Below are positions 1 through 64,000 of a DNA stretch of 64,000 nt, one piece after another (positions within the stretch are counted from its first letter, which is position 1; each line of letters begins with the position of its first letter). Made by a program: the position numbers and the translations under genes. Origin of the DNA: Candidatus Accumulibacter necessarius (GTDB taxonomy: Bacteria; Pseudomonadota; Gammaproteobacteria; Burkholderiales; Rhodocyclaceae); contig JAFLDL010000020.1 of assembly GCA_017302435.1 (NCBI GenBank), positions 19,371 to 83,370 on the forward strand, written 5' to 3'. The notes beneath the pieces were generated by a model that had not been told where the DNA came from, searched no databases, and worked only from the letters and a program-made list of their open reading frames with translations.

Positions 1-622
1 GCGTCGCCTGCAGCAAGCGGAGATTCTCCGGAGCCAGCAACTGGCGCAACTGAAGTGCCAGCTCGTTGCTATTGCCGGTCGTCGCCTCAAGGTTGGTCAG
101 GATCCTGGCCAGCTTCTGGCGGTTCTCGCCGTCGAGGACCTGGTTCGCGCTGGCCAGAAAATCCCGTGCCTGACGCAAGGTCGCCCCGCCGACTTCCGAC
201 AACTCCTCGATCAGTGACGACTGCATGCCGATGCGTGGCGGCTCACCGTCATCACCGCGCAGCGGGGTCGGATCTTCTCCCTTGTCTTCCAGCAGGATAT
301 GGGCGATGCCGGTCACTCCCTGGTAGCCCAGCTTGGCGGTCGTCGCGCGGGTGACCGGCACGGTGCTGTCCACGCTGATACGAATCAGGATGTTCTGCCC
401 ATCCTTGGGGTCCAGTCCGATCGACTGCACCTTGCCAACCCGGATTCCACGATAGCGCACCTGCCCCTGCAGACTGAGACCGGTGACGTTGTTTCGGGTG
501 ACCACGGTGTACTCGGTGGTCGCATCGTGGTTGCCCCCGAACCACCAGATCGCGAGCGCTACCGACACCCCGAGAAGAAGCGTAAACAGTCCGGCCGCCA
601 GGGCATGCGCACGGTTCTCCAT
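1..622 (-). CDS. MCE/MlaD-family lipid-transport protein (3' end outside window)
   Basis: The frame is open from an ATG at 622 to the window edge, giving about 207 residues, so the C-terminus is missing. The N-terminus (MENRAHALAAG) leads into one membrane segment at about residues 8-28. It is followed by an MCE-type beta domain with the family pattern VTGLSLQGQVRYRGIRVGKV at about residues 46-65. MCE proteins are membrane-anchored and periplasmic, and form hexameric rings that carry phospholipid or other hydrophobic cargo for an ABC transporter. The ATPase and permease genes lie directly upstream on the same strand with only 2 bp between, so this is the third gene of a three-gene Mla-like operon. 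The single MCE domain fits MlaD or a paralogous toluene-tolerance-type system; which one cannot be told here. Confidence 0.85.
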   Translation of the reverse strand, partial: MENRAHALAAGLFTLLLGVSVALAIWWFGGNHDATTEYTVVTRNNVTGLSLQGQVRYRGIRVGKVQSIGLDPKDGQNILIRISVDSTVPVTRATTAKLGYQGVTGIAHILLEDKGEDPTPLRGDDGEPPRIGMQSSLIEELSEVGGATLRQARDFLASANQVLDGENRQKLARILTNLEATTGNSNELALQLRQLLAPENLRLLQAT

Positions 623-624
623 GG

Positions 625-1419
625 CTAGCCGACGCCCTGTCTGACCGCCGCTGCGCGCCCGGAACTGAAAAAGTTGCGAATGAATGGGTGGTCAACTGCG
701 GCTACCTCTGCTGCCGTACCACAGGCGACGATGCGCTGGTCGGCAAGCACGGCCAGGCGCGTGGCGAGGCCGGCCAGCGTCTCGGGATCATGCGTCACCA
801 TGACGACCGTGAAACCGAGTTCCTTCTGCAGCATCCTGAGCAGTTTGACGAAGTTTTCGCTGCGGTCCGGGTCGAGACCCGCGGTGGGCTCGTCGAGGAC
901 GAGCAGCTCAGGCTCCAGCGACAAGGCACGCGCGAGAGCAACCCGCTTGATCATGCCGCCAGACAATTCAGCGGGCATCAGTCGGGCGTGGCGGGCTTCA
1001 AGCTCGACCATGCCGAGTTTGAGCAATACGAGATCGGAGATCATCGCCTCGTCGAGAGTGTGGAGTTCCCGTAGGGGAAAAGCAATGTTGTCATGAACCG
1101 AGAGTGCCGAGAAAAGCGCCCCCTGCTGAAAGAGCATGCCGAAGCGACGGCGAAGCCGACGACGACGTTCCGGATCGGGGTCGAGGACCGCCTCGCCAAA
1201 GAGTCTGACGGTCCCCTTGCTTGGCGCCAGTAAGCCAACCATCTCGCGCAGCAAGGTTGTTTTTCCACTGCCCGAGCCGCCGACCAGACCAAGCATCTGC
1301 CCGACTTCGATGTCGAGGTCGATGTCCCGGTGGATCACGACATCGTCAAACTGCGTACACAGGCCGCGGATCTCGACCACCGGCGTCGCTCTCGGGCAGA
1401 CCTCAGGCAATGTACCCAC
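625..1419 (-). CDS. ABC transporter ATP-binding protein, MlaF-like
   Basis: A 264-residue ATPase with all ABC motifs: Walker A GGSGSGKTT near residues 47-55, Q-loop (FQQGALF), signature LSGGM near 153, Walker B LLVLDEP and the H-loop THD. It probably powers the transporter formed with the STAS-permease upstream and the MCE protein downstream. The likely start is GTG at 1419, directly after the TAG stop of the permease (TAGGTG), so the two genes are translationally coupled. Length and motifs agree with MlaF, which drives phospholipid exchange between the inner membrane and the periplasmic MCE ring. Substrate and transport direction cannot be told from sequence. Confidence 0.9.
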   Translation of the reverse strand: MGTLPEVCPRATPVVEIRGLCTQFDDVVIHRDIDLDIEVGQMLGLVGGSGSGKTTLLREMVGLLAPSKGTVRLFGEAVLDPDPERRRRLRRRFGMLFQQGALFSALSVHDNIAFPLRELHTLDEAMISDLVLLKLGMVELEARHARLMPAELSGGMIKRVALARALSLEPELLVLDEPTAGLDPDRSENFVKLLRMLQKELGFTVVMVTHDPETLAGLATRLAVLADQRIVACGTAAEVAAVDHPFIRNFFSSGRAAAVRQGVG

Positions 1420-2532
1420 CTAGGGGAGCCCCAGATTGCGCGTGAACACCGCGAAGACGGCATCAACCAGAATCACGACCGTGATCGAGGTTACCACCGA
1501 AGTGGTCGTCCGTGCTGACAGGCTTTCGGTATTCGGCTTGACTCTGAGACCAAAGTGGCAGGCGATGAGCGCAATCAGGACGCCGAAGACCACTCCCTTG
1601 CTCAAGCCAATCCAGACATTGGCGACCGGCACCACTCTGGGCAGGGTATCGACAAAGAAGCCATAGGATAGGCCCATCTGCAGATTGGCCGATACCATGC
1701 CGCCAGTGATCCCGGCTGCTGAACACCAGATTACCAGCAACGGCATCGCCACGGCCAGCGCTAGCACCTTGGGCAGGACCAGACGCTGGCTTCTCGAGAC
1801 GCCCATCGTTGCCAGCGCATCGATCTCTTCAGTCACCCGCATGACGCCGATCTGGGCCGTCATCGCCGACCCCGAGCGACCGGCTACCAGGATGGCGACC
1901 AGCACGGGACCGAGTTCGCGCACAATGCTGATGCCAAGCAGATTGACGATGAAGACGTCAGCGCCAAAGGTTCTCAGTTGCAGGGACGAAAGGTAGGAGA
2001 GAACGATGCCGATCAGAAAGCCGATCAATGCCGTCACCGGCAAGGCCTGGGCGCCGCTCTTGTAAAGGTTCGCCGAAAACTCGCGCCACGGAATGTCACG
2101 TGGGTGAACGCACAGATAGGCCACATCCAGGACCAGCTGGCCAATCATGGCAACCATCCCCGCCAGATGGTTGCCAGCGGACAAGGCCAGTCGGCCGGGA
2201 ACAGTGATCCAGGCCAGTGGCTCTGCCGATGGCTCTGGCTGGAGGTCGGGGCTGATGCCCTCGACCCGCTCGAGGAGCGCCCGGTGCCCGGAAGACACCG
2301 CCAGAGAGGCCGGCCACTGCCGCCCCCACGCCCGCCAGAGCAGGATCGCGCCCGCGCTGTCGAGGCGGGAGATCGGCCGTAGATCCCACCCCGGCTTGCT
2401 GATCGCCAGGTCGCGCAGACGAAGTTCGAACCCCGAAATCGGCTGCGGCATGGTCGCAAGCGTCCACTCACCGGAAAGCACGAGCTGCACCGCGTCGGAC
2501 TGCCTGACGGCTTCTATCGTGGCCACCGCCAT
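1420..2532 (-). CDS. MlaE-family ABC permease with N-terminal STAS-like domain
   Basis: 370 residues. The first ~110 residues form a soluble STAS-like domain (short hydrophobic strands, a conserved-looking RLDSAGAILLW stretch near residue 56). The rest is a MlaE permease domain with about five membrane segments and the family hallmarks ELGPVLVAILVAGRSGSAM and TEEIDALATMG. MlaE permeases sit in the inner membrane and pair with MlaF-type ATPases. In E. coli the STAS protein MlaB is separate; here the domain is fused to the permease, an arrangement common in this family outside enterobacteria. It is the first gene of the operon permease-ATPase-MCE. Confidence 0.9.
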   Translation of the reverse strand: MAVATIEAVRQSDAVQLVLSGEWTLATMPQPISGFELRLRDLAISKPGWDLRPISRLDSAGAILLWRAWGRQWPASLAVSSGHRALLERVEGISPDLQPEPSAEPLAWITVPGRLALSAGNHLAGMVAMIGQLVLDVAYLCVHPRDIPWREFSANLYKSGAQALPVTALIGFLIGIVLSYLSSLQLRTFGADVFIVNLLGISIVRELGPVLVAILVAGRSGSAMTAQIGVMRVTEEIDALATMGVSRSQRLVLPKVLALAVAMPLLVIWCSAAGITGGMVSANLQMGLSYGFFVDTLPRVVPVANVWIGLSKGVVFGVLIALIACHFGLRVKPNTESLSARTTTSVVTSITVVILVDAVFAVFTRNLGLP

Positions 2533-2679
2533 TCCGACCTCAGAAGACGCTGTTCGATCTGCTGCGGTACCGATCCGCTTCCTGGCTCACTTGCTCACTC
2601 CTCCTCGGTTCAATGCCCATCCTTTTCACTGCCTCGAACCACCCCCGCGAGGCATCGCGCCGCGTTCGCGGCCACTGCA

Positions 2680-4212
2680 CTACGATTTCTGCAAGGGATC
2701 CGAGCTCACCACAATGTCGTCCGGCACCGGCCGGACGCGCAGCTTGATGCCGATGCGGCGCCAGAGCAACGCCTCATCGGTCAAGGCAGCCGCAGTCATC
2801 GGATTGGCATTCGGCCAGCCCAGAGGAACATCAAGCTCGAACCCGACTGGTGACTCCCTGACCGGCAGTTCGGGTAGTGCATGGTCGTCCCGCGCACGAT
2901 GAAGCAGGACCGCCAGGCGGAGACAGAACACCAAGCGCCAGTTGGCGTCACCGGCAGGCATGGAGGCTAGCTTCTGAAGTTTGCCGCGCTGCCCAAGCAC
3001 CAGCAGGGCCAGACGCGCCTGATCGCGCTTCGAGAAGCCAGGCATGTCCGCATGCCCAACGATATACGCCCCATGCTTGTGGAACTCGCTATGCGCCACC
3101 GAAAGGCCGATCTCATGCAGCGAGACCGCCCAGCGCAGAAAGTGCACGTCGTCCTCGTGCTCTGGTGAATCGAGCTTGATCATCTGACCGAGCAAGGCCA
3201 CTGCGGTGCGCTCGACACGGACGACCTGTGCCTTGTCGACCTGATAGCGACGCCGAAAATGGACGACCGTGTCGTCGCGTTTGTCATGATGCTCGAAGCG
3301 CCCGAGCAGATCGTAGAGAACGCCCAGAGGCAACGCGCCATCGGAGTGGGTCATGTGTTCGATGCCCAGTTCCGAGAACACCGCAGACATTATCGCGACG
3401 GCACCAGGGAGAATCGTCAAGCGGTCGCTGCTCAGGCCTTTGAGTTCCAGCGCCTCGGCCGACCCGGCCCTGATAAGCAGTTGGCGCAGTTTCGCCAGAC
3501 CTTCCCGGCTGATACCGCGGCCCCCCTCAGGATTCAGCTCGTTTGTTTCCAGGAGCGTGGCAATTTCCTGCGCGGAACCCGAGGAACCCACCGCCTCTTG
3601 CCAACCAAAGCGCTGGTAGTCGGTGGCAATCGCTTCAATCTCGCGTGCAGCCGACACTTCAGCCGCGTAAAAGCGCTTCTTGTCGACCTTGCCTTCAGTA
3701 AAAAAACGCTGTCGATAGCTGATGCCACCCATGAACAGCGATTCCATGAGCAGCGGTTCGGTACGCTCGCCGATGATGAACTCGGTAGACCCACCGCCGA
3801 TATCGACCACCAGCCGCCGGTGACTGGCCGAGGTCAGTGCATTCGCCGCACCGATGAAGATCAGGCGCGCCTCCTCGCGACCGCCGATGATCTCGATCGG
3901 AAAACCCAGAGCCGCCTCGGCCTGCACGAGGACCATGCGCGCGTTTCTCGCCACTCGCATCGCGTCGGTCGTCACTGCCCGAACGGTTTCCGGCTCGAAG
4001 CCACGCAGCCGATCGCCAAAGCGGCGCAAGGCGCTGATCGCGCGCTGTTGCGAAGCGTGATCCAGCAACTTCTCACGGGTCAGACCGGAGCCGAGCCGAA
4101 CCGTTTCCTTGAGCGAATCAAGCGGGTGAATGCGGTTACCCACGACGCGCCCAATTTGCAGGCGAAAACTGTTGGAACCGAGATCGACCCCAGCGATCAG
4201 TTCGTAACTCAT
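2680..4212 (-). CDS. ppx: Exopolyphosphatase (Ppx/GppA family)
   Basis: 510 residues, the usual length of Ppx. The N-terminal half is the actin-like ASKHA fold with phosphate-binding loops DLGSNSFRLQIG near residue 10 and VDIGGGSTEF near residue 140. The C-terminal half is the HD-like helical domain. The enzyme removes terminal phosphates from polyphosphate; GppA relatives hydrolyse pppGpp. The gene is divergent from ppk across 212 bp. This is the opposite of the E. coli ppk-ppx operon and would allow separate control of polyphosphate breakdown and synthesis. Assignment as Ppx rather than GppA rests on length and on the ppk neighbour. Confidence 0.92.
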   Translation of the reverse strand: MSYELIAGVDLGSNSFRLQIGRVVGNRIHPLDSLKETVRLGSGLTREKLLDHASQQRAISALRRFGDRLRGFEPETVRAVTTDAMRVARNARMVLVQAEAALGFPIEIIGGREEARLIFIGAANALTSASHRRLVVDIGGGSTEFIIGERTEPLLMESLFMGGISYRQRFFTEGKVDKKRFYAAEVSAAREIEAIATDYQRFGWQEAVGSSGSAQEIATLLETNELNPEGGRGISREGLAKLRQLLIRAGSAEALELKGLSSDRLTILPGAVAIMSAVFSELGIEHMTHSDGALPLGVLYDLLGRFEHHDKRDDTVVHFRRRYQVDKAQVVRVERTAVALLGQMIKLDSPEHEDDVHFLRWAVSLHEIGLSVAHSEFHKHGAYIVGHADMPGFSKRDQARLALLVLGQRGKLQKLASMPAGDANWRLVFCLRLAVLLHRARDDHALPELPVRESPVGFELDVPLGWPNANPMTAAALTDEALLWRRIGIKLRVRPVPDDIVVSSDPLQKS

Positions 4213-4424
4213 GGCTGTTGTTCCCCAATCGTATGGCGAAAGACAATTTCCAGGCTGGCCATTCTAACACTGCCGGCCAGTGCATCCATTGCGCTGTGCC
4301 AGACCGGTCAGCGCCGTCGCATCGAGAAAAAGAAGCGCGAATCGACCAGCAGGCAAGCGATGGCTGTAATATGCTCGTTCCCGAATACACCTTCCCGATC
4401 CATCACTTCTGACGGAACGAACCC
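4213..4424. promoter_or_regulatory. ppx/ppk divergent promoter region
   Basis: This 212-bp non-coding stretch holds the start regions of both ppx (leftward) and ppk (rightward). Rightward, TAATAT at 4367-4372 is a fair -10 hexamer about 50 bp before the ppk ATG, with a weak -35 candidate (TCGACC, 4342-4347). Leftward, TAGAAT at 4266-4261 could serve ppx. No convincing Pho box was found by eye. Confidence 0.4.
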
Positions 4425-6545
4425 ATGAATATCGTCGCCACGACCAGCGAAACCCCTTCCCTCCAGACCCCAACCGCCTTCCCGCCGGAATACTTCCAGA
4501 ATCGCGAGATGAGCCTGCTTGCCTTCAATCGTCGAGTGCTGTGGCAGGCGAGGAATCCGCGCACACCGCTGCTCGAACGCTTGCGCTTCCTGTGCATCGT
4601 GAGCAGCAATCTCGACGAGTTTTTCGAGATTCGGGAAGCCGGAATCAAGGAACAGCTGAAGCTGAATTCGGTTGCCATCACCACCGACGGCAAGACCGCT
4701 CGTGAGGTCTACCGCCTGGTGAGCGACGAAACCCACGCGATCGTCAAGGAGCAGTATGCCCTGCTCAACGACGAGATACTGCCGCAGCTCGCAGCTGAGG
4801 GTATCCGTTTCCTCAAGCGAGCGGACTGGAACGTTGCGCAGCGCGAATGGATCCGGGACTTCTTCTTCCGCGAAGTGATGCCGGTCATCACGCCAATCGG
4901 ACTTGACCCGTCTCACCCGTTCCCGCGTGTACTCAACAAGAGCCTCAATTTCGCAGTTGAACTTGAAGGCCGCGACGCTTTCGGCCGCAGTTCCGGTGCC
5001 GCCATCGTGCAGGCGCCGCGTGTGCTGCCGCGCGTGATCCGGCTGCCGCGAGAACTCGGCGAATGTGAGTACGCCTTCGTCTTCCTGTCTTCGATCCTGC
5101 ACGAATTTGTTCATGAACTGTTCGCCGGCATGAAGGTGCTCGGCTGCTACCAGTTCCGCGTCACGCGCAACAGCGACCTGTTCGTCGACGAGGAAGAGGT
5201 CAAGAACCTGCGCGCCAAGATCCAGGGCGAGTTGCCGCAGCGCCACTTCGGTGACGCCGTCCGGCTGGAAGTGGCCAACAGCTGCTCGGAAGCAATGACC
5301 CAGTTCCTGCTCGGACAGTTCAACCTCACCGAGACCGACCTTTATCGTGTTGCCGGGCCGGTCAATCTGGTTCGTCTGATGCAGGTACCCGACTGGGTTC
5401 TGCGCAACGACCTGAAGTTTCAACCTTTTACGCCGGGGATACCGAAGGCCCTGCAGAAATGTCACAGCGTCTTTGACAGCATTCGTGGCGGCGACATCCT
5501 GCTGCATCACCCCTACCAGAGCTTCAACCCGGTGATCGAACTGCTCGAACAGTCGGCAAACGACCCGCAGGTGGTGGCGATCAAGATGACCGTCTATCGC
5601 ACGGGCACCGACTCGGTCTTGATGCAGTCGCTGCTGCGCGCAGCACAGAATGGCAAGGAAGTCACAGTGGTCGTTGAGCTGATGGCCCGCTTTGACGAGG
5701 AAGCCAATATCGGCTGGGCAACCAAGCTTGAGGAAGTCGGCGCGCACGTGGTCTACGGCGTCGTCGGTTACAAGACCCATGCCAAGATGCTGATGATCGT
5801 CCGCCGCGAGGAAGGGAAAGCCGGCAGCAGTATTCTGCGTCGCTACGTCCACCTGGGAACCGGCAACTACCATCCAAAGACTGCTCGCCTGTACTCCGAC
5901 TTCGGTCTGCTGACCTGCAATGAAGAGATCGGTGCCGATACCAACGAAGTCTTCAAGCAACTCACCGGCCTTGGTCGCGCGCAGGCATTGACACACCTGT
6001 GGCAGGCACCGTTCACCCTGCAACCGAACGTCGTCGCTGCGATTCGCGCCGAAGCTGAAGCCGCGCGTGCCGGCAAACGTTCCAGAATCATCGCCAAGAT
6101 GAACTCGCTGCTTGAACCGGAGACCATTGCCACCCTCTATGAGGCTTCACAGGCCGGGGTAAAGATCGACCTGATCGTGCGCGGAGTCTGTGGTTTGCGC
6201 GCCGGCGTCAAGGGCCTGTCCGAAAATATCAGCGTCCGCTCGATCATTGGCCGGCAACTCGAGCATCACCGGGTGTTCTACTTCTACGCGGGTGGAGAGG
6301 AGAAGGTCTATCTGTCGAGCGCCGACTGGATGGAACGTAATTTCTTCCGTCGCATCGAACTCGCGTTTCCGGTGCTCGACCGCAAGTTGAAGCGGCGTGT
6401 CATCGCGGAAGGACTGCAGATCTATCTCACCGACAACACGCTGGCCTGGGAACTTGGACCCGATGGCACCTACCACCAACGGCGCGGGTCGCGCACCAGC
6501 CCGCATTCATCGCAGGGCGAGCTGATCGAACTGCTGCAGGCCTGA
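4425..6545 (+). CDS. ppk1: Polyphosphate kinase 1
   Basis: 706 residues. It makes long-chain polyphosphate reversibly from the gamma-phosphate of ATP. The N-terminal, head and two C-terminal PLD-like domains all appear present. Two conserved histidines are visible: His452 in GYKTHAKM, the counterpart of the autophosphorylated His435 of E. coli PPK, and His614 in QLEHHRV, the counterpart of His592. The motif YLSSADWMERN follows the second. The ATG at 4425 gives a normal N-terminus (FQNREMSLLAFNRRVL near residue 25). ppx lies divergently upstream and relA converges downstream. Confidence 0.97.
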   Translation: MNIVATTSETPSLQTPTAFPPEYFQNREMSLLAFNRRVLWQARNPRTPLLERLRFLCIVSSNLDEFFEIREAGIKEQLKLNSVAITTDGKTAREVYRLVSDETHAIVKEQYALLNDEILPQLAAEGIRFLKRADWNVAQREWIRDFFFREVMPVITPIGLDPSHPFPRVLNKSLNFAVELEGRDAFGRSSGAAIVQAPRVLPRVIRLPRELGECEYAFVFLSSILHEFVHELFAGMKVLGCYQFRVTRNSDLFVDEEEVKNLRAKIQGELPQRHFGDAVRLEVANSCSEAMTQFLLGQFNLTETDLYRVAGPVNLVRLMQVPDWVLRNDLKFQPFTPGIPKALQKCHSVFDSIRGGDILLHHPYQSFNPVIELLEQSANDPQVVAIKMTVYRTGTDSVLMQSLLRAAQNGKEVTVVVELMARFDEEANIGWATKLEEVGAHVVYGVVGYKTHAKMLMIVRREEGKAGSSILRRYVHLGTGNYHPKTARLYSDFGLLTCNEEIGADTNEVFKQLTGLGRAQALTHLWQAPFTLQPNVVAAIRAEAEAARAGKRSRIIAKMNSLLEPETIATLYEASQAGVKIDLIVRGVCGLRAGVKGLSENISVRSIIGRQLEHHRVFYFYAGGEEKVYLSSADWMERNFFRRIELAFPVLDRKLKRRVIAEGLQIYLTDNTLAWELGPDGTYHQRRGSRTSPHSSQGELIELLQA

Positions 6546-6550
6546 GAATT

Positions 6551-6573
6551 GACAGGGGGCACCGCCCTCTGTC
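6551..6573. terminator. Hairpin between convergent ppk1 and relA
   Basis: A 10-bp stem (GACAGGGGGC / GCCCTCTGTC, one G-T pair) with a 3-nt loop sits between the ppk stop and the relA stop. There is no T tract on either side, so it may be a 3'-end stabiliser or assist termination rather than act as a classical intrinsic terminator. Confidence 0.5.
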
Positions 6574-6593
6574 TGCGTCAGCGGATCAGACCG

Positions 6594-8855
6594 TCAGGCG
6601 CGGCGCGCACTGACTACACCCTGGACTTCGTGCAGCAAGGCCAGGGTCCGATTGAGTTGTGGAACGCTACCGACTTCGGCAGTGAAGCTCATGTGCGCGT
6701 TGCCCTGCCTGGACTGCGTGTTGACAGCGATGACGTTGATCCTTTCGCGCGCAAGAATGTCGGACACGTCGCGCAGCAGACCCTGTCGGTCAAAGGCATC
6801 GATCACGATATCGACTGCAAAGACGCCATCGGTGCGGCTGCCCCAGGTCGTTTCGATGACGCGCTCGGGATGCATTGTCTGCATATTGGAAAAGTTGCTG
6901 CAGTCGGCGCGATGGACGGAGACACCCTTGCCGCGCGTGACGAAACCGACGATCGGGTCAGGCGGAGCCGGCTTGCAGCAACCAGCGAGTTGCGTCAGCA
7001 AGCGATCGACGCCAACGATGAGGATGCCCTTCTCGGCGACATCACTGTCCCGCTGCCGACGCACAGGTAGTTCGGCAAGCTCCTGGTCGTCGACCGGCAG
7101 CTCGTTACCGCGTACCGCGCCCTGCAGCTGGCGCAGGTTCAGCTTTGCTCGCGCAACGGCAATGAAGAGGTCCTCGCTGCGGGTAAAGCCCAGGCGGGCG
7201 GCAAGCTCATCGAGGTTGATGCTTGGCTGGCCCATCCGCTGCAATTCGCGGACCACCACGGCGCGCCCTTCGGCGAGCGTATCCTCCAGCGCCAGACTGG
7301 CGAACCACTGCCGGACCTTGAGCCGCGAACGATGTGTAAACAGATAAGCCAGCGAAGGATTGAGCCAGTCACGCGATGGCCCACCGTGCTTGGCAAGAAC
7401 GATTTCGACGCGCTGGCCCGTGCTCAGCTGGGTATTTAGCGGCACCAGCGCGCCGTCCACCTTGGCGCCACGACAGCGGTGACCCAAATCGGTATGCACG
7501 CGGTAGGCGAAATCGACCGGCGTCGCACCACGCGGCAGATCGACGACCCGACCCTGCGGCGTCAGAATGTAAACTGTCTCGTCGAATGCTGCCTGCTTGT
7601 AGTGCCTGACCCAGTCAGATGAATCGGCGACTTCGTCCCGCCAGGTCAGCAACTGGCGCAACCAGGCGATCTTCTCGTCGTAGCGATCTTCCGGTGTGGC
7701 CCCGCTGCCCTCCTTGTAGCGCCAGTGCGCGGCAACCCCCAACTCAGCATGGCTGTGCATCTCCCGGGTGCGGATCTGCACCTCGAGCGAGCGTCCATCG
7801 GGGCAGTGCACGGCCGTATGCAGCGAACGGTAGTCATTGCCCTTCGGATGCGCTATGTAATCGTCAAACTCCTTGGCAATCGGCGACCAGATATGGTGGA
7901 CAATGCCCAGCGCTGTGTAGCAGTCTTTCACTTCATTGACGATGACGCGCAGAGCGCGCACGTCGTAAACCTCGGAAAACACGACATCCTTCTTGCGCAT
8001 CTTGTTCCAGATGCTGTAGATGTGTTTTGGTCGGCCGTAGACCTCGGCGCTGCTGACACCCGCGGTCACCAGTTCAGCCTGCAGGCGGTCGATTGCTTCG
8101 GCGATGAACTGCTCGCGCTCGGTCCGCTTCTCGTCAAGCTGTTGGGCAATTTCCTTGTAGATTGCGGGATGCAGAAAGCGGAAGGAGAGGTCCTCGAGTT
8201 CCCACTTCAGCTCCCAGACACCGAGCCGGTTGGCCAGCGGCGAATACAGCGCCAGCGTCTCGCGCGCCACCGGGACACGCAGCTCGTCGGGTTCAGCCGC
8301 ATAATGGCGCAGGGTCTGGGTGCGCGAGGCCAGACGCAGCAGGACGACGCGAATGTCCTCGACCATGGCCAGCAGCATCTTGCGCAACACCTCGATCTGC
8401 GCCTTCATCTCCTGGGGATTCTTTTCGCTACTGTCGACCGAATGCGCGACAAAGCCGCGCGTGATCGGTCGCAGGCGGTTCAGGCGGGAAATCCCGTCGA
8501 CCAGCTGCGCGACGCCGGCGCCGAAGTCCCGCTCGAGCAGCGCCAGACCATGCTCGAGCAGCGTCGGCACGGCGAAAAGCAGCGCCGCCAGTCGTGAATC
8601 GGCATCGAGCTTGAGCCCGGCGACAATCAGCGCCACGCCCAGCGCATGCCCCCAGACATCCTCCCCACTGCCCAGACTGCGATCGCCATAGGTCGAGCGG
8701 GCAAAGTCCACTGCCAGCCGGATGCGGTCGATCTCGGCTACCGAGAGACCTTCACCGAGCGTCAGCAGGGATTGTTCGAAGTCGCCCTGCGCGGCGACCG
8801 AATGAATGACCGAGACCATTGGCTCATTATAAGGTCTCGACGGCGCATCAGGCAT
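6594..8855 (-). CDS. relA: GTP pyrophosphokinase RelA ((p)ppGpp synthetase I)
   Basis: About 753 residues with the long RSH layout: degenerate N-terminal HD hydrolase domain, synthetase domain (YDVRALRVIV, then NDYRSLHTAV), TGS domain, zinc-finger region (AGCCKPAPPD) and C-terminal ACT domain. The hydrolase His-Asp pair is absent, and the synthetase carries the acidic EFDD version of the EXDD/RXKD motif. Both point to synthesis-only RelA rather than bifunctional SpoT. The start at 8855 (MPDAPSRP) has AAGGA about 12 bp upstream and leaves 29 bp to the divergent EamA gene. An internal ATG at 8819 (MVSVIHS) is an alternative. Confidence 0.93.
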   Translation of the reverse strand: MPDAPSRPYNEPMVSVIHSVAAQGDFEQSLLTLGEGLSVAEIDRIRLAVDFARSTYGDRSLGSGEDVWGHALGVALIVAGLKLDADSRLAALLFAVPTLLEHGLALLERDFGAGVAQLVDGISRLNRLRPITRGFVAHSVDSSEKNPQEMKAQIEVLRKMLLAMVEDIRVVLLRLASRTQTLRHYAAEPDELRVPVARETLALYSPLANRLGVWELKWELEDLSFRFLHPAIYKEIAQQLDEKRTEREQFIAEAIDRLQAELVTAGVSSAEVYGRPKHIYSIWNKMRKKDVVFSEVYDVRALRVIVNEVKDCYTALGIVHHIWSPIAKEFDDYIAHPKGNDYRSLHTAVHCPDGRSLEVQIRTREMHSHAELGVAAHWRYKEGSGATPEDRYDEKIAWLRQLLTWRDEVADSSDWVRHYKQAAFDETVYILTPQGRVVDLPRGATPVDFAYRVHTDLGHRCRGAKVDGALVPLNTQLSTGQRVEIVLAKHGGPSRDWLNPSLAYLFTHRSRLKVRQWFASLALEDTLAEGRAVVVRELQRMGQPSINLDELAARLGFTRSEDLFIAVARAKLNLRQLQGAVRGNELPVDDQELAELPVRRQRDSDVAEKGILIVGVDRLLTQLAGCCKPAPPDPIVGFVTRGKGVSVHRADCSNFSNMQTMHPERVIETTWGSRTDGVFAVDIVIDAFDRQGLLRDVSDILARERINVIAVNTQSRQGNAHMSFTAEVGSVPQLNRTLALLHEVQGVVSARRA

Positions 8856-8884
8856 AATGCCACTTTCCTTCCCGGCTGCCGTCG

Positions 8885-9790
8885 ATGTTCGCCCGCCTGC
8901 CACACCCGTACCTGCTGCTAGTGCTGACGACCCTGTTCTGGTCGGGCAACATGGTCATCGGCCGCGCCATCCGTGACCAGGTCCCACCGTTTTCGCTCGC
9001 TTTCTGGCGCTGGACAATCGCTCTCGCTTTGGTACTGCCGCTGGCCCTGCCGCATCTGCGCGCACAGGGGCCACTGCTCCGACAGCACTGGCTGGCCGTG
9101 ACCGTCCTCGGCCTGCTCGGCATTGGCGGCTACAACACCCTGGCGTACATCGGGCTGCAGTACACGCCGGCGACCAACGCCGTCCTGCTGAACTCGTTCA
9201 TCCCGATCGCCACCATCACGCTGTCGTGGATCTTCCTCAAGAAGCACTTGCTGGGCGTCGAGTGGTTCGGTGTTCTGCTCTCCTTCGTCGGCGTGACGTC
9301 CATCGTCTGTCGCGGTGACCTGAACACCCTGGCACAAATGAGCCTCAACGTCGGCGACCTCTGGATGCTCGCGGCCGTTTTCACCTGGGCTCTGTACACG
9401 ATCGGACTGCAGTGGCGACCACCCGGCGTCCACCCGATGCTGCTGCTCGCCGCCTTTACGGTTGTCGGCCTCCTGGCACTTGCTCCCGGCTACGCCTGGG
9501 AAATCGCACAGGGCCAGACAATCCAGGTGTCGACCGGTTCGCTGGCCGCCATTGCCTACACCGGGGTCTTTCCAGGTTTTCTCGGCTACGTCTTCTATAA
9601 CCGCGCCGTCGGCGAAGTCGGGGCCAGCAAGGCCAGCCTGTTCATTCACTTGATGCCGGTCTTCGGAACCCTCCTTTCGGCCATATTTCTCGCCGAGATT
9701 CCGCAGCCTTACCACTACGCCGGCATCAGCCTGATTTTCGCCGGCATCTACCTCACCACGTCCTCGTTGCCGAGGGCGAAGACCCCATGA
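8885..9790 (+). CDS. EamA/DMT-family transporter
   Basis: 301 residues with about ten membrane segments in two repeated EamA halves. The first starts with LFWSGNMVIGRA, the second ends with PVFGTLLSAIFLAE, both typical of drug/metabolite exporters. Inner-membrane carrier, substrate unknown. Its stop overlaps the start of mtfA by 4 bp, so the two are probably cotranscribed. relA starts on the other strand 29 bp upstream. Confidence 0.88.
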   Translation: MFARLPHPYLLLVLTTLFWSGNMVIGRAIRDQVPPFSLAFWRWTIALALVLPLALPHLRAQGPLLRQHWLAVTVLGLLGIGGYNTLAYIGLQYTPATNAVLLNSFIPIATITLSWIFLKKHLLGVEWFGVLLSFVGVTSIVCRGDLNTLAQMSLNVGDLWMLAAVFTWALYTIGLQWRPPGVHPMLLLAAFTVVGLLALAPGYAWEIAQGQTIQVSTGSLAAIAYTGVFPGFLGYVFYNRAVGEVGASKASLFIHLMPVFGTLLSAIFLAEIPQPYHYAGISLIFAGIYLTTSSLPRAKTP

Positions 9791-10575
9791 TTGGCAATCT
9801 GTTCGACTGGTTGCGAAACCGGCAGGAGCCGGCTCCCGTGCCGGAGGCCCTGTGGCAGGCGGTTGTTGCAGCGCTGCCGTTTCTCGCCGCGCTCAGCGAC
9901 GAAGAGCAGGTCCGGCTGCGCTCTCTGGCCGAAGACTTCCTCGCCGAAAAGGAGTTCACCGCCGCCGGCGGGCTCGAACTGTCGGACGCGATCTGCGTCT
10001 CGATTGCCGCCCAGGGCTGCCTGCCGATTCTCAACCTCGGCCTCGACTACTACCGTGGCTGGGTGGGAGTGATCGTCTACGCCGACGAGTTCGTCATCCC
10101 ACGCAGCGTCGAGGACGAATTCGGGGTCGTCCATGAGTATCAGGAACTGGCCTCGGGCGAGGCGTGGGACGGCGGACCCCTGCTGATTTCCTGGCGCGAC
10201 GCACAAATGGCTGGCGCCGGCTACAACGTGGTCATTCATGAGTTCGCGCACAAGCTCGACATGCTCAATGGCGACGCGAACGGCATCCCGCCGCTGCACG
10301 CGGGAATTTCGCACACCGACTGGCAGCAGGTGCTACTCGCCAGCTACCGCCATTTCTGTACGCTGGTCGACCAGGCTGAGGACGGCGGTGAGGAAACCAC
10401 GTTTGATCCCTATGCTGCCGAGAATCCCGGCGAGTTCTTCGCCGTCATGAGCGAAGCGTTTTTCGAGACCCCGGACGTGCTGCAGGCCGAATATCCGGCG
10501 CTCTACGAAAACCTGGCCGGGTTCTACCGACAGGATCCCGCTTCCCGGCTGCTCCCACCGGGCGTTGTGCAGTAG
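9787..10575 (+). CDS. mtfA: MtfA-type zinc-dependent peptidase
   Basis: 262 residues, the length of E. coli MtfA. The zinc-peptidase motif HEFAHKLDMLNG is at residues 151-162 (HExxH 151-155), with a downstream acidic stretch (ENPGEFFAVMSEAFFE) likely to supply the third zinc ligand. In E. coli MtfA binds the Mlc repressor and has aminopeptidase activity. No Mlc/pts gene is visible here, so the local partner is unknown. The ATGA overlap with the transporter gene fixes the start. Confidence 0.88.
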   Translation: MIGNLFDWLRNRQEPAPVPEALWQAVVAALPFLAALSDEEQVRLRSLAEDFLAEKEFTAAGGLELSDAICVSIAAQGCLPILNLGLDYYRGWVGVIVYADEFVIPRSVEDEFGVVHEYQELASGEAWDGGPLLISWRDAQMAGAGYNVVIHEFAHKLDMLNGDANGIPPLHAGISHTDWQQVLLASYRHFCTLVDQAEDGGEETTFDPYAAENPGEFFAVMSEAFFETPDVLQAEYPALYENLAGFYRQDPASRLLPPGVVQ

Positions 10576-10787
10576 TCTGGGAGGTTTGGATCGCGAAAAA
10601 GGGGGCGTTGTCCAACCCGGCGCTCAAAAGCGACGCCTTGAATGTCGCTTCGCGGTAATCCGGGCGGAGGTCTGCCTCCTGCAGGTGGAGCAGGTCAGAG
10701 TGGAGATGGTGGACATTTGGCCGAGGATCTGAAGTTCAGCCTCTGTCTCGAAGACGATGAGACGGCGTGCAGCACGTCGTCCAACAC

Positions 10788-11351
10788 TTATCGGTTGCCC
10801 CCCTGCTGTACGAGGTTCCGCTGCATCAGCGCGAAGAAGCGGTCGTAGAAAGGACCGGCGGGAACCGTTTCGCTCGCCACCTTGACGAGAGAATCCTCGC
10901 TCGCCGAGAGCGGGATCGATACCGAGCCGAACGCGGCCACACCAACACTGGCCGAGTTCGGATTCTTCTTCAGCGCGTAACGTTCCTCGATGGCATTGAC
11001 GTACGCCGTTGCAAGTTTGCCGAGATCGCCGTCCGCAACGCAGACGACATGAAATGCGATCTGCACGTGCACCTCGCCTTCGGGCTGGAAGTGCTTGCTG
11101 GCGCTGATGGAATCCTGCCTGTCCGTGGTCAACAGGTAGCCCTGACTGAGCAGCGCACGGCGGGCGGCTTCGCAGGTTGCTTCAGCGCTGGCGTCGAACA
11201 GGCGCGAGAAGGTCTCGTTGGCCTCGAAGCCTTCGTTCTGGTAAACCGCGACCTTGCCGGGCCCGCTGGCGCAAGCCGCCAGCAGACCGGTCAGGCCCAG
11301 CAGCATCAGGCCGGCGATCAGCCGGTAAAGAGCGGGCGGCGGCAGGCACAT
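10788..11351 (-). CDS. Predicted lipoprotein, DUF2242-like
   Basis: Starting at the ATG at 11351 gives 187 residues with a clear lipoprotein signal: hydrophobic stretch then the lipobox LAAC at about residues 26-29. The mature part is soluble and has the pattern YQNEGFEANETFSRLFD, which resembles the DUF2242 lipoproteins of betaproteobacteria. This is a recollection of the family, not a search result. It lies 29 bp downstream of the DUF4332 gene on the same strand. Function unknown. Confidence 0.65.
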   Translation of the reverse strand: MCLPPPALYRLIAGLMLLGLTGLLAACASGPGKVAVYQNEGFEANETFSRLFDASAEATCEAARRALLSQGYLLTTDRQDSISASKHFQPEGEVHVQIAFHVVCVADGDLGKLATAYVNAIEERYALKKNPNSASVGVAAFGSVSIPLSASEDSLVKVASETVPAGPFYDRFFALMQRNLVQQGGNR

Positions 11352-11380
11352 TGCAAAGTCCGGAAGACGGGGCGAAGTGG

Positions 11381-11788
11381 TCAGTAGCTCAGCGTCTTTG
11401 GCAGTTTCTTGGCCTGTTCCACCCAGAACTCGACCATCGACAGAGCGGGGGGCTGCTTGCAAACCTGCTCCTTGTCGTTGGTGTCGAGGATCCGGGCGTG
11501 CAGGTTGTCAGCGCGGCGCGTGGCCAGTTCCTTGATCGTGTCCACGCCGGCCTTCTCAAGCAGGTCCGAGTACACGCCGGAGACGCCCTTGACCCGGGCG
11601 AGGTCAGCGCGATTGGCGAGTTCCAGGATGACCCGGACGTCGCAGCCACAGGCGCTGGCCAGTTCCTTGCGCTGTGCCGGGGCAGCGGCCGCGGCCAGCA
11701 GCTGTTCGTTGTTCGTGATCCCCTTTTCCTTGAGTTGGTCAACGAGGTCTGGTGTGGCTCCTTGCAGATCCTTGATGGCGACGGTCAT
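11381..11788 (-). CDS. DUF4332 helix-hairpin-helix-like protein
   Basis: 135 residues from the ATG at 11788, preceded by a strong ribosome site (GAGGAGGAAG). The sequence is helical and alanine-rich with a repeated short helix-hairpin pattern (LKEKGITNNEQLLAAA; LEKAGVDTIKELATRR), as in DUF4332 proteins that resemble the HhH region of nucleic-acid enzymes. No enzyme motif is seen. Probably cytoplasmic; may bind DNA or act as an adaptor. Upstream of the lipoprotein gene, same strand. Confidence 0.7.
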   Translation of the reverse strand: MTVAIKDLQGATPDLVDQLKEKGITNNEQLLAAAAAPAQRKELASACGCDVRVILELANRADLARVKGVSGVYSDLLEKAGVDTIKELATRRADNLHARILDTNDKEQVCKQPPALSMVEFWVEQAKKLPKTLSY

Positions 11789-12048
11789 TGCGGCTTCCTC
11801 CTCGACAGTACGGGTTCGACATACGGGATCGTGGTCGCCCTGGGTTGTGTTCAGGGAGCCACTCCTGTCTTTCTGCCGGATGACAGAAGAACAAAGTATG
11901 CCACATGCCGGTTTGCCCTGCCGCTGGCTTTTCCACGATGCCTGCCCCCGACCTTCGACCAGTTCCCGGGTCGCTCCCATTCCCGTCGCGGTTGCAGCCA
12001 GAAGCCTGCGGCGGGCTCGTTGCATGGCCACGCCCCGGGATGGTGCGG

Positions 12049-14811
12049 TCAGTGCGCCTCATCCCAGTTCAGGCCGAAGCCGACGTCGACCACCAGCGGT
12101 ACGCGCAGGCTGGCCAAGTCGGTCATCAAGCGCGGCAACTCGTCGCGCACTCGCGCCAGTTCGTCGTCTGGCACTTCCAGCACGAGCTCATCATGTACCT
12201 GCATCAGCAGGCGCGTCTGCAAACGCCCGGCGTCGAGCCAGTCCTGCACGACGATCATCGCCGACTTGATCAGATCGGCCGCCGAACCCTGCATCGGTGC
12301 GTTGATCGCCGCGCGTTCGGCACCCTGGCGCCGGGCGGCCTGGCTGGAACGGATCTCGGGCAGCCACAGGCGACGGCCGAATACCGTTTCGACGTAGCCC
12401 CGCGTGCGAGCCGTTTCGCGCGTGCTCGACATGTAGCGCGCCACCCCGGGGTAACGGGCGAAATAGCGCTCGATATAGGCCTGCGCAGCGCCGCGTTCGA
12501 GATCGAGCTGGCGGGCGAGGCCAAAGGCACTCATGCCGTAAATCAGGCCGAAGTTGATGACCTTGGCGACCCGCCGCTGATCGGGTCCGACGTCGCCCGG
12601 GTTGACACCGAAAATCTCGCCGGCCGTTGCCCGATGCACGTCCTCACCCTGGGCGAAGGCTTCGAGCAGGCGGGCGTCCTCCGAGAGGTGCGCCATGATG
12701 CGCAGCTCGATCTGCGAATAGTCCGCCGAGACGATGTGGCTGCCGGGCGGGGCGATGAAAGCGGCCCTAATCCGCCGGCCTTCCGCCGTGCGTACCGGGA
12801 TGTTCTGCAGATTTGGATCGCTCGACGCCAGGCGCCCGGTGACCGCCACCGCCTGCGCATAGCTGGTGTGCACGCGCCCGGTCGCCGCATTGACCATCTT
12901 CGGCAGCTTGTCGGTATAGGTGCCTTTCAGTTTGGCGAGCTGCCTCGATTCGAGCAGGATCTTGGGCAGCGGGTAGTCGAGCGCCAGTTCCGAGAGGACT
13001 TCCTCGTCGGTCGACGGCGTTCCCGACGGCGTCTTCTTCTTTACCGGCAGGCCCAGCTTGTCGAACAGGATTTCCGCCAGTTGTTTTGGCGAGTTGAGGT
13101 TGAACGGCTGTCCGGCCTCAGCATGCGCCCGCGCCTCGATCTCCAGCAGACGCTTGCCAATTTCGTGGCTCTGCTGCGTGAGGAGTTGCGAGTCGATCAG
13201 CACGCCGGTACGTTCCATGCGGAAGAGGATGTCGCGCACCGGTAGTTCGATCGTCTCATACACTCGCAAGAGACCGGCATCGGACTCGATCTGCGGATAA
13301 AGCCGCGCGTGCAGGCGCAGGCAGAGATCGGCATCTTCGGCGGCGTATTCGGCGGCCCGGTCGACCGCCACCTGATCGAACCCAATCTGGTTGGCTCCCT
13401 TGCCGCACAGCGCCTCGTAGGGGATCGTCGCCAGGCCGAGATGGCGTGTCGCGAGCTGGCCCAGGTCGTGTCCGCGTACGCCGTCCTTGCCCGATTCGAG
13501 GATGTACGATTGCAGCAGCGTATCGTGCCGCACCCCGGCCAGGCGAATGCCATGGTTGGCCAGCACATGCTGGTCATACTTCAGATTTTGCCCGATCTTC
13601 GCGTGCCGGTCGGACTCCAGCCAGGGCTTCAGTCGCGCCAGGACTTCATCAAGCGGCAACTGCGTCGGTGCATCGGGATAGTGGTGGGCAAGCGGCAGGT
13701 ACGCCGCTTGCCCCGGCGTAAGCGCCAGGGACATCCCGACCAGGCGTGCGGCAAAGGGATCCAGGCTGGTGGTCTCGGTATCGAGTGCCGTCAGCGGCGA
13801 GTGCTCGATCCTTTCCAGCCAGCGCTCGAAGGTCTGCCGGTCAAGGATCGTTTCGTAAGCCGCCCGGTGGGCACCGTCTGACGACAGGCTCTCCGGCAGG
13901 CTCGAAAGTTCGTCTGCGGACACTGCAGCATCGGGCGCCCGGCCTTCGCCTGCACCATTGCCCTGGACTTCCTTCAGCCACGTCCGCATCTCATAGTGCG
14001 AAAAGATTTCGATCAGTCGTTCGCGATTGGCCGAGCGTGGCGTGAGGTCGACCAGCGCCAGCGGCAACTGAAGATCGCGGCGAACCGTCACCAGTCGGCG
14101 CGCCAGAGGCAGAAAGTCCAACGCCTGGCGCAGGTTTTGCCCGACGACGCCGCCGATGTCGGCGGCGGCGGCGATCACGCCGTCGAGCGAGCCGTATTCG
14201 GCCAGCCATTTCACTGCCGTCTTGGCGCCGACCTTGTCGACTCCAGGCACGTTGTCGACGCTGTCGCCGATCAGCGCTAGATAGTCGACGATGCGCTCCG
14301 CCGGCACGCCGAACTTGCTGATCACGCCCGCTTCGTCGAGTACCTCGTTGCTCATGGTATTGACCAGCCTGACCTGCGGCCCCACCAGTTGCGCGAGATC
14401 CTTGTCACCCGTCGAGACCACGACCTGCACGCCTTGCGCCGTCGCCTGCGTCGTCAGCGTAGCAATCACGTCGTCGGCCTCGACACCGTCGACAACCAGC
14501 AGCGGCCAACCGAGCGCTGCGATGGCGTCGTGCAGGGGTTCGATCTGGCGGACCATGTCTGCAGGCATCGGCGGACGGTTCGCCTTGTACTGCGGATACC
14601 AGTCATCACGAAAAGTCCTGCCCTTGGCATCGAAGACGCAGCCCTTGTAGTCGATTCCCGACGCGCGGTAGTCGCTTTCCAGTCGGCGCAGCATGTTCAG
14701 GACGCCGTGGATCGCCCCCGTCGGTTCGTTCTGCGTCGTCCGCAGGTCGGGCATGGCGTGAAAGGCGCGATAGAGGTACGACGATCCGTCGACCAGCAGC
14801 AAGGTAGGCAT
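12049..14811 (-). CDS. polA: DNA polymerase I
   Basis: 920 residues, full length. In order: 5'-3' exonuclease domain (residues 1 to ~300, LLVDGSSYLYRAFHA at the N-terminus), 3'-5' proofreading domain with an intact acidic pair (ALDTETTSLDP), and the family A polymerase domain. The polymerase shows motif A SADYSQIELR, the O-helix RRVAKVINFGLIYG and motif C MQVHDELV. All three activities look intact. The gene is divergent from the DUF2782 gene across ~230 bp, a neighbourhood common in betaproteobacteria. Confidence 0.97.
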   Translation of the reverse strand: MPTLLLVDGSSYLYRAFHAMPDLRTTQNEPTGAIHGVLNMLRRLESDYRASGIDYKGCVFDAKGRTFRDDWYPQYKANRPPMPADMVRQIEPLHDAIAALGWPLLVVDGVEADDVIATLTTQATAQGVQVVVSTGDKDLAQLVGPQVRLVNTMSNEVLDEAGVISKFGVPAERIVDYLALIGDSVDNVPGVDKVGAKTAVKWLAEYGSLDGVIAAAADIGGVVGQNLRQALDFLPLARRLVTVRRDLQLPLALVDLTPRSANRERLIEIFSHYEMRTWLKEVQGNGAGEGRAPDAAVSADELSSLPESLSSDGAHRAAYETILDRQTFERWLERIEHSPLTALDTETTSLDPFAARLVGMSLALTPGQAAYLPLAHHYPDAPTQLPLDEVLARLKPWLESDRHAKIGQNLKYDQHVLANHGIRLAGVRHDTLLQSYILESGKDGVRGHDLGQLATRHLGLATIPYEALCGKGANQIGFDQVAVDRAAEYAAEDADLCLRLHARLYPQIESDAGLLRVYETIELPVRDILFRMERTGVLIDSQLLTQQSHEIGKRLLEIEARAHAEAGQPFNLNSPKQLAEILFDKLGLPVKKKTPSGTPSTDEEVLSELALDYPLPKILLESRQLAKLKGTYTDKLPKMVNAATGRVHTSYAQAVAVTGRLASSDPNLQNIPVRTAEGRRIRAAFIAPPGSHIVSADYSQIELRIMAHLSEDARLLEAFAQGEDVHRATAGEIFGVNPGDVGPDQRRVAKVINFGLIYGMSAFGLARQLDLERGAAQAYIERYFARYPGVARYMSSTRETARTRGYVETVFGRRLWLPEIRSSQAARRQGAERAAINAPMQGSAADLIKSAMIVVQDWLDAGRLQTRLLMQVHDELVLEVPDDELARVRDELPRLMTDLASLRVPLVVDVGFGLNWDEAH

Positions 14812-15045
14812 GGGTACGCAAGAAAATCAACGGGAAGGGAGGGTTTCCCCGCCAGACCAGACGCTGCCGGCCAGTCGCGCGGAGCAGTTCGGATGCTGCG
14901 GGTTGTCGGCATTATGGCAGAGTTCGCCCGGCCGACCGTGCCGCCATCAGCCCTTCGAGTGCGGACTGCTGGCCAATCTGTACTACAATTCCTGTCAGGA
15001 CCGATCAAGTTCCTGCCGATTGTTCAATCACCCGGAAATTCTCTC

Positions 15046-15387
15046 ATGCGTCGGATTCAAGCTCTCCTGGCCACATTGGCTTTCGCTGCTGCACCGGTTC
15101 TCGCCCAGAACAAGGGAGAGTTGCAGCCCTTGCCGGCAGTGCCGCCACCGCCACCGGAAATGGCTCCCTTTGATGCCGCCCTTGAACCCGAGGTGACGAT
15201 CATCAAGCGCGAGGGGAACACCGTCGAGGAGCACCGGATCAACGGACGCCTCTTCATGATCAAGGTCACGCCGGAACATGGGGTTCCCTACTACCTGGTT
15301 GACCGGAAAGGTGACGGAAACTTCAGCCGGGAGACAATGGGAAATCCCGACGTCGCCGTCCCGATGTGGGTCATCGGTACGTTCTGA
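15046..15387 (+). CDS. DUF2782 secreted protein
   Basis: 113 residues. A signal peptide (MRRIQALLATLAFAAAPVLA) is followed by a proline-rich linker and a small beta domain with EVTIIKREGNTVEEHRING and TPEHGVPYYLVD. This matches DUF2782, small periplasmic proteins often found beside polA and thrB in betaproteobacteria. thrB is not next to it here. Function unknown. Confidence 0.8.
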   Translation: MRRIQALLATLAFAAAPVLAQNKGELQPLPAVPPPPPEMAPFDAALEPEVTIIKREGNTVEEHRINGRLFMIKVTPEHGVPYYLVDRKGDGNFSRETMGNPDVAVPMWVIGTF

Positions 15388-15578
15388 CCGGCCGGGGTGC
15401 TCCTCGCTGGGCAAGCTGGAAGGTCGCACGCAAGGCGCCTGAAACCTGAACCTTCTCTTGAACGCGAGGCCTCGCCAGTACGTGCTGACGATTGCCGACC
15501 CGGTGCGGCAGACCCATCCGCCAGCGTGTTCAGCTGCCAGCGCCGTTGGCTCCGGCGATCCGGTCGAAATGCCTCTGT

Positions 15579-16862
15579 ATGAATAATTCCCTGCCGCAAG
15601 TCCACGAGCAGTATGAAGCGCTGCCATATCCTCCCCGCGAGCCGGCCGAGGAACGGCAACGACTGGTTACCACCTGGCTCGATTCACTGGCGATGATCAA
15701 CCATTATTGCTTCGCAGGGGAACAGGACTTCAAGGATGGTTTTCGTGTCCTGGTTGCGGGCGGAGGTACCGGTGACACGACGATCTATCTTGCCGAGCAG
15801 CTGCGTGGTACGAACGCGAGGATCGTCCATCTCGATCTGAGCGAGGCGAGCATTGCCATCGCGCGTCGCCGGGCTGAAATTCGTGGTTTGGACAACATCC
15901 AGTGGGTGCAGGAATCGCTGCTTGACCTGCCGCAACTCGACCTTGGACAGTTCGACTACATCAACTGTTCGGGAGTCCTGCATCACCTGCAGGATCCTGA
16001 CGCCGGCTTGAGGTCCCTGAAGCAGGTTCTCGCAGTCGACGGCGCGATCGGGATGATGGTCTATGCAACCTACGGCCGCACCGGTGTTTACCAGATGCAG
16101 GAACTGCTGCGCCAGATCAACGCGGACACCGACAGCATGGCAGGCCGCCTCGAGAACGCACGCCAGTTGTTGGCGACGCTACCACCGACAAACTGGTTCG
16201 CGCGCGGTGAACAACTGGTCTTCGATCACCGGCATGGCGACGCCGGCATCTACGATCTGCTGCTGCATGCGCAGGACCGCTCATACACGGTCGAGCAGCT
16301 CTACGCCTGGCTGCACGACGAACACGGCTTTCACATTGAGTTCTCGGATGTCGGCCGCGGTCGATCGCCGTACTTGCCGCAGTTGATCCTGGCACCGCGG
16401 CAGCCGCCCTTCCTGGCAAAGGTCAGGCAAATGCCGCTGCGACGACAGCAGGCCATAGCCGAACTGATCGGCGGCACGCTGGTCATGCATGCGTTCTTTC
16501 TCACCCGCGGCTCGCGCGTCGCACCCTACGGTGACCCGGCGTGTATCCCTTTCTTTTGCCACGAACCCATTACCGGACCTGAATTGTCGGCGATCATCCA
16601 TCGCAATACCGCCACCCCCTTCATCATGCAGCACAGCCACACAGGTATCACCGTCCCGGTTGATACGGGCAGGTTCGGCAAGTTCATCCTGAAGTACATC
16701 GACGGCCGACGCAGCTTCGAGGAGGTATTCTCCCTGGTACGCGCCGAGGAAAAATTCCGCCGCTCGCCACCGAACAACGAAACGCTCTTTGGAGATTTTG
16801 TGGCGCTCTACGAGTTTCTCAACGCGATTGAGCGCCTGCTGCTGACGCGCCGCCGCGCCTGA
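15579..16862 (+). CDS. SAM-dependent methyltransferase, two-domain
   Basis: 427 residues from the ATG at 15579. The N-terminal class I methyltransferase fold has the SAM loop LVAGGGTGDTT near residue 53 and the acidic strand end HLDLSEAS. CSGVLHHLQDP is the usual motif III area. Beyond residue ~220 is a long C-terminal domain of unknown role that may be regulatory or substrate-binding. Substrate unknown. It stands alone between DUF2782 and the membrane-protein pair. Confidence 0.8.
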   Translation: MNNSLPQVHEQYEALPYPPREPAEERQRLVTTWLDSLAMINHYCFAGEQDFKDGFRVLVAGGGTGDTTIYLAEQLRGTNARIVHLDLSEASIAIARRRAEIRGLDNIQWVQESLLDLPQLDLGQFDYINCSGVLHHLQDPDAGLRSLKQVLAVDGAIGMMVYATYGRTGVYQMQELLRQINADTDSMAGRLENARQLLATLPPTNWFARGEQLVFDHRHGDAGIYDLLLHAQDRSYTVEQLYAWLHDEHGFHIEFSDVGRGRSPYLPQLILAPRQPPFLAKVRQMPLRRQQAIAELIGGTLVMHAFFLTRGSRVAPYGDPACIPFFCHEPITGPELSAIIHRNTATPFIMQHSHTGITVPVDTGRFGKFILKYIDGRRSFEEVFSLVRAEEKFRRSPPNNETLFGDFVALYEFLNAIERLLLTRRRA

Positions 16863-16989
16863 GTACCAGCGGTGATCCCGGGTATGCAATCTCACTCCCT
16901 GGCGGAACCGGATGGCGGGCGCAGCGCCGCACTGCTTGCCTAAGCCGTTGAGGGCGGCTAGCATCCGCTACCTTCAGGTCTGGACGAGC

Positions 16990-17733
16990 ATGGTCATGGA
17001 GCACTTCCCGATTCCCGCCCCTGCCTTCGGCGGCGCTAGCCGCAGAGTCGAGCCGGGCAATGCCATCGACTGGTTCAGGCAGGGATGGGCGATTTTCGTC
17101 GTCAATCCGGGTATCTGGATCGCGATCATGGTGCTCGTGATCGTGATCCATGTCGGCCTGGCGATCGTGCCGTGGATCGGCCCACTGGCTTCTCATCTCC
17201 TGACGCCGCTGCTGGCTGCCGGCATGCTCTGCGCATGCCAAAAGGTGGCCCGCGAAGAAGCGCCTGAAATCAACGACCTGTTCACCGGTTTTCGGCGGCA
17301 CACCGGCGCTCTGGTCTTGCTCGGCGTGCTCTATATGCTGGCCATGCTGGGGGTGTTCCTGCTGGTTTTCCTGTTTGTTGGCGGTGGCATCGCCGGCGGA
17401 CTGCTGCTCGGCAACCCGGTCGGTGCCGGCATCGCCTTCGGTGGGATTCTGCTGGCCGCGCTGCTCTGGTTGTTGCTGTCGGTGCCGATCGTGATGGCTG
17501 TCTGGTTCGCTCCGGCGCTGGTCGTGTTCAACAAGATGCAGCCGGTCGCTGCGCTCAAGGCAAGCTTCAACGCCTGCCTCAAGAACGCCATCGTGTTTCT
17601 GGTCTATGCGCTGATTGCCATGGTGTTGTGCTTCTTCGCTGCGCTGCCGGCTGGTCTCGGGTTCCTGGTTCTCGGACCAGTCCTTGCCGGCTCGGTGTAT
17701 GCTTCCTATCGTGACGTTTTCATCGCCGCCTGA
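16990..17733 (+). CDS. BPSS1780-family membrane protein (copy 1)
   Basis: 247 residues from the ATG at 16990 (six residues later, a second ATG is possible). About five to six membrane segments follow the opening RQGWAIFVVNPGIW. The C-terminal LGPVLAGSVYASYRDVF matches the end of the next protein (LFASFYVSYREVF). The pair is therefore a tandem duplication, probably of the BPSS1780-type inner-membrane family. Function unknown. Confidence 0.72.
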   Translation: MVMEHFPIPAPAFGGASRRVEPGNAIDWFRQGWAIFVVNPGIWIAIMVLVIVIHVGLAIVPWIGPLASHLLTPLLAAGMLCACQKVAREEAPEINDLFTGFRRHTGALVLLGVLYMLAMLGVFLLVFLFVGGGIAGGLLLGNPVGAGIAFGGILLAALLWLLLSVPIVMAVWFAPALVVFNKMQPVAALKASFNACLKNAIVFLVYALIAMVLCFFAALPAGLGFLVLGPVLAGSVYASYRDVFIAA

Positions 17734-17746
17734 GCGGCCAGACAAC

Positions 17747-18523
17747 ATGCAAGCACTGACTCTTCCCGCCGCGCAAGGATGGCGCTGGCTGACCGACGGC
17801 TTCCGGATTTTTCGCAAGAATCACCTGATGCTGACTTTTCTCGTCATCAGCTACTGGATGCTGATGGCCGTGGTTAACATCATTCCCGTGATCGGAACGG
17901 TCGTCACGACGCTGTGTATCCCGGCCTTCTCGGTCAGCCTGATGAACGCCTGCCGCAACATCGATCGCGGCAGCCCGCTCGCGCCGCAACTGCTGTTCTC
18001 TGGTTTTAAAAGCAACCTGCGTTCGCTGCTCACCCTGGGCGGGATCTACCTGGCGTCGACAGTGGGCATTCTCACCATTTCATCACTGGCCGACGACGGC
18101 GCCCTGATGGCGATGATGCTCGCCGGTCAAAAGCCGGACGAGGCAGCGCTGAGCGACGGCAGCCTGTTGCTCGCCACCCAGATCGCACTGGTTCTTCTCT
18201 GCCCGCTGGTCATGGCTTACTGGTATGCGCCGGTGCTTGCCAGCTGGCATGGCTTGTCGCCCGCCAAGGCCCTGTTCTTCAGTTTCGTCGCCTGCGTGCG
18301 CAACTGGCGAGCCTTTCTCGTCTACTCGGTGGCCATCCTGGTCGTCGCGACGCTGGTGCCGGGACTCATTCTTGGTGTGTTGGCGGCCATGCTACCCAGC
18401 GGCGCGGCGCTTCTGACGGTGCTGATGACGGTGCTGCTCATTCTCGTTCTCGCACCGACGCTGTTTGCCAGCTTCTACGTCAGTTACCGCGAGGTGTTTG
18501 TCGCTGTGGACGAAGATGCCTGA
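17747..18523 (+). CDS. BPSS1780-family membrane protein (copy 2)
   Basis: 258 residues, about six membrane segments, starting QGWRWLTDGFRIFRKNHLML. It is a diverged paralogue of the protein encoded 13 bp upstream. Both share the layout of an N-terminal amphipathic Trp-rich stretch and a terminal YxSYRxVF motif. Its 3' end overlaps nadD by 8 bp, which places it in the nadD operon. Function unknown. Confidence 0.72.
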   Translation: MQALTLPAAQGWRWLTDGFRIFRKNHLMLTFLVISYWMLMAVVNIIPVIGTVVTTLCIPAFSVSLMNACRNIDRGSPLAPQLLFSGFKSNLRSLLTLGGIYLASTVGILTISSLADDGALMAMMLAGQKPDEAALSDGSLLLATQIALVLLCPLVMAYWYAPVLASWHGLSPAKALFFSFVACVRNWRAFLVYSVAILVVATLVPGLILGVLAAMLPSGAALLTVLMTVLLILVLAPTLFASFYVSYREVFVAVDEDA

Positions 18524-19190
18524 TTGGCCGGTCAACCAGCCACTGGGCGTCTTTGGCGGCACCTTCGACCCGGTTCATTATGGTCACTTGCGTCTCGCCG
18601 AAGAGGCGGCCGACAGGCTCGGGCTTGCCGGCATACGCTGGATTCCGGCAGGCCAGCCGGCACTGCGCGGCGTGCCGCAGGTGACTGCAAGGCAACGCCT
18701 GGCGATGGTGCGCCTGGCAACTGCCGAAAATTGCCGCTTCACAGTCGACACGGCTGAAGTGGAAGCCGCGCAGCCGAGTTACACCGTGACCACGCTTGAA
18801 CGTCTGCGCGAAGCGGATCAGTGCGGGCCGCAGCGACCGCTGGTGCTGCTGGTAGGTGCCGACGCCTTTGCTGGTCTGCCGGGCTGGTATCGATGGCAAT
18901 CGCTGTTCGACCTGGCGCACCTTGCCGTGGCCCATCGTCCCGGCTTTGCGATCGATGCGGCGCAACTGCCTGCGGCCCTGGCCGCCTGTTACCGCGAGCG
19001 CTTGTGCACCAGCCCGTCGACACTCAGCGAGTCACCGTCGGGACGCATCGTCACCTTTGCCATGACCCAACTGGCGATCTCGGCGACGCAGATCCGACGG
19101 CTGCTGGCCAGCGGAGGGAGTGTCCGTTACTTGCTGCCCGACACCGTGATCGCTTACATTCAAGACCAGCACCTTTACCCGGAGTACTGA
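18516..19190 (+). CDS. nadD: Nicotinate-nucleotide adenylyltransferase
   Basis: 224 residues from the ATG at 18516. It makes deamido-NAD from nicotinate mononucleotide and ATP. Nucleotidyltransferase motifs GGTFDPVHYGHL near residue 13 and ISATQIRRLL near residue 190 are intact. Start chosen because it gives the family's normal N-terminus; it overlaps the upstream membrane gene. First of the conserved nadD-rsfS-rlmH-maf set. Confidence 0.95.
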   Translation: MPDWPVNQPLGVFGGTFDPVHYGHLRLAEEAADRLGLAGIRWIPAGQPALRGVPQVTARQRLAMVRLATAENCRFTVDTAEVEAAQPSYTVTTLERLREADQCGPQRPLVLLVGADAFAGLPGWYRWQSLFDLAHLAVAHRPGFAIDAAQLPAALAACYRERLCTSPSTLSESPSGRIVTFAMTQLAISATQIRRLLASGGSVRYLLPDTVIAYIQDQHLYPEY

Positions 19191-19197
19191 CCCAGCA

Positions 19198-19575
19198 ATG
19201 AAACTTCCCCAACTGGAAAAGCTCGTTGTCGAGGCCCTTGACGACATCAAGGCCCGTGATATCGAAGTCATCAACACCAGCCGCCTGACTTCGCTGTTTG
19301 ACCGCATGGTCATCGCCTGCGGCGACTCGAATCGCCAGGTAAAGTCACTGGCTCGCAACGTGCAGGACAAGGTACGCGAAGCGGGCGGTCGAGTGCTCTC
19401 CTGCGAAGGCGAGGAAGTAGGCGAGTGGGTTCTGGTCGACCTCGGCGACATCATTGTTCATGTCATGCAGCCGGCGGTACGCAGCTACTACAACCTGGAG
19501 GAGCTGTGGGGTGGCAAGGGTCCGCTGAGAGTGCGGCGGGCAATGGCCGAGGTAGGGTCCGCAGGCCAGGGATGA
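19198..19575 (+). CDS. rsfS: Ribosome silencing factor RsfS
   Basis: 125 residues. Full RsfS/Iojap domain with the conserved block DVGDIIVH-like (VDLGDIIVHVMQP), GDSNRQVKSLA and YYNLEELW. RsfS binds ribosomal protein L14 and blocks subunit joining in stationary phase. Its stop overlaps the rlmH start (ATGA at 19572), so translation is coupled. Confidence 0.95.
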   Translation: MKLPQLEKLVVEALDDIKARDIEVINTSRLTSLFDRMVIACGDSNRQVKSLARNVQDKVREAGGRVLSCEGEEVGEWVLVDLGDIIVHVMQPAVRSYYNLEELWGGKGPLRVRRAMAEVGSAGQG

Positions 19576-20042
19576 AGCTGGCCATCCTCGCTGTCGGTCA
19601 CAAGCCGCCTGCCTGGGTGGCTGCGGGCTGCGCCGAGTACGTCAAGCGCATGCCGCGCGAGCTGCCCTTGTCGGTGGTCGAAGTCAAGCCGGAACCGCGC
19701 GGCTCGAAAAGCCGTGAACAACTGCTGGCCGCCGAAAGAACCCGTTTGTTGGTCGCCATGCAGGGCTGTGGGCGAATGGTCGTGCTCGACGAGCGGGGCG
19801 TCGATCTGCCGACCCTGAAACTGGCCGAGCGTCTTGAAGGCTGGATGCGTCTCGGTGGTGATACCGCTTTCGTCATTGGCGGTGCCGACGGCGTCGACGA
19901 GACCTTGAAGGGGCAGGCCAGCGAATGCATCCGTCTGTCGAGCCTGACCCTGCCGCATGCCCTGGCCCGACTGATCCTCTGCGAACAGCTTTACCGGGCG
20001 ATCAGCATCGTCCGCAAGCATCCTTATCACCGGGAAGGCTGA
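19572..20042 (+). CDS. rlmH: 23S rRNA pseudouridine(1915) N3-methyltransferase RlmH
   Basis: 156 residues, SPOUT fold. The knot region FVIGGADGVDE and the C-terminal LILCEQLYRAISI-HPYHR are the RlmH signature. It methylates pseudouridine 1915 in helix 69 of 23S rRNA. Overlaps rsfS by 4 bp and maf by 1 bp. Confidence 0.96.
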   Translation: MKLAILAVGHKPPAWVAAGCAEYVKRMPRELPLSVVEVKPEPRGSKSREQLLAAERTRLLVAMQGCGRMVVLDERGVDLPTLKLAERLEGWMRLGGDTAFVIGGADGVDETLKGQASECIRLSSLTLPHALARLILCEQLYRAISIVRKHPYHREG

Positions 20043-20665
20043 TGCCCGTCGATACGCAGCACCCGCGCCTGCACCTGGCATCGCGCAGCCCACGTCGGCG
20101 TGAGCTGCTGGCCCAGATCGGTGTCGGTTTTGATACCTTGCTGCTGCGCAGTTCACCGCGTGACGATCGGGCTCTGGACGAGACACCGCTGACCGGCGAG
20201 GACCCGGTTGACTACGTCGAGCGTATCGCCCGCAGCAAGGCGGAGCATGGCTGTCGTATCGTCAGCTGGCGGCGACTGTTGTCGCAACCGGTGCTGGCCG
20301 CCGACACGACGATCGAACTGGCCGGCGAACTGATCGGCAAGCCGCGCGACGCCGAGGATGCCAGGCGGATCCTGCAGCGTCTATCCGGCAAGACGCATCG
20401 AGTCCTCACGGCGGTGGCGATCGCTTTTGAAGTGCACATGGAACTGGCCCTGTCGATCAGCGAGGTGCGTTTCCGCCCGCTCGATGAGGGCGAGATCAGT
20501 CGCTATATCGCCAGCGGTGAACCCATGGACAAGGCCGGCGCCTACGGCATTCAGGGGCGTGCCGGCATGTTCATCGAGCATCTTTCAGGCAGCTACAGCG
20601 GGGTGATGGGACTGCCGCTGTGTGAGACGGCCCAGCTGCTGAAGCGCTTCGGCTACCTCCTGTAG
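20042..20665 (+). CDS. maf: Maf-family nucleotide pyrophosphatase
   Basis: 207 residues. Maf/HAM1-like fold with the N-terminal signature LASRSPRRRELL and the downstream VLAADTTIE, GKPRDAEDA and DKAGAYGIQG motifs. These enzymes hydrolyse dTTP/UTP or modified nucleotides. Last gene of the nadD operon; the rng gene that often follows maf is absent here. Confidence 0.92.
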   Translation: MPVDTQHPRLHLASRSPRRRELLAQIGVGFDTLLLRSSPRDDRALDETPLTGEDPVDYVERIARSKAEHGCRIVSWRRLLSQPVLAADTTIELAGELIGKPRDAEDARRILQRLSGKTHRVLTAVAIAFEVHMELALSISEVRFRPLDEGEISRYIASGEPMDKAGAYGIQGRAGMFIEHLSGSYSGVMGLPLCETAQLLKRFGYLL

Positions 20666-20786
20666 GGATTCCGCGTCAATTGCCTTGTCCACCAGCCACT
20701 GTTCCAGCTGGGCTGTCCGGTTGCGCTTAAGAGGTCTTTAAGGATTCGCCCATAAGCTGGCGGCACTCACTTACTGGACCTCGGTC

Positions 20787-21389
20787 ATGCAGACTGCCAA
20801 ACGCGACGTGTTCGAAAATCGCTCCAGCCAGATTACCACTACTCATACGGTCGCCGGTTCGCCGCGTCGCGAAGAAACCGAGTCGTTCATACGGACGATT
20901 TTCGCGCGGCACCATGACGCTGATGTGACCTCTTTCGCGCCCAACCTGTTGCTCCTCGAGCAGCATGACCGGATCGTTGCCGCAACCGGCTGGCGTGCTG
21001 CCGAGGCCGAAGCGCTTTTTCTCGAACGCTATCTTGATCAGCCGATTGAACAGGCCATGGCACAGCTGGCAAACCAGCGTGTGCGCCGCGAACGCATCGT
21101 CGAAGTGGGTCATCTGGCAGCCGAAAAACCTGGCGGCACGGTGCAGGTGGTCTTGGCCCTGGCCGCACAACTTGACCGCCTGGGCTATGAATGGGTGGTG
21201 TTTACTGCCACCCGCGAACTGATCAGCATCTTCAACCGCCTCGGCCTCCCCCTGCTGGCATTGGCTCCGGCTGACCCAGCCCGGCTGGGCGAGGCCGCGG
21301 GCAGCTGGGGCCGCTATTACGATACGCAACCGGTGGTCGTCGCCGGTCGCATCCGCATGGCCCTCGAACGGAGCCGCCGGCGGTCATGA
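20787..21389 (+). CDS. Thermostable-hemolysin-family acyltransferase-like protein
   Basis: 200 residues. Resembles the 'thermostable hemolysin' family, which has a GNAT-like core: EVGHLAAEKPGGTVQVVLALAAQL is the expected acyl-CoA-binding strand-loop region. RHHDADVTSFAPNLL near the N-terminus is also typical. No signal peptide, so the historical name hemolysin is probably misleading; an acyl transfer role is an inference. It opens a seven-gene run with 4-bp overlap to the AMP-binding enzyme. 121 bp separate it from maf, enough for its own promoter. Confidence 0.7.
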   Translation: MQTAKRDVFENRSSQITTTHTVAGSPRREETESFIRTIFARHHDADVTSFAPNLLLLEQHDRIVAATGWRAAEAEALFLERYLDQPIEQAMAQLANQRVRRERIVEVGHLAAEKPGGTVQVVLALAAQLDRLGYEWVVFTATRELISIFNRLGLPLLALAPADPARLGEAAGSWGRYYDTQPVVVAGRIRMALERSRRRS

Positions 21390-22909
21390 GTGGCGGGACC
21401 TCCTCGGCGCACCTGGGCAGCGAGTGCCTGTTTTCCGCGCTGGCCAAACGTTCGCCTGACGCCATTGTCCTGCACGGAACGCAGCAGACCTGGCGAGCCT
21501 CCGAGCTGCTGTCGGCAGTCGATCATCTCGCCGCCCGTATCGCCGGCACGCGCGTTCTAGCCGTGCTGGCGGGCAATGGTCCGGCCTGGGTGATTGCCGA
21601 CCTGGCGGCCCTGCGCGCCGGCACGGTGCATTTGCCACTGCCCGATTTCTTCAGCCAGGCGCAACTCGCACACGCCCTGGAGCAGACCGGCGCCGACAGC
21701 GTCCTCACCGACCAGCCCGAGCGCATAGTGGGTCTGAAGCGGGGGTTTGCCGTTGCCGGCAAGTGGAACGGACTGCTCCTGCTGCAGCGCCCGATCGCGC
21801 CGGTCGATTTGCCACCGGGAACGGCCAAGGTTTCCTTTACGTCGGGCAGTACCGGTGCGCCCAAGGGTGCGTGCCTGAGCGTCGTTGGCTTGATGGATAC
21901 CGCCAGTTCTGTCGCCAGGCGCCTGGCTGATCTGCCGATCGACCGGCACCTGGCCGTCCTGCCGCTGTCGTTGCTGCTGGAAAATACTGCGGGTATCTAC
22001 GCGCCGCTACTGCGCGGCGCCGAGATCCATGTTCCTGACCTGCCGGCCCTGGGCTGGCGGGGCATGTCAGGGTTCGAGCCAGCCGCACTGCAGCGCGCGG
22101 TGGCCACTGCCGCGCCGAGCAGTCTGATCCTGGTACCCGAATTGCTCAAACTGTGGGCTCTCTTTCTCGCCGCCAGCGGGCAAGCGGGACCCGCCAGCCT
22201 GCGCTACGTCGCCGTCGGCGGCGCCCGCGTCTCGCCGGCGCTGCTGCTCCGGGCGCGCACCCAGGGTCTGCCGGCCTATCAGGGTTATGGCTTGACCGAA
22301 TGTGGTTCGGTCGTCAGCCTCAACCGCCCTGGTGACGATGGTGACGATGCTGGACGTCCACTCGATCACGTCAGCGTGCGCATTGCCGAGGGTGAAATCG
22401 TTGTCGGCACGCGCGCCTTTCTGGGCTACGTCGGCGATGAGGCGGTCGTCCCGCCGGCGACCCCGGCGGCCGGGCGGGAGCTTGCCACCGGCGACCTTGG
22501 CCGGTTCGACACGGATGGTCATCTGCATCTGTCGGGTCGGCGCAAGAACCTGCTGATCACTTCCTACGGGCGCAACATCGCGCCGGAGTGGGTCGAGTCG
22601 GTTCTGCTGGCCGAGCCGGCAATCGCCCAGGCGCTGGTCTTCGGCGACGGCAGGCCCTGGCTCAGTGCTGTGCTGGTGGCTTCACCCGGTATCGACAGCG
22701 GCGCGCTGGCCGCTGCGGTACAGCGCAGCAACCATGCGCTGCCCGATTACGCCCGCATCGCCCGCTGGCATGCAACGGCCCCTTTTACCGCGCAGAACGG
22801 CCTGGCGACAGGCAATGGGCGGCCGATCCGGGCCGCTATCTCCAGTCACCACGCCGCCGAACTGGCTGCGCTCTACTCAGAAGAGGAAGCAAGCGATGTC
22901 GTTTTATGA
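21386..22909 (+). CDS. AMP-binding (acyl-adenylating) enzyme, catalytic Lys apparently replaced
   Basis: 507 residues. ANL superfamily motifs: A3 SFTSGSTGAPKGA near 153, A5 GYGLTECGS near 302, A7 GDLGRFDTDGHL, A8 GRRKNLLITSYGRN. It should activate a carboxylate, probably a fatty acid, as the acyl-AMP. The A10 region reads NGLATGNGRP, with Asn where the usual catalytic Lys of TGK stands. Either a different Lys acts or the enzyme is altered in its adenylation half-reaction. Overlaps both neighbours (4 bp and 14 bp). Confidence 0.85.
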   Translation: MSGGTSSAHLGSECLFSALAKRSPDAIVLHGTQQTWRASELLSAVDHLAARIAGTRVLAVLAGNGPAWVIADLAALRAGTVHLPLPDFFSQAQLAHALEQTGADSVLTDQPERIVGLKRGFAVAGKWNGLLLLQRPIAPVDLPPGTAKVSFTSGSTGAPKGACLSVVGLMDTASSVARRLADLPIDRHLAVLPLSLLLENTAGIYAPLLRGAEIHVPDLPALGWRGMSGFEPAALQRAVATAAPSSLILVPELLKLWALFLAASGQAGPASLRYVAVGGARVSPALLLRARTQGLPAYQGYGLTECGSVVSLNRPGDDGDDAGRPLDHVSVRIAEGEIVVGTRAFLGYVGDEAVVPPATPAAGRELATGDLGRFDTDGHLHLSGRRKNLLITSYGRNIAPEWVESVLLAEPAIAQALVFGDGRPWLSAVLVASPGIDSGALAAAVQRSNHALPDYARIARWHATAPFTAQNGLATGNGRPIRAAISSHHAAELAALYSEEEASDVVL

Positions 22910-23561
22910 GCACTTGACGGCCGCCACGGCAGCCGATCGCGCACAGTTGTTTGCCGCGCCCGTCGTTGCCGACTGCCTGCAGGGCCGCGTCACTCTGGCC
23001 AGCTATCTTGCCTTTCTCGGGCAGGCCTATCACCACGTACGGCACACCACACCCCTGCTGATGACCCTCGGCGGCCGCCTGCCCGAACGCCTGTCCTGGC
23101 TGCGGCGCGCAGTGGCCGAATACATCGACGAGGAGATCGGCCACGAGGAATGGATCCTCAACGACATCGCGGCCGCCGGCGGTGACGCCGATGCCGTGCG
23201 CGCGAGTCAACCGGATCTTGCGGCCGAGGTCATGGTTGCCTACGCCTACGACCTCCTCAACCGCGGCAATCCGGCGGCATTCTTCGGCATGGTCTTCGTC
23301 CTCGAGGGCACCAGCGTGGCTCTGGCCCTGCAGGCGGCCGACCGCATCCAGCAGGCGCTGGCGCTACCGAACTCTGCTTTCTCCTACCTGCGTTCGCACG
23401 GCACGCTGGACCAGCAGCACACCAGGCATCTCGCCGACCTGCTCGAGCGCATGACGCCTGCCGATCAGGCCGACGTGCTGCGTAGCGCAAGCGTCTTCTA
23501 CCAGCTGTACGCGGACGTCTTCCGTACCCTGCCGAGTGCGGAGGAGCAGCCATGCAGTTGA
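22896..23561 (+). CDS. Heme-oxygenase-like diiron oxidase (HDO; TenA-like fold)
   Basis: 221 residues from the ATG at 22896, all helical. A full HDO metal-ligand set is visible: E80-x2-H83 in DEEIGHEEW, E137 in FVLEGTS, and H168-x3-D172-x2-H175 in HGTLDQQH. This matches non-heme diiron enzymes such as UndA and the SznF central domain rather than thiamin-degrading TenA. Likely reactions are oxidative C-C cleavage, N-oxygenation or desaturation of an acyl or amino substrate. Sits between the acyl-adenylating enzyme and an SDR with overlaps on both sides, so it probably acts on their intermediate. Confidence 0.8.
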   Translation: MSFYEHLTAATAADRAQLFAAPVVADCLQGRVTLASYLAFLGQAYHHVRHTTPLLMTLGGRLPERLSWLRRAVAEYIDEEIGHEEWILNDIAAAGGDADAVRASQPDLAAEVMVAYAYDLLNRGNPAAFFGMVFVLEGTSVALALQAADRIQQALALPNSAFSYLRSHGTLDQQHTRHLADLLERMTPADQADVLRSASVFYQLYADVFRTLPSAEEQPCS

Positions 23562-24337
23562 AGAATGCACGTATTCTGCTGACCGGCGCCAGTGGCGGCC
23601 TTGGCCAGGAACTCGCCTGCCAGTTGACCGACGGCGGCGCCGCGCTTCTGCTCGCCGGGCGCGACAGCGGGCGCCTGAATGCCCTGGCAACTTCGCTCGG
23701 GCCAGGCGCTGCCAGTATCTGCGCCGATCTCGAGCGCGCGTCCGGGGTCGCCGCCCTGGCCGGCGCCGCGCGTGAGTTCGGGGTCAACGTGCTGATCAAC
23801 AACGCCGGCGTCAGCGCTTTCGGCCTGCTCGAGAATCAGGAGTGGGCAGCGATCGAGCGGGTCCTGGCGACCAACCTGGAAGCGCCCATCCACCTGACGC
23901 ATGCCCTGCTGCCATGGCTCAAGGCGCAACCGCAGGCAGCGATCGTCAACATCGGTTCGACCTTCGGCAGCTTGCCATTTCCCGGCTTCGTCGCCTACTC
24001 GGCGGCCAAGGCCGGACTGCGAGGCTTTTCCCAGGCCTTGCGCCGCGAACTGGCGGATTCGCTGGTCGCCGTGATTCACATCGCCCCGCGCGCGATCGAT
24101 ACGCCGCTGAACACCGACGCGGTCAAGGCCCTGAACCGTGCCCTGAAAAACCAGAGCGACAGTCCGGTGGATGTTGCCCGGCAGGTCGTCGCCGCCTTGC
24201 GCCGCGGCGATGGCGAGCATCATTTCGGCTTTCCCGAGCGGCTGTTTGCCTGGCTCAACGGGGTTGCGCCATCGCTCATCGATCGCGGCCTGGCCGGCAA
24301 GCTGGCGATCATTAAACAACACAGTCCCTCATCCTGA
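23552..24337 (+). CDS. Short-chain dehydrogenase/reductase
   Basis: 261 residues. Rossmann motif TGASGGLG at residues 12-19, NNAG, catalytic Ser in NIGSTFG, and the YSAAK pair near residue 150. An NAD(P)H-dependent reductase or dehydrogenase; the Arg after GLAG in AGRDSGR suggests NADPH. Overlaps the diiron oxidase gene by 10 bp. Probably reduces or oxidises the product of that enzyme. Confidence 0.88.
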   Translation: MQLKNARILLTGASGGLGQELACQLTDGGAALLLAGRDSGRLNALATSLGPGAASICADLERASGVAALAGAAREFGVNVLINNAGVSAFGLLENQEWAAIERVLATNLEAPIHLTHALLPWLKAQPQAAIVNIGSTFGSLPFPGFVAYSAAKAGLRGFSQALRRELADSLVAVIHIAPRAIDTPLNTDAVKALNRALKNQSDSPVDVARQVVAALRRGDGEHHFGFPERLFAWLNGVAPSLIDRGLAGKLAIIKQHSPSS

Positions 24338-24360
24338 ACCGCAGTGAAAGGAACCACCCG

Positions 24361-25017
24361 ATGAATATTGCTTTTCAGCCAGCCCGCTTGCTCGCCCTGC
24401 TTTCCCTCCTCGCCTTGACCAACCTCGCTATTGCCGCGACGCCGGAAGAGCTGATCCGGCCGATCCAGGAGCAATGGGCCGAAATCAAGTACCGTCAGCC
24501 GGAAAAGCAGCAGGCCGAGGCCTACCGCGCTCTCGCAGTCCAGGCGCGCCAGATCGTCGACAGCAACCCGAAGATGCCCGAGCCGCTGATCTGGGAGGGC
24601 ATCGTCCTCTCCAGTGAAGCAGGCGCCAAGGGCGGCCTCGGTGCGCTATCGCTGGCCAAGGAAGCACGGCAGCGTCTGGACGAGGCCCTGAAGCTTAACG
24701 ACAAGGCGCTCAACGGCTCGGCTTATACCAGTCTGGCGACGCTGTATGCCAAAGTCCCTGGCTGGCCGGTCGGCTTCGGCGACAAGGAGCGTGCCGAGGA
24801 GTATTTCAAGAAGGCGCTGGCGATCAATCCGGACGGTATTGACCCCAACTTCTTTTACGGCGAGTATCTGGCCGACCGCAGCCGCCCGGCCGAGGCGCTG
24901 CCTTACCTCGAAAAGGCGCTCAAGGCGCCACCACGCCCCGGTCGCGAACTCGCCGACAGTGGTCGTCGTCAGGAAATTCAGGCGCTGCTGGCCAAACTCA
25001 AGAAGGAAGCAAAGTAA
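24361..25017 (+). CDS. Secreted TPR-type protein
   Basis: 218 residues with a signal peptide (cleavage after LAIA, near residue 24) and a helical repeat body. YFKKALAINPDGIDPNFFYGEYL and ALPYLEKALKAPP are TPR-like. Ribosome site AAAGGAACC precedes the ATG. Periplasmic; may scaffold a complex or bind the product of the upstream enzymes. The next gene starts at the very next base after the stop. Confidence 0.7.
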   Translation: MNIAFQPARLLALLSLLALTNLAIAATPEELIRPIQEQWAEIKYRQPEKQQAEAYRALAVQARQIVDSNPKMPEPLIWEGIVLSSEAGAKGGLGALSLAKEARQRLDEALKLNDKALNGSAYTSLATLYAKVPGWPVGFGDKERAEEYFKKALAINPDGIDPNFFYGEYLADRSRPAEALPYLEKALKAPPRPGRELADSGRRQEIQALLAKLKKEAK

Positions 25018-25680
25018 TTGCGCATTCTGCTGGTTGAAGACGACGCCTTGCTCGGTGACGGCATACGTGCCGGCCTGAAGCTCGCAGACTACGCGGTCGA
25101 CTGGGTGCGTGACGGCGAAGCCGCGTGCCTGGCGCTGCTCGATCATAGTTATAAGGCCTGCGTCCTCGACCTTGGCTTGCCAAAGCGCGACGGCCTTTCG
25201 GTGCTGAAAGATCTGCGCCAAAGTGGAAATCAGCTGCCGGTGCTGATCCTCACGGCGCGCGACAGCAGTGCCGACAAGATTGCCGGGCTCGACGCCGGGG
25301 CCGACGACTACCTGACCAAGCCCTTCGATCTCCCCGAACTGCAGGCCCGGCTGCGGGCACTGATTCGTCGTGCTGGCGGCGCCGCGACACCGACGCTGGA
25401 GCATGCCGGCGTAGTGCTGGAGCCGGCAAGCAAGCGGGTCACCCGGGACGGCCAGCCGGTGACCCTGTCGGCGCGCGAGTACACCCTGCTGCATGACCTG
25501 CTCAGCCACAAGAGCCACATCCGGACACGGAGCCAGCTCGAAGAGAGCCTCTACGCCTGGGGCGAGGAAACCGGCAGCAACACCGTCGAGGTCTACGTCC
25601 ACCATTTGCGCAAGAAACTCGGCGCCGATTTCATTCGCACCGTTCGCGGGCTTGGCTACCAACTGGGTGACGCCGGCTGA
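25018..25680 (+). CDS. OmpR-family response regulator, QseB/PmrA-like
   Basis: 220 residues, receiver domain (acidic pair EDD at 8-10, phosphoacceptor Asp in VLDLGLP near 51, Lys in LTKPFD near 101) plus winged-helix C-terminus ending TVRGLGYQL. The only reasonable start is TTG at 25018, directly after the TAA of the TPR gene. Paired with the kinase by TGATG overlap. Its place at the end of the biosynthetic run suggests control of that run or response to its product. Confidence 0.9.
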   Translation: MRILLVEDDALLGDGIRAGLKLADYAVDWVRDGEAACLALLDHSYKACVLDLGLPKRDGLSVLKDLRQSGNQLPVLILTARDSSADKIAGLDAGADDYLTKPFDLPELQARLRALIRRAGGAATPTLEHAGVVLEPASKRVTRDGQPVTLSAREYTLLHDLLSHKSHIRTRSQLEESLYAWGEETGSNTVEVYVHHLRKKLGADFIRTVRGLGYQLGDAG

Positions 25681-27059
25681 TGCCAAACTCGCTGCAATGC
25701 GCTCGCCTGCAGTCGCTGCGCTGGCGGCTGCTGCGCACCGTCTGCATCGCCGCTCTCCTGGGCCTGGCGCTGAGCGGCTTGATGAGTTACTGGCAGGCAC
25801 AGCACGAAGCCGAGGAATTGATGGACGGACACCTGGCGCAGTCCGCAAGATTGCTCCTGGCCCTGGTCCGCGACAACGAGAATCACCTCGCAGACTTGGC
25901 GACGCGCCTGGCGACGGTGCGCAGTAACGAGGACAATCTCTATGAACCGCCGCTCGAGTTCCAGATCGGTCGTGCCGACGGCTCGCTCCTGCTGCGCTCG
26001 GAGCACGCACCCGACGCGCCTTTGTCGGCGGCCCCCGGCTACAGCATCATCGAGCACAACGGCCAACCCTGGCGGATGCTCAATCTCGAAGCGAGCTCCG
26101 GAGACTATCGGGTGCAGGTCGGACAGGCGATCGAGCTGCGCGACCGGGCGGCGCTGGAAGTCGCCGGCCAGACGGTCTTCCCGATCGCGCTGATTTCGCC
26201 CGTCCTGTTGCTGCTGATCTACTACTCGGTCCGGCGTGCACTCAAACCCCTCGACGACCTGGCCGCCGATGTTGCTTCGCGCTCGCCGGAAAACCTCAAG
26301 CCGCTGGCCAGCCGCAGCGCTCCGCTCGAAGCCCAACCGCTGGTTGCGGCCCTCAATCGGCTGCTTTTCAGGCTACGCGACACGCTCGAAAACGAGCGCC
26401 GCTTTACCGCTGACGCGGCACATGAATTGCGCACGCCGCTGGCGGTGGTCAAGATACAGGCGCAGGTCGCTCAGCTCACCGCCGATCGCAACGACCGTCA
26501 GCATGCGCTGAGTCAGGTCCTGGCCGGCGCCGACCGGGCGAGCCGAGTGCTTGAGCAACTGCTGCGCCTGGCACGCCTCGACCCCCTGGCCAGCCTGCCG
26601 AATCCGGGCGAAATCGATCTTGCCGAACTGGCGCGACGGGTCATCGCCGAGACGAATCGAGGTCTCGACACCCGGACCATCCGACTCAAGGCCGGGGACT
26701 CGCCGCTGCTCGTCAGCGGCGACGCCGAGCTGCTGGAGATCGTGCTGCGCAATCTGATCGACAACGCCCTGCGGTATACGCCTTCCGATAGCACGATCAC
26801 CGTCTTCGCCCGCCGGCAGCATGGCGAATTGGCGCTTGGCGTCGGCGACAATGGGCCGGGCGTAGCGCCCGAGGAGTTGCCGCGGCTCGTCGAACGCTTC
26901 TATCGCGGTCGCGAGGCAAGCGCCGAAGGCAGTGGCCTCGGGCTGGCCATTGCCCAGCGGATCGCGGAGCTTCACGCAGCGCGTTTCGAGGTCGAGAACC
27001 TCAGCGGGGGTGGTTTCGAGGCGCGGCTGCGCTGGTGCTGCCGATCGCCTGTGGTCTAG
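25680..27059 (+). CDS. Sensor histidine kinase, QseC-like
   Basis: 459 residues. First membrane segment at about 20-42, periplasmic sensor of ~120 residues, second segment near 165-182, then HAMP-like linker. H-box HELRTPLAVVK, N-box NLIDNALRYT, and ATP-lid boxes DNGPGV and GSGLGLAI are intact. Autophosphorylates and transfers to the OmpR-type partner encoded just upstream. Signal unknown. Confidence 0.92.
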   Translation: MPNSLQCARLQSLRWRLLRTVCIAALLGLALSGLMSYWQAQHEAEELMDGHLAQSARLLLALVRDNENHLADLATRLATVRSNEDNLYEPPLEFQIGRADGSLLLRSEHAPDAPLSAAPGYSIIEHNGQPWRMLNLEASSGDYRVQVGQAIELRDRAALEVAGQTVFPIALISPVLLLLIYYSVRRALKPLDDLAADVASRSPENLKPLASRSAPLEAQPLVAALNRLLFRLRDTLENERRFTADAAHELRTPLAVVKIQAQVAQLTADRNDRQHALSQVLAGADRASRVLEQLLRLARLDPLASLPNPGEIDLAELARRVIAETNRGLDTRTIRLKAGDSPLLVSGDAELLEIVLRNLIDNALRYTPSDSTITVFARRQHGELALGVGDNGPGVAPEELPRLVERFYRGREASAEGSGLGLAIAQRIAELHAARFEVENLSGGGFEARLRWCCRSPVV

Positions 27060-27094
27060 CGATCTACCATCGCCGTCCCCCGAGCTCGGGCCGT

Positions 27095-27547
27095 TCAGCC
27101 TTGACTTCTGGTCGCCAGCAGTCCGTCGAGCCGGTTGGCAAAAGCCTGCCGGTCGGCAGCCGAGAAAACTGCCGGGCCGCCGGTGTCCACCCCGCTGCTG
27201 CGCAGGCCCTCCATGAAGTTGCGCATGCTCAGCCGTTCCTGGATGTTGCTCGCGTCGAGCAGGTCGCCACGGGGGTCGAGCACGCGTGCCCCCTTTGCCA
27301 CCACCAATGCGGCGAGCGGCACATCGGCGGTGATCACCAGGTCACCGGCGACCGCTTCCTGCGCGATGCGGCGGTCAGCGACGTCGAATCCCGAGGGTAC
27401 CTGCAGCGCACGGATCCACGGCGAAGGCGGCGTGCGCAGCATCTGATTGGCGATCAGCGTCAGCTCGACCTGTGCGCGGTTCGCCGCGCGGTAGAGGATG
27501 TCCTTGATGACCGCCGGGCAGGCGTCGGCGTCGACCCAGATCTTCAT
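27095..27547 (-). CDS. yaiI: YaiI/YqxD family protein (DUF188)
   Basis: 150 residues. Opens with the family signature [17 protein letters not shown], with a PIN-like arrangement of acidic residues ([20 protein letters not shown]). Function unproven; nuclease-like fold is suspected for the family. Convergent with the kinase gene, 35 bp between stops. Confidence 0.9.
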
Positions 27548-27812
27548 GGCGGAGGCTCTCCTGAGGGGCCGCTACAATAGCACCTCCTTCCCCTTTTGCC
27601 GTCGCCCGCCGCCATCGTCGGCGAGAGTTCGCGCAATCATCGGGGTAGAAAGCGGTTCGCGCCCGCCATCCCTTGCCATGGCCGCGGCTGGGGCGCCACC
27701 CTGGAGCGAAAACTGGCGCAGTTTGAAAGCAAGCGCCGGAGTGCGCCGACCTGACGATCGGATTACAGTGGCTTCACCTGATCGGGCAACGACGGGAAGG
27801 AGGATTTCGCAC
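27548..27812. other. Divergent intergenic region yaiI/ada
   Basis: 265 bp between yaiI (leftward) and ada (rightward). A strong ribosome site (GGAAGGAGG) precedes the ada ATG. Start regions of both genes must be here, but no clear -35/-10 pair or Ada box could be picked by eye. Confidence 0.4.
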
Positions 27813-28922
27813 ATGGCAAGCGCTGACAAGCAGGCCCGTATGGCAGCCACCCTGGCCGATCCGCGCTGGATCGCGGTCATCGCCCGTGATCCAGCGGCTG
27901 ATGGCAGTTTCGTCTATTCGGTCGCCAGTACCGGCATCTATTGTCGGCCGACCTGTCCATCCCGCCGGCCCAGGGTCGAGCAGGTGGCTTTCCACGCCTC
28001 GGCGACCGCGGCCGAAGCGGCAGGCTTTCGCCCTTGCCGGCGGTGCACCCCGGATGGTCAATCGCTGACCGAGAAGCACGCGGCGACCGTCGCTGAGCTG
28101 TGCCGGTTCATCGAAACGGCAGCGCAGGCGCCGACGCTGGCCGAACTCGCCGCACGTTCGGGCATCAGCGCCCATCACCTGCACCGCCTGTTCAAGGCGA
28201 CCACCGGCCTGACGCCGAGGGCCTATGCGGCGGCGCAACGAGCGCAGCGAATCCGTCATCAACTGCAGCACAGCCCGACCGTCACCGCGGCGATCTATGG
28301 CGCTGGTTACAGTTCGAGCGGCCGTTTCTACGAGGAGGCCGGACAACTGCTTGGCATGACGCCATCCGACTATCGCGCCGGCGGGGCAAACAGCACCATC
28401 CGCTTCGCGCTGGGCGAGTGCTCGCTGGGCTCGATCCTCGTCGCGCACAGCGGGCGTGGCATCTGCTCGATCCTAATCGGCGATGATCCGCAAACGCTGG
28501 CGCATGATCTGCAGGACCGCTTTCCCGCGGCCGAAGTGATCGGCGGCGATGCCGGATTCGAGCAACTCGTCGCCCGCGTGGTCGGCCTCGTCGAAGCGCC
28601 CGGGCTGGGTCATGATCTGCCTCTGGATATCCGCGGCACGGCTTTCCAGCAGAGGGTGTGGCAGGCTTTGCACGAGATCCCGCCGGGCGGGACGGTGAGC
28701 TACAGTGAGCTTGCGCGACGCATTGGTTCGCCCGGATCGGCGCGGGCGGTTGCCGGCGCCTGTGCCGCCAACGTCCTGGCGGTGGCCATCCCCTGCCATC
28801 GTGTCGTGCGCAGCGATGGCAGCCTGTCCGGCTATCGCTGGGGCGTCGAGCGCAAGCGCGCCCTGCTCGAACGCGAGGCGGCGCCGCAACTGCCCGGGCT
28901 TCAGGCTGCCGGCACAGCGTAG
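27813..28922 (+). CDS. ada: Ada: bifunctional alkylated-DNA repair methyltransferase / transcriptional activator
   Basis: 369 residues from the ATG at 27813. N-terminal zinc domain with four cysteines in C-x3-C ... C-x2-C (GIYCRPTCPSR, FRPCRRCTP), which takes methyl from phosphotriesters. Then an AraC-type HTH (LAARSGISAHHLHRLFKA), then the O6-methylguanine methyltransferase domain with active site IPCHRVV and the DNA-binding RAVAGACA helix. All catalytic parts are intact. Autoregulation is expected from the family. Confidence 0.95.
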   Translation: MASADKQARMAATLADPRWIAVIARDPAADGSFVYSVASTGIYCRPTCPSRRPRVEQVAFHASATAAEAAGFRPCRRCTPDGQSLTEKHAATVAELCRFIETAAQAPTLAELAARSGISAHHLHRLFKATTGLTPRAYAAAQRAQRIRHQLQHSPTVTAAIYGAGYSSSGRFYEEAGQLLGMTPSDYRAGGANSTIRFALGECSLGSILVAHSGRGICSILIGDDPQTLAHDLQDRFPAAEVIGGDAGFEQLVARVVGLVEAPGLGHDLPLDIRGTAFQQRVWQALHEIPPGGTVSYSELARRIGSPGSARAVAGACAANVLAVAIPCHRVVRSDGSLSGYRWGVERKRALLEREAAPQLPGLQAAGTA

Positions 28923-29020
28923 GTGCCCGCAGCGCGCATGGTCTGGCCTGCTGGCCAATCCGGCCCGGCCTGACCGCGCTTTGGTAGAATGACCGTTTTG
29001 CCCCGATTGCGCCCAAGCCC

Positions 29021-31126
29021 ATGACCCGCAAGATTCTCGTCACCTCCGCCCTGCCGTATGCCAACGGCGCAATTCACCTGGGTCATCTGGTCGAGTACAT
29101 CCAGACCGACATCTGGGTGCGTTTCCAGAAGATGCGTGGTCATCAGTGCTGGTACGTCTGCGCCGACGACACGCACGGCACGCCGATCATGCTGCGTGCC
29201 GAGAAGGAGGGCGTCACGCCCGAGGCGCTGATCGAGCGCGTTCATGGCGAGCATACACGCGACTTCGCCGGCTTCCACGTCCGCTTCGACAACTACTACA
29301 CCACCCATTCCGAAGAAACCCGAGCCTGCGCCAACGAAATCTACACTCGCCTGCAGGCGGCCGGCCTGATCGAGACGCGCACCATCGAGCAGTATTACGA
29401 CCCGGTCAAGCAGATGTTCCTGCCTGATCGCTTCATCAAGGGTGAATGTCCGAAATGCGGAGCCCATGACCAGTACGGTGACAACTGCGAGAGCTGCGGT
29501 GCGGCGTACGCGGCCAACGAGCTGAAGAACCCCTACTCTGCGGTTTCCGGCGCCAGGCCGGAGCTGCGTCAATCCGAACATTTCTTCTTCCGGCTTTCCG
29601 ATCCGCGCTGCCAGGCCTTCCTGCGCCGCTGGACGCAGGGCGAAGGCCGGCTGCAGAACGAAGCCGCCAACAAGCTGCAGGAGTGGCTTGGCAGCGAGGG
29701 CGACAACCGGCTCACCGACTGGGACATCTCGCGCGATTCTCCCTACTTCGGCTTCGAAATCCCCGACGCACCCGGCAAGTATTTCTACGTCTGGCTTGAC
29801 GCGCCGATCGGCTACATGGGCGCGTTCAGGAATCTCTGCGACCGGCAGGGGCTCGATTTCGACGAGTACTGGCGGCCGGATTCGGCCACCGAGCTGTATC
29901 ACTTCATCGGCAAGGACATCCTCTACTTTCATGCGCTGTTCTGGCCGGCGGAACTGGCACACGCCGGCTACCGCACGCCGAGCAAGGTCTTCGCGCACGG
30001 CTTCCTGACCGTCGATGGCGCCAAGATGTCCAAGTCGCGCGGCACCTTCATCACCGCCGAAAGCTACCTGGCGCAGGGCCTCGACCCCGAGTGGCTGCGC
30101 TACTACTATGCTGCCAAGCTCTCGGCTTCAATGGAGGACATCGACCTCAACCTCGAAGATTTCATCGCGCGCGTCAATTCCGACCTGGTCGGCAAGTTCG
30201 TGAACATCGCCAGCCGTTCGGCGGGCTTCATCGTCAGGCACTTCGCCGGCCAGCTGTGCACCTGCGACGAATCGTTGCCGGCGATCCAGGCCATCCGCGA
30301 ACGCCGTGCGGCGATCGCCGATCACTACGAAGCGCGCGAGTTCGGCAAGGCGATCCGCGAGATCATGGCCCTCACCGACCTCGCCAATCAGTACGTCGAC
30401 AGTGTCAAGCCCTGGGAACTGGCCCGCCAGCCCGATCGCGCCAGCGAATTGCAGGCCGCGTGCAGCAACTCGTTGAACCTCTTCCGGTTGTTGGCCATCC
30501 TGCTCAAGCCGGTCCTTCCGGCGCTCAGCGCCAAGGCCGAAGCCTTCCTCAACGTCGCTCCCTTTGTCTGGGACGACGGTGGCAGCGTCCTCGCCGCCGG
30601 GCACGCGATCAACGCTTATCGGCACCTGCTGACGCGCGTGGACAAGAAACAGATCGATGCGCTGGTCGAGGCCAACCGCGAATCGCTGACGGCAGTGCCG
30701 CAGGCGGCGCCGCAGAAACACGCCGAGCACCAGGAGAAGGCGGCTGCCGTTGCCGTCGCCCAGGCGGCTGTCGGCACCGTCGCCGGGCCGCACATCAGCA
30801 TCGACGATTTCATGAGCGTCGACCTGCGCATCGCGCGCATCAGCGAGGCCAACCAAGTCGAAGGCGCCGACAAGCTCGTCCGCCTGCTGCTCGACATCGG
30901 CCCGCTTGGCACGCGGCAGGTGTTTGCCGGCATCAAGTCGGCCTACGATCCGGCCACGCTGGTCGGCCGGCTGACGGTGATGGTTGCCAATTTGGCGCCG
31001 CGCAAGATGAAGTTCGGCCTGTCCGAGGGCATGGTCCTGGCTGCGTCGGACCCCGACGGGCAGGTGCCCGGCATCTTTCTGCTCTCGCCCGACAGCGGCG
31101 CCCAGCCCGGCATGCGCGTCAAGTAG
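29021..31126 (+). CDS. metG: Methionyl-tRNA synthetase
   Basis: 701 residues. Class I motifs: HLGH near residue 20 (as HIGH) and KMSKS near residue 337. A four-Cys zinc knuckle CPKCG...CESCG is near residues 146-165. The C-terminal ~105 residues form the tRNA-binding OB fold ([15 protein letters not shown] onward) used for dimerisation. An alanine-rich linker joins the two parts. Full length for the long bacterial type. Confidence 0.97.
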
Positions 31127-31132
31127 GCCGGC

Positions 31133-31387
31133 ATGGACAGTGGACAGCGCCCGCCGGTCACGCTGAAAGTGATGTTCTACGCGTTGCTCGACGCCGCCGG
31201 CATGCTCATCTTCGCCAGCGGCCTGATGTGGCTGGTCCGGCAGCAAACGCTGTTCATCCCCGGTTTCCCGACCAGTACGGCCAGCGCGGTGGTCACTGTC
31301 GCCTCCGGGATCGCCCTGATGGTCTGGTCAGCGGCGCGGATTCTGCGCGAACTCGCCAGACCGCGGTCTGACAGCAAGCGCTCCTGA
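31133..31387 (+). CDS. Small inner-membrane protein
   Basis: 84 residues, two predicted membrane segments (about 13-33 and 45-66) and a basic C-terminus. Starts 7 bp after metG and is probably cotranscribed. Not recognised; function unknown. Confidence 0.6.
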   Translation: MDSGQRPPVTLKVMFYALLDAAGMLIFASGLMWLVRQQTLFIPGFPTSTASAVVTVASGIALMVWSAARILRELARPRSDSKRS

Positions 31388-31443
31388 AGCGCAGTGTTGG
31401 CCGAGGCCCTTGCTGCACACAGGCCGAAGCGCCTACCGGATGC

Positions 31444-32037
31444 TCAATACTCTGCTTTCGGCAACCTCTGGACCAGCTCGTCCCAGCTAACGGAAACCCC
31501 TGGCAACACCCCGACCGCGGTTTCTCCGTTCAACTCGAGGACTTCCGGCTTGCCATACTCTCCATCCCGCAAGCGATAGACAGTGATCATCCGGTCAATC
31601 GGATGCACCAGCCAGTATTCCCGGACCCCGGAGCGTTCGTAGACCCGCCGCTTCCACACGTGATCGTGGCTGGCGGTGGACGACGACAATACTTCCACCA
31701 CCAGGTCCGGCGCTCCGCGCACGCCGCGACGGTCGAGGCGAGACGGGTCGCAGACCACCAGAACGTCCGGCTGCAAGACCGTATCGACCTGGTCGTCAGC
31801 CTCGTCGGCCTTGGGCAGGCGGACATCTACCGGCGCGATGAAGGCGCGGCAGGATTTCCCTTGCAGCGCCTGCCGGAGCTGGAAGTAGATTTCACCGACG
31901 ACGTCCTGATGTGCCAGCGTTGGCGCAGGCGCCATCAGGTAGGCCGTGCCGTCGATCAGCTCGTAACGAAGGTCTTCCGACCACGCGAGGTAGTCGGCGT
32001 ACGTGTGGTAGCGATCATCACGAAGTGCCAGGCCCAT
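31444..32037 (-). CDS. Uma2-family nuclease (DUF820, PD-(D/E)XK)
   Basis: 197 residues from the ATG at 32037, chosen because AGGAGAGG lies at good spacing before it. The fold is PD-(D/E)XK-like: YELIDGTAYLM at the N-terminus, QPDVLVVCD and APDLVVEVLSSST as catalytic strands, then the VKR-type lysine region (WKRRVYERSGVREYWLV). Uma2 proteins are common in Cyanobacteria and some Proteobacteria; role unknown, possibly tied to mobile DNA. Ends beside the metG operon. Confidence 0.85.
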   Translation of the reverse strand: MGLALRDDRYHTYADYLAWSEDLRYELIDGTAYLMAPAPTLAHQDVVGEIYFQLRQALQGKSCRAFIAPVDVRLPKADEADDQVDTVLQPDVLVVCDPSRLDRRGVRGAPDLVVEVLSSSTASHDHVWKRRVYERSGVREYWLVHPIDRMITVYRLRDGEYGKPEVLELNGETAVGVLPGVSVSWDELVQRLPKAEY

Positions 32038-32099
32038 GCGACCTCTCCTCAATGGGGACGCTGAACGGCCGAGTATACCCCGCCTGAAACTGCCGATGC

Positions 32100-32490
32100 G
32101 TGCACCGCGCTGGCGATGCCGGCGGTGATCGGCTCACCGGCATCGCCGCCATTACGCCACAAGAGCAGGCGAAAGGCGATCAACGCCGACGCCAGCAGTG
32201 GCCGTAGCGGCACCAGCCAGAGCAAGCATGCGGGCGCTTGCGGCCAGCGCCGCAAACAAGGCGTCGAGGTCGCTCGCTGGCTTGTCACCAGGGCCTGCTC
32301 GGCGAATACCAGCAGCCGCATAGGCCCATGGATCTCGACCCTCTGCAGCGGCAGGCCGACAGGGCGGATGTGGCGCCCTGCATCACGCCGAATAGCCCGG
32401 CCAGGTTGTGCGTTACCTTGCTGCCGCAGCCGTAGCTTTTGTTATTGACTGTCGAAAAGGCGTGCTCGACGTTGATTCCGGCGCCCACCG
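32100..32490 (-). pseudogene. Decayed dabA 3' end fused to decayed dabB 5' end
   Basis: The minus strand encodes SVGAGINVEHAFSTVNN then KSYGCGSKVTHNLAGLFGV, close to the DabA C-terminal region at about 44,830-44,960. After a frame change it reads MRLLVFAEQAL. It then jumps past about 260 bp of the dabA 3' end to the final residues VTSQ and the DabB N-terminus (DLDALFAALAASAR, GGDAGEPITAGIASA). At the junction the overlapping dabA stop/dabB start (ATGA in the intact copy) has become GCGA, so both signals are lost. It is therefore a non-functional relic of a second dabA-dabB pair in the same orientation as the intact locus. Confidence 0.88.
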
Positions 32491-33069
32491 ATTCCGGGGA
32501 CAGTATCTGCAACTCAAGGCCACTGCGGGTGTCCGCTGCCCGCTCGACTGCGAACCCGGGCCGGAGAAGCACGAGTGTCTGCACCGGGTTGGCGGCTGCC
32601 AGTGGTTCGCAAAACCGGAGCGACCGCTGTCAATCGGATCCGTCCGTTCGCGCTCGGCTCCAGGTTGCTCGTCTGGCTGGCGGTGCCAAACCATAAGCGG
32701 TCACTGAGTTTTCGTGGTCAGCTGACGGCAAACGACCCCAAGCGGTCGATCAGCCTTCTCCAAACCGGCCAGTTAGCCAAGTCCAGATTCTGCGAACTGG
32801 AATGTTCCGAAGCGGCCATTGGCGATGGGCGCGGCTCTTTTCGGCCACGCCTTTGGAGCCAAAAGATGACCAATTTCCGCCTGCCGGTAGTGGCAAAAGC
32901 TCTGTTCAGGCCTCAGTAATGCCGGCCCCAAGAGTTACGTGGCGGCTTTCGGAGAGTTTCTTGGCACGCAAGCCATTGATTCAGCGATAGGTTTGTTTTG
33001 GCCCGTTAAACATGGGATAAGGCCCCGCTTGGCCAGGCTTTGTGCTTTCCGAAGCTTGACCTCGTCGGC
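32491..33069. other. Gene-poor stretch right of the dab relic
   Basis: About 580 bp with no credible gene. Codon periodicity is lost and short motifs such as AGCGGTC and CGGCC recur. The tctA stop lies at its right edge. Likely decayed DNA; nothing else recognised. Confidence 0.5.
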
Positions 33070-34581
33070 TCAGTCCGCTTCCTGGAACGTCTTCTGGCGT
33101 TTGGACTTGATCGCCGGCAACGTCGCGATGCCTAACACCGCCAGGGCCGCAAGCAGCAGGCCGAGCGAGAGCGGGCTTGTGACGAAAGTGGTCGGGTCGC
33201 CGCGCGACAGCAGCATCGCCCGCCGCAGGTTCTCCTCCATCATCGGGCCGAGGATGAAGCCCAGGATCAGCGGTGCGGGCTCGCAGCGCAGCTTGTAGAA
33301 CAGATAACCCAGCGCGCCGAAGAAGACGGTCATTAACACGTCGAAGGTCGTGTTATTGATCGAGTAGACGCCGATACAGCAGAACGCCAGGATTGCTGGA
33401 TACAGCAGCCGGTACGGCACCTTCAGCAACTGGATCCACAGCCCGATCAGCGGTAGGTTCAGGATCACCAGCATCAGGTTGCCGATCCACATAGAGGCAA
33501 TCAGGCCCCAGAAGAGCGTCGGATTGCTCGTCATCACCTGCGGGCCGGGCTGGATGTTGTGGATCGTCATCGCGCCGATCATCAACGCCATCACTGCGTT
33601 GGGTGGTATGCCAAGCGTCAGCATCGGGATGAACGAGGTCTGCGCGCCCGCGTTGTTGGCCGACTCTGGGCCGGCGACGCCGCGGATGTTGCCTTTGCCG
33701 AATGGCGGATCGGAATTCGGACCCGCGAGTTTCTTTTCGACCGCGTACGCCGCAAAGGACGCGAGCAGCGCGCCGCCGCCAGGCAGTATGCCAAGAATCG
33801 AACCCAGGAGCGTGCCGCGCGCGACCGCCGGCGCCGCCTCCTTCATCTCCTTGACGGTCGGCATGACCGAGCCGACATTGTTGGCCAACACCTCGCGCTG
33901 GCCTTTCTTCTCCACATTGGCGATGATCTCGGCAAAGCCGAACACGCCCATCGCCACCGCGACGAAGCCGATTCCGTCAGTCAGTTCTGGAATGCCGAAG
34001 CTGAAGCGTGACACGCCCGAGTTCACGTCGGTGCCGACCAATCCGAGCAGCAGCCCGAGCACGATCATTCCGATCGCCTTGACCAACGAACCCGACGCGA
34101 GAACGACGGCGCCGATCAGGCCCAGCAGCATCAGCGAGACGTATTCGGCAGGACCGAACTTGAACGCGAGTTCGGTCAGCGGCGGGGCAAACGCCGCGAC
34201 AAGAACCGTTGCGAAGGTTCCGGCAATAAATGAACCGATTGCCGCTGTACCGAGCGCCGCCCCCGCGCGACCCTGGCGCGCCATCTGGTAGCCGTCGAGA
34301 CAGGTCACGACGGAAGACGATTCACCGGGCAGATTGACCAGGATCGCCGTCGTCGAGCCGCCGTACTGCGCACCGTAGTAAATGCCGGCCAGCATGATCA
34401 GCGCCGAGGTCGGTTCCAGCGCGTAGGTGGTCGGCAGCAGCATGGCCAGGGTGGCGACCGGGCCGACGCCGGGCAGCACGCCGATCAGCGTGCCGATCAG
34501 GCAGCCGGCAAACGAATAAAAGAGATTCTGCGGGGTCAGCGCAGTGCCGAAGCCGATCGCGAGGTTGCCCAACAGTTCCAT
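33070..34581 (-). CDS. tctA: Tripartite tricarboxylate transporter, large permease TctA
   Basis: 503 residues, about twelve membrane segments. TctA hallmarks: GCLIGTLIGVLPGVGPVATLAMLLP near the N-terminus, PGESSSVVTCLDGYQMA, and a second GILPGGGALLASF repeat. Inner-membrane channel subunit importing C4/C6 carboxylates with TctB and a periplasmic Bug-type receptor. Last of the leftward run lysR-tctB-tctA. Confidence 0.95.
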   Translation of the reverse strand: MELLGNLAIGFGTALTPQNLFYSFAGCLIGTLIGVLPGVGPVATLAMLLPTTYALEPTSALIMLAGIYYGAQYGGSTTAILVNLPGESSSVVTCLDGYQMARQGRAGAALGTAAIGSFIAGTFATVLVAAFAPPLTELAFKFGPAEYVSLMLLGLIGAVVLASGSLVKAIGMIVLGLLLGLVGTDVNSGVSRFSFGIPELTDGIGFVAVAMGVFGFAEIIANVEKKGQREVLANNVGSVMPTVKEMKEAAPAVARGTLLGSILGILPGGGALLASFAAYAVEKKLAGPNSDPPFGKGNIRGVAGPESANNAGAQTSFIPMLTLGIPPNAVMALMIGAMTIHNIQPGPQVMTSNPTLFWGLIASMWIGNLMLVILNLPLIGLWIQLLKVPYRLLYPAILAFCCIGVYSINNTTFDVLMTVFFGALGYLFYKLRCEPAPLILGFILGPMMEENLRRAMLLSRGDPTTFVTSPLSLGLLLAALAVLGIATLPAIKSKRQKTFQEAD

Positions 34582-34602
34582 AGCCGTCTCCGCTGAGTCC
34601 GT

Positions 34603-35064
34603 CTAGTTCTTGAGGAACGCAGGCAGGACCGGGATCGTGAGCTTTAGCCCGATGATGAAGACGAGGTACGTGATCACGGCCATCACGATCGACAGGATGA
34701 TTGCTTCCTTCCAGCGGAACTCGTGGCTCGCAAAGCTGGAGATCACGATCAGCGCGAGCATGGACACCAGCAGGCCTGCCCAATGCAGTATTGCTGCATA
34801 GATGACCACCGCACCGAGCACCCATGCCAACTCGACGAAATGGAATCTCTCGAGCTTGCCGCCTTCTCCCGTGCGCCCGAGTCCGGCCAAGGCCACCAGC
34901 ACGCCGACAAGCGCGAGCAGCCCACCCAGCACGGTCGGGAAATACGCCGGCCCCATGACCTGTGCGGTACCAAAGTCATAGCGGGTCGCGAACGCCCCGA
35001 AAAACAGCCCGAACGCGATGAACATCACGCCTGACCAGAAGTCGGTTTCGTTTCTGATTTTCAC
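34603..35064 (-). CDS. tctB: Tripartite tricarboxylate transporter, small subunit TctB
   Basis: About 153 residues, four membrane segments. The best start is GTG at 35064 (N-terminus MKIRNETDFWSGVMF), with GGGAG six bases before it; the ATG six bases upstream would have no room for a ribosome site. FGLFFGAFATRYDFGTAQVMGPAYFP is typical of TctB. Twenty-one bases separate it from tctA. Confidence 0.85.
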   Translation of the reverse strand: MKIRNETDFWSGVMFIAFGLFFGAFATRYDFGTAQVMGPAYFPTVLGGLLALVGVLVALAGLGRTGEGGKLERFHFVELAWVLGAVVIYAAILHWAGLLVSMLALIVISSFASHEFRWKEAIILSIVMAVITYLVFIIGLKLTIPVLPAFLKN

Positions 35065-35124
35065 TTCCATCTCCCGCAGTTGCTGCGCGCTTGGCAAGCC
35101 TGTTGGGACATCTTCGTGGTCAGT

Positions 35125-36063
35125 CTATGGTTCGGGCGGCCTGGAAATGGGAAACACTTCGCGCGCGTACTCCGACAGCATATCGCAAAAGGCCGTTGCG
35201 TAGGATGGCAGGGAACGCCGCTTGTCCCAGAAGACGGCCAGGTACTCGCGCAACGGTTCGCCCCCGTAGGTGACCCGGACGATGCGCAACGGATACCGAT
35301 CGATGCGAACTGCCGAGGGAACGATGGCTACACCGTGCCCTCTCTCAGCCATTGCCAGCAGCGTATGCGGTGTTCGGCTCTCGAAAACGATATTGGCCTC
35401 AATGCCTGCCAGACGGCAGGTTGCGTCGAAGATGCGGCGGGTTACGAAGCTGGTATCCAGCACAAGGAGCGGCTGGGCGGCGAGGTGGGCGATCTCGATC
35501 GCTCCGCTCTTTTCGAGCATCAACGGCGCATGCGAAGCGGCAAGCAGGTCTACCGCCTCTAGCGGGTGGCTCGCAAAGCGCTGATCGTCGGGCTGAACCA
35601 CGCGAAGCAGATTCTGGCCAAGGTGAATCTCGCCGCGCTCGAGCATTCCGAGGGTGTCGGACCACGCAATTGCCTCGATCACCTTGACCTGCACGTTGGG
35701 GTAACGCTGCGTGAATCGGTCCAGGAACCCGGAAAGGGTGCCTTCGATGAACTGAGGGGAGGCCGCTACCTTCAGTATGCCCGCGTCGCCGCGCCGAAGC
35801 TGTTGCGCGCGCTCGCCGATCGAGCTGGCGCAGTTCAACAAGCCACGGCAGTCGCCAAGCAACTGCTCGCCCTCGCCAGTCAGCACGAGACGGCGTCCTA
35901 CACGATCGAAGAGGTTAAGACCGAGCTCCTGCTCAAGATCGCGGATCTGCCGGGACAGGGCAGGCTGGGCAATGTGCAGACGTGCCGCCGCCTTGGAGAC
36001 GGTGCCCAGATCTGCAACGGTGACGAAGGTTCGCGCGTGTCGAAGGTCCATACTAGTGGTCAT
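35125..36063 (-). CDS. LysR-family regulator of the tct genes
   Basis: 312 residues. N-terminal winged HTH (residues ~6-65; ARTFVTVADLGTVSKAAARLHIAQPALSRQIRDLE) and a periplasmic-binding-like effector domain. Transcribed away from tctC and just upstream of tctB-tctA, so it is placed to control both directions from the shared promoter region. The effector is probably the transported carboxylate (inference). Confidence 0.9.
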   Translation of the reverse strand: MTTSMDLRHARTFVTVADLGTVSKAAARLHIAQPALSRQIRDLEQELGLNLFDRVGRRLVLTGEGEQLLGDCRGLLNCASSIGERAQQLRRGDAGILKVAASPQFIEGTLSGFLDRFTQRYPNVQVKVIEAIAWSDTLGMLERGEIHLGQNLLRVVQPDDQRFASHPLEAVDLLAASHAPLMLEKSGAIEIAHLAAQPLLVLDTSFVTRRIFDATCRLAGIEANIVFESRTPHTLLAMAERGHGVAIVPSAVRIDRYPLRIVRVTYGGEPLREYLAVFWDKRRSLPSYATAFCDMLSEYAREVFPISRPPEP

Positions 36064-36165
36064 GCCTGATCGGCATAAGTAACGAGAGGAATTCTATATT
36101 GGACTGCTAAACAGTATGGCGCCATAGTTGATGTGCAAACTGCGTTCCCTTATAAGGAGAAAGCC
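36064..36165. promoter_or_regulatory. lysR/tctC divergent promoter region
   Basis: 102 bp, clearly more AT-rich than its surroundings, between the divergent lysR and tctC. It includes a strong ribosome site (AAGGAG) ahead of the tctC GTG. An imperfect inverted pair around CTATATTGG...CAGTATGG is a candidate LysR box, but this is weak evidence. Confidence 0.45.
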
Positions 36166-37134
36166 GTGAAATCGATGCTCTTGATGCACGTACTTGCGCT
36201 CGGCCTGACCGTCGCGACATTCACCGCCGAAGCGCAGACCTGGCCGTCGAAACCGCTGAGGGCGATCGTGCCGGTCGCGCCCGGCAGCATGGCCGACATT
36301 GCCGCGCGTGTCGTGTTCGAACAGGTGTCGACGCAACTCGGGCAGCCCGTCATCGTCGAGAACCGTCCCGGCGCAGGGCAAACGATCGGTGCAAGCGTCG
36401 TTGCCAGGTCGGAACCCGATGGCTACACCCTCCTGGTCAACTCGTCCGCACACGCCATAGCGCCTTCGCTTCATCTGAACCTGAACTACCACCCGGCGCG
36501 GGACTTCGCTGCAGTCATCCCGCTCGGCATCCTGCCCAATGTCCTGGTCGTCCCGCCAGCCAAAGGGTGGAAGACAGTGGGCGCATTCGTCGCCGCAGCC
36601 AAGGCGACGCCTGGCGCGATGAATTACGCCTCAGCCGGTGTCGGGACTGCGACTCATCTCAGCGCGGAACGTTTCCGGTCGAGCGCGGGAATCGAGGCCG
36701 TGCATGTTCCACTCAAGGGCGGGTCGGAAGTTCTCACCGAGGTGATGACCGGACGGGTCGACTTCTTCTTCGGGCCCGTTGGCGTCGTGGCGCCTCGGGT
36801 TCGGGAAGGCAAGCTGACTGCGCTCTTGGTGAATGGCGCCCAACGCTCTTCCTTGCTGCCGGACGTGCCGACCACACTGGAGGCTGGCTTCGCCAATGCG
36901 GAATATCCGCTCTGGTTGGGCGTGTTTCTGCCGGCGAAGACTCCGCGCGGTATCGTGGAGAAGCTTCACCGCGAGACGCTCAAAGCGCTGCAAGAGCCCA
37001 AGGTGAAGAACAAGCTGGCGACACTAGGCATCGATCCGATGGTCATGGCCCCAACCGAGTTCGACGCGCATGTCGAGAAGGAGATTGCCGTCAACGCCGC
37101 GCTTGTCAACACGATTGGCTTGAAGCCGCAGTGA
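36166..37134 (+). CDS. tctC: Bug-family periplasmic receptor TctC
   Basis: 322 residues from GTG at 36166, chosen for AAGGAG at ideal spacing; it gives a normal signal peptide (LLMHVLALGLTVATFTAEA). Bug-type signature: WPSKPLRAIVPVAPGSMADIA at the mature start, then GQPVIVENRPGAGQTIGA and NYASAGVGTATHLSAE. Binds carboxylates in the periplasm and delivers them to TctAB. Encoded apart from tctBA on the opposite strand. Confidence 0.93.
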   Translation: MKSMLLMHVLALGLTVATFTAEAQTWPSKPLRAIVPVAPGSMADIAARVVFEQVSTQLGQPVIVENRPGAGQTIGASVVARSEPDGYTLLVNSSAHAIAPSLHLNLNYHPARDFAAVIPLGILPNVLVVPPAKGWKTVGAFVAAAKATPGAMNYASAGVGTATHLSAERFRSSAGIEAVHVPLKGGSEVLTEVMTGRVDFFFGPVGVVAPRVREGKLTALLVNGAQRSSLLPDVPTTLEAGFANAEYPLWLGVFLPAKTPRGIVEKLHRETLKALQEPKVKNKLATLGIDPMVMAPTEFDAHVEKEIAVNAALVNTIGLKPQ

Positions 37135-37217
37135 CAGACGACCAAACCTGAGGCCGACCGATCGGTAGCGGCAAAACCCGATGGGAGCTGTCGCCCGATG
37201 CATGTAACGAAGAACAC

Positions 37218-38024
37218 ATGGCGATTTCATCAACATTCGTTGCCTCGGACGGAGACGGTTACGAGGTCCAGATGGGCCGATGGAGCCGTCGTCTCGCGCC
37301 CTTGTTCATTGACTTCGCCGGGATTTCGGCAGCGGAGCGCGTCCTGGATGTCGGGTGCGGCACGGGCAATCTGAGTTTCAGTATTGCCCAGAACCCAGCC
37401 ATCGGCAGCGTGCGTGGCATTGATTTTTCGGCCGCTTACGTCGAGCACGCCAAGCGACGGAATCGCGATGCGCGCGTCGACTTCGAAGTGGGAGACGCTT
37501 GTACTCTGCCATTTCCGGACGCCTCGTATGACCACACCCTCTCGCTGCTGGTCCTGCAATTCATTCCGCAGGCCGATCTCGCAGTGCGCGAGATGCGGCG
37601 TGTCACGCGCCCGGGCGGAACTGTCGCCGCCGCGACGTGGGACACACGCGGAGGGCTCGTCTGCGCTCGTCTGATCTTCGATACGGCAGCCATGCTCGAT
37701 GTACAAGGAAATGAGGGCAGAGCGAGAGCGTACACCAAACCCATGAGTCGCCCCGGAGACTTGGCGCGCGCGTGGCGTGAGGCCGGTCTGGTTGATGTCG
37801 TGGACGGCATGCTGACGATCCGCATGGATTTTGCATCTTTTGCCGACTTCTGGGCACCCACGGAAGGCAAGGATGGACCGATCGCGGACTACGTCGGCAC
37901 CCTTGGCATGCAAGCGCGGGAAAACCTTCGAGACATGGTCAAGCTGGCGTATCTGGATGGAGAGGTCGATGGTTCACGGTCCTACGCCGCAACGGCCTGG
38001 GTCGTGAAAGGCAAAGTGCCATAG
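37218..38024 (+). CDS. Class I SAM-dependent methyltransferase
   Basis: 268 residues. SAM loop VLDVGCGTGNLSF near residue 42, acidic Asp in GIDFSAAYVEHA, and DATCTL-type motif (VGDACTLPFPDASYD). Resembles UbiE/type 11 small-molecule methyltransferases. Follows tctC on the same strand by 83 bp; relation to it unknown. Confidence 0.85.
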   Translation: MAISSTFVASDGDGYEVQMGRWSRRLAPLFIDFAGISAAERVLDVGCGTGNLSFSIAQNPAIGSVRGIDFSAAYVEHAKRRNRDARVDFEVGDACTLPFPDASYDHTLSLLVLQFIPQADLAVREMRRVTRPGGTVAAATWDTRGGLVCARLIFDTAAMLDVQGNEGRARAYTKPMSRPGDLARAWREAGLVDVVDGMLTIRMDFASFADFWAPTEGKDGPIADYVGTLGMQARENLRDMVKLAYLDGEVDGSRSYAATAWVVKGKVP

Positions 38025-38957
38025 TTGCTGGAACCACTGTGGCTTGGACCGGCACCGAACCTGTTCGGCGTCAGATCCCCATCGTAGTGTTGGCAGGGCC
38101 GACCTGCCGCCGACCTCGGAGAAGCCCCCTCAAGACAGCCAGCATTCCGCGATTGATCCGAATGGCTGGTTTGGGCCGATATGCTGGCAGTCGCAGCGAT
38201 GGGCGAGCGTCCGCAGTCGATGACATTGTTGGCGTGCATCATCCGAACTTGAGGGGTTGGCCGATCGTCCGCTCCTGGCCGGGTCGAGGCAGTGATGACG
38301 TCAATTTGCTCGGCGAATAGGGGCCCTTCGCCAGACGCCCACGACGCCCGAACTATTGAAACTGGATCGCAACGCCGACCGGCGGGTTGTGGCCGGGTTA
38401 AGCCATAGCAGGCCATAATCTCATTGCCGTAAAGCAGCCGCTCGCAGATGCCAACTTATCAAAATTTCGATGACATGACCAATGGCCGGTTCTGGCCGGT
38501 AGCCGACCGACGCCATCGTAGACCGGCTGACTGCTTTTCGGAGCGTTCCAGTCGATCAGGCAAGAAAGCCAACATGCCCAGCCCCAGCCGACTGACCGCC
38601 TACGATCGATCGCCCGGGGTCAACGTCGGCTTTGCAGAAGAACCTCCGCCGTCTGCCAGCGGCCGAAAACGACAGTTCGAGTTCTTGCGAAGCTGACGAT
38701 CGCAGAAAGAATCCGGATTGTCAGCCCAGAAACTGACGATGCACCGCGGGACCACCAATTCCAGACACGGACGATGTTTCCTTAAAGCCGTAATCCTCTG
38801 ACTGCCCTTTATACTCTGTCGGGGCCCTTCGAACGCCGCGCCTTGCAGGAATGGACGGGTATCAATCCTCTGGCTTGGACTGGAAGACCAGGCTGGCGGC
38901 TTACGGTGGCACCTCCTTCTGGTGTCCGATCTCCTTGATGAGGGCGGAGCAGCGCAA
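38025..38957. other. Gene-poor stretch
   Basis: 933 bp without a credible gene on either strand. It contains short recurring GGCCGGT/ACCGGC pieces, for example a nested GGCCGG repeat near 38,490. A possible -10 (TATACT) lies near 38,810. With 32,491-33,069 it brackets the tct block, which fits an inserted segment with decayed borders. No integrase or terminal repeats were found. Confidence 0.5.
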
Positions 38958-39713
38958 ATGAAGCTTGGTCGTGCCGTATTTCTTCTTGCCAGTCGCCTGT
39001 CTGTCTGGTCGCTTCTGCTGGCCGGCGGCGCCTGTCTGGCCGATGTACCGACATCGCTGCAGGAGTGCCGCCTGCGCAACTCGGCGATCTGCGAGCTGCG
39101 CGGCCTGCAGTACGTCGTCGAAGGGCCGTGTCCGCCACCGGCGCAGACCGTCCGGTCGCCAGGCCAGGAGCGCTGCGAAGACGCGCGGCCAGCCAGCCCC
39201 CTGCGCGAGCAACCGCCTTCGGCAAGGACTGTCGACGTGCCGGCTGCCCGTCGCGATCTCGCCTGGGTCGGACAGATCGAGCGCTGGCTGATACCGGTTC
39301 TGCTGGTGGTCGTTGGTCTGCTGCTGGCCGGCCTGGGTGTGCTCGCACTTCGCTCGCGGCGGGCACATCGCGATGGGGCGGATACCGGTACGGGGGTCGG
39401 CCGCTTGCTCCTGCAACTATTCGCGGCAGCGGTCATCGCCGTGCCGCTGGGCTATCAGGTGGCAGGCGTCGCCTTTCAACGCATCTTCTCCAGCTTCAAC
39501 AATCACGATACCGCGGCGCCCTGGTTGCTTGCGGCTCCGGTCGGATTGATCGTGTTCATGCTGGTGTCCGGCATCGTCTTCGCGCTGGTTGCACTCCTTG
39601 TCGGGTACCTGCTCCCGGGTTTCCGGAAGCAGCCGCGGAACGACTCATCCCGGGCCATGAGTGCTGGCCAGACAGGAAATCGTGCGCCCGGTGAAAAGGA
39701 TCGATCCCAGTGA
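38958..39713 (+). CDS. Membrane protein of unknown function
   Basis: 251 residues. The ATG at 38958 has GGAG nine bases upstream. A signal-like hydrophobic start (SVWSLLLAGGACLA), then a ~75-residue loop with several cysteines (C35, C45, C57 region), then about three to four membrane segments from residue 105. C-terminus polar. Not recognised. Confidence 0.6.
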   Translation: MKLGRAVFLLASRLSVWSLLLAGGACLADVPTSLQECRLRNSAICELRGLQYVVEGPCPPPAQTVRSPGQERCEDARPASPLREQPPSARTVDVPAARRDLAWVGQIERWLIPVLLVVVGLLLAGLGVLALRSRRAHRDGADTGTGVGRLLLQLFAAAVIAVPLGYQVAGVAFQRIFSSFNNHDTAAPWLLAAPVGLIVFMLVSGIVFALVALLVGYLLPGFRKQPRNDSSRAMSAGQTGNRAPGEKDRSQ

Positions 39714-39779
39714 GGCGTCCCAGGCGGCAGCGCGCCAGGATGCTGCGTTCTGGCCGCTGAACGCATCAAGGCAGCCCTG

Positions 39780-39917
39780 ATGGTGCTGCCGGACCAGTCG
39801 GCGCGGGATATTGAGCCGGACTGGTTCATGGCAGGTGAGAAGATCCGTGTGGCGGATGCCTTCGTGGTGGGTGTCATGCTCAATGCCTGCGGGGAGACTT
39901 GCCAACCACGAGCTTGA
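39780..39917 (+). CDS. Possible small ORF or gene remnant
   Basis: 45 residues (MVLPDQSARDIEPDWFMAGE...), and the frame stays open upstream with protein-like codons (ERIKAAL). No good ribosome site. It could be the tail of a broken gene left of the dab locus. Function unknown. Confidence 0.3.
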   Translation: MVLPDQSARDIEPDWFMAGEKIRVADAFVVGVMLNACGETCQPRA

Positions 39918-39931
39918 CGACAGGCGGTCGG

Positions 39932-41428
39932 CTACAACCCCGCCAGCGCCGCCACCCAGGCCTCGGCGGTCGGCCTGATCACTTCGAGGATCGGCAGCGG
40001 ATAGACGCCAACTGCCAGGATCAGCAGGGCAGGTAGCAGCAGCACCGCCAGCTCGCGCGGCAGCAGGTCTTCTGCCGCGGCCACGTCGGGATTGCGCAGC
40101 GGACCGAGGAAGGCCTGCCGGAAGGGCGACAGGAAGCCTGCGGCGGCGAGCACCATGCCGAACAGTGCGGCCAGGCCGGCGCCGGTATGGCTGTGCAGCA
40201 CGGCGACGATGATCAGCAACTCGCCGGGGAAGCCGCTGGTCCCCGGCAGGCCGATGCCGGCCAGTCCGAAGAGCAGGAAGAAGCCCGAGAGCCGCGGCAT
40301 GCTGCGCATCACGCCGCCGAGCTGGCTGATGTCCGTCGAGCCGGTCCGGCGGTGCAGGAACGAAAGGACCAGGAAGCCACCGCCGGCGGCGACACTGAAA
40401 TTGAGCAGTTGCAGCAGCGCTCCCTGCAACGCCGAAACCGAGAACGAAGCCAGGCCGAGCAACACCAGCCCGACGTGCGCCAGGCTCGAATACGCCAGCA
40501 CACTGCGCAGATTGCTCTGCGCCAGCGCTGCGACGCCACCGTAGAGAATCGCCACGGTGCCGAAGCCGGCGAGCAGCCAGTGCAGGTCGCGGGCGGCGAT
40601 CGGCGCCAGCGGGATGGCGAAGCGAATGAGCCCGTAGGCGCCGAGCTTGAGGCCGACGAGCAGCGCCGTCACCGCCGCCGGGGCCCCCATGGCCATCGAG
40701 GGCAGCCAGGTGTGCAGGGGCACCAGCGGCACCTTGACACCAAAGCCGAGCAACAGCAGCAGGAACACGATGTACTGCGTTCGCTCCGGCAGCGGCGTCG
40801 CCAGCAGGGTCGGCAGATCGAACACCAGCTGGCCTTCCTCGGCATGGCCAAAGGCAAGTGCCAGCAGGCCGAAGAGCAACGGTACGCCGCCCGCCAGCAT
40901 GACCAGGAAATAGCGGACTGCCGCTGCCTGGCGGCCGCCGGCGCCGCCCCAGAGGCTGACCAGAAAGTACAACGGCAGCAGAGTGAACTCCCAGCAGAAG
41001 AAGAACAGGATCGTGTCGAGCGCACAGAAGACGCCCAGGGTTGCCGCTTCGAGCAGCAGCAGCAGGGCAAGGTACACACCAGGGGCAAGGGTTGTGGTGC
41101 CTGGGCTGATCCGCCAGCCGGCGATGATCGCGCCGCAGAAGAGCAAGGCCGTCGCCGGCAGAAAGAGCACCGAGATCCCGTCTATGCCGACCAGGTAGCG
41201 GACCTCGATGCCAGGGATCCAGTTCGCCGATTCGAGCAGCTGAAAGTCGGGGTCGGTGCCATCAAAGGTAGCAACGATCAGCAGCGAGCAGAGGACAGTG
41301 ACCACGGCGCTGGCCAGGGCGATCCATTGTGCCCATGGCGCGCGCCGTAGCAGCGCGGTGAGCAGCCCGCCAAGCAGCGGCAGGGCGAGCAGCGTACTCA
41401 GCAGCGGGTAGGACGCCAGTTCAGCCAT
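39932..41428 (-). CDS. ND4/NuoM-like proton-channel subunit (last gene of DAB-type locus)
   Basis: 498 residues, about 14 membrane segments. NuoM hallmarks kept: glutamate in FCWEFTLLPLYFLVS, lysine in GFGVKVPLVPLHTWLP, and LLVGLKLGAYG. These are the proton-path residues of complex I antiporter-like subunits. Its start overlaps the upstream ND2-like gene by 8 bp. No Nuo peripheral-arm genes are nearby, so it should work with DabA/DabB rather than complex I (inference). Confidence 0.85.
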   Translation of the reverse strand: MAELASYPLLSTLLALPLLGGLLTALLRRAPWAQWIALASAVVTVLCSLLIVATFDGTDPDFQLLESANWIPGIEVRYLVGIDGISVLFLPATALLFCGAIIAGWRISPGTTTLAPGVYLALLLLLEAATLGVFCALDTILFFFCWEFTLLPLYFLVSLWGGAGGRQAAAVRYFLVMLAGGVPLLFGLLALAFGHAEEGQLVFDLPTLLATPLPERTQYIVFLLLLLGFGVKVPLVPLHTWLPSMAMGAPAAVTALLVGLKLGAYGLIRFAIPLAPIAARDLHWLLAGFGTVAILYGGVAALAQSNLRSVLAYSSLAHVGLVLLGLASFSVSALQGALLQLLNFSVAAGGGFLVLSFLHRRTGSTDISQLGGVMRSMPRLSGFFLLFGLAGIGLPGTSGFPGELLIIVAVLHSHTGAGLAALFGMVLAAAGFLSPFRQAFLGPLRNPDVAAAEDLLPRELAVLLLPALLILAVGVYPLPILEVIRPTAEAWVAALAGL

Positions 41429-42926
41429 GTGCGAAGTAGGCGGCCAGCGCCTGGGTGGCGGTATCGGTCAGCTTCAGCCAGGGCTCGGGGTAGAAACCCG
41501 CGGCCAGCAGCACCAGGAGCGTCGCGCCGCCGACAAAGTATTCCATGCGGCGGGTGCGGGCGATTCGCGCGGCCGGCAGATCCTTGGGTCGCGGCGCGAG
41601 GAAGGCGCGCTGGAAAGCCCAGAGCAGGAAACCGGCGGCGACCACGTTGCCAAGCGCGGTGGCAATGGTCGGCAATGCGCCAAAGGTCTCGATCGACGCC
41701 TCGAGCACCAGGTGCACGGCATCGAAGCCGGGGGTTCCCGGCATGCCGAGCAAAGACAGGCCGCCGATCAGGAAAGCGAGGGCGATGAAAGGCACGCGGT
41801 CGAACAGGCCGCCGAGCCGGTCGAGATTGGTGGTGCCGGTGCGACGGTACACATAACCGACCATCAACAGCATCACCGTGATCGCCAGGCCGAAGTTGAC
41901 CGCCAGCAGCAGCGCGCCCTGCAGGCCGGCGGGATGCAGGGTGAACAGGCCGATGACGATCAGGCTGGTATGACTGACGACGGCAAAAGCCATCAGGCGG
42001 CGCAGGTTGGCCTGGCGGAAAGCCATCACCGCCGCAAAAAAGACGCCGACCATGGCGAAGGCCACGACATAGGGCTGCCAGATCATCACTGCCTCGGCGG
42101 TCAGCGGCAGCAGGAAGCGCGCCATGCCGTAGATGCCGACCTTGACGCCGAGCAGCAGCACCGGGCCGACGGCAATCAGGCCGTAGCCGGCGGAATTGGG
42201 CAGCCAGCCATGCAATGGAAACAGCGGCGTGCGGATCGCCAGACCATAGAACAGCAGGTAGAAGGCGGCCGACTGGTACTTGCCGATCTGTGGTGTCTGC
42301 AGCAGGTCGAAGAGGTCGAAGCTCCAGTGCCCGCCGAGCACGTCGGCATGGCTCCAGACGAGGACGATGGATCCGGCGAGGAACAGGCACCAGCCGAAGA
42401 GCTGATACTGCAGGAAGCGCGACAGGGCGAGGTTTTCCTCTCTCGCCGAGGCCCAGCGCCAGAGCAGGTAGCCAACCAGTGCCAGTTGCAGCGCCGAAGC
42501 ACCGGCAAACCAGAGCAGGTTCATCGTCGTCAGCATGGTCATCTGCGACGATTCGATGATCAACAGCACGCTGAGCAACTGCACCGGCGTGATCTGCTGG
42601 CGTGCCATGCCGTAGAACGACAACAATACGCCGAGCAGCGCCGTGAGCAGAATGAACAGCACGCTCACCCCGTCCACCGCCGCATGATAGGCCAGCAGGT
42701 CAAGCCGCTCGGCGAACTGCATGATGGGAGTCGACACGTCGATCCGGGCGTAAAGGTCGATCGCCACCACCAGTTCGGCCACTGCAAACAGGCGTCCAAG
42801 GACCAGGGCCAGATCATCCTCGCGCATGATCAGCAGCAGTAGTGCACCCGCCAGCGGCAGGCACTGCAGCGTCGCCAGCGGTGGGTAACCAGCCTGCGTG
42901 GTCCAGAGAATTTCAGTCACCAGCAT
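41421..42926 (-). CDS. ND2/NuoN-like membrane subunit lacking the TM5 glutamate
   Basis: 501 residues, about 14 membrane segments with the proton-translocating antiporter-like fold. It aligns to the others at RTPLFPLHGWLPNSAGYG and LLLGVKVGIYGMARF. The usual Trp-Glu of the fifth helix is replaced by NLLWFAGASALQLA, and the following Lys is Arg (AIRTPLF), so the channel is altered. Between dabB and the ND4-like gene in one transcript. Confidence 0.8.
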   Translation of the reverse strand: MLVTEILWTTQAGYPPLATLQCLPLAGALLLLIMREDDLALVLGRLFAVAELVVAIDLYARIDVSTPIMQFAERLDLLAYHAAVDGVSVLFILLTALLGVLLSFYGMARQQITPVQLLSVLLIIESSQMTMLTTMNLLWFAGASALQLALVGYLLWRWASAREENLALSRFLQYQLFGWCLFLAGSIVLVWSHADVLGGHWSFDLFDLLQTPQIGKYQSAAFYLLFYGLAIRTPLFPLHGWLPNSAGYGLIAVGPVLLLGVKVGIYGMARFLLPLTAEAVMIWQPYVVAFAMVGVFFAAVMAFRQANLRRLMAFAVVSHTSLIVIGLFTLHPAGLQGALLLAVNFGLAITVMLLMVGYVYRRTGTTNLDRLGGLFDRVPFIALAFLIGGLSLLGMPGTPGFDAVHLVLEASIETFGALPTIATALGNVVAAGFLLWAFQRAFLAPRPKDLPAARIARTRRMEYFVGGATLLVLLAAGFYPEPWLKLTDTATQALAAYFAHG

Positions 42927-42930
42927 TCGC

Positions 42931-44481
42931 TCACAGGATTACGACGAATGTCGCCATCACCATCAGCATCAGATAGCGCGGCTGTTCGAGCAGCGACTCG
43001 ATGGCATCGGCGTAATGCGCAGCGCGCTGCAGGTGCTTGCCCAGCACCCCGTCGCCGCTGAGCAGCAGGCGGTTCTCGAGACGCTGCAAGCGGTTGGCGC
43101 CATTGAACAACACCCGACCGGCGAGACCATGGCCGCGGATCAGTTCGTCGCCTGGATCACCGAGGGCAGGGTATTCATCGGCACGCGGCGCGCCGACCAG
43201 CGGGTCGATGAAGCGCTCGTCGAGTGCGCGGACGTCCCTGCCCAGCGCCAGGGTCGGTCGCGTCAGCAGGCTGCTGGCCAGCGGCTCGATCCAGAAACGC
43301 TGCAGCGCCGCCGTGTACCACCAGCGCCGGGTCGCCAGCCAGCGTGGCACCGGTCGGGTCGGGCGCCGCACCAGATGCATGTACGCTGGCGCGAGCAGGA
43401 ACTGATACGCTCGCCAGGCGGCATGCAGGCCGGAGTAGCCAGCGGCCAGCCAGAACAGGCCGAGACCACAGCAGAAGAACATCAGGCCGACCTGGGTCAC
43501 GGTCGAGAAGACCAGTGCGGACTTGACGTCGCTCTGGACCAGCGCGCAAAGACTGCCGTACACCGCAGTCGCCAGGCCAACCACCGCCAGCAGCGCCAGC
43601 AGGTCGGGTACCTGCAGCAGCAGGCCCTGCAGGCGGCAGAGCAGATAGACGCCGGCGTGCACCATCAGCGAGCCGTAGAAAACCGCCGATGACGGTGTCG
43701 GGCCTTCGAGCGCGCGTGCGATCCAGGGTGTAAATGGCAACTGCGCCGACTTGACCATTGCTGCCAGCACGAAACCGGCCGCCAGCAGGCGCGCGCTGAC
43801 CTTGCCCAGGCTGCCGTCGCCCGGGAGCCAGGCCCATTCGAGCGTGCCCACCGACCACACCGCGAGGCCGATGCCGAGCATGAAGCCGGCGTCGCCGACG
43901 CGGTTGGTGAGGAAAACGAATAGCGCGTTGCCGGTCGCGACCGGCCGTTCCCAGGTGTAGCCGATCAGCAGCCAGGAGCTGATGCCGGCGAGTTCCCAGC
44001 CGATGAAGGTCAGCACGGCGTTGCCAGCGAGGACGATCAGCAGCATGCCGGCAAGGAACAGGCACATGCCGAGGAAAAAGCGCTGGAAGCCGATCTCCCG
44101 GTGCAGGTAGGTCGCTGAAAAGCGCAGCGCAATCCAGGCGATCAGGGCTACCAGCGTCGCCGACGGCAGGCTGTAGGCGTCGAGCATGAACGACAGGCGG
44201 ACCGGCACCGCGCCGATGCGCAGCCATTCGGCGAAGGCCACCCGCTCGGGCAAGGCACCGCCGAGCGCCGCCAGATCGAGGACCAGCAACAACAGCAGCG
44301 CACCGAGCGCGGCCGCGCTGGCGATGCCGGCGGTGATCGGCTCACCGGCATCGCCGCCGCCACGCCGCAGGAGCAGGCGAACGGCGATCAGCGCCGCCGC
44401 CAGCAGTGGCAATAGCGGCACCAGCCAGAGCAAGCGGGCGCTTGCGGCCAGCGCCGAAAACAAGGCGTCGAGGTCGCTCAT
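42931..44481 (-). CDS. dabB: DabB: NuoL/ND5-like proton-channel partner of DabA
   Basis: 516 residues, about 14 membrane segments. TM5 glutamate (FIGWELAGISSWLLIGYTW) and lysine (AAMVKSAQLPFTPWIARALEGPTPSSA) are intact. In characterised systems DabB couples the proton gradient to DabA-driven CO2 hydration or bicarbonate uptake. The start at 44481 overlaps the dabA stop by 4 bp (ATGA), the usual dabA-dabB coupling. Confidence 0.88.
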   Translation of the reverse strand: MSDLDALFSALAASARLLWLVPLLPLLAAALIAVRLLLRRGGGDAGEPITAGIASAAALGALLLLLVLDLAALGGALPERVAFAEWLRIGAVPVRLSFMLDAYSLPSATLVALIAWIALRFSATYLHREIGFQRFFLGMCLFLAGMLLIVLAGNAVLTFIGWELAGISSWLLIGYTWERPVATGNALFVFLTNRVGDAGFMLGIGLAVWSVGTLEWAWLPGDGSLGKVSARLLAAGFVLAAMVKSAQLPFTPWIARALEGPTPSSAVFYGSLMVHAGVYLLCRLQGLLLQVPDLLALLAVVGLATAVYGSLCALVQSDVKSALVFSTVTQVGLMFFCCGLGLFWLAAGYSGLHAAWRAYQFLLAPAYMHLVRRPTRPVPRWLATRRWWYTAALQRFWIEPLASSLLTRPTLALGRDVRALDERFIDPLVGAPRADEYPALGDPGDELIRGHGLAGRVLFNGANRLQRLENRLLLSGDGVLGKHLQRAAHYADAIESLLEQPRYLMLMVMATFVVIL

Positions 44482-47400
44482 TGGCTTGTCACCGGGCGGC
44501 GCAGCAAGGCCGGCGGCAAGAGCTCGCGCTGCCCGGCGAACCAGTCGGCGGAACGCTCGACCTCGGACAGGGCCGGCATCGGCTGGCCGTTCGGCGCGTC
44601 GCGCGAGTCCCGCCAGTCCTGCCAGCCGGTTGCCGGAGCGAAGAGGTGAATGGCGCCCGTCTGCGGATGCTTGGCGGCGAGAACGATCCAGCCGTTGCCG
44701 ATCAGTTCCTGCAGGGCTGGCTGTCGCTGGTAGATCGCGCTGACGATCTCCAGTGTCTGCTCGACGATCACCAGCAGCCGCATCGGCTCATGGATCTCGA
44801 CCATCTGCAGCGGCAGGCCGGTGCGCAGGTCCGAACTGGCGCCCTGCATCACGCCGAACAGCCCGGCCAGGTTGTGTGTCGCCTTGCTGCCACAGCCGTA
44901 GCCGTCGTTATTGACTGTCGAAAAGTAGTACTCGAGATTGATGCCGGCACCGACCGGACCGGCTGCCAGTAGCGTCGCTTCAAGCACGCGGCCATCGGTG
45001 TCCGGCAGCGGGTCGTAGGAAATCAGGAAAACGCGCCGGTCGAAGAACGCCCCACGGCTCATCGTGCGGCGGCCGACGAAAGCGGCAGCGACGGTCGCGT
45101 GCCCGAGCTCTGGCCGAACCTGCGCGATGTCGTGGCGGCGATTCGCCAGGTGTTCACCGGCCTGCTGCAGCGACGGCCATGCTGGCGCCGAGGCGAAGCG
45201 CCGGCAGCGCTCGACGGCGTGCAGGCGTGTCGCCTCCTCGCAGTTCCGGCGCAGGGCGGCAAAGGCGGCGTGATGACTGGCCGGCAGTTGCTCGCCGTCG
45301 TACCAGACCAGGCTTTCGTCGCAGGTGTTGTGCTCGGCACTGAGGAAGTATGTTGTTTCGGGAATGACGAGGCCCTGTGCCGCCAGCCGCAGGCGCAGCG
45401 CCGGCCGGTTGGCCAGCGCTGCAAACACCCGCGCATTGGGTCCGCCGTGACGCCCCGAGCAGGCGCCACAATCGTAGGCGGCAAGATGCGGATTGTTGCG
45501 GCTGTCCGAGCCGTGACCGATGATCACCACCAGTGGCGCGAAATGCTTGGTCAGGCCGATGCTGCGCAGGAAGCCGCCGACGCGCGCGACCTGTTCGTCC
45601 TCGTTGAAGCCAAGCCGCGGCGCGTCGGCGCTGGCCACGCGGCTGGCTTCGGCGGCCTCGGCGGTCGGCTGCAAGGCGCCTGGCAGCGGCTTCTCGAAGG
45701 TGTCACGCGAGTGGCCAAGCAATTGCCCGAGGCGCCCCGGTGCGATCGTCCGCGCCAGCAGAGTGAGCAGGGCTATGGGCGCTGCGGCGGCCGTCACCGC
45801 TGCGGCTTGCAGACAGCCGCGCCGGCTGCCCTGGTGCAAGCGCTCGTGCCAAGTCAGGCGCAGCCGCCGCCGGCGCTGATGCAGGCGGTAGGCTGCCTCG
45901 GCGCCGGACGGAATTTCCTCGCGCAGCGCGTTCTCCGGGCGCACGACGATCGGACACAGGGCCGTCGGTGCCTCGTCGTCGAGGCCCTGCCAGAGCATCG
46001 GCAGGCCAAAAAATCCGGCAGCGCCGAAGGTCTCGAAGGCCGGATTGACTTCTTCGAGGTGGCGCCGTGTGCCTTCCTCGCGGTCGTCCATACATAAAAC
46101 GAACTGCGCCTCCGGCTTGCCGGGTAGCGCATGGGCGCGGCCATGGTTGGCGGCCAGCGCGGCAAGGATCTGCTGCCGGTAATGGTGCTCGTAGGCCAGC
46201 AGCCAGACCTGGCCGCGTTGCTCGCCGGTCAGGGAATCGGCACAGCACAGCAGCGTGTCGGCAGCGACCGCTCCCATGTTGCGCAACTCGCGGCCGCTCA
46301 ACCCCAGTCGCTGGGCGAGAACGAACAGCGGCCAGGCGGCCAGGGCGGTTGCCTCAGTCGTGGCGGCGCCAGCGCTAGGCGACTCTGCCGGGCTCGCGGC
46401 GAACTGCATCCAGCGGCTTTCCCCTTCGCCTTCCGGCGTAGCCAGCAGCGGCCGCAGCCGATCGAGCACTTCTTCCGGCAACTGCCGGCTGCCGAAGGCG
46501 TGCCGGACACTGAGTTCCGCCGGATGACTGATGAAGTAGTCGCCCAGGTCAGCGAGCGGCAGCGGCAGACTCCAGATACGGCGCAGCAGCTGTTCGCCAT
46601 ACAGACGTTCGAGCACCACGCGCACGGCGAGGAAGTCAGCCAGACTGACCGGTGTGTCGTCGCCTCGGGTGTGCAACTCGCGCCAGGCAAACATGCCGGC
46701 CCAGCCCGGCAATTCCAGCGCCAGCCGCTGCAGGTACGCTTCCCAGTGCGATTCGCTGAGGCCGAGGCGAAGTCGTTCGCTGCTGATCGCCTGCAGCGGA
46801 TCGTCGGGCAGTTGCTCGATATCGTGGCGGGCTCCGGCAAACTCGTCGAGTTCCCAGGCCCAGTCGCTGCCGGCGCTCTGTCGCCAGGCGGCATAGAACC
46901 CTTGCGCGCGCGCCGGGTTTCGCCAAGCGGCAAGGCCCTGATCGAGATGTGCGGCGAGATGGCGAATCAGCGTTGCCTGCAAGGACTGGCGGGGGTCCTC
47001 GCCGGTGAGGTGGGCAAGCAAGGTCGCCAGTGTCCATTGGTCACCGAGGCGATCGACCAGCTCCTGCCAAAGCGCGCCAGCACTTGTCGCCGAGGGCTCG
47101 GCGGGCGGCTGGGCCATCGCTTCGGCTGACCCGCGCAGCGCGCATGCTGTCGCCCAAAGGTCGGCGACGGCTGCTCGCTCGTCGAGGCCATCAGCGGCGG
47201 CGGCAGTCAGCAGGGCTTGCCGGGCAAGTGGGTCGAGATCGGCCTGCAGCCGCTCGCCGGCCAGCTTTTCCTCAAGTTGCCAACGCAGGCGGGCGGCCGA
47301 AATGGTGGCCGGTGGGTAGCGCAGTGACGCCTGCAAGACATCGCCGCGACGGAGCCTGAGCGTCGAGCCGGGGAGCAGCGGTTGGTCGCTGGCGGTGGCG

Positions 47401-47702
47401 GGCAACTGCCGCAGGGCAGCAACGAGGTCGCTGGCGTCCACTCGCCCCATCCGAAACAGCTCACGGCAGCGCGCTTCGTCGAGCCAGGGACGGGCGCCGG
47501 TCATTCGTTCCGCTTCACGGAGGGCTTCAACGAATGGCAGGTGCTGCAGGGCGTGCAGGGTGTTGTGATGGACGAAATCGCGCAACGGCGCTTGCGCCGG
47601 CAGGAGGTGGGCGATGTGCCGCAGGCAGGCCTGCAGCCGCTGCAAGGAATCGCCCGACGTCGCGCTGGCTGCTTCAATTTCAGGAGGTGCTGGCGAACTC
47701 AT
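44478..47702 (-). CDS. dabA: DabA: beta-carbonic-anhydrase-like inorganic carbon subunit (DUF2309)
   Basis: 1074 residues, longer than the ~830-residue DabA of Halothiobacillus. The putative zinc ligands are all present: C537 and D539 in VLCMDD, H730 in IIGHGSDS, C745 in YDCGACSG, with the same H-to-C spacing (15) as the characterised protein. The extra length lies mainly before residue 500. With DabB it forms a membrane complex that turns CO2 to bicarbonate one way, driven by the proton gradient. Directly follows an ND4-like gene with no gap. Confidence 0.92.
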   Translation of the reverse strand: MSSPAPPEIEAASATSGDSLQRLQACLRHIAHLLPAQAPLRDFVHHNTLHALQHLPFVEALREAERMTGARPWLDEARCRELFRMGRVDASDLVAALRQLPATASDQPLLPGSTLRLRRGDVLQASLRYPPATISAARLRWQLEEKLAGERLQADLDPLARQALLTAAAADGLDERAAVADLWATACALRGSAEAMAQPPAEPSATSAGALWQELVDRLGDQWTLATLLAHLTGEDPRQSLQATLIRHLAAHLDQGLAAWRNPARAQGFYAAWRQSAGSDWAWELDEFAGARHDIEQLPDDPLQAISSERLRLGLSESHWEAYLQRLALELPGWAGMFAWRELHTRGDDTPVSLADFLAVRVVLERLYGEQLLRRIWSLPLPLADLGDYFISHPAELSVRHAFGSRQLPEEVLDRLRPLLATPEGEGESRWMQFAASPAESPSAGAATTEATALAAWPLFVLAQRLGLSGRELRNMGAVAADTLLCCADSLTGEQRGQVWLLAYEHHYRQQILAALAANHGRAHALPGKPEAQFVLCMDDREEGTRRHLEEVNPAFETFGAAGFFGLPMLWQGLDDEAPTALCPIVVRPENALREEIPSGAEAAYRLHQRRRRLRLTWHERLHQGSRRGCLQAAAVTAAAAPIALLTLLARTIAPGRLGQLLGHSRDTFEKPLPGALQPTAEAAEASRVASADAPRLGFNEDEQVARVGGFLRSIGLTKHFAPLVVIIGHGSDSRNNPHLAAYDCGACSGRHGGPNARVFAALANRPALRLRLAAQGLVIPETTYFLSAEHNTCDESLVWYDGEQLPASHHAAFAALRRNCEEATRLHAVERCRRFASAPAWPSLQQAGEHLANRRHDIAQVRPELGHATVAAAFVGRRTMSRGAFFDRRVFLISYDPLPDTDGRVLEATLLAAGPVGAGINLEYYFSTVNNDGYGCGSKATHNLAGLFGVMQGASSDLRTGLPLQMVEIHEPMRLLVIVEQTLEIVSAIYQRQPALQELIGNGWIVLAAKHPQTGAIHLFAPATGWQDWRDSRDAPNGQPMPALSEVERSADWFAGQRELLPPALLRRPVTSQ

Positions 47703-49175
47703 TCAGACTCCGAAAGGTCTGGCCAGTTTGGCCAGCGAAGAGGCCATCAGCCGGAGCAACGGTGCCGGATAGAAGCCAATGCTGACGATGCCCGCGCTCA
47801 ACAGCCAGGCTGCCGCGCATTCCGTGCGCTTGAGATCGGCGAAATGGGCGACACCGGCCGGGACGCCGCCGAAAGGCCGCTCGGGCCCGGTTGACAGGCA
47901 ACGAATGGCGCGCAGGGCGTAGGCGGCGGAGATCACAACGGCGACCGACATCAGCACCAGCCAGCCGCCCCAGCGGCCGTAAGCGCCAATCAGGATCTGC
48001 AGCTCGGCAATGAAACCGGCGCTGCCGGGCAGACCGACCGAGGCCAGCAGGGTGAACACCAGGAACACAGCGAAGCGCGGCGCAATCCGGTTGAGCGAGC
48101 CGTAGGCGGCGAGATCACGGCTGTGGGTTCGCTCGTAGAGCAGGCCGATGAGCAGGAACAGCAGGCCGGCGGTCAGTCCGTGCGCGACCATCTGCGTCAG
48201 CGCACCGCTGAGGCCGGGCTCGTTGAGCGCGGCAATGCCGAGCAGCACCACGCCCATGTGCGAGATCGATGAGTAGGCGACCATCGCCTTCAGATCGGTC
48301 TGTCGCCAGGCCAGCACAGCGCCATAAATCAGGCTGACCAGTGCCAGCAGCGCCAGCCAGTGCTGCAGTGCCTGTGCTGCCGCCGGCAGGGTCCCGACGG
48401 CGCGGATCAGGCCGTAGGCACCCATCTTGAGCAGGATCCCCGAGAGCAGGATGGAAATCGGACTCGGCGCCTCGACGTGCGCCAGCGGCAGCCAGCCATG
48501 CAGCGGCACGATCGGCATCTTGACGCCGAAACCGATCAACAGTCCGAGAAAGACCAGGACCTGCGTGCGCACCGGCAATTGCGCACCGCCGGCGGCCATG
48601 TCGGCCATCGCGAAGCTGTGGCCGGGGGCGACATCGTAGAGCAGGAGCAGCGCGATCAACATGAACACCGAGCCGCCCAGCGTGTACAGCACGAAATTGA
48701 GCGCTGCCCGATGACGATTGGCACCCCCCAGACGATCGATCAGGAAGAACAGCGGAATCAGCGTCAGCTCCCAACAAACGTAGAACAGCGACCAGTCACG
48801 TGCGGTGAAAACGATCAACAGCGAGGTTTCGAGAATCAGCAGAAGTGAGAAATAGAGCTTGGCGCCGCTGCGGATACCGGTGGATGAGAAGATCGCGACG
48901 AAACAGAGGACGGTCGCGAGGATGACCATCGGCAGCGAGACCCCATCGACGCCGAGCGCGAGATGTGAGCCGACGCGTGGGTTCCACGGCCGCGTTTCGA
49001 AAAACTGGATCTCGGCACTGGCCGCGTCGAAGTCGACCAGCAGCAGACCGGCGCAAAGCATTGTCGCCGCCGCAACGATGCTCGCCAGATGGCGCATCAG
49101 GTCGACGCTACGGTTGGGCAGCAGCGACAAGAGTCCGGCCCCCAGCAGCGGCAGCAACAGCAGCGCTTTCAGCAT
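47703..49175 (-). CDS. ND4/NuoM-like proton-channel subunit (first gene of DAB-type locus)
   Basis: About 490 residues from the ATG at 49175, 13-14 membrane segments. NuoM residues kept: Glu in YVCWELTLIPLFFLID, Lys in GFGVKMPIVPLHGWLP and in LLKMGAYG. A longer reading frame (to 49262) lacks a hydrophobic N-terminus and is less likely. Its last codon abuts the dabA start, so five genes probably form one leftward transcript. Divergent from acylphosphatase. Confidence 0.85.
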   Translation of the reverse strand: MLKALLLLPLLGAGLLSLLPNRSVDLMRHLASIVAAATMLCAGLLLVDFDAASAEIQFFETRPWNPRVGSHLALGVDGVSLPMVILATVLCFVAIFSSTGIRSGAKLYFSLLLILETSLLIVFTARDWSLFYVCWELTLIPLFFLIDRLGGANRHRAALNFVLYTLGGSVFMLIALLLLYDVAPGHSFAMADMAAGGAQLPVRTQVLVFLGLLIGFGVKMPIVPLHGWLPLAHVEAPSPISILLSGILLKMGAYGLIRAVGTLPAAAQALQHWLALLALVSLIYGAVLAWRQTDLKAMVAYSSISHMGVVLLGIAALNEPGLSGALTQMVAHGLTAGLLFLLIGLLYERTHSRDLAAYGSLNRIAPRFAVFLVFTLLASVGLPGSAGFIAELQILIGAYGRWGGWLVLMSVAVVISAAYALRAIRCLSTGPERPFGGVPAGVAHFADLKRTECAAAWLLSAGIVSIGFYPAPLLRLMASSLAKLARPFGV

Positions 49176-49290
49176 CGACAGGCAGCGGCCGCGCGCGACA
49201 CTCCGGACCCCCTTGAAATTCTTCTTCTCATGAACGACGATTATGACAGCATTGGCAGCCACCTACCCGAGTCGACAGCCGGAGTTGAAG

Positions 49291-49584
49291 ATGAGCGAAA
49301 GTATCTGCAGCAACCTGCGAATCAGCGGCCGCGTCCAGGGTGTCGGCTACCGCTGGTCGCTGTGCGCCGAGGCGCAACGGCTGGGCCTCCACGGTTGGGT
49401 TCGCAACCGGCGTGACGGCAGCGTCGAAGCATTGGTCAGCGGTCCGGTCGAAGCAATTGACGCGCTGGTGCTCTGGGCGCATCGCGGACCGTCGATGGCG
49501 CGGGTCGACAGCGTCCGCTGCAACGAAGGTAACGCCGGCGAACTGGGGGCGCATGTCGGTTTCCGGCAGATTGGCACGTATTGA
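49291..49584 (+). CDS. acyP: Acylphosphatase
   Basis: 97 residues, the normal length. GRVQGVGYRWS holds the phosphate-binding loop and its Arg, and NRRDGSVEAL holds the catalytic Asn (about residue 43). It hydrolyses acyl phosphates such as carbamoyl or 1,3-bisphosphoglycerate. Ribosome site GGAG precedes the ATG at 49291. Divergent from the DAB locus across 115 bp. Confidence 0.93.
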   Translation: MSESICSNLRISGRVQGVGYRWSLCAEAQRLGLHGWVRNRRDGSVEALVSGPVEAIDALVLWAHRGPSMARVDSVRCNEGNAGELGAHVGFRQIGTY

Positions 49585-49616
49585 GGGCGGCGCTACGCGG
49601 GACCGGATGCCGCTCC

Positions 49617-49645
49617 ACCGGCAAGGCCGGTCAAACCTTGCCGGT
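49617..49645. terminator. Hairpin downstream of acylphosphatase
   Basis: A perfect 10-bp stem (ACCGGCAAGG / CCTTGCCGGT) with a 9-nt loop, starting 33 bp after the acyP stop. No T tract follows, so it may be a Rho-assisted or stability hairpin. Confidence 0.45.
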
Positions 49646-49750
49646 GCTCCGATAGCAACGGTGCTCGCCCTCCAGTACTCGGTCACAAGAATCTGCCATT
49701 CCCGTTCCGCGCGACGTCATCCAAAGCCGCGACGAGGCGTTATTCGCTTC

Positions 49751-50113
49751 ATGAAGACGACCATCGCCCCGATTTGCCTCGTACTCAGCCTTGCTCTGGG
49801 TTTCTCCACCCCTGCCGTCGCCGACCACGGACGCCATGGCGGCTATCGTGGCGGCCATTACGGCGGCCATTACGCGGCGCAGCCTTACCACCATCACCCG
49901 GGCCATTACCGACAAGACCGCTGGGTTGCTCCAGCAGCGGTTCTGGCGCTGACCGGCATTGTCGCCGGGGTCGCCGCGGCGACCTACTACTCGCCGCCGC
50001 CGGTCTACGTGGCGCCGCCCCCGGTCTATGTGGCGCCGCCACCCCGCCCGATTTATGTCGTCCCGGCGCAGCCGCTCTACGCGCCTGCGCCAGGCAGGTA
50101 TTGGGGCTATTGA
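49751..50113 (+). CDS. Secreted Gly/His- and Pro/Tyr-rich small protein
   Basis: 120 residues. Signal peptide cleaved near residue 24 (PAVA|DHG), then a Gly/His-rich stretch (GGYRGGHYGGHYA), a hydrophobic segment (VLALTGIVAGVAAATYY) and tandem repeats of PPPVYVAP. Probably a membrane- or envelope-associated structural protein. Function unknown. Confidence 0.65.
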   Translation: MKTTIAPICLVLSLALGFSTPAVADHGRHGGYRGGHYGGHYAAQPYHHHPGHYRQDRWVAPAAVLALTGIVAGVAAATYYSPPPVYVAPPPVYVAPPPRPIYVVPAQPLYAPAPGRYWGY

Positions 50114-50244
50114 GCAGCGAGAGGGCGGTTCTCGGCCCGGCGGCTGGCCGTTGCCGCCAACGATCGTCGTGCTTCCTGGCCGGCTGATGTCTGTTCCGGC
50201 TTTGGTGTCCGGAGATCTTTTCCCGCTCTAACTGCCGCCGTCCA

Positions 50245-51174
50245 ATGGGATCGACGCATTCCCGTCCGCTGCTCGGCCTGCTGATCAGTTGCACCCTGTC
50301 CGGGCTGGCCGCTGCAGCCCCGACCTATCCCTTCTCGGTGACCTCGGAAGCGGTCGAAGGAAGGTATCACTTTGTGGCGCGCAATCGTGGGCCGGCACCG
50401 GTATCGGTCAGACTGGTGTTGACTGCTGCCGAGAACGTCAGCACCAGTCGCTACACGCCCGTCTATGCGGTGGTCCGACCGTACACCGACAGCCCGTTGC
50501 TGCAAGTCGCTCCGGCGCTTCCCGGCGGCAAGTACCGCTTTGCCAGCGAGACGGCCCATGCGATCGGCAATTACCTTGCGCAGGCGGATGCGCACGCCGC
50601 CTATCGCCTGCCTTTCGAAAATGGCCGCAGCTTCATGGTCGGCCAGAGTCACGGCGGACCAAGGCTCACCCACACCACAGTCGACAGCGAACACGCAGTT
50701 GATTTCAACATGCCGGCCAACACCCCCATCGTTGCCGCCCGCGATGGCGTGGTGATCGCGACAGAATCCACGCACCACGCCGGCGGCGACGACCGGCGGC
50801 TGCTATCACGGGCCAACTTCGTGCGTGTCCTGCATGCCGACGACACGATGGCGACCTATGCCCATCTCGCTCCTGGCGGTGTCAGCGTCGCCGTCGGCCA
50901 GAAAGTGAAAGCGGGCGCCCTCATCGGTCGCTCGGGGGCGACCGGCTATAGCCTCGGTCCGCACCTGCATTTCGTCGTCCAGAAGCTGGTTGGCAGCAGT
51001 ACCGGCTTTACCACCGTCTCGGTGCCGATTCGTTTCTGCTCGGGCGACCCGCCGCGCGCCTTCACCCCAAGCTACCGGCAGATGGTGACCGCCGACCATC
51101 CGCCGCCAACGGACAGCAAGCAGCGTCTGTCCGCGCAGGGCTCTGATCAGTGCCAACGCAGCGATTTCGATTGA
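50245..51174 (+). CDS. M23-family metallopeptidase (LytM domain)
   Basis: 309 residues with a signal peptide (ISCTLSGLAAA). The LytM domain covers about residues 145-255, with zinc-site motifs HAVDF (H-x3-D) and HLHF. Such proteins cut peptidoglycan cross-bridges or regulate amidases; the intact motifs suggest activity. The upstream ~100 residues form a beta-rich domain. Stands alone. Confidence 0.85.
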   Translation: MGSTHSRPLLGLLISCTLSGLAAAAPTYPFSVTSEAVEGRYHFVARNRGPAPVSVRLVLTAAENVSTSRYTPVYAVVRPYTDSPLLQVAPALPGGKYRFASETAHAIGNYLAQADAHAAYRLPFENGRSFMVGQSHGGPRLTHTTVDSEHAVDFNMPANTPIVAARDGVVIATESTHHAGGDDRRLLSRANFVRVLHADDTMATYAHLAPGGVSVAVGQKVKAGALIGRSGATGYSLGPHLHFVVQKLVGSSTGFTTVSVPIRFCSGDPPRAFTPSYRQMVTADHPPPTDSKQRLSAQGSDQCQRSDFD

Positions 51175-51252
51175 CTTCGCGGGAAACTCGCGAACATACT
51201 TTTAATGGGGTTGATGGCGGTATTGTGTTCCATCTCATGCGAGGGGGTTGTC

Positions 51253-52650
51253 ATGCTCGGTATTCTGGGAATCCTGGTATCACTTCTGCTGCTGATTTTT
51301 CTCGCCTATCGCGGCTGGAACGTCATCATCATCGCGCCAATCTGCGCGCTGGTCGGCTTGCTTCTCGGTGACTTCGAGGCGCCGATCCTTGCCACCTATA
51401 CCCAGGTCTTCATGCCCGCCCTGGGCAACTACCTGATCAAGTTTTTCCCGCTGTTTCTGCTCGGCGCCGTTTTCGGCAAGCTCATGGACGACTCCGGCTG
51501 CGCGCGGACCATCGCCCACAAGATAGTCGAGTGGACTGGCAAGGAGCGCGCCATCATCGCGATCATTCTCGCCTGCGGTGTCCTCACCTACGGCGGCGTG
51601 TCGCTGTTCGTCGTCGCTTTCGCCGTCTTTCCGGTTGCCATCCAGATGTTCCGCGAGGGCAACCTGCCCAAGCGACTGATCCCGGCCACGATCGCACTCG
51701 GCTCCTTCACCTTCACGATGTCGGCGCTGCCCGGTTCGCCAGCAATCCAGAATGCCATCCCGATGCCGTTTTTCCACACCGACGCATTCGCGGCGCCGGG
51801 CCTTGGAGTCATCGCCGGCGTCATGATGTTTGCCTGCGGGAGCATGTGGCTGACGATGCGGGCGCGCCGCGCTCGCAACGCTGGCGAAGGCTTCGGCGCC
51901 GAGGCACCGGCGACGCCCGCCGCGCCGACTGCGACGCCGGCGGGTGAGCTGCCTTCTTTTGCCGTGGCGATCATCCCGGTGGTGCTGGTGCTGGCGATCA
52001 ACTTCATCTTCAGCAAGTACATCATCCAGGACATCGACACTTCCTACCTGGCCACACCCAAGTACGGGAAAACGACGGCCGCGGCCGTCGGTGGCACCTG
52101 GGCGATCATCGTGGCGATGATCTGCGCCTGCATCGTACTCCTCGGCCTGACCTGGAGGCGCTTCCAGAGCGTTCGTCAATCCTTGAACGAGGGTGCGCTG
52201 GGCTCGATGCTGCCGATCCTCAACGTCGGCTCGGAGGTCGCCTACGGTGCCGTGATTGCCAGTCTGGCAGCGTTTGCCATCATCAAGGCCTGGCTGATGT
52301 CACTCACCGACAACCCGGTGGTTGGGCTGGCGATCATCGTCAACGTCCTCGCCGGCATTACCGGCTCGGCCTCCGGTGGCATGAGCATCGCCCTCCAGGC
52401 CGTTGGGCAGCAGTACCTTGAACTGGCGCAGGCGGCCGGCCTCAGCCCGCAAATCCTGCACCGGGTGGCCGCACTCGCGTCGGGCGGGCTCGATGCGCTG
52501 CCGCACAACGGCGCCGTGATCACGTTGCTCGCCATCTGCGGGTTGAACCACAGGCAGTCCTACTTCGACATCTTCATGGTTGCGGTTGCTTTCCCGCTGT
52601 TGTCGATGATCGTCGTAATCATCCTCAACGGCATGTTCGGCACTTTCTGA
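51253..52650 (+). CDS. GntP-family permease
   Basis: 465 residues from the ATG at 51253 (GAGGGGG before it), about 12 membrane segments. Typical GntP features: LGAVFGKLMDDSGCARTIAH, ALGSFTFTMSALPGSPAIQN and a C-terminal SGGLDALPHNGAV. Imports gluconate-like or other hydroxy acids in the family; substrate here unknown. The binding-protein gene follows 10 bp downstream. Confidence 0.88.
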   Translation: MLGILGILVSLLLLIFLAYRGWNVIIIAPICALVGLLLGDFEAPILATYTQVFMPALGNYLIKFFPLFLLGAVFGKLMDDSGCARTIAHKIVEWTGKERAIIAIILACGVLTYGGVSLFVVAFAVFPVAIQMFREGNLPKRLIPATIALGSFTFTMSALPGSPAIQNAIPMPFFHTDAFAAPGLGVIAGVMMFACGSMWLTMRARRARNAGEGFGAEAPATPAAPTATPAGELPSFAVAIIPVVLVLAINFIFSKYIIQDIDTSYLATPKYGKTTAAAVGGTWAIIVAMICACIVLLGLTWRRFQSVRQSLNEGALGSMLPILNVGSEVAYGAVIASLAAFAIIKAWLMSLTDNPVVGLAIIVNVLAGITGSASGGMSIALQAVGQQYLELAQAAGLSPQILHRVAALASGGLDALPHNGAVITLLAICGLNHRQSYFDIFMVAVAFPLLSMIVVIILNGMFGTF

Positions 52651-52660
52651 GGGGGCGACC

Positions 52661-53482
52661 GTGCACACCCTGACCATGTTCCTTGCCGCGGCGCTCGCCG
52701 TTCTGCCCATCGGTGCGCCGGCGCAGCAGCGGGCGAAGGAACTGCGCCTGCTGGCGGCCGAGCTTCCCCCCTATACCTTCCAGATTCCGCCTGCCAGCGT
52801 TGGCGAAACGCCGGGAGTCGACCAGGGCTTCGTCTACGAGGTGGTGAGCGAGATTGCCCGGCGCGTCGGCCATACCGGTCTCATCGAGTTCATGCCCTGG
52901 GGAGAAGCGCAACGCATTGCCCAGACGCAGCCGAACATCGGCATCCTCGCCCTGACCCGGACGCCTGAACGGGAGGATCGCTATCGCTGGCTGGCAAAAA
53001 TCGTCACCGACGACCTGATCCTCGTTGGTGGTCAGGGAATTGACGTAGCCGGTCTGGACAAGGTCAAGGACCGCCCCGTTGGCGTGCTCAGCCGTTCTGG
53101 CGCGGAAGCCCTGTTGAAGGAGCGCGGCTTTACACGCGTCCGGCCGCAGCCTGAGGAGTGGTTGAACGCGCGCCAGATGCAGCAGCGCCGTATCGACGCC
53201 TGGCTGGCGCCGCGGCTGATGGTGATCCACGCCATGCGCGAGGTTGGCGGCAATCTGGAGGCGCTCAACTTTGGCGAGATCGTTCGCAAGAGCGAAATCT
53301 ATCTTGCCGCCTCGAAGGACCTGCCCGACGCCGAGGCACAGAAGTGGGAAAAGGCGTTCGAGGCCGTGAAGGTCGACGGCACCTACCAGCGCATCGCTGA
53401 CGAGTACAACCGCCTGAAGATTGTGCCGATACCAGACGAAATGCGGCAGCGTTTCAGCCAGCCGGTCTGGGAGGGCAGGTAA
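52661..53482 (+). CDS. Periplasmic amino-acid-type substrate-binding protein
   Basis: 273 residues from GTG at 52661 (GGGGGCGACC before it), signal peptide MHTLTMFLAAALAVLPIGAPA. Two-lobe PBP2 fold: ELRLLAAELPPYTF, QGFVYEVVSEIARRVG, ILALTRTPEREDRY. Such proteins feed ABC importers or sensors, but here it pairs with a GntP carrier, which normally needs none. No ABC permease is near, so its partner is unclear. Confidence 0.82.
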   Translation: MHTLTMFLAAALAVLPIGAPAQQRAKELRLLAAELPPYTFQIPPASVGETPGVDQGFVYEVVSEIARRVGHTGLIEFMPWGEAQRIAQTQPNIGILALTRTPEREDRYRWLAKIVTDDLILVGGQGIDVAGLDKVKDRPVGVLSRSGAEALLKERGFTRVRPQPEEWLNARQMQQRRIDAWLAPRLMVIHAMREVGGNLEALNFGEIVRKSEIYLAASKDLPDAEAQKWEKAFEAVKVDGTYQRIADEYNRLKIVPIPDEMRQRFSQPVWEGR

Positions 53483-53665
53483 AGCTTACTCGCTGCGCTT
53501 CCCGGCTCGTCGCGCCAGGGTTTTCCGCGTCGCATGCAGAAGCCAGGGGTCCTGCGCGACATGGCAGGATGCGGTCGTGGCCTCTTGCCATCGAGGCGAT
53601 CCGGTATCCGGAATAGGCATGACGGGCGGGGAGAAATCCTGGCGGCCAGAGCGAAGCCAGGCAGC

Positions 53666-53695
53666 AAAAAGGCCACTCTTCGGAGTGGCCTTTTT
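53666..53695. terminator. Strong bidirectional intrinsic terminator
   Basis: 8-bp GC stem GGCCACTC / GAGTGGCC with a TTCG loop, flanked by AAAAA and TTTTT, so it works on both strands. Rightward it ends the binding-protein operon. Leftward it is the original terminator of tRNA-Ala, now cut off from the intact tRNA by the inserted element. Confidence 0.9.
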
Positions 53696-53751
53696 GCTTG
53701 ATTCCTTGGTGGAGACAGGCGGGATCGAACCGCCGACCTTCTGATTGCGAA
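53695..53751 (-). repeat. Left attachment repeat: truncated tRNA-Ala 3' half
   Basis: 57 bp identical to 63,283-63,339. It comprises the 3' half of tRNA-Ala (anticodon loop through CCA) and the bases just beyond. After 53,751 the match to the tRNA gene stops, so this is the displaced copy (one att end) made by integration. The integrase gene starts 177 bp away. Confidence 0.93.
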
Positions 53752-53845
53752 ACATAACTTCCGGGCATTTTTCCACGTTGCATGGTATGCACAAAAGGCA
53801 GAAAAACCCCCTGAAAAACAAGCAACCGCGGCAAATACGCATTGC

Positions 53846-53873
53846 TTGACGTTGCTATGAATTGCTGTAGAAT
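53846..53873 (+). promoter_or_regulatory. Integrase promoter
   Basis: TTGACG (53,846-53,851) and TAGAAT (53,868-53,873) with 16-bp spacing form a near-consensus sigma-70 promoter 55 bp before the integrase ATG. The -10 touches the first GGCTACA arm-type site, so integrase binding could repress its own transcription. Confidence 0.75.
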
Positions 53874-53891
53874 GGCTACATGGTGGCTACA
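53873..53891. repeat. Arm-type site, left copy (TGGCTACA pair)
   Basis: A 19-bp unit containing GGCTACA twice, spaced 11 bp, identical to 63,220-63,238 at the other end of the element. A third, inverted copy (TGTAGCC) lies at 53,904-53,910. Position inside both element ends fits arm-type binding sites of a tyrosine integrase or its excisionase. Confidence 0.65.
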
Positions 53892-53928
53892 ATGAATCGC
53901 CTATGTAGCCAAGCCCGGAGCCGACACC

Positions 53929-55242
53929 ATGAACCGCGAACGCCTGACGCCCGACCGAATCCGCCGCCTGGCCCTGCCCGAGGGAGCCGGGCAATTCTTC
54001 CTTTGGGATACCGTCGCGCCGCGGCTGGCCGTGCGCGTGACCGCTGGCGCCAAGTCGTTCATCTTTGAGGCCAAGCTGAACAGGCAAACCATCCGCGTGA
54101 CCATCGGCGACGTTCGCGCGAATGACATTGATCACGCCCGGAAAGAGGCCAACCGGATGCAAGCGTTGATCGACCAGGGAATAGACCCGCGCCAAGAGAA
54201 GCGCGAGCGCTTCGCCGCTGAGGAGGCAAAGCGCGTATCGGCGAAGCGGATCGCCGCGCCAGCAATGGAACCATGGCGAGCGTACATCGAAGCGCGCCGC
54301 ATGAACTGGAGTCCGCGTCATCTTCTCGAACACGAAACGGTCGTAAAGGAAGGAGGGGAACCGCGCACCCAAGGGCGCCGGCCCGGCGAGAGTGACAAGA
54401 CCCTGCCGGGCATCCTGCGCCCGCTGCTGGTTCTTCCTCTGGAACAGATCGACGCTGACCGGGTACGCGCCTGGCTCAAGGACGAGGCGACGCGCCGCCC
54501 GACCTACGCCCGCCTTTCATTCGCAATGCTGCGCGCCTTCCTCAACTGGTGCGCCGACCGCCCCGAGTACCGCGACCAGGCGCACAAGGACGCCTGCATC
54601 ACCCGCATGGCACGCGACGAACTGCCGAAGAAATCCGCCAAGGACGACTGCCTGCAACGTGAGCAACTGCCGGCATGGTTCGCCGCCGTGCGCCAGATCG
54701 GGAACCCGGTCATTGCCGCCTATCTGCAAACTGCTCTACTGACTGGCGCCCGCCGTGAAGAAGTGGCAAGTATCCGGTGGGAGGATGTGGACTTCCAGTG
54801 GAAGGCGATGACCATCCGCGACAAGGTAGAGGGAACGCGCACGATTCCGTTGACGCCCTACGTCGCTGCGCTGCTGGTCGGCCTGCCACGTCGCAATGAA
54901 TGGGTTTTCGCAAGCCTCACATCAGCGTCAGGACGCCTTCAGGAACCGCGGTATGCCCACAACCAAGCCCTGACCGCTGCCGGCCTGCCACTGATCAGTA
55001 TTCACGGCTTGCGCCGGTCATTCGGCACCCTGGCGGAATGGGTAGAGTGTCCGGCCGGTGTCTCTGCGCAACTCATGGGACACAAGCCGAGCGCCACAGC
55101 GGAGAAGCATTACAGGCGCCGCCCGCTCGATTTGTTGAGGAAGTGGCACACAAAGATTGAAGGCTGGATTCTGAACGAAGCCGGTATCGAGCAACCCGGA
55201 GAGGAAGGAAGACCGGGATTGCGAGTGGTTCCCGTGGCCTGA
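53929..55242 (+). CDS. int: Tyrosine recombinase/integrase
   Basis: 437 residues. N-terminal DUF4102-type arm-binding domain (FLWDTVAPRLAVRVTAGAKSF), core-binding domain, and catalytic domain. Catalytic residues seen: R275 in TGARREEV, H359 and R362 in HGLRRSF, H385 in GHKPSA and nucleophile Y395 in KHYRRR. Should integrate and excise the element at the tRNA-Ala 3' half. Lies next to the displaced att copy, not the intact tRNA. Confidence 0.95.
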   Translation: MNRERLTPDRIRRLALPEGAGQFFLWDTVAPRLAVRVTAGAKSFIFEAKLNRQTIRVTIGDVRANDIDHARKEANRMQALIDQGIDPRQEKRERFAAEEAKRVSAKRIAAPAMEPWRAYIEARRMNWSPRHLLEHETVVKEGGEPRTQGRRPGESDKTLPGILRPLLVLPLEQIDADRVRAWLKDEATRRPTYARLSFAMLRAFLNWCADRPEYRDQAHKDACITRMARDELPKKSAKDDCLQREQLPAWFAAVRQIGNPVIAAYLQTALLTGARREEVASIRWEDVDFQWKAMTIRDKVEGTRTIPLTPYVAALLVGLPRRNEWVFASLTSASGRLQEPRYAHNQALTAAGLPLISIHGLRRSFGTLAEWVECPAGVSAQLMGHKPSATAEKHYRRRPLDLLRKWHTKIEGWILNEAGIEQPGEEGRPGLRVVPVA

Positions 55243-55322
55243 CGGTTTCAGGCAAAGCGGGCGGCGCCGGTGCGGAAACACCGACGCCGCCCTGAACAAA
55301 CCGACCTGTATAGGAGATCGAC

Positions 55323-55652
55323 TTGTCTACCTCGTATTCTACCACTGCGCCCAGCATCGCCTGGCGCTACACCCGCAAGCTTCAAGCCTTCAGCCCAACC
55401 GAGCGCGACGCCCTGGCGTCGACGGCCCTCGTCCTGCTCGACCTGATCAACCAAGGTGCTCTGGTTGTCAGTCGTCAATGCGGCCCGTCTGCCGCGTCAA
55501 ATACCGGCGCCATGCTGCTACGGCTGAACCTCCTTGAAGATGCCCTCTACGGCCCGGTGGACGAGCGCTTGGTACAGTCTCGCCTGGCTGAAGTGGTGGG
55601 CATCGCTTGCGCCCTGCGCAACGACAAGATCCTGATGGGCGACCGGCCATGA
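55323..55652 (+). CDS. Unknown small helical protein
   Basis: 109 residues. Start is TTG at 55323 with AGGAG at good spacing. Predicted mostly helical (ERDALASTALVLLDLINQ; LNLLEDALYGPVDERLV). No motif recognised. Its stop overlaps the RadC-like start by 4 bp, so they are coupled. Confidence 0.6.
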   Translation: MSTSYSTTAPSIAWRYTRKLQAFSPTERDALASTALVLLDLINQGALVVSRQCGPSAASNTGAMLLRLNLLEDALYGPVDERLVQSRLAEVVGIACALRNDKILMGDRP

Positions 55653-56128
55653 ACGCCCCGACCCCGCACCCACTGCCACCGATGACCCCTGCCGAGCTGG
55701 CCATCATCCGGCGAGCCATGCGCCTGATTGAAAGCCGACTGAGGCACGCCGGCGAGGCTATGACCTCCCCTACGCTCGTCAAGGACCTCCTGCGGCTGCG
55801 CATGGCTGGGCTTGAGCGTGAGCACTTCGACCTCCTGCTGCTGGACGCGCAAAACCGGCTGGTCCATGTGGAAACGCTCTTCGTAGGCACCTTGACGCAG
55901 ACAAGCGTCTACCCGCGCGAAGTCGTGAAGCTGGCCCTGCGCTTCAATGCGGGCGCCGCCATCATCTGCCATAACCACTCGTCAGGGTTCATCGAGCCGT
56001 CGCGCGCCGACGAGCTGCTGACGGGCGAGCTCAAGAAAGCCCTCTCTCTGGTCGAGGTGCGCCTGCTCGATCACTTCATCATCGCAGGGAATGACGTGCT
56101 GAGTTTTGCGGAGAGGGGCTTGATATGA
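55649..56128 (+). CDS. RadC-like JAB/MPN-domain protein (copy 1)
   Basis: 159 residues. A JAB/MPN metallo-domain with the full zinc motif HNHSSGFIEPSRAD (H-x-H ... S-x2-D), as in the RadC family common on islands and plasmids. The N-terminal helix-hairpin-helix of chromosomal RadC is lacking. Biochemical role of RadC proteins is unsettled; protection of mobile DNA has been proposed. Overlaps both neighbours by 4 bp. Confidence 0.88.
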   Translation: MNAPTPHPLPPMTPAELAIIRRAMRLIESRLRHAGEAMTSPTLVKDLLRLRMAGLEREHFDLLLLDAQNRLVHVETLFVGTLTQTSVYPREVVKLALRFNAGAAIICHNHSSGFIEPSRADELLTGELKKALSLVEVRLLDHFIIAGNDVLSFAERGLI

Positions 56129-56547
56129 GCGCGCGCCGTTACCGGTTTCTCCTGACTTCTCGCGTTTTCCAGTTCGAGGAAGTCGACACCGACAGACTAC
56201 CGACCCACCAACCAAAAAAGGGCAAAGGCATGAAAGCTGAAACGATGTGGATTGATGACCAGGAAGGCTTTTCCGTTGGCGCTGCCGGGTTCCTGATCGA
56301 GCATCAAAACTCCTATGTCGGTGCTGATCACTACAGCCTCTCAGACACGCCGGCCTATACCAACGTATCGCACATGCCCCGGTTGACTGGCTGGTGCGGT
56401 ACGTACAACGACCTGGCCACTTACGGCTGCGGCGCCTGGCGCATCGTTCAGCAAGCCAAGAACGGCCGCATGAAAATCAAGGAGCTGGCTGGGGATGACC
56501 TACGGGCATTCCTTGAGGAGTCCGGCTATCCCGACCTGGCCGGCTGA
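56125..56547 (+). CDS. Unknown element protein
   Basis: 140 residues from the ATG overlapping the RadC-like stop. A second start (ATG at 56230, MKAETMW) is possible. The body is Trp/Tyr/Cys-rich (WCGTYNDLATYGCGAWRIV), looks like a small beta domain. Not recognised. Confidence 0.55.
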   Translation: MSARRYRFLLTSRVFQFEEVDTDRLPTHQPKKGKGMKAETMWIDDQEGFSVGAAGFLIEHQNSYVGADHYSLSDTPAYTNVSHMPRLTGWCGTYNDLATYGCGAWRIVQQAKNGRMKIKELAGDDLRAFLEESGYPDLAG

Positions 56548-56567
56548 TCGCCAGAGCAAGCCATCAA

Positions 56568-56625
56568 TGCCACGGCTAAGCCCGCGAACTGAAAAGCGGG
56601 AAACCTTCACCCGCCTGCCGTGGCA
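56568..56625 (+). promoter_or_regulatory. Nested and mutually exclusive hairpins
   Basis: An outer 9-bp stem (TGCCACGGC / GCCGTGGCA) encloses CCCGC (56,581), GCGGG (56,596) and CCCGC (56,610). The middle block can pair with either neighbour but not both, as in attenuators. A related segment (CTGAAAAGCGG then AAACC) lies at about 63,163-63,180. May control the next gene or be a small RNA; no protein in it. Confidence 0.45.
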
Positions 56626-56658
56626 CCCTCATTGAAGGAGCGTTGAAGGAACGCCAGC

Positions 56659-57273
56659 ATGGACAAGAAGAAACCGACAAAAGAATTTTCCGCCGATGAG
56701 ATTCGAGATCTTTATGTAGCCGCTTCGGCCCGGCTATTCAGTTGCGACCAGGACGAAGACCCAAGAATTGAAGCGCTGAAGACCGACGAGACCAGGCACA
56801 TTTCTGCGGCCGCCTACCTGCTCACTCTGCTGGAGAAAATCCAGGCGGCACGGGAAATAAACCAAAGTCCGGTGGTTTTGAACTTCGTCCGCCAGTGGAC
56901 AAAAACCATCGCCGAGTATGGCTGCTTTCAACTCCACCACTTGCGGGCGAACTCGATTGAAGACCAACAACGGATTGTTGAGCAGGCGATTTCCGATAGA
57001 GCACGCATCGGTGGTGCGTCCAGCAAGCGCCCGCCCTCACTGACCAGCGGCAGAGCGCTGGTCGACCAATGGAAGAGGCGGAACAGCCGCCGCCGATGGA
57101 CCTGGCTTGTCGCCTGGGGAAAGCTGGTAGAAATCGCTCATTCAGAAAGCGCTATCGGTGAGTTCACCGTTTCACCGCACGATGAAGATCCAGACCAGAT
57201 ACTTTTCACCATTTCCGGCAAAACGAGTCCTCTCAAAAAGACCTCGTTCAGGACCTATTGGAACGCGAAATAA
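56659..57273 (+). CDS. Unknown element protein
   Basis: 204 residues, charged, mostly helical first half (SADEIRDLYVAASARLF; TWLVAWGKLVEIAHSE). No signal peptide, membrane segment or known motif. Its stop is followed within 3 bp by the first palindromic operator. Function unknown. Confidence 0.6.
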   Translation: MDKKKPTKEFSADEIRDLYVAASARLFSCDQDEDPRIEALKTDETRHISAAAYLLTLLEKIQAAREINQSPVVLNFVRQWTKTIAEYGCFQLHHLRANSIEDQQRIVEQAISDRARIGGASSKRPPSLTSGRALVDQWKRRNSRRRWTWLVAWGKLVEIAHSESAIGEFTVSPHDEDPDQILFTISGKTSPLKKTSFRTYWNAK

Positions 57274-57276
57274 AAA

Positions 57277-57298
57277 AATGAATAACCGGTTATTCATT
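57277..57298. promoter_or_regulatory. Palindromic operator 1 (core TAACCGGTTA)
   Basis: A perfect 22-bp palindrome centred on CCGG. It shares its core with a second palindrome whose centre is exactly 32 bp downstream (three helical turns, same DNA face). No T tract on either side, so not a terminator. Likely binding site of an element regulator ahead of the AlpA-like gene. Confidence 0.75.
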
Positions 57299-57305
57299 GC
57301 CCGCA

Positions 57306-57333
57306 GGTAACGGATAACCGGTTATCCGTTACC
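57306..57333. promoter_or_regulatory. Palindromic operator 2 (core TAACCGGTTA)
   Basis: A perfect 28-bp palindrome with the same 10-bp core but different flanks (GGTAACGG...CCGTTACC). It ends 43 bp before the AlpA-like ATG, within the expected promoter. The pair suggests cooperative binding of two repressor dimers. Confidence 0.78.
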
Positions 57334-57376
57334 CCGTGCGTTTACAGTTATTGCACATCCCTCTAGGAACCAATCA

Positions 57377-57586
57377 ATGTCAACTGATACAAAACTCAGC
57401 CGCAAATTATCCACCGAGGAATTCGCCGACGTACTCCGATACAAAGCGACGACCGTACGCAGCGTTTTGTGCCGATCGGGCAGTTTCAAGGGCATTCAAC
57501 CCGTCAAGCTGCCCGGAGGCCGGCTGCTATGGGATGCTGACGAAGCCGCCGCGCTGGCCAACGGAACCTTGAAGGTTTCCCAGTGA
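57377..57586 (+). CDS. AlpA/excisionase-like HTH protein
   Basis: 69 residues. A small winged-HTH of the MerR/AlpA helix_turn_helix_17 type: LSTEEFADVLRYKATTVRSVL then the wing KLPGGRLLWD. Such proteins act as excisionases or activators in satellites of the P4 type. The two operators upstream probably control it, perhaps by itself. GTGA overlap with the next gene. Confidence 0.75.
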   Translation: MSTDTKLSRKLSTEEFADVLRYKATTVRSVLCRSGSFKGIQPVKLPGGRLLWDADEAAALANGTLKVSQ

Positions 57587-57912
57587 AACGCCCGACTCAC
57601 AATCTGGTGGAGTTGCGACCAGGCGAGACCCTGGCCGATGTGCTGCCGGTCTTTGCCGACGCGGTGGTGGACGTTCATATCGGCGAGCCCGACCCAAATT
57701 GCGCGAGCTGCCGGGAGCCATTCACGCAAGCCAGCCCGCGGGCGAAGGAGATCCGCGTCTATCCGGTGGCCGCCTGCCAGATCGCCCCCATTGCGCTCGC
57801 TTTCGACCTTTGCGGCGGTTGCTACCAGCAGTATCAAGCGGGCGGCGGTGAGCGTTTGGTGATCCTCGAAAACATTGACGCCCTTCTCGATGGCGACTGG
57901 TCGCCAAGGTGA
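57583..57912 (+). CDS. Putative zinc-finger protein
   Basis: 109 residues from GTG at 57583. Two C-x2-C pairs (NCASCREPF and LCGGCYQQY) about 50 residues apart should bind one zinc. No other motif. Coupled to both neighbours by GTGA overlaps. Function unknown. Confidence 0.65.
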   Translation: MKRPTHNLVELRPGETLADVLPVFADAVVDVHIGEPDPNCASCREPFTQASPRAKEIRVYPVAACQIAPIALAFDLCGGCYQQYQAGGGERLVILENIDALLDGDWSPR

Positions 57913-58136
57913 AGCCATGCACCTTACCGTCGCGCCACGGCCTGCTGGCGAGGTTCGAGCCAGAGGCCGTCGACGGACTCGCCCTCGTCGCGCTGCGACT
58001 GCTCGACACCATCGCCGCCACCGGGCAACCATCGCCGGCCCTGATCGCCGCAAGTTTCGTGGTACTCGACGCTGCCCGCGGCGATTCCTCACTGATCGAG
58101 CCGGCCGTCATTGAGCTGCTGTCCGTCGAGATATAG
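57909..58136 (+). CDS. Small helical unknown protein
   Basis: 75 residues from GTG at 57909, leucine/alanine-rich helices (LALVALRLLDTIAA; PALIAASFVVLDAA). No motif. Four bases separate it from the Toprim gene. Could be a replication accessory by position only. Confidence 0.5.
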   Translation: MKPCTLPSRHGLLARFEPEAVDGLALVALRLLDTIAATGQPSPALIAASFVVLDAARGDSSLIEPAVIELLSVEI

Positions 58137-58140
58137 CGTC

Positions 58141-58992
58141 ATGACGCCGCTTGACGTCCACGCCGGGTTCATATTGGCGCTGCAATCGGCAGGACTCGCG
58201 ATGCACCGAGAGTCCGACCTGTTGGCCGATGGTCGATTGCACCGTTACCGGGTAGACGGGGACAAATCAGGAAGTGTCAACGGATGGTATGTGCTGGACG
58301 CTTCGACGCCCGCTCATGCGGCCTTTGGTTCATGGAAGACCGGCCAGAGCTGCACCTGGCGCCCGGATGAAGCCGCACCCATGACTGAAGCCGAGCGCGC
58401 GGCGCTGGCGCTGCGCAGAGCGGCGGCGCGGGCGGCGCGGGATACCGAGCAGGCGGCTGTTCGAGCGGCGGCGCGAGCGCGCGCAGAAAGGCTGTGGACG
58501 CGGGCTAAGCCTGCGACCAACGATCACCCCTACCTGATAGCAAAAGGGGTTCCTGCCTTCGGCATTCGGGCGCTGCGCGGGCAATTGGTGATTCCCATGC
58601 GAGACATCCGGGGAACCACGCATTCGGCGCAGTTCATCGGCGAGGACGGAAAGAAGACGTTCTTGACCGGTGGCCGGAAGCAAGGCTGCTACTTTGCCAT
58701 TGGCACGCCTCGCCACGTCATTTGTATTGCGGAGGGATACGCCACTGCCGCAAGCGTAGTCCGCTCCACCGGGCACGCCGCGGCGGTGGCATTCGACGCC
58801 GGCAACCTGGCGCCGGTCGCCCGCGCTCTACGTTCAAAGTTCCCCGGCGTGGTGCTGTGTGTCTGCGCTGACGACGATCACGAAACCCCCGGAAACCCTG
58901 GCCTTGCCGCCGCTCAACAAGCCGCTGCCGCCGCTGGCGCAGTGCTCGCCCTTCCACGATTCGACAGGACCTTCCATGACTGCCCGCAGTGA
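58141..58992 (+). CDS. Toprim-domain primase-like protein
   Basis: 283 residues. The first ~90 residues are a DNA-binding-like region, then an Ala/Arg helix (~85-125), then a Toprim domain. Toprim motifs: glutamate in ICIAEGYATA and the acidic DDDHE in VCADDDHETPG. Resembles the primase part of phage P4-type or plasmid primases; no zinc finger is visible. Adjacent helicase gene overlaps by 17 bp. Confidence 0.82.
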   Translation: MTPLDVHAGFILALQSAGLAMHRESDLLADGRLHRYRVDGDKSGSVNGWYVLDASTPAHAAFGSWKTGQSCTWRPDEAAPMTEAERAALALRRAAARAARDTEQAAVRAAARARAERLWTRAKPATNDHPYLIAKGVPAFGIRALRGQLVIPMRDIRGTTHSAQFIGEDGKKTFLTGGRKQGCYFAIGTPRHVICIAEGYATAASVVRSTGHAAAVAFDAGNLAPVARALRSKFPGVVLCVCADDDHETPGNPGLAAAQQAAAAAGAVLALPRFDRTFHDCPQ

Positions 58993-60226
58993 CTTCAACG
59001 ACCTGATGAGAGAGTGCGGCCCGGCCGCTGTGGAGGACCAAATTGACGCGGTGATAGGCAAGGCCATGCGCACGGCTGAAAAGCCCGCCATGCGCCAAAG
59101 CGCAAGCCCTGGGCGCAATTCCTTGAAACAAGTTACCGGTGATCCAGAGCCGGAACACTACGGAAAGCGCGTTATCGTGCAGCGTGCATCAGACATCACC
59201 CCAAAGCCGATTGCATGGCTGTGGCACGGCAAAATTGCCCTGGGAAAGTTGACGCTCATTGCCGGAGATCCAGGACTCGGCAAATCCATGTTGACGGCCA
59301 GCCTGGCCGGGCATGTATCGACTGGCCGAGCCTGGCCCGCTGGCGGCGCCTGCCCTCTTGGCGATGTCCTCTTCGTCTCGGCAGAGGACGACCCGGCCGA
59401 TACCATTCGACCGCGTCTTGACGCTGCGGGCGCTGACCCGCACAGGGTGCACATCGTGGCTGGTGTTGAGTCGCTTGACACAAGAGGCTTGCCGGAGAAG
59501 CGGCTGCTCAGTCTCAAAAAGGATCTGGTGGCGATTTCTGAGGCGGTGCTTGCACTGCAAGAATGCCGGCTGATTGTGATCGACCCGGTATCGGCTTACA
59601 TGGACGGATCAGACAGCCACAACAACGCAGAGGTGAGAGGCTTGCTGGCGCCGCTTTCTGAGCTCGCGCGGGCCATTGGCGCGGCTATTGTGGCTGTGAC
59701 TCACCTGAACAAAGGCGCGGGCGGATCAGCGCTGTATCGGGCAACTGGAAGCCTTGCGTTTGTTGCGGCGGCGCGCGCTGCATTTCTCGTGACTCGCGAC
59801 AAAGCGGACCAGGATAGGCGGCTGTTCTTGCCGCTCAAGAACAACCTGGCCAGCGACGCCAGCGGCATGGCCTACTGCATCAGCGAGTCAAAAGGCGTGC
59901 CGTTCGTCGAGTGGGAAGACGCTCCCGTTTCGATTTCTGCTGATGAAGCGCTTGGTCGCCCGGAGGACGAGGACCACGAGCGCACCCTGGCTGACGCCGC
60001 CGACGAGTGGCTGAGAGAGGTTCTGGCTGGCGGCGCGGTGGAGTCCGACGCAGTGAAGCGACACGCCAAGGACGCCGGCTACTCGTGGTCTACGATTCGA
60101 CGAGCTCAAGCAGCCATCGGCATCAAGCCAAAAAGGACTGGTGGAGCTGGCGCCGGTGGTCGTTGGGTGTGGTCTTTGCCAGAGGGTGAGGAGTCAAAAC
60201 AGCTTCCACTTATGTCTGATGAATAG
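58976..60226 (+). CDS. RepA-type hexameric replicative helicase
   Basis: 416 residues from the ATG at 58976. RecA-like ATPase of the RSF1010 RepA kind: Walker A AGDPGLGKS near residue 99, acidic SAEDDP, Walker B RLIVIDP, and VTHLNKG. The C-terminal ~60 residues form a winged-helix-like domain (VKRHAKDAGYSWSTIRRAQAAIG). With the Toprim protein it gives a two-gene replication module, ending just before the iterons. Confidence 0.88.
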   Translation: MTARSDFNDLMRECGPAAVEDQIDAVIGKAMRTAEKPAMRQSASPGRNSLKQVTGDPEPEHYGKRVIVQRASDITPKPIAWLWHGKIALGKLTLIAGDPGLGKSMLTASLAGHVSTGRAWPAGGACPLGDVLFVSAEDDPADTIRPRLDAAGADPHRVHIVAGVESLDTRGLPEKRLLSLKKDLVAISEAVLALQECRLIVIDPVSAYMDGSDSHNNAEVRGLLAPLSELARAIGAAIVAVTHLNKGAGGSALYRATGSLAFVAAARAAFLVTRDKADQDRRLFLPLKNNLASDASGMAYCISESKGVPFVEWEDAPVSISADEALGRPEDEDHERTLADAADEWLREVLAGGAVESDAVKRHAKDAGYSWSTIRRAQAAIGIKPKRTGGAGAGGRWVWSLPEGEESKQLPLMSDE

Positions 60227-60231
60227 AACCG

Positions 60232-60484
60232 CTAAGGTGCTCAAGGATTGCCTAAGGTGCTCACCTAAGATGCTCATTGAGCAACTTAGCTACACACTAT
60301 ATATATCAAGGGTTGTAGCTAAGTTGCTCAAGGTGCTCATGGGTGTGAGCACCTTAGTCTTTTCATCGCCTAAGGTGCTCAAGGTGCTCACACCCTTAAC
60401 CCATTTGAGCAACTTAGCGGGAACCCGCATGAATACTGGCTTTGGCCTAAGGTGCTCAATGAGCATCTTAGGTGAGCACCTTAG
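60232..60484. repeat. Iteron array, probable replication origin
   Basis: Eleven copies of a 12-bp iteron (consensus CTAAGGTGCTCA, variants at 1-2 positions) plus two overlapping 10-bp copies. Direct starts: 60,232; 60,252; 60,265; 60,319; 60,370; 60,447. Inverted starts: 60,278; 60,346; 60,406; 60,460; 60,473. Partials: 60,330; 60,381. An AT-rich patch (about 60,290-60,308) interrupts them. Following a helicase gene, this is most simply the origin. An open frame across it is an artefact. Confidence 0.88.
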
Positions 60485-60670
60485 GCAAGCCGTTGAGGCT
60501 TTGAATGTCGCTTTCGGGATGGAGCCGGGCAAAAAAATGGGTCCTCCCAAGGCCGAAACCTTGCGGGTAATGCGAACCGCGGGCCGGCGCTAGGCAACGG
60601 CCCTGAATCATAGGCAACCCCCCTCCTTTGGCTTGATGCAACTCCGTTGCGTTTGGACTTTTCAGGAATG

Positions 60671-61135
60671 ATGAGCGAACAGACGAGCTTTTCCGCTTTG
60701 AGGTGGCTTGGCGCCCGACCGAGTACCCTGCAACGATTGCTTGACCGCCTTGACCTGGCGGTCGACTTCGCCCCGCTGGTGGCTGAGCTGCAAGCCGCGC
60801 TGCCGGTATCGACAGGCAAAGGTCGGATGCCCTGGCCACTGGAAACGCTTTGCCGTATCTCTGCGCTGGCGCTTGTTTTCGGCTGGAACGGGCGACAGGC
60901 TGAGGACGCTCTGCTTGACCTGCCAGCGGTGTGCTCCTTCTGCCGGCTGAACGACAACGGCCGCCGACCGCCTGACGCCGAAACCGTCTCGGGTTTCCGT
61001 CGCAAGCTTCAGGCTGCCGGCCTGGGCGCCGTGATCGAGGATCACCTGCAAGCCGAGTTGAAGCGGTGGGGCTTGCGGCTGGCCCCGGGTTCGACCGTCG
61101 AGCCGCGCCTGACTGGTGGGGATGGCTGCGCATGA
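60671..61135 (+). CDS. Stand-alone IS5-type transposase N-terminal domain (DUF772-like)
   Basis: 154 residues. PWPLETLCRISALALVFGWNGRQAEDALLD and RRPPDAETVSGFRRKL match the N-terminal DUF772 domain of IS5-type transposases. The DDE catalytic domain is absent, yet the frame is intact and its stop overlaps the next gene (ATGA). It is not flanked by IS ends. Either a remnant or a domesticated DNA-binding protein. Confidence 0.7.
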   Translation: MSEQTSFSALRWLGARPSTLQRLLDRLDLAVDFAPLVAELQAALPVSTGKGRMPWPLETLCRISALALVFGWNGRQAEDALLDLPAVCSFCRLNDNGRRPPDAETVSGFRRKLQAAGLGAVIEDHLQAELKRWGLRLAPGSTVEPRLTGGDGCA

Positions 61136-61431
61136 CGACCGGCGAGGCACTGGACCTGATTACCAGCGTCCTGTCGGCCGTGAAGCGATTGCTTCTCGAC
61201 AACCGGGGCGAAGTGACCGACGCGGACCTGATCGCCTTGGAGCGTCGCATCAGGCGACAGTGGGCTGGCTGCCGGCCCTATGTCGGTGGCCGCGTGCCAG
61301 TCTCGCGTAGGTACCAGGCTATTCTGGCGGACCTTGCCGCTGGCATTCCTGAAAGCGATGTTGCAGAAACGCACGAAGTGTCCGCGCGAACGATTCGACG
61401 CGCACGCCAGTCTGGCCAAAGACGGCCTTAA
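61132..61431 (+). CDS. Mor-like transcriptional regulator
   Basis: 99 residues. N-terminal helices, then Mor/C-type core: RRIRRQWAGCRPYVGG, VPVSRRYQAILADLAAGIPESDVAETH, VSARTIRRARQ as the recognition helix. Mor activates middle genes in Mu; satellites use such proteins for late activation. Coupled to the DUF772-type gene. Confidence 0.65.
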   Translation: MTTGEALDLITSVLSAVKRLLLDNRGEVTDADLIALERRIRRQWAGCRPYVGGRVPVSRRYQAILADLAAGIPESDVAETHEVSARTIRRARQSGQRRP

Positions 61432-61489
61432 ATCGCCGCTTCGTCGGCTTCAGAATCGGGTTTTCGAACTTGCAGCAAGGCCCGACACG

Positions 61490-61810
61490 ATGAACCCGAC
61501 CCCCGCCCAAACGCTGAAGACCGCAATGGAAGCCATGCGAGCCGAGCTGGCCGCCGTCGAAAAAACCATTGCCACATGTCGCTACGAACTCCGCCAGCAG
61601 CGACAAGGCGGCAACGTGGCCGCGACGCTGTTATGCAAGATCCAGCGAACGGTCACCGAGCACATGGCGTCTCCCGAATGGCGGGAACTGGACCACGGAT
61701 TGAATCAACGGCAAGACCGGACCGCCGCCATTCAAAGTCGCCTTGCCGCCGCCATTACCCGACGGGACAAGTTGCGCCAGCAAGCGCGCGATGCTGGCGT
61801 CCTCCTCTGA
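61490..61810 (+). CDS. Unknown coiled-coil protein
   Basis: 106 residues, almost wholly helical with coiled-coil-like heptads (AMRAELAAVEKTIATCRYELRQQRQ; RTAAIQSRLAAAITRRDKLRQQ). Layout resembles the protein encoded at 62,005. No motif. Function unknown. Confidence 0.55.
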   Translation: MNPTPAQTLKTAMEAMRAELAAVEKTIATCRYELRQQRQGGNVAATLLCKIQRTVTEHMASPEWRELDHGLNQRQDRTAAIQSRLAAAITRRDKLRQQARDAGVLL

Positions 61811-62004
61811 AACTGAAAGCTTCAAAGCCGGTCACCCTAGAGAAGCGCGCCCATCGTGTGGCCGGCCGAATGTCATGGCACATGGGAAGCGCACCGGGCC
61901 AGCGGGCTATAGCGTGCTGGCGACGAGGCCCCCGGCCGCGCGGTTATCCTTGTCCGCGTCGCACGACCTCACCCCACCCCACCAACTGCGAAAGGCACCA
62001 CAAC

Positions 62005-62517
62005 ATGTTCAAAAAGACGCCATCCTCGATTGATGATTACCGCGCGGAGTTCGACCAGGCGCAGGCTGAGATTTTCGCCGCCGATACGGAGATCCGTCGG
62101 CTGGAAGCGCAGCCCACTTCTCGTGCTGACACCGTTGGCATGTTCACAGACCTGATAAACGCCGAGGCGACGCGCTGCCGTTTGCCGCTGGCCGGGTTTC
62201 TGCTCGAATGCTCGCGGAACGTGCCGCTGCGTCATGGTGGCCTGCGGGGGGTGATTCATCACAGGTTGAACGCCTGCGTACCTGGCCGCAATCCAACCCT
62301 TGACGATCTGGTGGACCTCTTCATTGCCGCCACCGGACCCGACCAGCTGCTGAAGCTCATCAAGGACGCGGCAAACGAGATCGACTGGCCGGACGTGCCT
62401 GACGCCACCGAACGCGAAAAGCAAATTGCCGCCGCCGTTCAGCGTCGCGACCGCGCCAAGGCACTCGCCGGCGAGATTGTCGACCGCGCGCGCCAATGCG
62501 GTTTCATTTTTCCCTGA
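62005..62517 (+). CDS. Unknown helical protein
   Basis: 170 residues. Coiled-coil-like start (DDYRAEFDQAQAEIFAADTEIRRLEA), a central region, and a basic helical end. It ends 3 bp before the second RadC-like gene. The ~190 bp before its ATG hold no gene. Function unknown. Confidence 0.55.
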   Translation: MFKKTPSSIDDYRAEFDQAQAEIFAADTEIRRLEAQPTSRADTVGMFTDLINAEATRCRLPLAGFLLECSRNVPLRHGGLRGVIHHRLNACVPGRNPTLDDLVDLFIAATGPDQLLKLIKDAANEIDWPDVPDATEREKQIAAAVQRRDRAKALAGEIVDRARQCGFIFP

Positions 62518-62520
62518 CCA

Positions 62521-63135
62521 ATGGGTGACCTCAACCGCCGCGACCAGGCGACCATCGAGCGAGCAAAGCGCTTGCTGGCCGGCCGGCTGGCGTCTGGCAG
62601 CGTGGACCTTGCCAGCCCGCGGGATCTGGAAAACTTCTTGCTGGTTCAGCTTGACGGCCTGGCTGACGAGCACTCGATATGCCTTGCGCTGGACGACGCC
62701 AGCCGCTTGCTTGATTTTCGAGTGTGGTCTGGCGACCTGCGCCGATGCGAGATGCGGCCCCGGCAAATCGCCGCCCTTGCTCTGGCAGTCAATGCGACGA
62801 AAATCATCGTCGGACATTCTCACCCCGCTTCGATTTGCTGCCCGACGCCCAGCGAACAAGACGTTGAGTCAACCCACAGGCTGCGCACGATTCTTGGCTG
62901 GCTCGACTTGCAGCTGCTCGACTCGTACTTGATCGCCGTAGGCGCTGTCCATAGCGTCGACATGTCCGACGCCGCCGCAAGCGTTGCGCAAGCTGGCATA
63001 CTGAACGGCGACCTGCGCGACCGCCTGGCGGACATCGTCCAATGCTTGAGCGCTGCATCGCCAGCGCTGGGCCGCTTACAGACCCCCGCAAGAATCCTTA
63101 TCGAGCACGCTACCCGCCTGGCCAACGGCACGTGA
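62521..63135 (+). CDS. RadC-like JAB/MPN-domain protein (copy 2, divergent)
   Basis: 204 residues. JAB metal motif GHSHPASICCPTPSEQD (H-x-H-P ... S-x2-D) and the following LLDSYLIAVG match the RadC family, but overall it is very different from copy 1. A ~45-residue C-terminal tail is extra. Last gene of the element before the right att site. Confidence 0.8.
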   Translation: MGDLNRRDQATIERAKRLLAGRLASGSVDLASPRDLENFLLVQLDGLADEHSICLALDDASRLLDFRVWSGDLRRCEMRPRQIAALALAVNATKIIVGHSHPASICCPTPSEQDVESTHRLRTILGWLDLQLLDSYLIAVGAVHSVDMSDAAASVAQAGILNGDLRDRLADIVQCLSAASPALGRLQTPARILIEHATRLANGT

Positions 63136-63219
63136 CCGAGATCCCGCGCCGGAGGCTTGTCGGCTGAAAAGCGGAAAACCAAGCGCCCGGCCCTGCCGGT
63201 GGCCTTGATTTCCTGATTC

Positions 63220-63238
63220 TGGCTACATGGTGGCTACA
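63220..63238. repeat. Arm-type site, right copy (TGGCTACA pair)
   Basis: Identical 19 bp to 53,873-53,891, placed 45 bp inside the right att repeat. See the left copy; both probably bind the integrase. Confidence 0.65.
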
Positions 63239-63253
63239 CACAAGCATGACAAC

Positions 63254-63277
63254 AAAAAAGCCACCCCGGAGAGTGGC
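63254..63277 (-). terminator. Element-borne terminator for tRNA-Ala
   Basis: On the minus strand: GCCACTC, TCCG loop, GGGTGGC, then six T. A G-U pair keeps the 7-bp stem in the RNA only in the tRNA direction; on the plus strand the same position is a mismatch. It is similar but not identical to the host terminator at 53,666-53,695. Confidence 0.75.
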
Positions 63278-63282
63278 CTAAG

Positions 63283-63339
63283 TGCTTGATTCCTTGGTGG
63301 AGACAGGCGGGATCGAACCGCCGACCTTCTGATTGCGAA
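63283..63339 (-). repeat. Right attachment repeat inside tRNA-Ala
   Basis: 57 bp identical to 53,695-53,751. It runs from just beyond the CCA end into the anticodon loop of the intact tRNA-Ala, so crossover rebuilt a full tRNA here. Confidence 0.93.
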
Positions 63340-63370
63340 CCAGACGCTCTCCCAGCTGAGCTATGCCCCC
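63295..63370 (-). tRNA. tRNA-Ala(CGC)
   Basis: 76 nt. Acceptor stem GGGGGCA / TGTCTCC (two G-T pairs), D-arm GCTC-AGCTGGGA-GAGC, anticodon loop TTCGCAA (anticodon CGC), T-arm GGCGG-TTCGATC-CCGCC, encoded CCA. Serves as insertion site of the mobile element; its 3' half is the element's copy. Confidence 0.93.
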
Positions 63371-63383
63371 AAGAGCCGCAGGC

Positions 63384-63412
63384 ATTCTATGCGCTGCGAC
63401 TGACAGCGTCAA
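63384..63412 (-). promoter_or_regulatory. tRNA-Ala promoter
   Basis: On the minus strand TTGACG (63,412-63,407) and TAGAAT (63,389-63,384) are spaced 17 bp, and the -10 ends 13 bp before the tRNA 5' end. A near-consensus sigma-70 promoter. Confidence 0.8.
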
Positions 63413-63457
63413 TCCTGTGGATTGCCCGCAAGCTGTCGTTTGATGTCGACGCCAGGG

Positions 63458-63880
63458 CTATTTCTTCGCCTTGGCGGGTGCCGGTATCACCGCGACGGCA
63501 ATCGCTTCGGCAAAAACCCCTTCCACCTGGTCACCCTTCTTGATCAGCTTGAGTTGCTCAGGATCCTTGATCTTCAGGCGAACGGTCCTCTGCGCGCCGC
63601 GCAGCGTCACCGTCTGCTTCTTGAGGTCAACCTGCTGGACATCGGCGATGAAGGCAACCTCTTTCGCCTCAAAGGCAGCAGGCCTTTGCCCCGCTGCGGC
63701 CGTCCCCTGATCGGAGCTGTCGATACGCTGGCGAAGCGCACCGCCACCCTTCTTGAGGGTCATCATCAGTTCCTGGGTGTAGGTGGCAACAACCTGGTCG
63801 CCGACCTTGATCTGGTCAAAATTCTTGACTTCATCGCCGGCAATGATCTTGATCTGTTCGCCCCGGCTGTTCTTAACCGA
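63458..63880 (-). pseudogene. 5'-truncated gene of unknown function
   Basis: The frame is open from 63,880 to the stop at 63,458 (140 codons), but begins right after a TAA with no start codon before the internal Met at 63,766. The protein has two small beta units: IKVGDQVVATYTQEL and KKGDQVEGVFAEAIAV, with a lysine-rich tail. Related secreted proteins would start with a signal peptide, which is missing here. The break coincides with a switch to AT-rich DNA. Confidence 0.65.
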
Positions 63881-64000
63881 TTATTAACACCCCATACGCA
63901 TATTTGGTGCTTTTCAGGCGAGGCTCGACTCTAAGTCTTTGATTTTTCTGTTCGTGGGTCTTTCTGGCGTTTTGTAGTGCCATAATCGTATGCCTTTTTG
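63881..64000. other. AT-rich DNA at window edge
   Basis: The last ~120 bp are clearly AT-richer than everything else nearby and hold no gene. It abuts the truncated gene, which fits the end of an insertion sequence continuing outside the window. Confidence 0.4.

Follow-up and report, generated by a model that had tools for sequence, protein, structure and literature searches.

An element of 9,588 bp, measured between its two repeat copies, in Candidatus Accumulibacter is best read as a phage satellite packaged through cos, a reading to which we assign, on sequence evidence, a probability of roughly 0.86. It lies in the window, by which we mean the whole stretch of 64,000 nucleotides analysed here. 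At the sequence level it is supported by the att repeats, the gene set, a cos motif that elsewhere lies before TerS/TerL, the lack of any recognised terminase or structural gene, and related satellites. Because the motif is read as a cos site, the element would be a cos-packaged, PICI-like phage satellite, and the support comes from a site shared with lambda-type phages, not merely from missing structural genes. A preliminary description of this DNA, from which the motif is absent, had called the element complete, compact and satellite-like, a view that the cos site strengthens. The element is built on a PICI-like plan already described, and the DUF772 protein behind cos sets it apart.

A candidate cos site shared with lambda-type phages

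The motif, written as the pattern GGGTCCTYCC-N16-GGGTAATGCG, was matched 30 times in 2.9 million viral contigs; the 30 include two pairs of near-duplicates (L116/L138 and L121/L139), and the spacer measures 16 in 18 of them. By tblastn, the next recognised gene behind the motif is a lambda-type TerS or TerL in 15 contigs and a phage-type primase in 9. TerS was assigned to phrog_57 in L138, L133, L125, L134 and L114 and to Pfam Phage_Nu1 in L119, and TerL to phrog_15 in L138 and L114. Less than 170 nt of sequence follows the motif in 5 of the 30 stretches: true contig ends are reached in L117 (3 nt), L131 (18 nt, with a tail that resembles sequencing adapter) and L128 (67 nt), and in L129 and L135 it is the fetched stretch, not the contig, that stops. 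L124, with an odd spacer of 20 and nothing recognised behind the motif, is probably a chance match.

Among 28 genomes of the genus, the motif occurs at 7 places in 5 genomes, and its reversed control at 0; with the spacer fixed at 16, a tolerance of as many as 2 mismatches gave no further places and one control match. Two places were found across 399 genomes of the order, one in the window and one in genome G139 (L165), where it sits in another element with an integrase, Toprim-RepA and TerS. By blastn against phages and plasmids, the cos region gave weak matches alone, at 17-30% cover. From these sequence comparisons we read the 36-bp motif as the cos site of lambda-type phages. A likeness to an RSF1010-type nic region had suggested oriT, a reading that was abandoned when terminase genes turned up behind the motif. 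Two GGCAAC boxes are a candidate cosB. Such a box also follows cosN in elements without DUF772 (L130, L132, L135, L137, L151/L152 and contig L114), and loose words of this type are present in 9% of random 100-nt windows, so DUF772 need not read it.

Boundaries and gene content of the element

The identical 57-bp repeats by which the element had been defined are exact copies at both ends, and form the core of a 115-nt repeat (83% identity, spacing 9,588). tRNA-Ala(CGC), the sole tRNA gene of the window, has its 3′ part within the right copy. Inside each end lies the 19-nt direct repeat TGGCTACATGGTGGCTACA, whose 12-mers have two occurrences each, a candidate integrase arm site. All assigned genes are on the plus strand, as expected of the one-directional, coupled gene set described earlier, with no divergent master repressor pair among them (Table 1).

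Table 1 Features of the element and its integration site
Feature	Position	Strand	Evidence or remark
attL	53695-53751	.	57-bp exact repeat
19-nt direct repeat, left and right	53873-53891, 63220-63238	.	inside each end
Tyrosine integrase	53929-55242	+	Pfam Arm-DNA-bind_3 and Phage_integrase
RadC-like JAB protein 1	55607-56128	+	Pfam, E 1.6e-39
Two ORFs without matches	56125-56547, 56659-57273	+	
Two palindromes	57277-57333	.	5′ of AlpA-like gene
AlpA-like small HTH protein	57377-57586	+	Pfam HTH_17; regulator/excisionase candidate
Two small ORFs	57583-58136	+	
Toprim primase-type protein	58111-58992	+	Pfam
RepA-type AAA_25 helicase	58976-60226	+	Pfam; start inferred
Repeat zone	60232-60491	.	candidate replication origin
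cosN motif	60539-60574	+	GGGTCCTCCC-N16-GGGTAATGCG, 36 bp
Two GGCAAC boxes	60593-60598, 60613-60618	+	candidate cosB
Stand-alone DUF772 protein	60668-61135	+	IS5-type transposase N-domain; first gene behind cos
Small HTH protein	61132-61431	+	start overlaps DUF772 stop
Two ORFs, charged sequence	61490-61810, 62005-62517	+	
RadC-like JAB protein 2	62521-63135	+	Pfam, E 9.4e-20
attR	63283-63339	.	second 57-bp repeat copy
tRNA-Ala(CGC)	63295-63370	-	integration site

The integration and replication modules proposed earlier hold (integrase, Toprim/RepA and repeats), and regulation depends on a weak AlpA-like match (HTH_17 E 5e-4; 20.7 bits, below the cut-off of 27). The integrase is 73% identical to that of satellite L152, and the AlpA-like protein shares 50% identity over 36 aa with L152; the palindromes beside its gene are a possible operator. 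ORF 57583-57912 has a relative in the cos-bearing viral contig L141 (43% over 99 aa). Toprim is 73% identical over 229 aa to that of viral contig L119. The candidate ATG of RepA lies inside the last stretch of the Toprim gene, an arrangement shared with the L119 helicase gene; a single gene split by a frameshift was considered and dropped, since L119 has a similar two-gene overlap. L165 carries Toprim-RepA in a single fused frame.

The repeat zone consists of CTAAGGTGCTCA-type units, and folded as DNA it reaches -91.5 kcal/mol, against a shuffle mean of -35.9 (200 shuffles; z -16.4). The units previously termed iterons are present, but they stand in both orientations and are strongly foldable. 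Similar units (CACAAGATGCTCA) are carried by the end of the L165 RepA gene.

Behind DUF772, the small HTH protein is 48% identical to an L119 protein, and both charged ORFs are probably helical by eye, the second (62005-62517) having a weak match in L119. Searches of the viral contigs gave no relatives of the HTH and 62005-62517 proteins and, for Toprim, nothing beyond the L119 contig. The earlier statement that structural and conjugation genes are missing agrees with our PHROGs, Pfam, NCBIfam and tblastn results. No structural or lysis gene was recognised by PHROGs among 13 distinct ORFs of the window (a set without the AlpA-like ORF and 57909-58136), the sole head/tail-type line being RadC-like protein 2 to phrog_137 at E 0.09; TerS, TerL, capsid and minor-tail queries had no tblastn match over the element; and the Pfam, NCBIfam and PHROGs matches listed include no relaxase or transfer family. 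PADLOC gave no match for nine window proteins.

Relatives and known satellites

The closest comparison is with L119 (IMGVR_UViG_3300006417_000819; 12,173 bp), which shares two RadC-like proteins, an inverted-repeat zone and cos, in addition to the Toprim and HTH proteins. Unlike the window element, it has a Nu1-type TerS with a gpA-type TerL behind cos and an OLD/Gabija-like ATPase; its helicase is of a different kind (phrog_2373), and no integrase was found on the contig. In L152, exact 46-bp repeats at tRNA-Thr(TGT) enclose 8,666 bp; L152 has a capsid protein and matches neither TerS nor TerL. The RadC pair singled out earlier is present without being unique, since L119 also has two such proteins and L152 one. 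The slot behind cos is filled by TerS-TerL in L119, TerS in L165, a coiled coil and then a capsid protein in L151/L152, and DUF772 in five elements. These genes do not exclude one another entirely: L021 has DUF772 together with a capsid gene.

The claim that the element belongs to no recognised family was too strong. As described in PMC6092414, PICIs are laid out as integrase, regulator/xis, primase-rep, ori and then packaging, and the element comes close to this order. It has an integrase and an att site, which in PICIs is one that prophages never occupy, and primase and rep genes, fused in some PICIs, followed by a candidate ori, proposed from the repeats; at 9,588 bp it is smaller than the typical PICI of ~15 kb. 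EcCICFT073 (PMC6092414) is likewise without TerS and pairs a helper-type cosN with another cosB. It shares the compact island, integrase, primase/rep, ori (a candidate in our element), lack of structural genes, an AlpA-type regulator for which our element has a weak candidate, and lambda-type cosN with a differing cosB, and differs in its host and its two cos sites, whereas our element has two RadC-like proteins, DUF772 behind cos, and no divergent repressor found. P4 (PMC10690885) likewise has its own replication and uses a helper terminase at a cos site; its replication protein is different, and no Sid-type gene was recognised in our element. Capsid-forming PICIs (PMC10690885) carry capsid, portal and terminase genes of their own. 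Packaging or capsid genes stand next to cos in the relatives L119 and L152, but no capsid, portal or terminase gene was found in the window element (portal covered through PHROGs alone).

A stand-alone DUF772 protein behind cos

The DUF772 protein is the unusual part of the element, and its gene appears to be conserved rather than debris. It shares its N-domain with IS5-family transposases (NF033581, E 4.7e-10, over 113 aa only). DUF772 behind cos is a layout common to five elements from two bacterial families, with tblastn matches starting 115-159 nt from the motif start. The five proteins, down to 21-24% identity, have the same end point and cluster with support 100/98 in an unrooted tree, in which three of the satellite sequences sit on long branches. 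The catalytic (DDE) domain is absent from all five, and they carry Glu-Pro where Asp stands in 32/32 IS5 domains, hand-picked from genome search loci with L012 and L073 left out. A peptide pattern of the family yielded 0 members in 70 stretches of viral contigs, and in genome contigs 1 of 58 stretches, the C. meliphilus locus already known. Comparison of the DUF772 profile with TerS by hhalign gave no match (E 0.26, 0.32), and a PDB fold search with the DUF772 model returned nothing at E 0.001.

Alternative explanations

An integrative plasmid or island whose movement needs no phage, with the cos-like motif coincidental or otherwise used, seems improbable. Iterons, RepA and integrase would suit it too, and among ten regions with RepA relatives (L100-L109) eight have a tRNA gene, while the motif is missing from all ten even when 3 mismatches are allowed; against it stand the specificity of the motif in genus and order genomes, its place before terminase genes in viral contigs, and plasmid records, in which the element had no close DNA match and the cos region just four weak ones (E up to 10). 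Still less likely is the decayed prophage that the preliminary description had named as a refuting outcome, here a lambda-type prophage stripped of its structural genes. Its cos, integrase and Toprim could be relics, but the att repeats are exact, the coupled genes share a strand, a search for relics of capsid or terminase genes found none, and a similar compact plan recurs, for example in L152. Nor need the Toprim/helicase overlap be decay, because L119 has it too.

For DUF772 itself, the homology with IS5 N-domains would fit a dead IS5 fragment landed beside cos, which we regard as very improbable: five elements keep the gene close behind cos with a common end and a supported cluster. In a comparison with seven full IS5 proteins (L004, L005, L010, L011 and L019 not counted), N-halves match the five elements in 31/35 pairs (E 1.6e-6 or better) and C-halves in 0/35 (best E 0.23); in a scan of 97 loci, the listed motif matches with at most 3 mismatches all fall in the loci of these elements. 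A part in replication at the repeat zone is unlikely. Repeats stand immediately before the gene in the window and, by eye, near it in L021 and L022, but the repeat zones of L165 and L119 come without DUF772, and the helicase varies between DUF772 elements (AAA_25 in the window and L021, DUF927 in L022 and L154). Transcriptional regulation of late satellite or helper genes, or of its own operon, is a serious contender at somewhat under even odds; the DNA-binding ancestry, the position as first gene of its run and the coupled HTH gene, which weakly resembles Q-type antiterminators and late activators (E 0.013, 0.073), favour it, yet DUF772 is tied in position to cos and not to the HTH gene, which precedes cos in L119. 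Tentatively, and well short of an even chance, we propose that phage satellites captured the DNA-binding half of an IS5 transposase, which may now determine packaging specificity at cos, either taking the place of a Nu1-type TerS or redirecting it.

Proposed mechanism and implications

In the satellite reading, the helper would be a lambda-type cos phage, infecting or induced. Excision at the 57-bp att core would be the work of the integrase, assisted by the AlpA-like protein, and the resulting circle would be copied by Toprim and RepA, starting in the repeat zone. The helper TerS-TerL terminase would then cut at the cosN motif, and helper heads would be filled with satellite DNA. DUF772 may bind at cos and recruit the helper terminase. 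It could do so in place of the helper's own TerS, or it could redirect that TerS in the way that Rpp does. No helper was found in the 28 genus genomes, of which 2 have a lambda-type TerL (PF05876), with no motif nearby within 3 mismatches; the G018 contig with such a gene is only 3.8 kb.

If the proposal for DUF772 is true, cos and the hijack gene behind it would form a swappable cassette, filled by DUF772, TerS, TerS-TerL or a capsid protein. The natural swap of TerS-TerL and DUF772 in homologous elements makes the function testable, and the element is a tangible example of how a transposase domain can become a satellite gene and be kept beside cos. Accumulibacter is known for phosphorus removal from wastewater, and in this genus the cos signature, which is short, exact and directly searchable, ties satellites to lambda-type terminases.

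A shared block identified as a putative cosN

Comparison of the non-coding DNA upstream of the DUF772 gene, which encodes a stand-alone IS5-transposase N-domain, revealed a two-part block common to the window element, L021 (genome G016) and L022 (G022): GGGTCCTYCC-N15/16-GGGTAATGCG-nnn-CGCGG. An IMG/VR scan, restricted to exact matches of this one pattern, returned 30 contigs, which are catalogued as viral and may be cellular, with near-duplicates among them (L116/L138, L121/L139). In all 30, as much as 4.5 kb following the motif was searched by tblastn, with terminase small (TerS) and large (TerL) subunits, primase, minor-tail, capsid and DUF772 proteins as queries. The next recognised gene was TerS or TerL in 15 contigs (L114-L116, L119, L120, L123, L125, L126, L133, L134, L136, L138, L140, L141, L143), four of which (L115, L120, L126, L141) matched TerL alone, about 600-740 nt behind the motif. 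A phage-type primase lay behind the motif in nine of the 30 (L118, L121, L122, L127, L130, L132, L137, L139, L142), preceded in L132 and L137 by a minor-tail-type gene (phrog_1924 in L132); most of these nine have TerS or TerL matches farther downstream, mostly weak, and they are possibly further satellites. In five stretches fewer than 170 nt follow the motif, which lies near a true contig end in L117, L128 and L131 and near the limit of the fetched stretch in L129 and L135, and L124 combines an odd spacer with nothing recognised. Among those checked, TerL belongs to phrog_15 (L138, L114) and TerS to phrog_57 (L138, L133, L125, L134, L114); the L119 TerS matched Phage_Nu1 above the cut-off, and the L133 TerL is 37-38% identical to those of phages HK225 and phi80. 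Because of this pattern of terminase and primase genes behind the motif, together with the family matches, the sequence identifies the block as a putative cosN.

Genomes were surveyed in sets of 28 from the genus and 399 from the order, both including the window's own. In the former, the pattern occurred at seven places in five genomes (reversed control, 0), and allowing two mismatches at spacer 16 added no places (control, one match). In the latter it was found in two, the window and G139, where it lies (L165) inside an element with an integrase-like ORF, a fused Toprim-RepA, an exonuclease, a RuvC-like resolvase and TerS; starting from cos alone, the search therefore arrived again at an element of this kind. 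The spacer, 15 nt long, is common to satellite L021 and both L151/L152 copies in G016 apart from one difference, suggesting a single type of helper; no helper phage was found among the 28 genus genomes.

Gene content of the window element and its relatives

The preliminary description of a 9.6-kb element in tRNA-Ala(CGC) was borne out by an exact 57-bp repeat and the presence of the tRNA. The element encodes an integrase carrying the Arm-DNA-bind_3 domain, two RadC proteins, an HTH with weak AlpA likeness, Toprim, an AAA_25 RepA, DUF772 and a further, small HTH. The Toprim has its match among phage primases (phrog_2249, E 6e-66), the RepA among phage primase/helicase families, and the repeat zone folds far more strongly than shuffled sequences (z -16.4). 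G016 consists of a single contig, on which about 0.9 Mb separates the counterparts of the element's left flank gene and its tRNA-Ala/right flank, so the tRNA-Ala(CGC) site may have undergone a past rearrangement. Extra copies of the 57-bp core occur on the contig of tRNA-Ala(CGC) in G004 (about 25 kb away) and G011 (about 15 kb away); the core site is perhaps an integration hot spot.

Coordinates of the features
Feature	Position	Remark
Window element	53695-63282	
57-bp repeats	53695-53751; 63283-63339	
Left flank gene region	52661-53751	
tRNA-Ala/right flank	63283-63950	
Two adjacent palindromes	57277-57333	around ATAACCGGTTAT, upstream of AlpA-like gene
Repeat zone	60232-60491	
Putative cosN	60539-60574	
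DUF772 gene	60668-61135 (+)	first gene behind cos
L152 element (G016:C1)	L152:2919-11630	8.7 kb, exact 46-bp repeats, tRNA-Thr(TGT); second copy L151
Repeat array	L154:1500-9260	about 28 copies, 199/341-nt spacing, directly 3' of G010 DUF772 gene
OLD/Gabija-like ATPase gene	L119:8806-10815	PADLOC Old, E 8.6e-24
Tandem duplication	L119:7478-7807	exact, 165 nt, within second RadC gene

The most telling relative is L119, in which RadC, Toprim (73% identical to that of the window), a helicase (phrog_2373), an inverted-repeat zone and an HTH (48%) are followed by cos, TerS, TerL, RadC and an OLD-like ATPase; capsid and minor-tail queries gave no match on this contig, of whose ORFs a part was scanned. 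The window holds much the same set; DUF772 stands at the place of TerS-TerL and the HTH lies on the opposite side of cos. The L119 ATPase is possible anti-phage cargo. Behind cos, TerS stands alone in L165, and in L151/L152 the place is taken by a coiled-coil-like ORF together with a capsid protein (Phage_capsid, E 2.8e-24). The L152 element, whose integrase is 73% identical to that of the window, gave no match to the TerS/TerL queries.

DUF772 follows cos in four Accumulibacter genomes (the window's, G016, G022 and G010) and in G655, of another family, where the motif (L111) has one mismatch; the motif was derived without G010 and G655. The tblastn match to DUF772 starts 115-159 nt from the motif start in all five elements, and across the 97 loci scanned the motif at up to three mismatches occurred, among the matches listed, only at their loci. 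TerS and TerL gave no tblastn match in the five, L022 being partly masked behind the gene, and no integrase was recognised in L111; L021 carries a capsid protein farther on, 43% identical to that of L152.

A stand-alone transposase N-domain behind the putative cos

In a 37-sequence alignment, the Asp present in 32/32 IS5 N-domains, which we take to be the first DDE catalytic residue, is replaced at the same column by Glu, then Pro, in 5/5 satellite proteins, which terminate within about 30 residues. Seven full IS5 proteins were compared with the five elements: of the 35 pairs, 31 gave a match to the N-half, at E no higher than 1.6e-6, and none gave one to the C-half (best E 0.23). The satellite proteins form one group in the tree (support 100/98), on long branches. 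The predicted model has eight helices (pLDDT 81.5, pTM 0.76); structure search gave no solved relative at E 0.001, and profile comparison gave no match to TerS.

PMC6092414 describes lambda TerS as binding cosB. GGCAAC lies 38-39 nt behind cosN in the window, L022, L151/L152, L130, L132, L135, L137 and L114 (9% of random control windows for this word set), and other boxes accompany other TerS types; six TerS-TerL contigs, for example, carry TAnGGGG at 31-33 (2%). This distribution fits TerS-specific boxes. The DUF772 protein may itself bind this candidate box, or may act like Rpp, which, as described in PMC10690885, binds the TerS of the phage and helps the cos sites of phage-inducible satellites (PICIs) to be recognised. 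We tentatively put such a packaging role at about 0.35; that the protein is a regulator is slightly likelier, at somewhat under even odds, and other roles share the remainder.

Relation to known satellites

Overall, the satellite would stay in the tRNA gene until mobilised, its own proteins would excise and copy its DNA, and a lambda-type terminase would cut at cos and pack it; this cycle is probable. In its layout, and in the life style inferred for it, the element agrees with PICI-like satellites; of the PICI features compared, one, the divergent repressor, was not found here. The openly licensed PMC literature (CC0, CC BY, CC BY-SA) yielded no paper on Accumulibacter phage satellites, none linking DUF772 to satellites and phage, and none tying a domesticated transposase or transposase DNA-binding domain to satellites.
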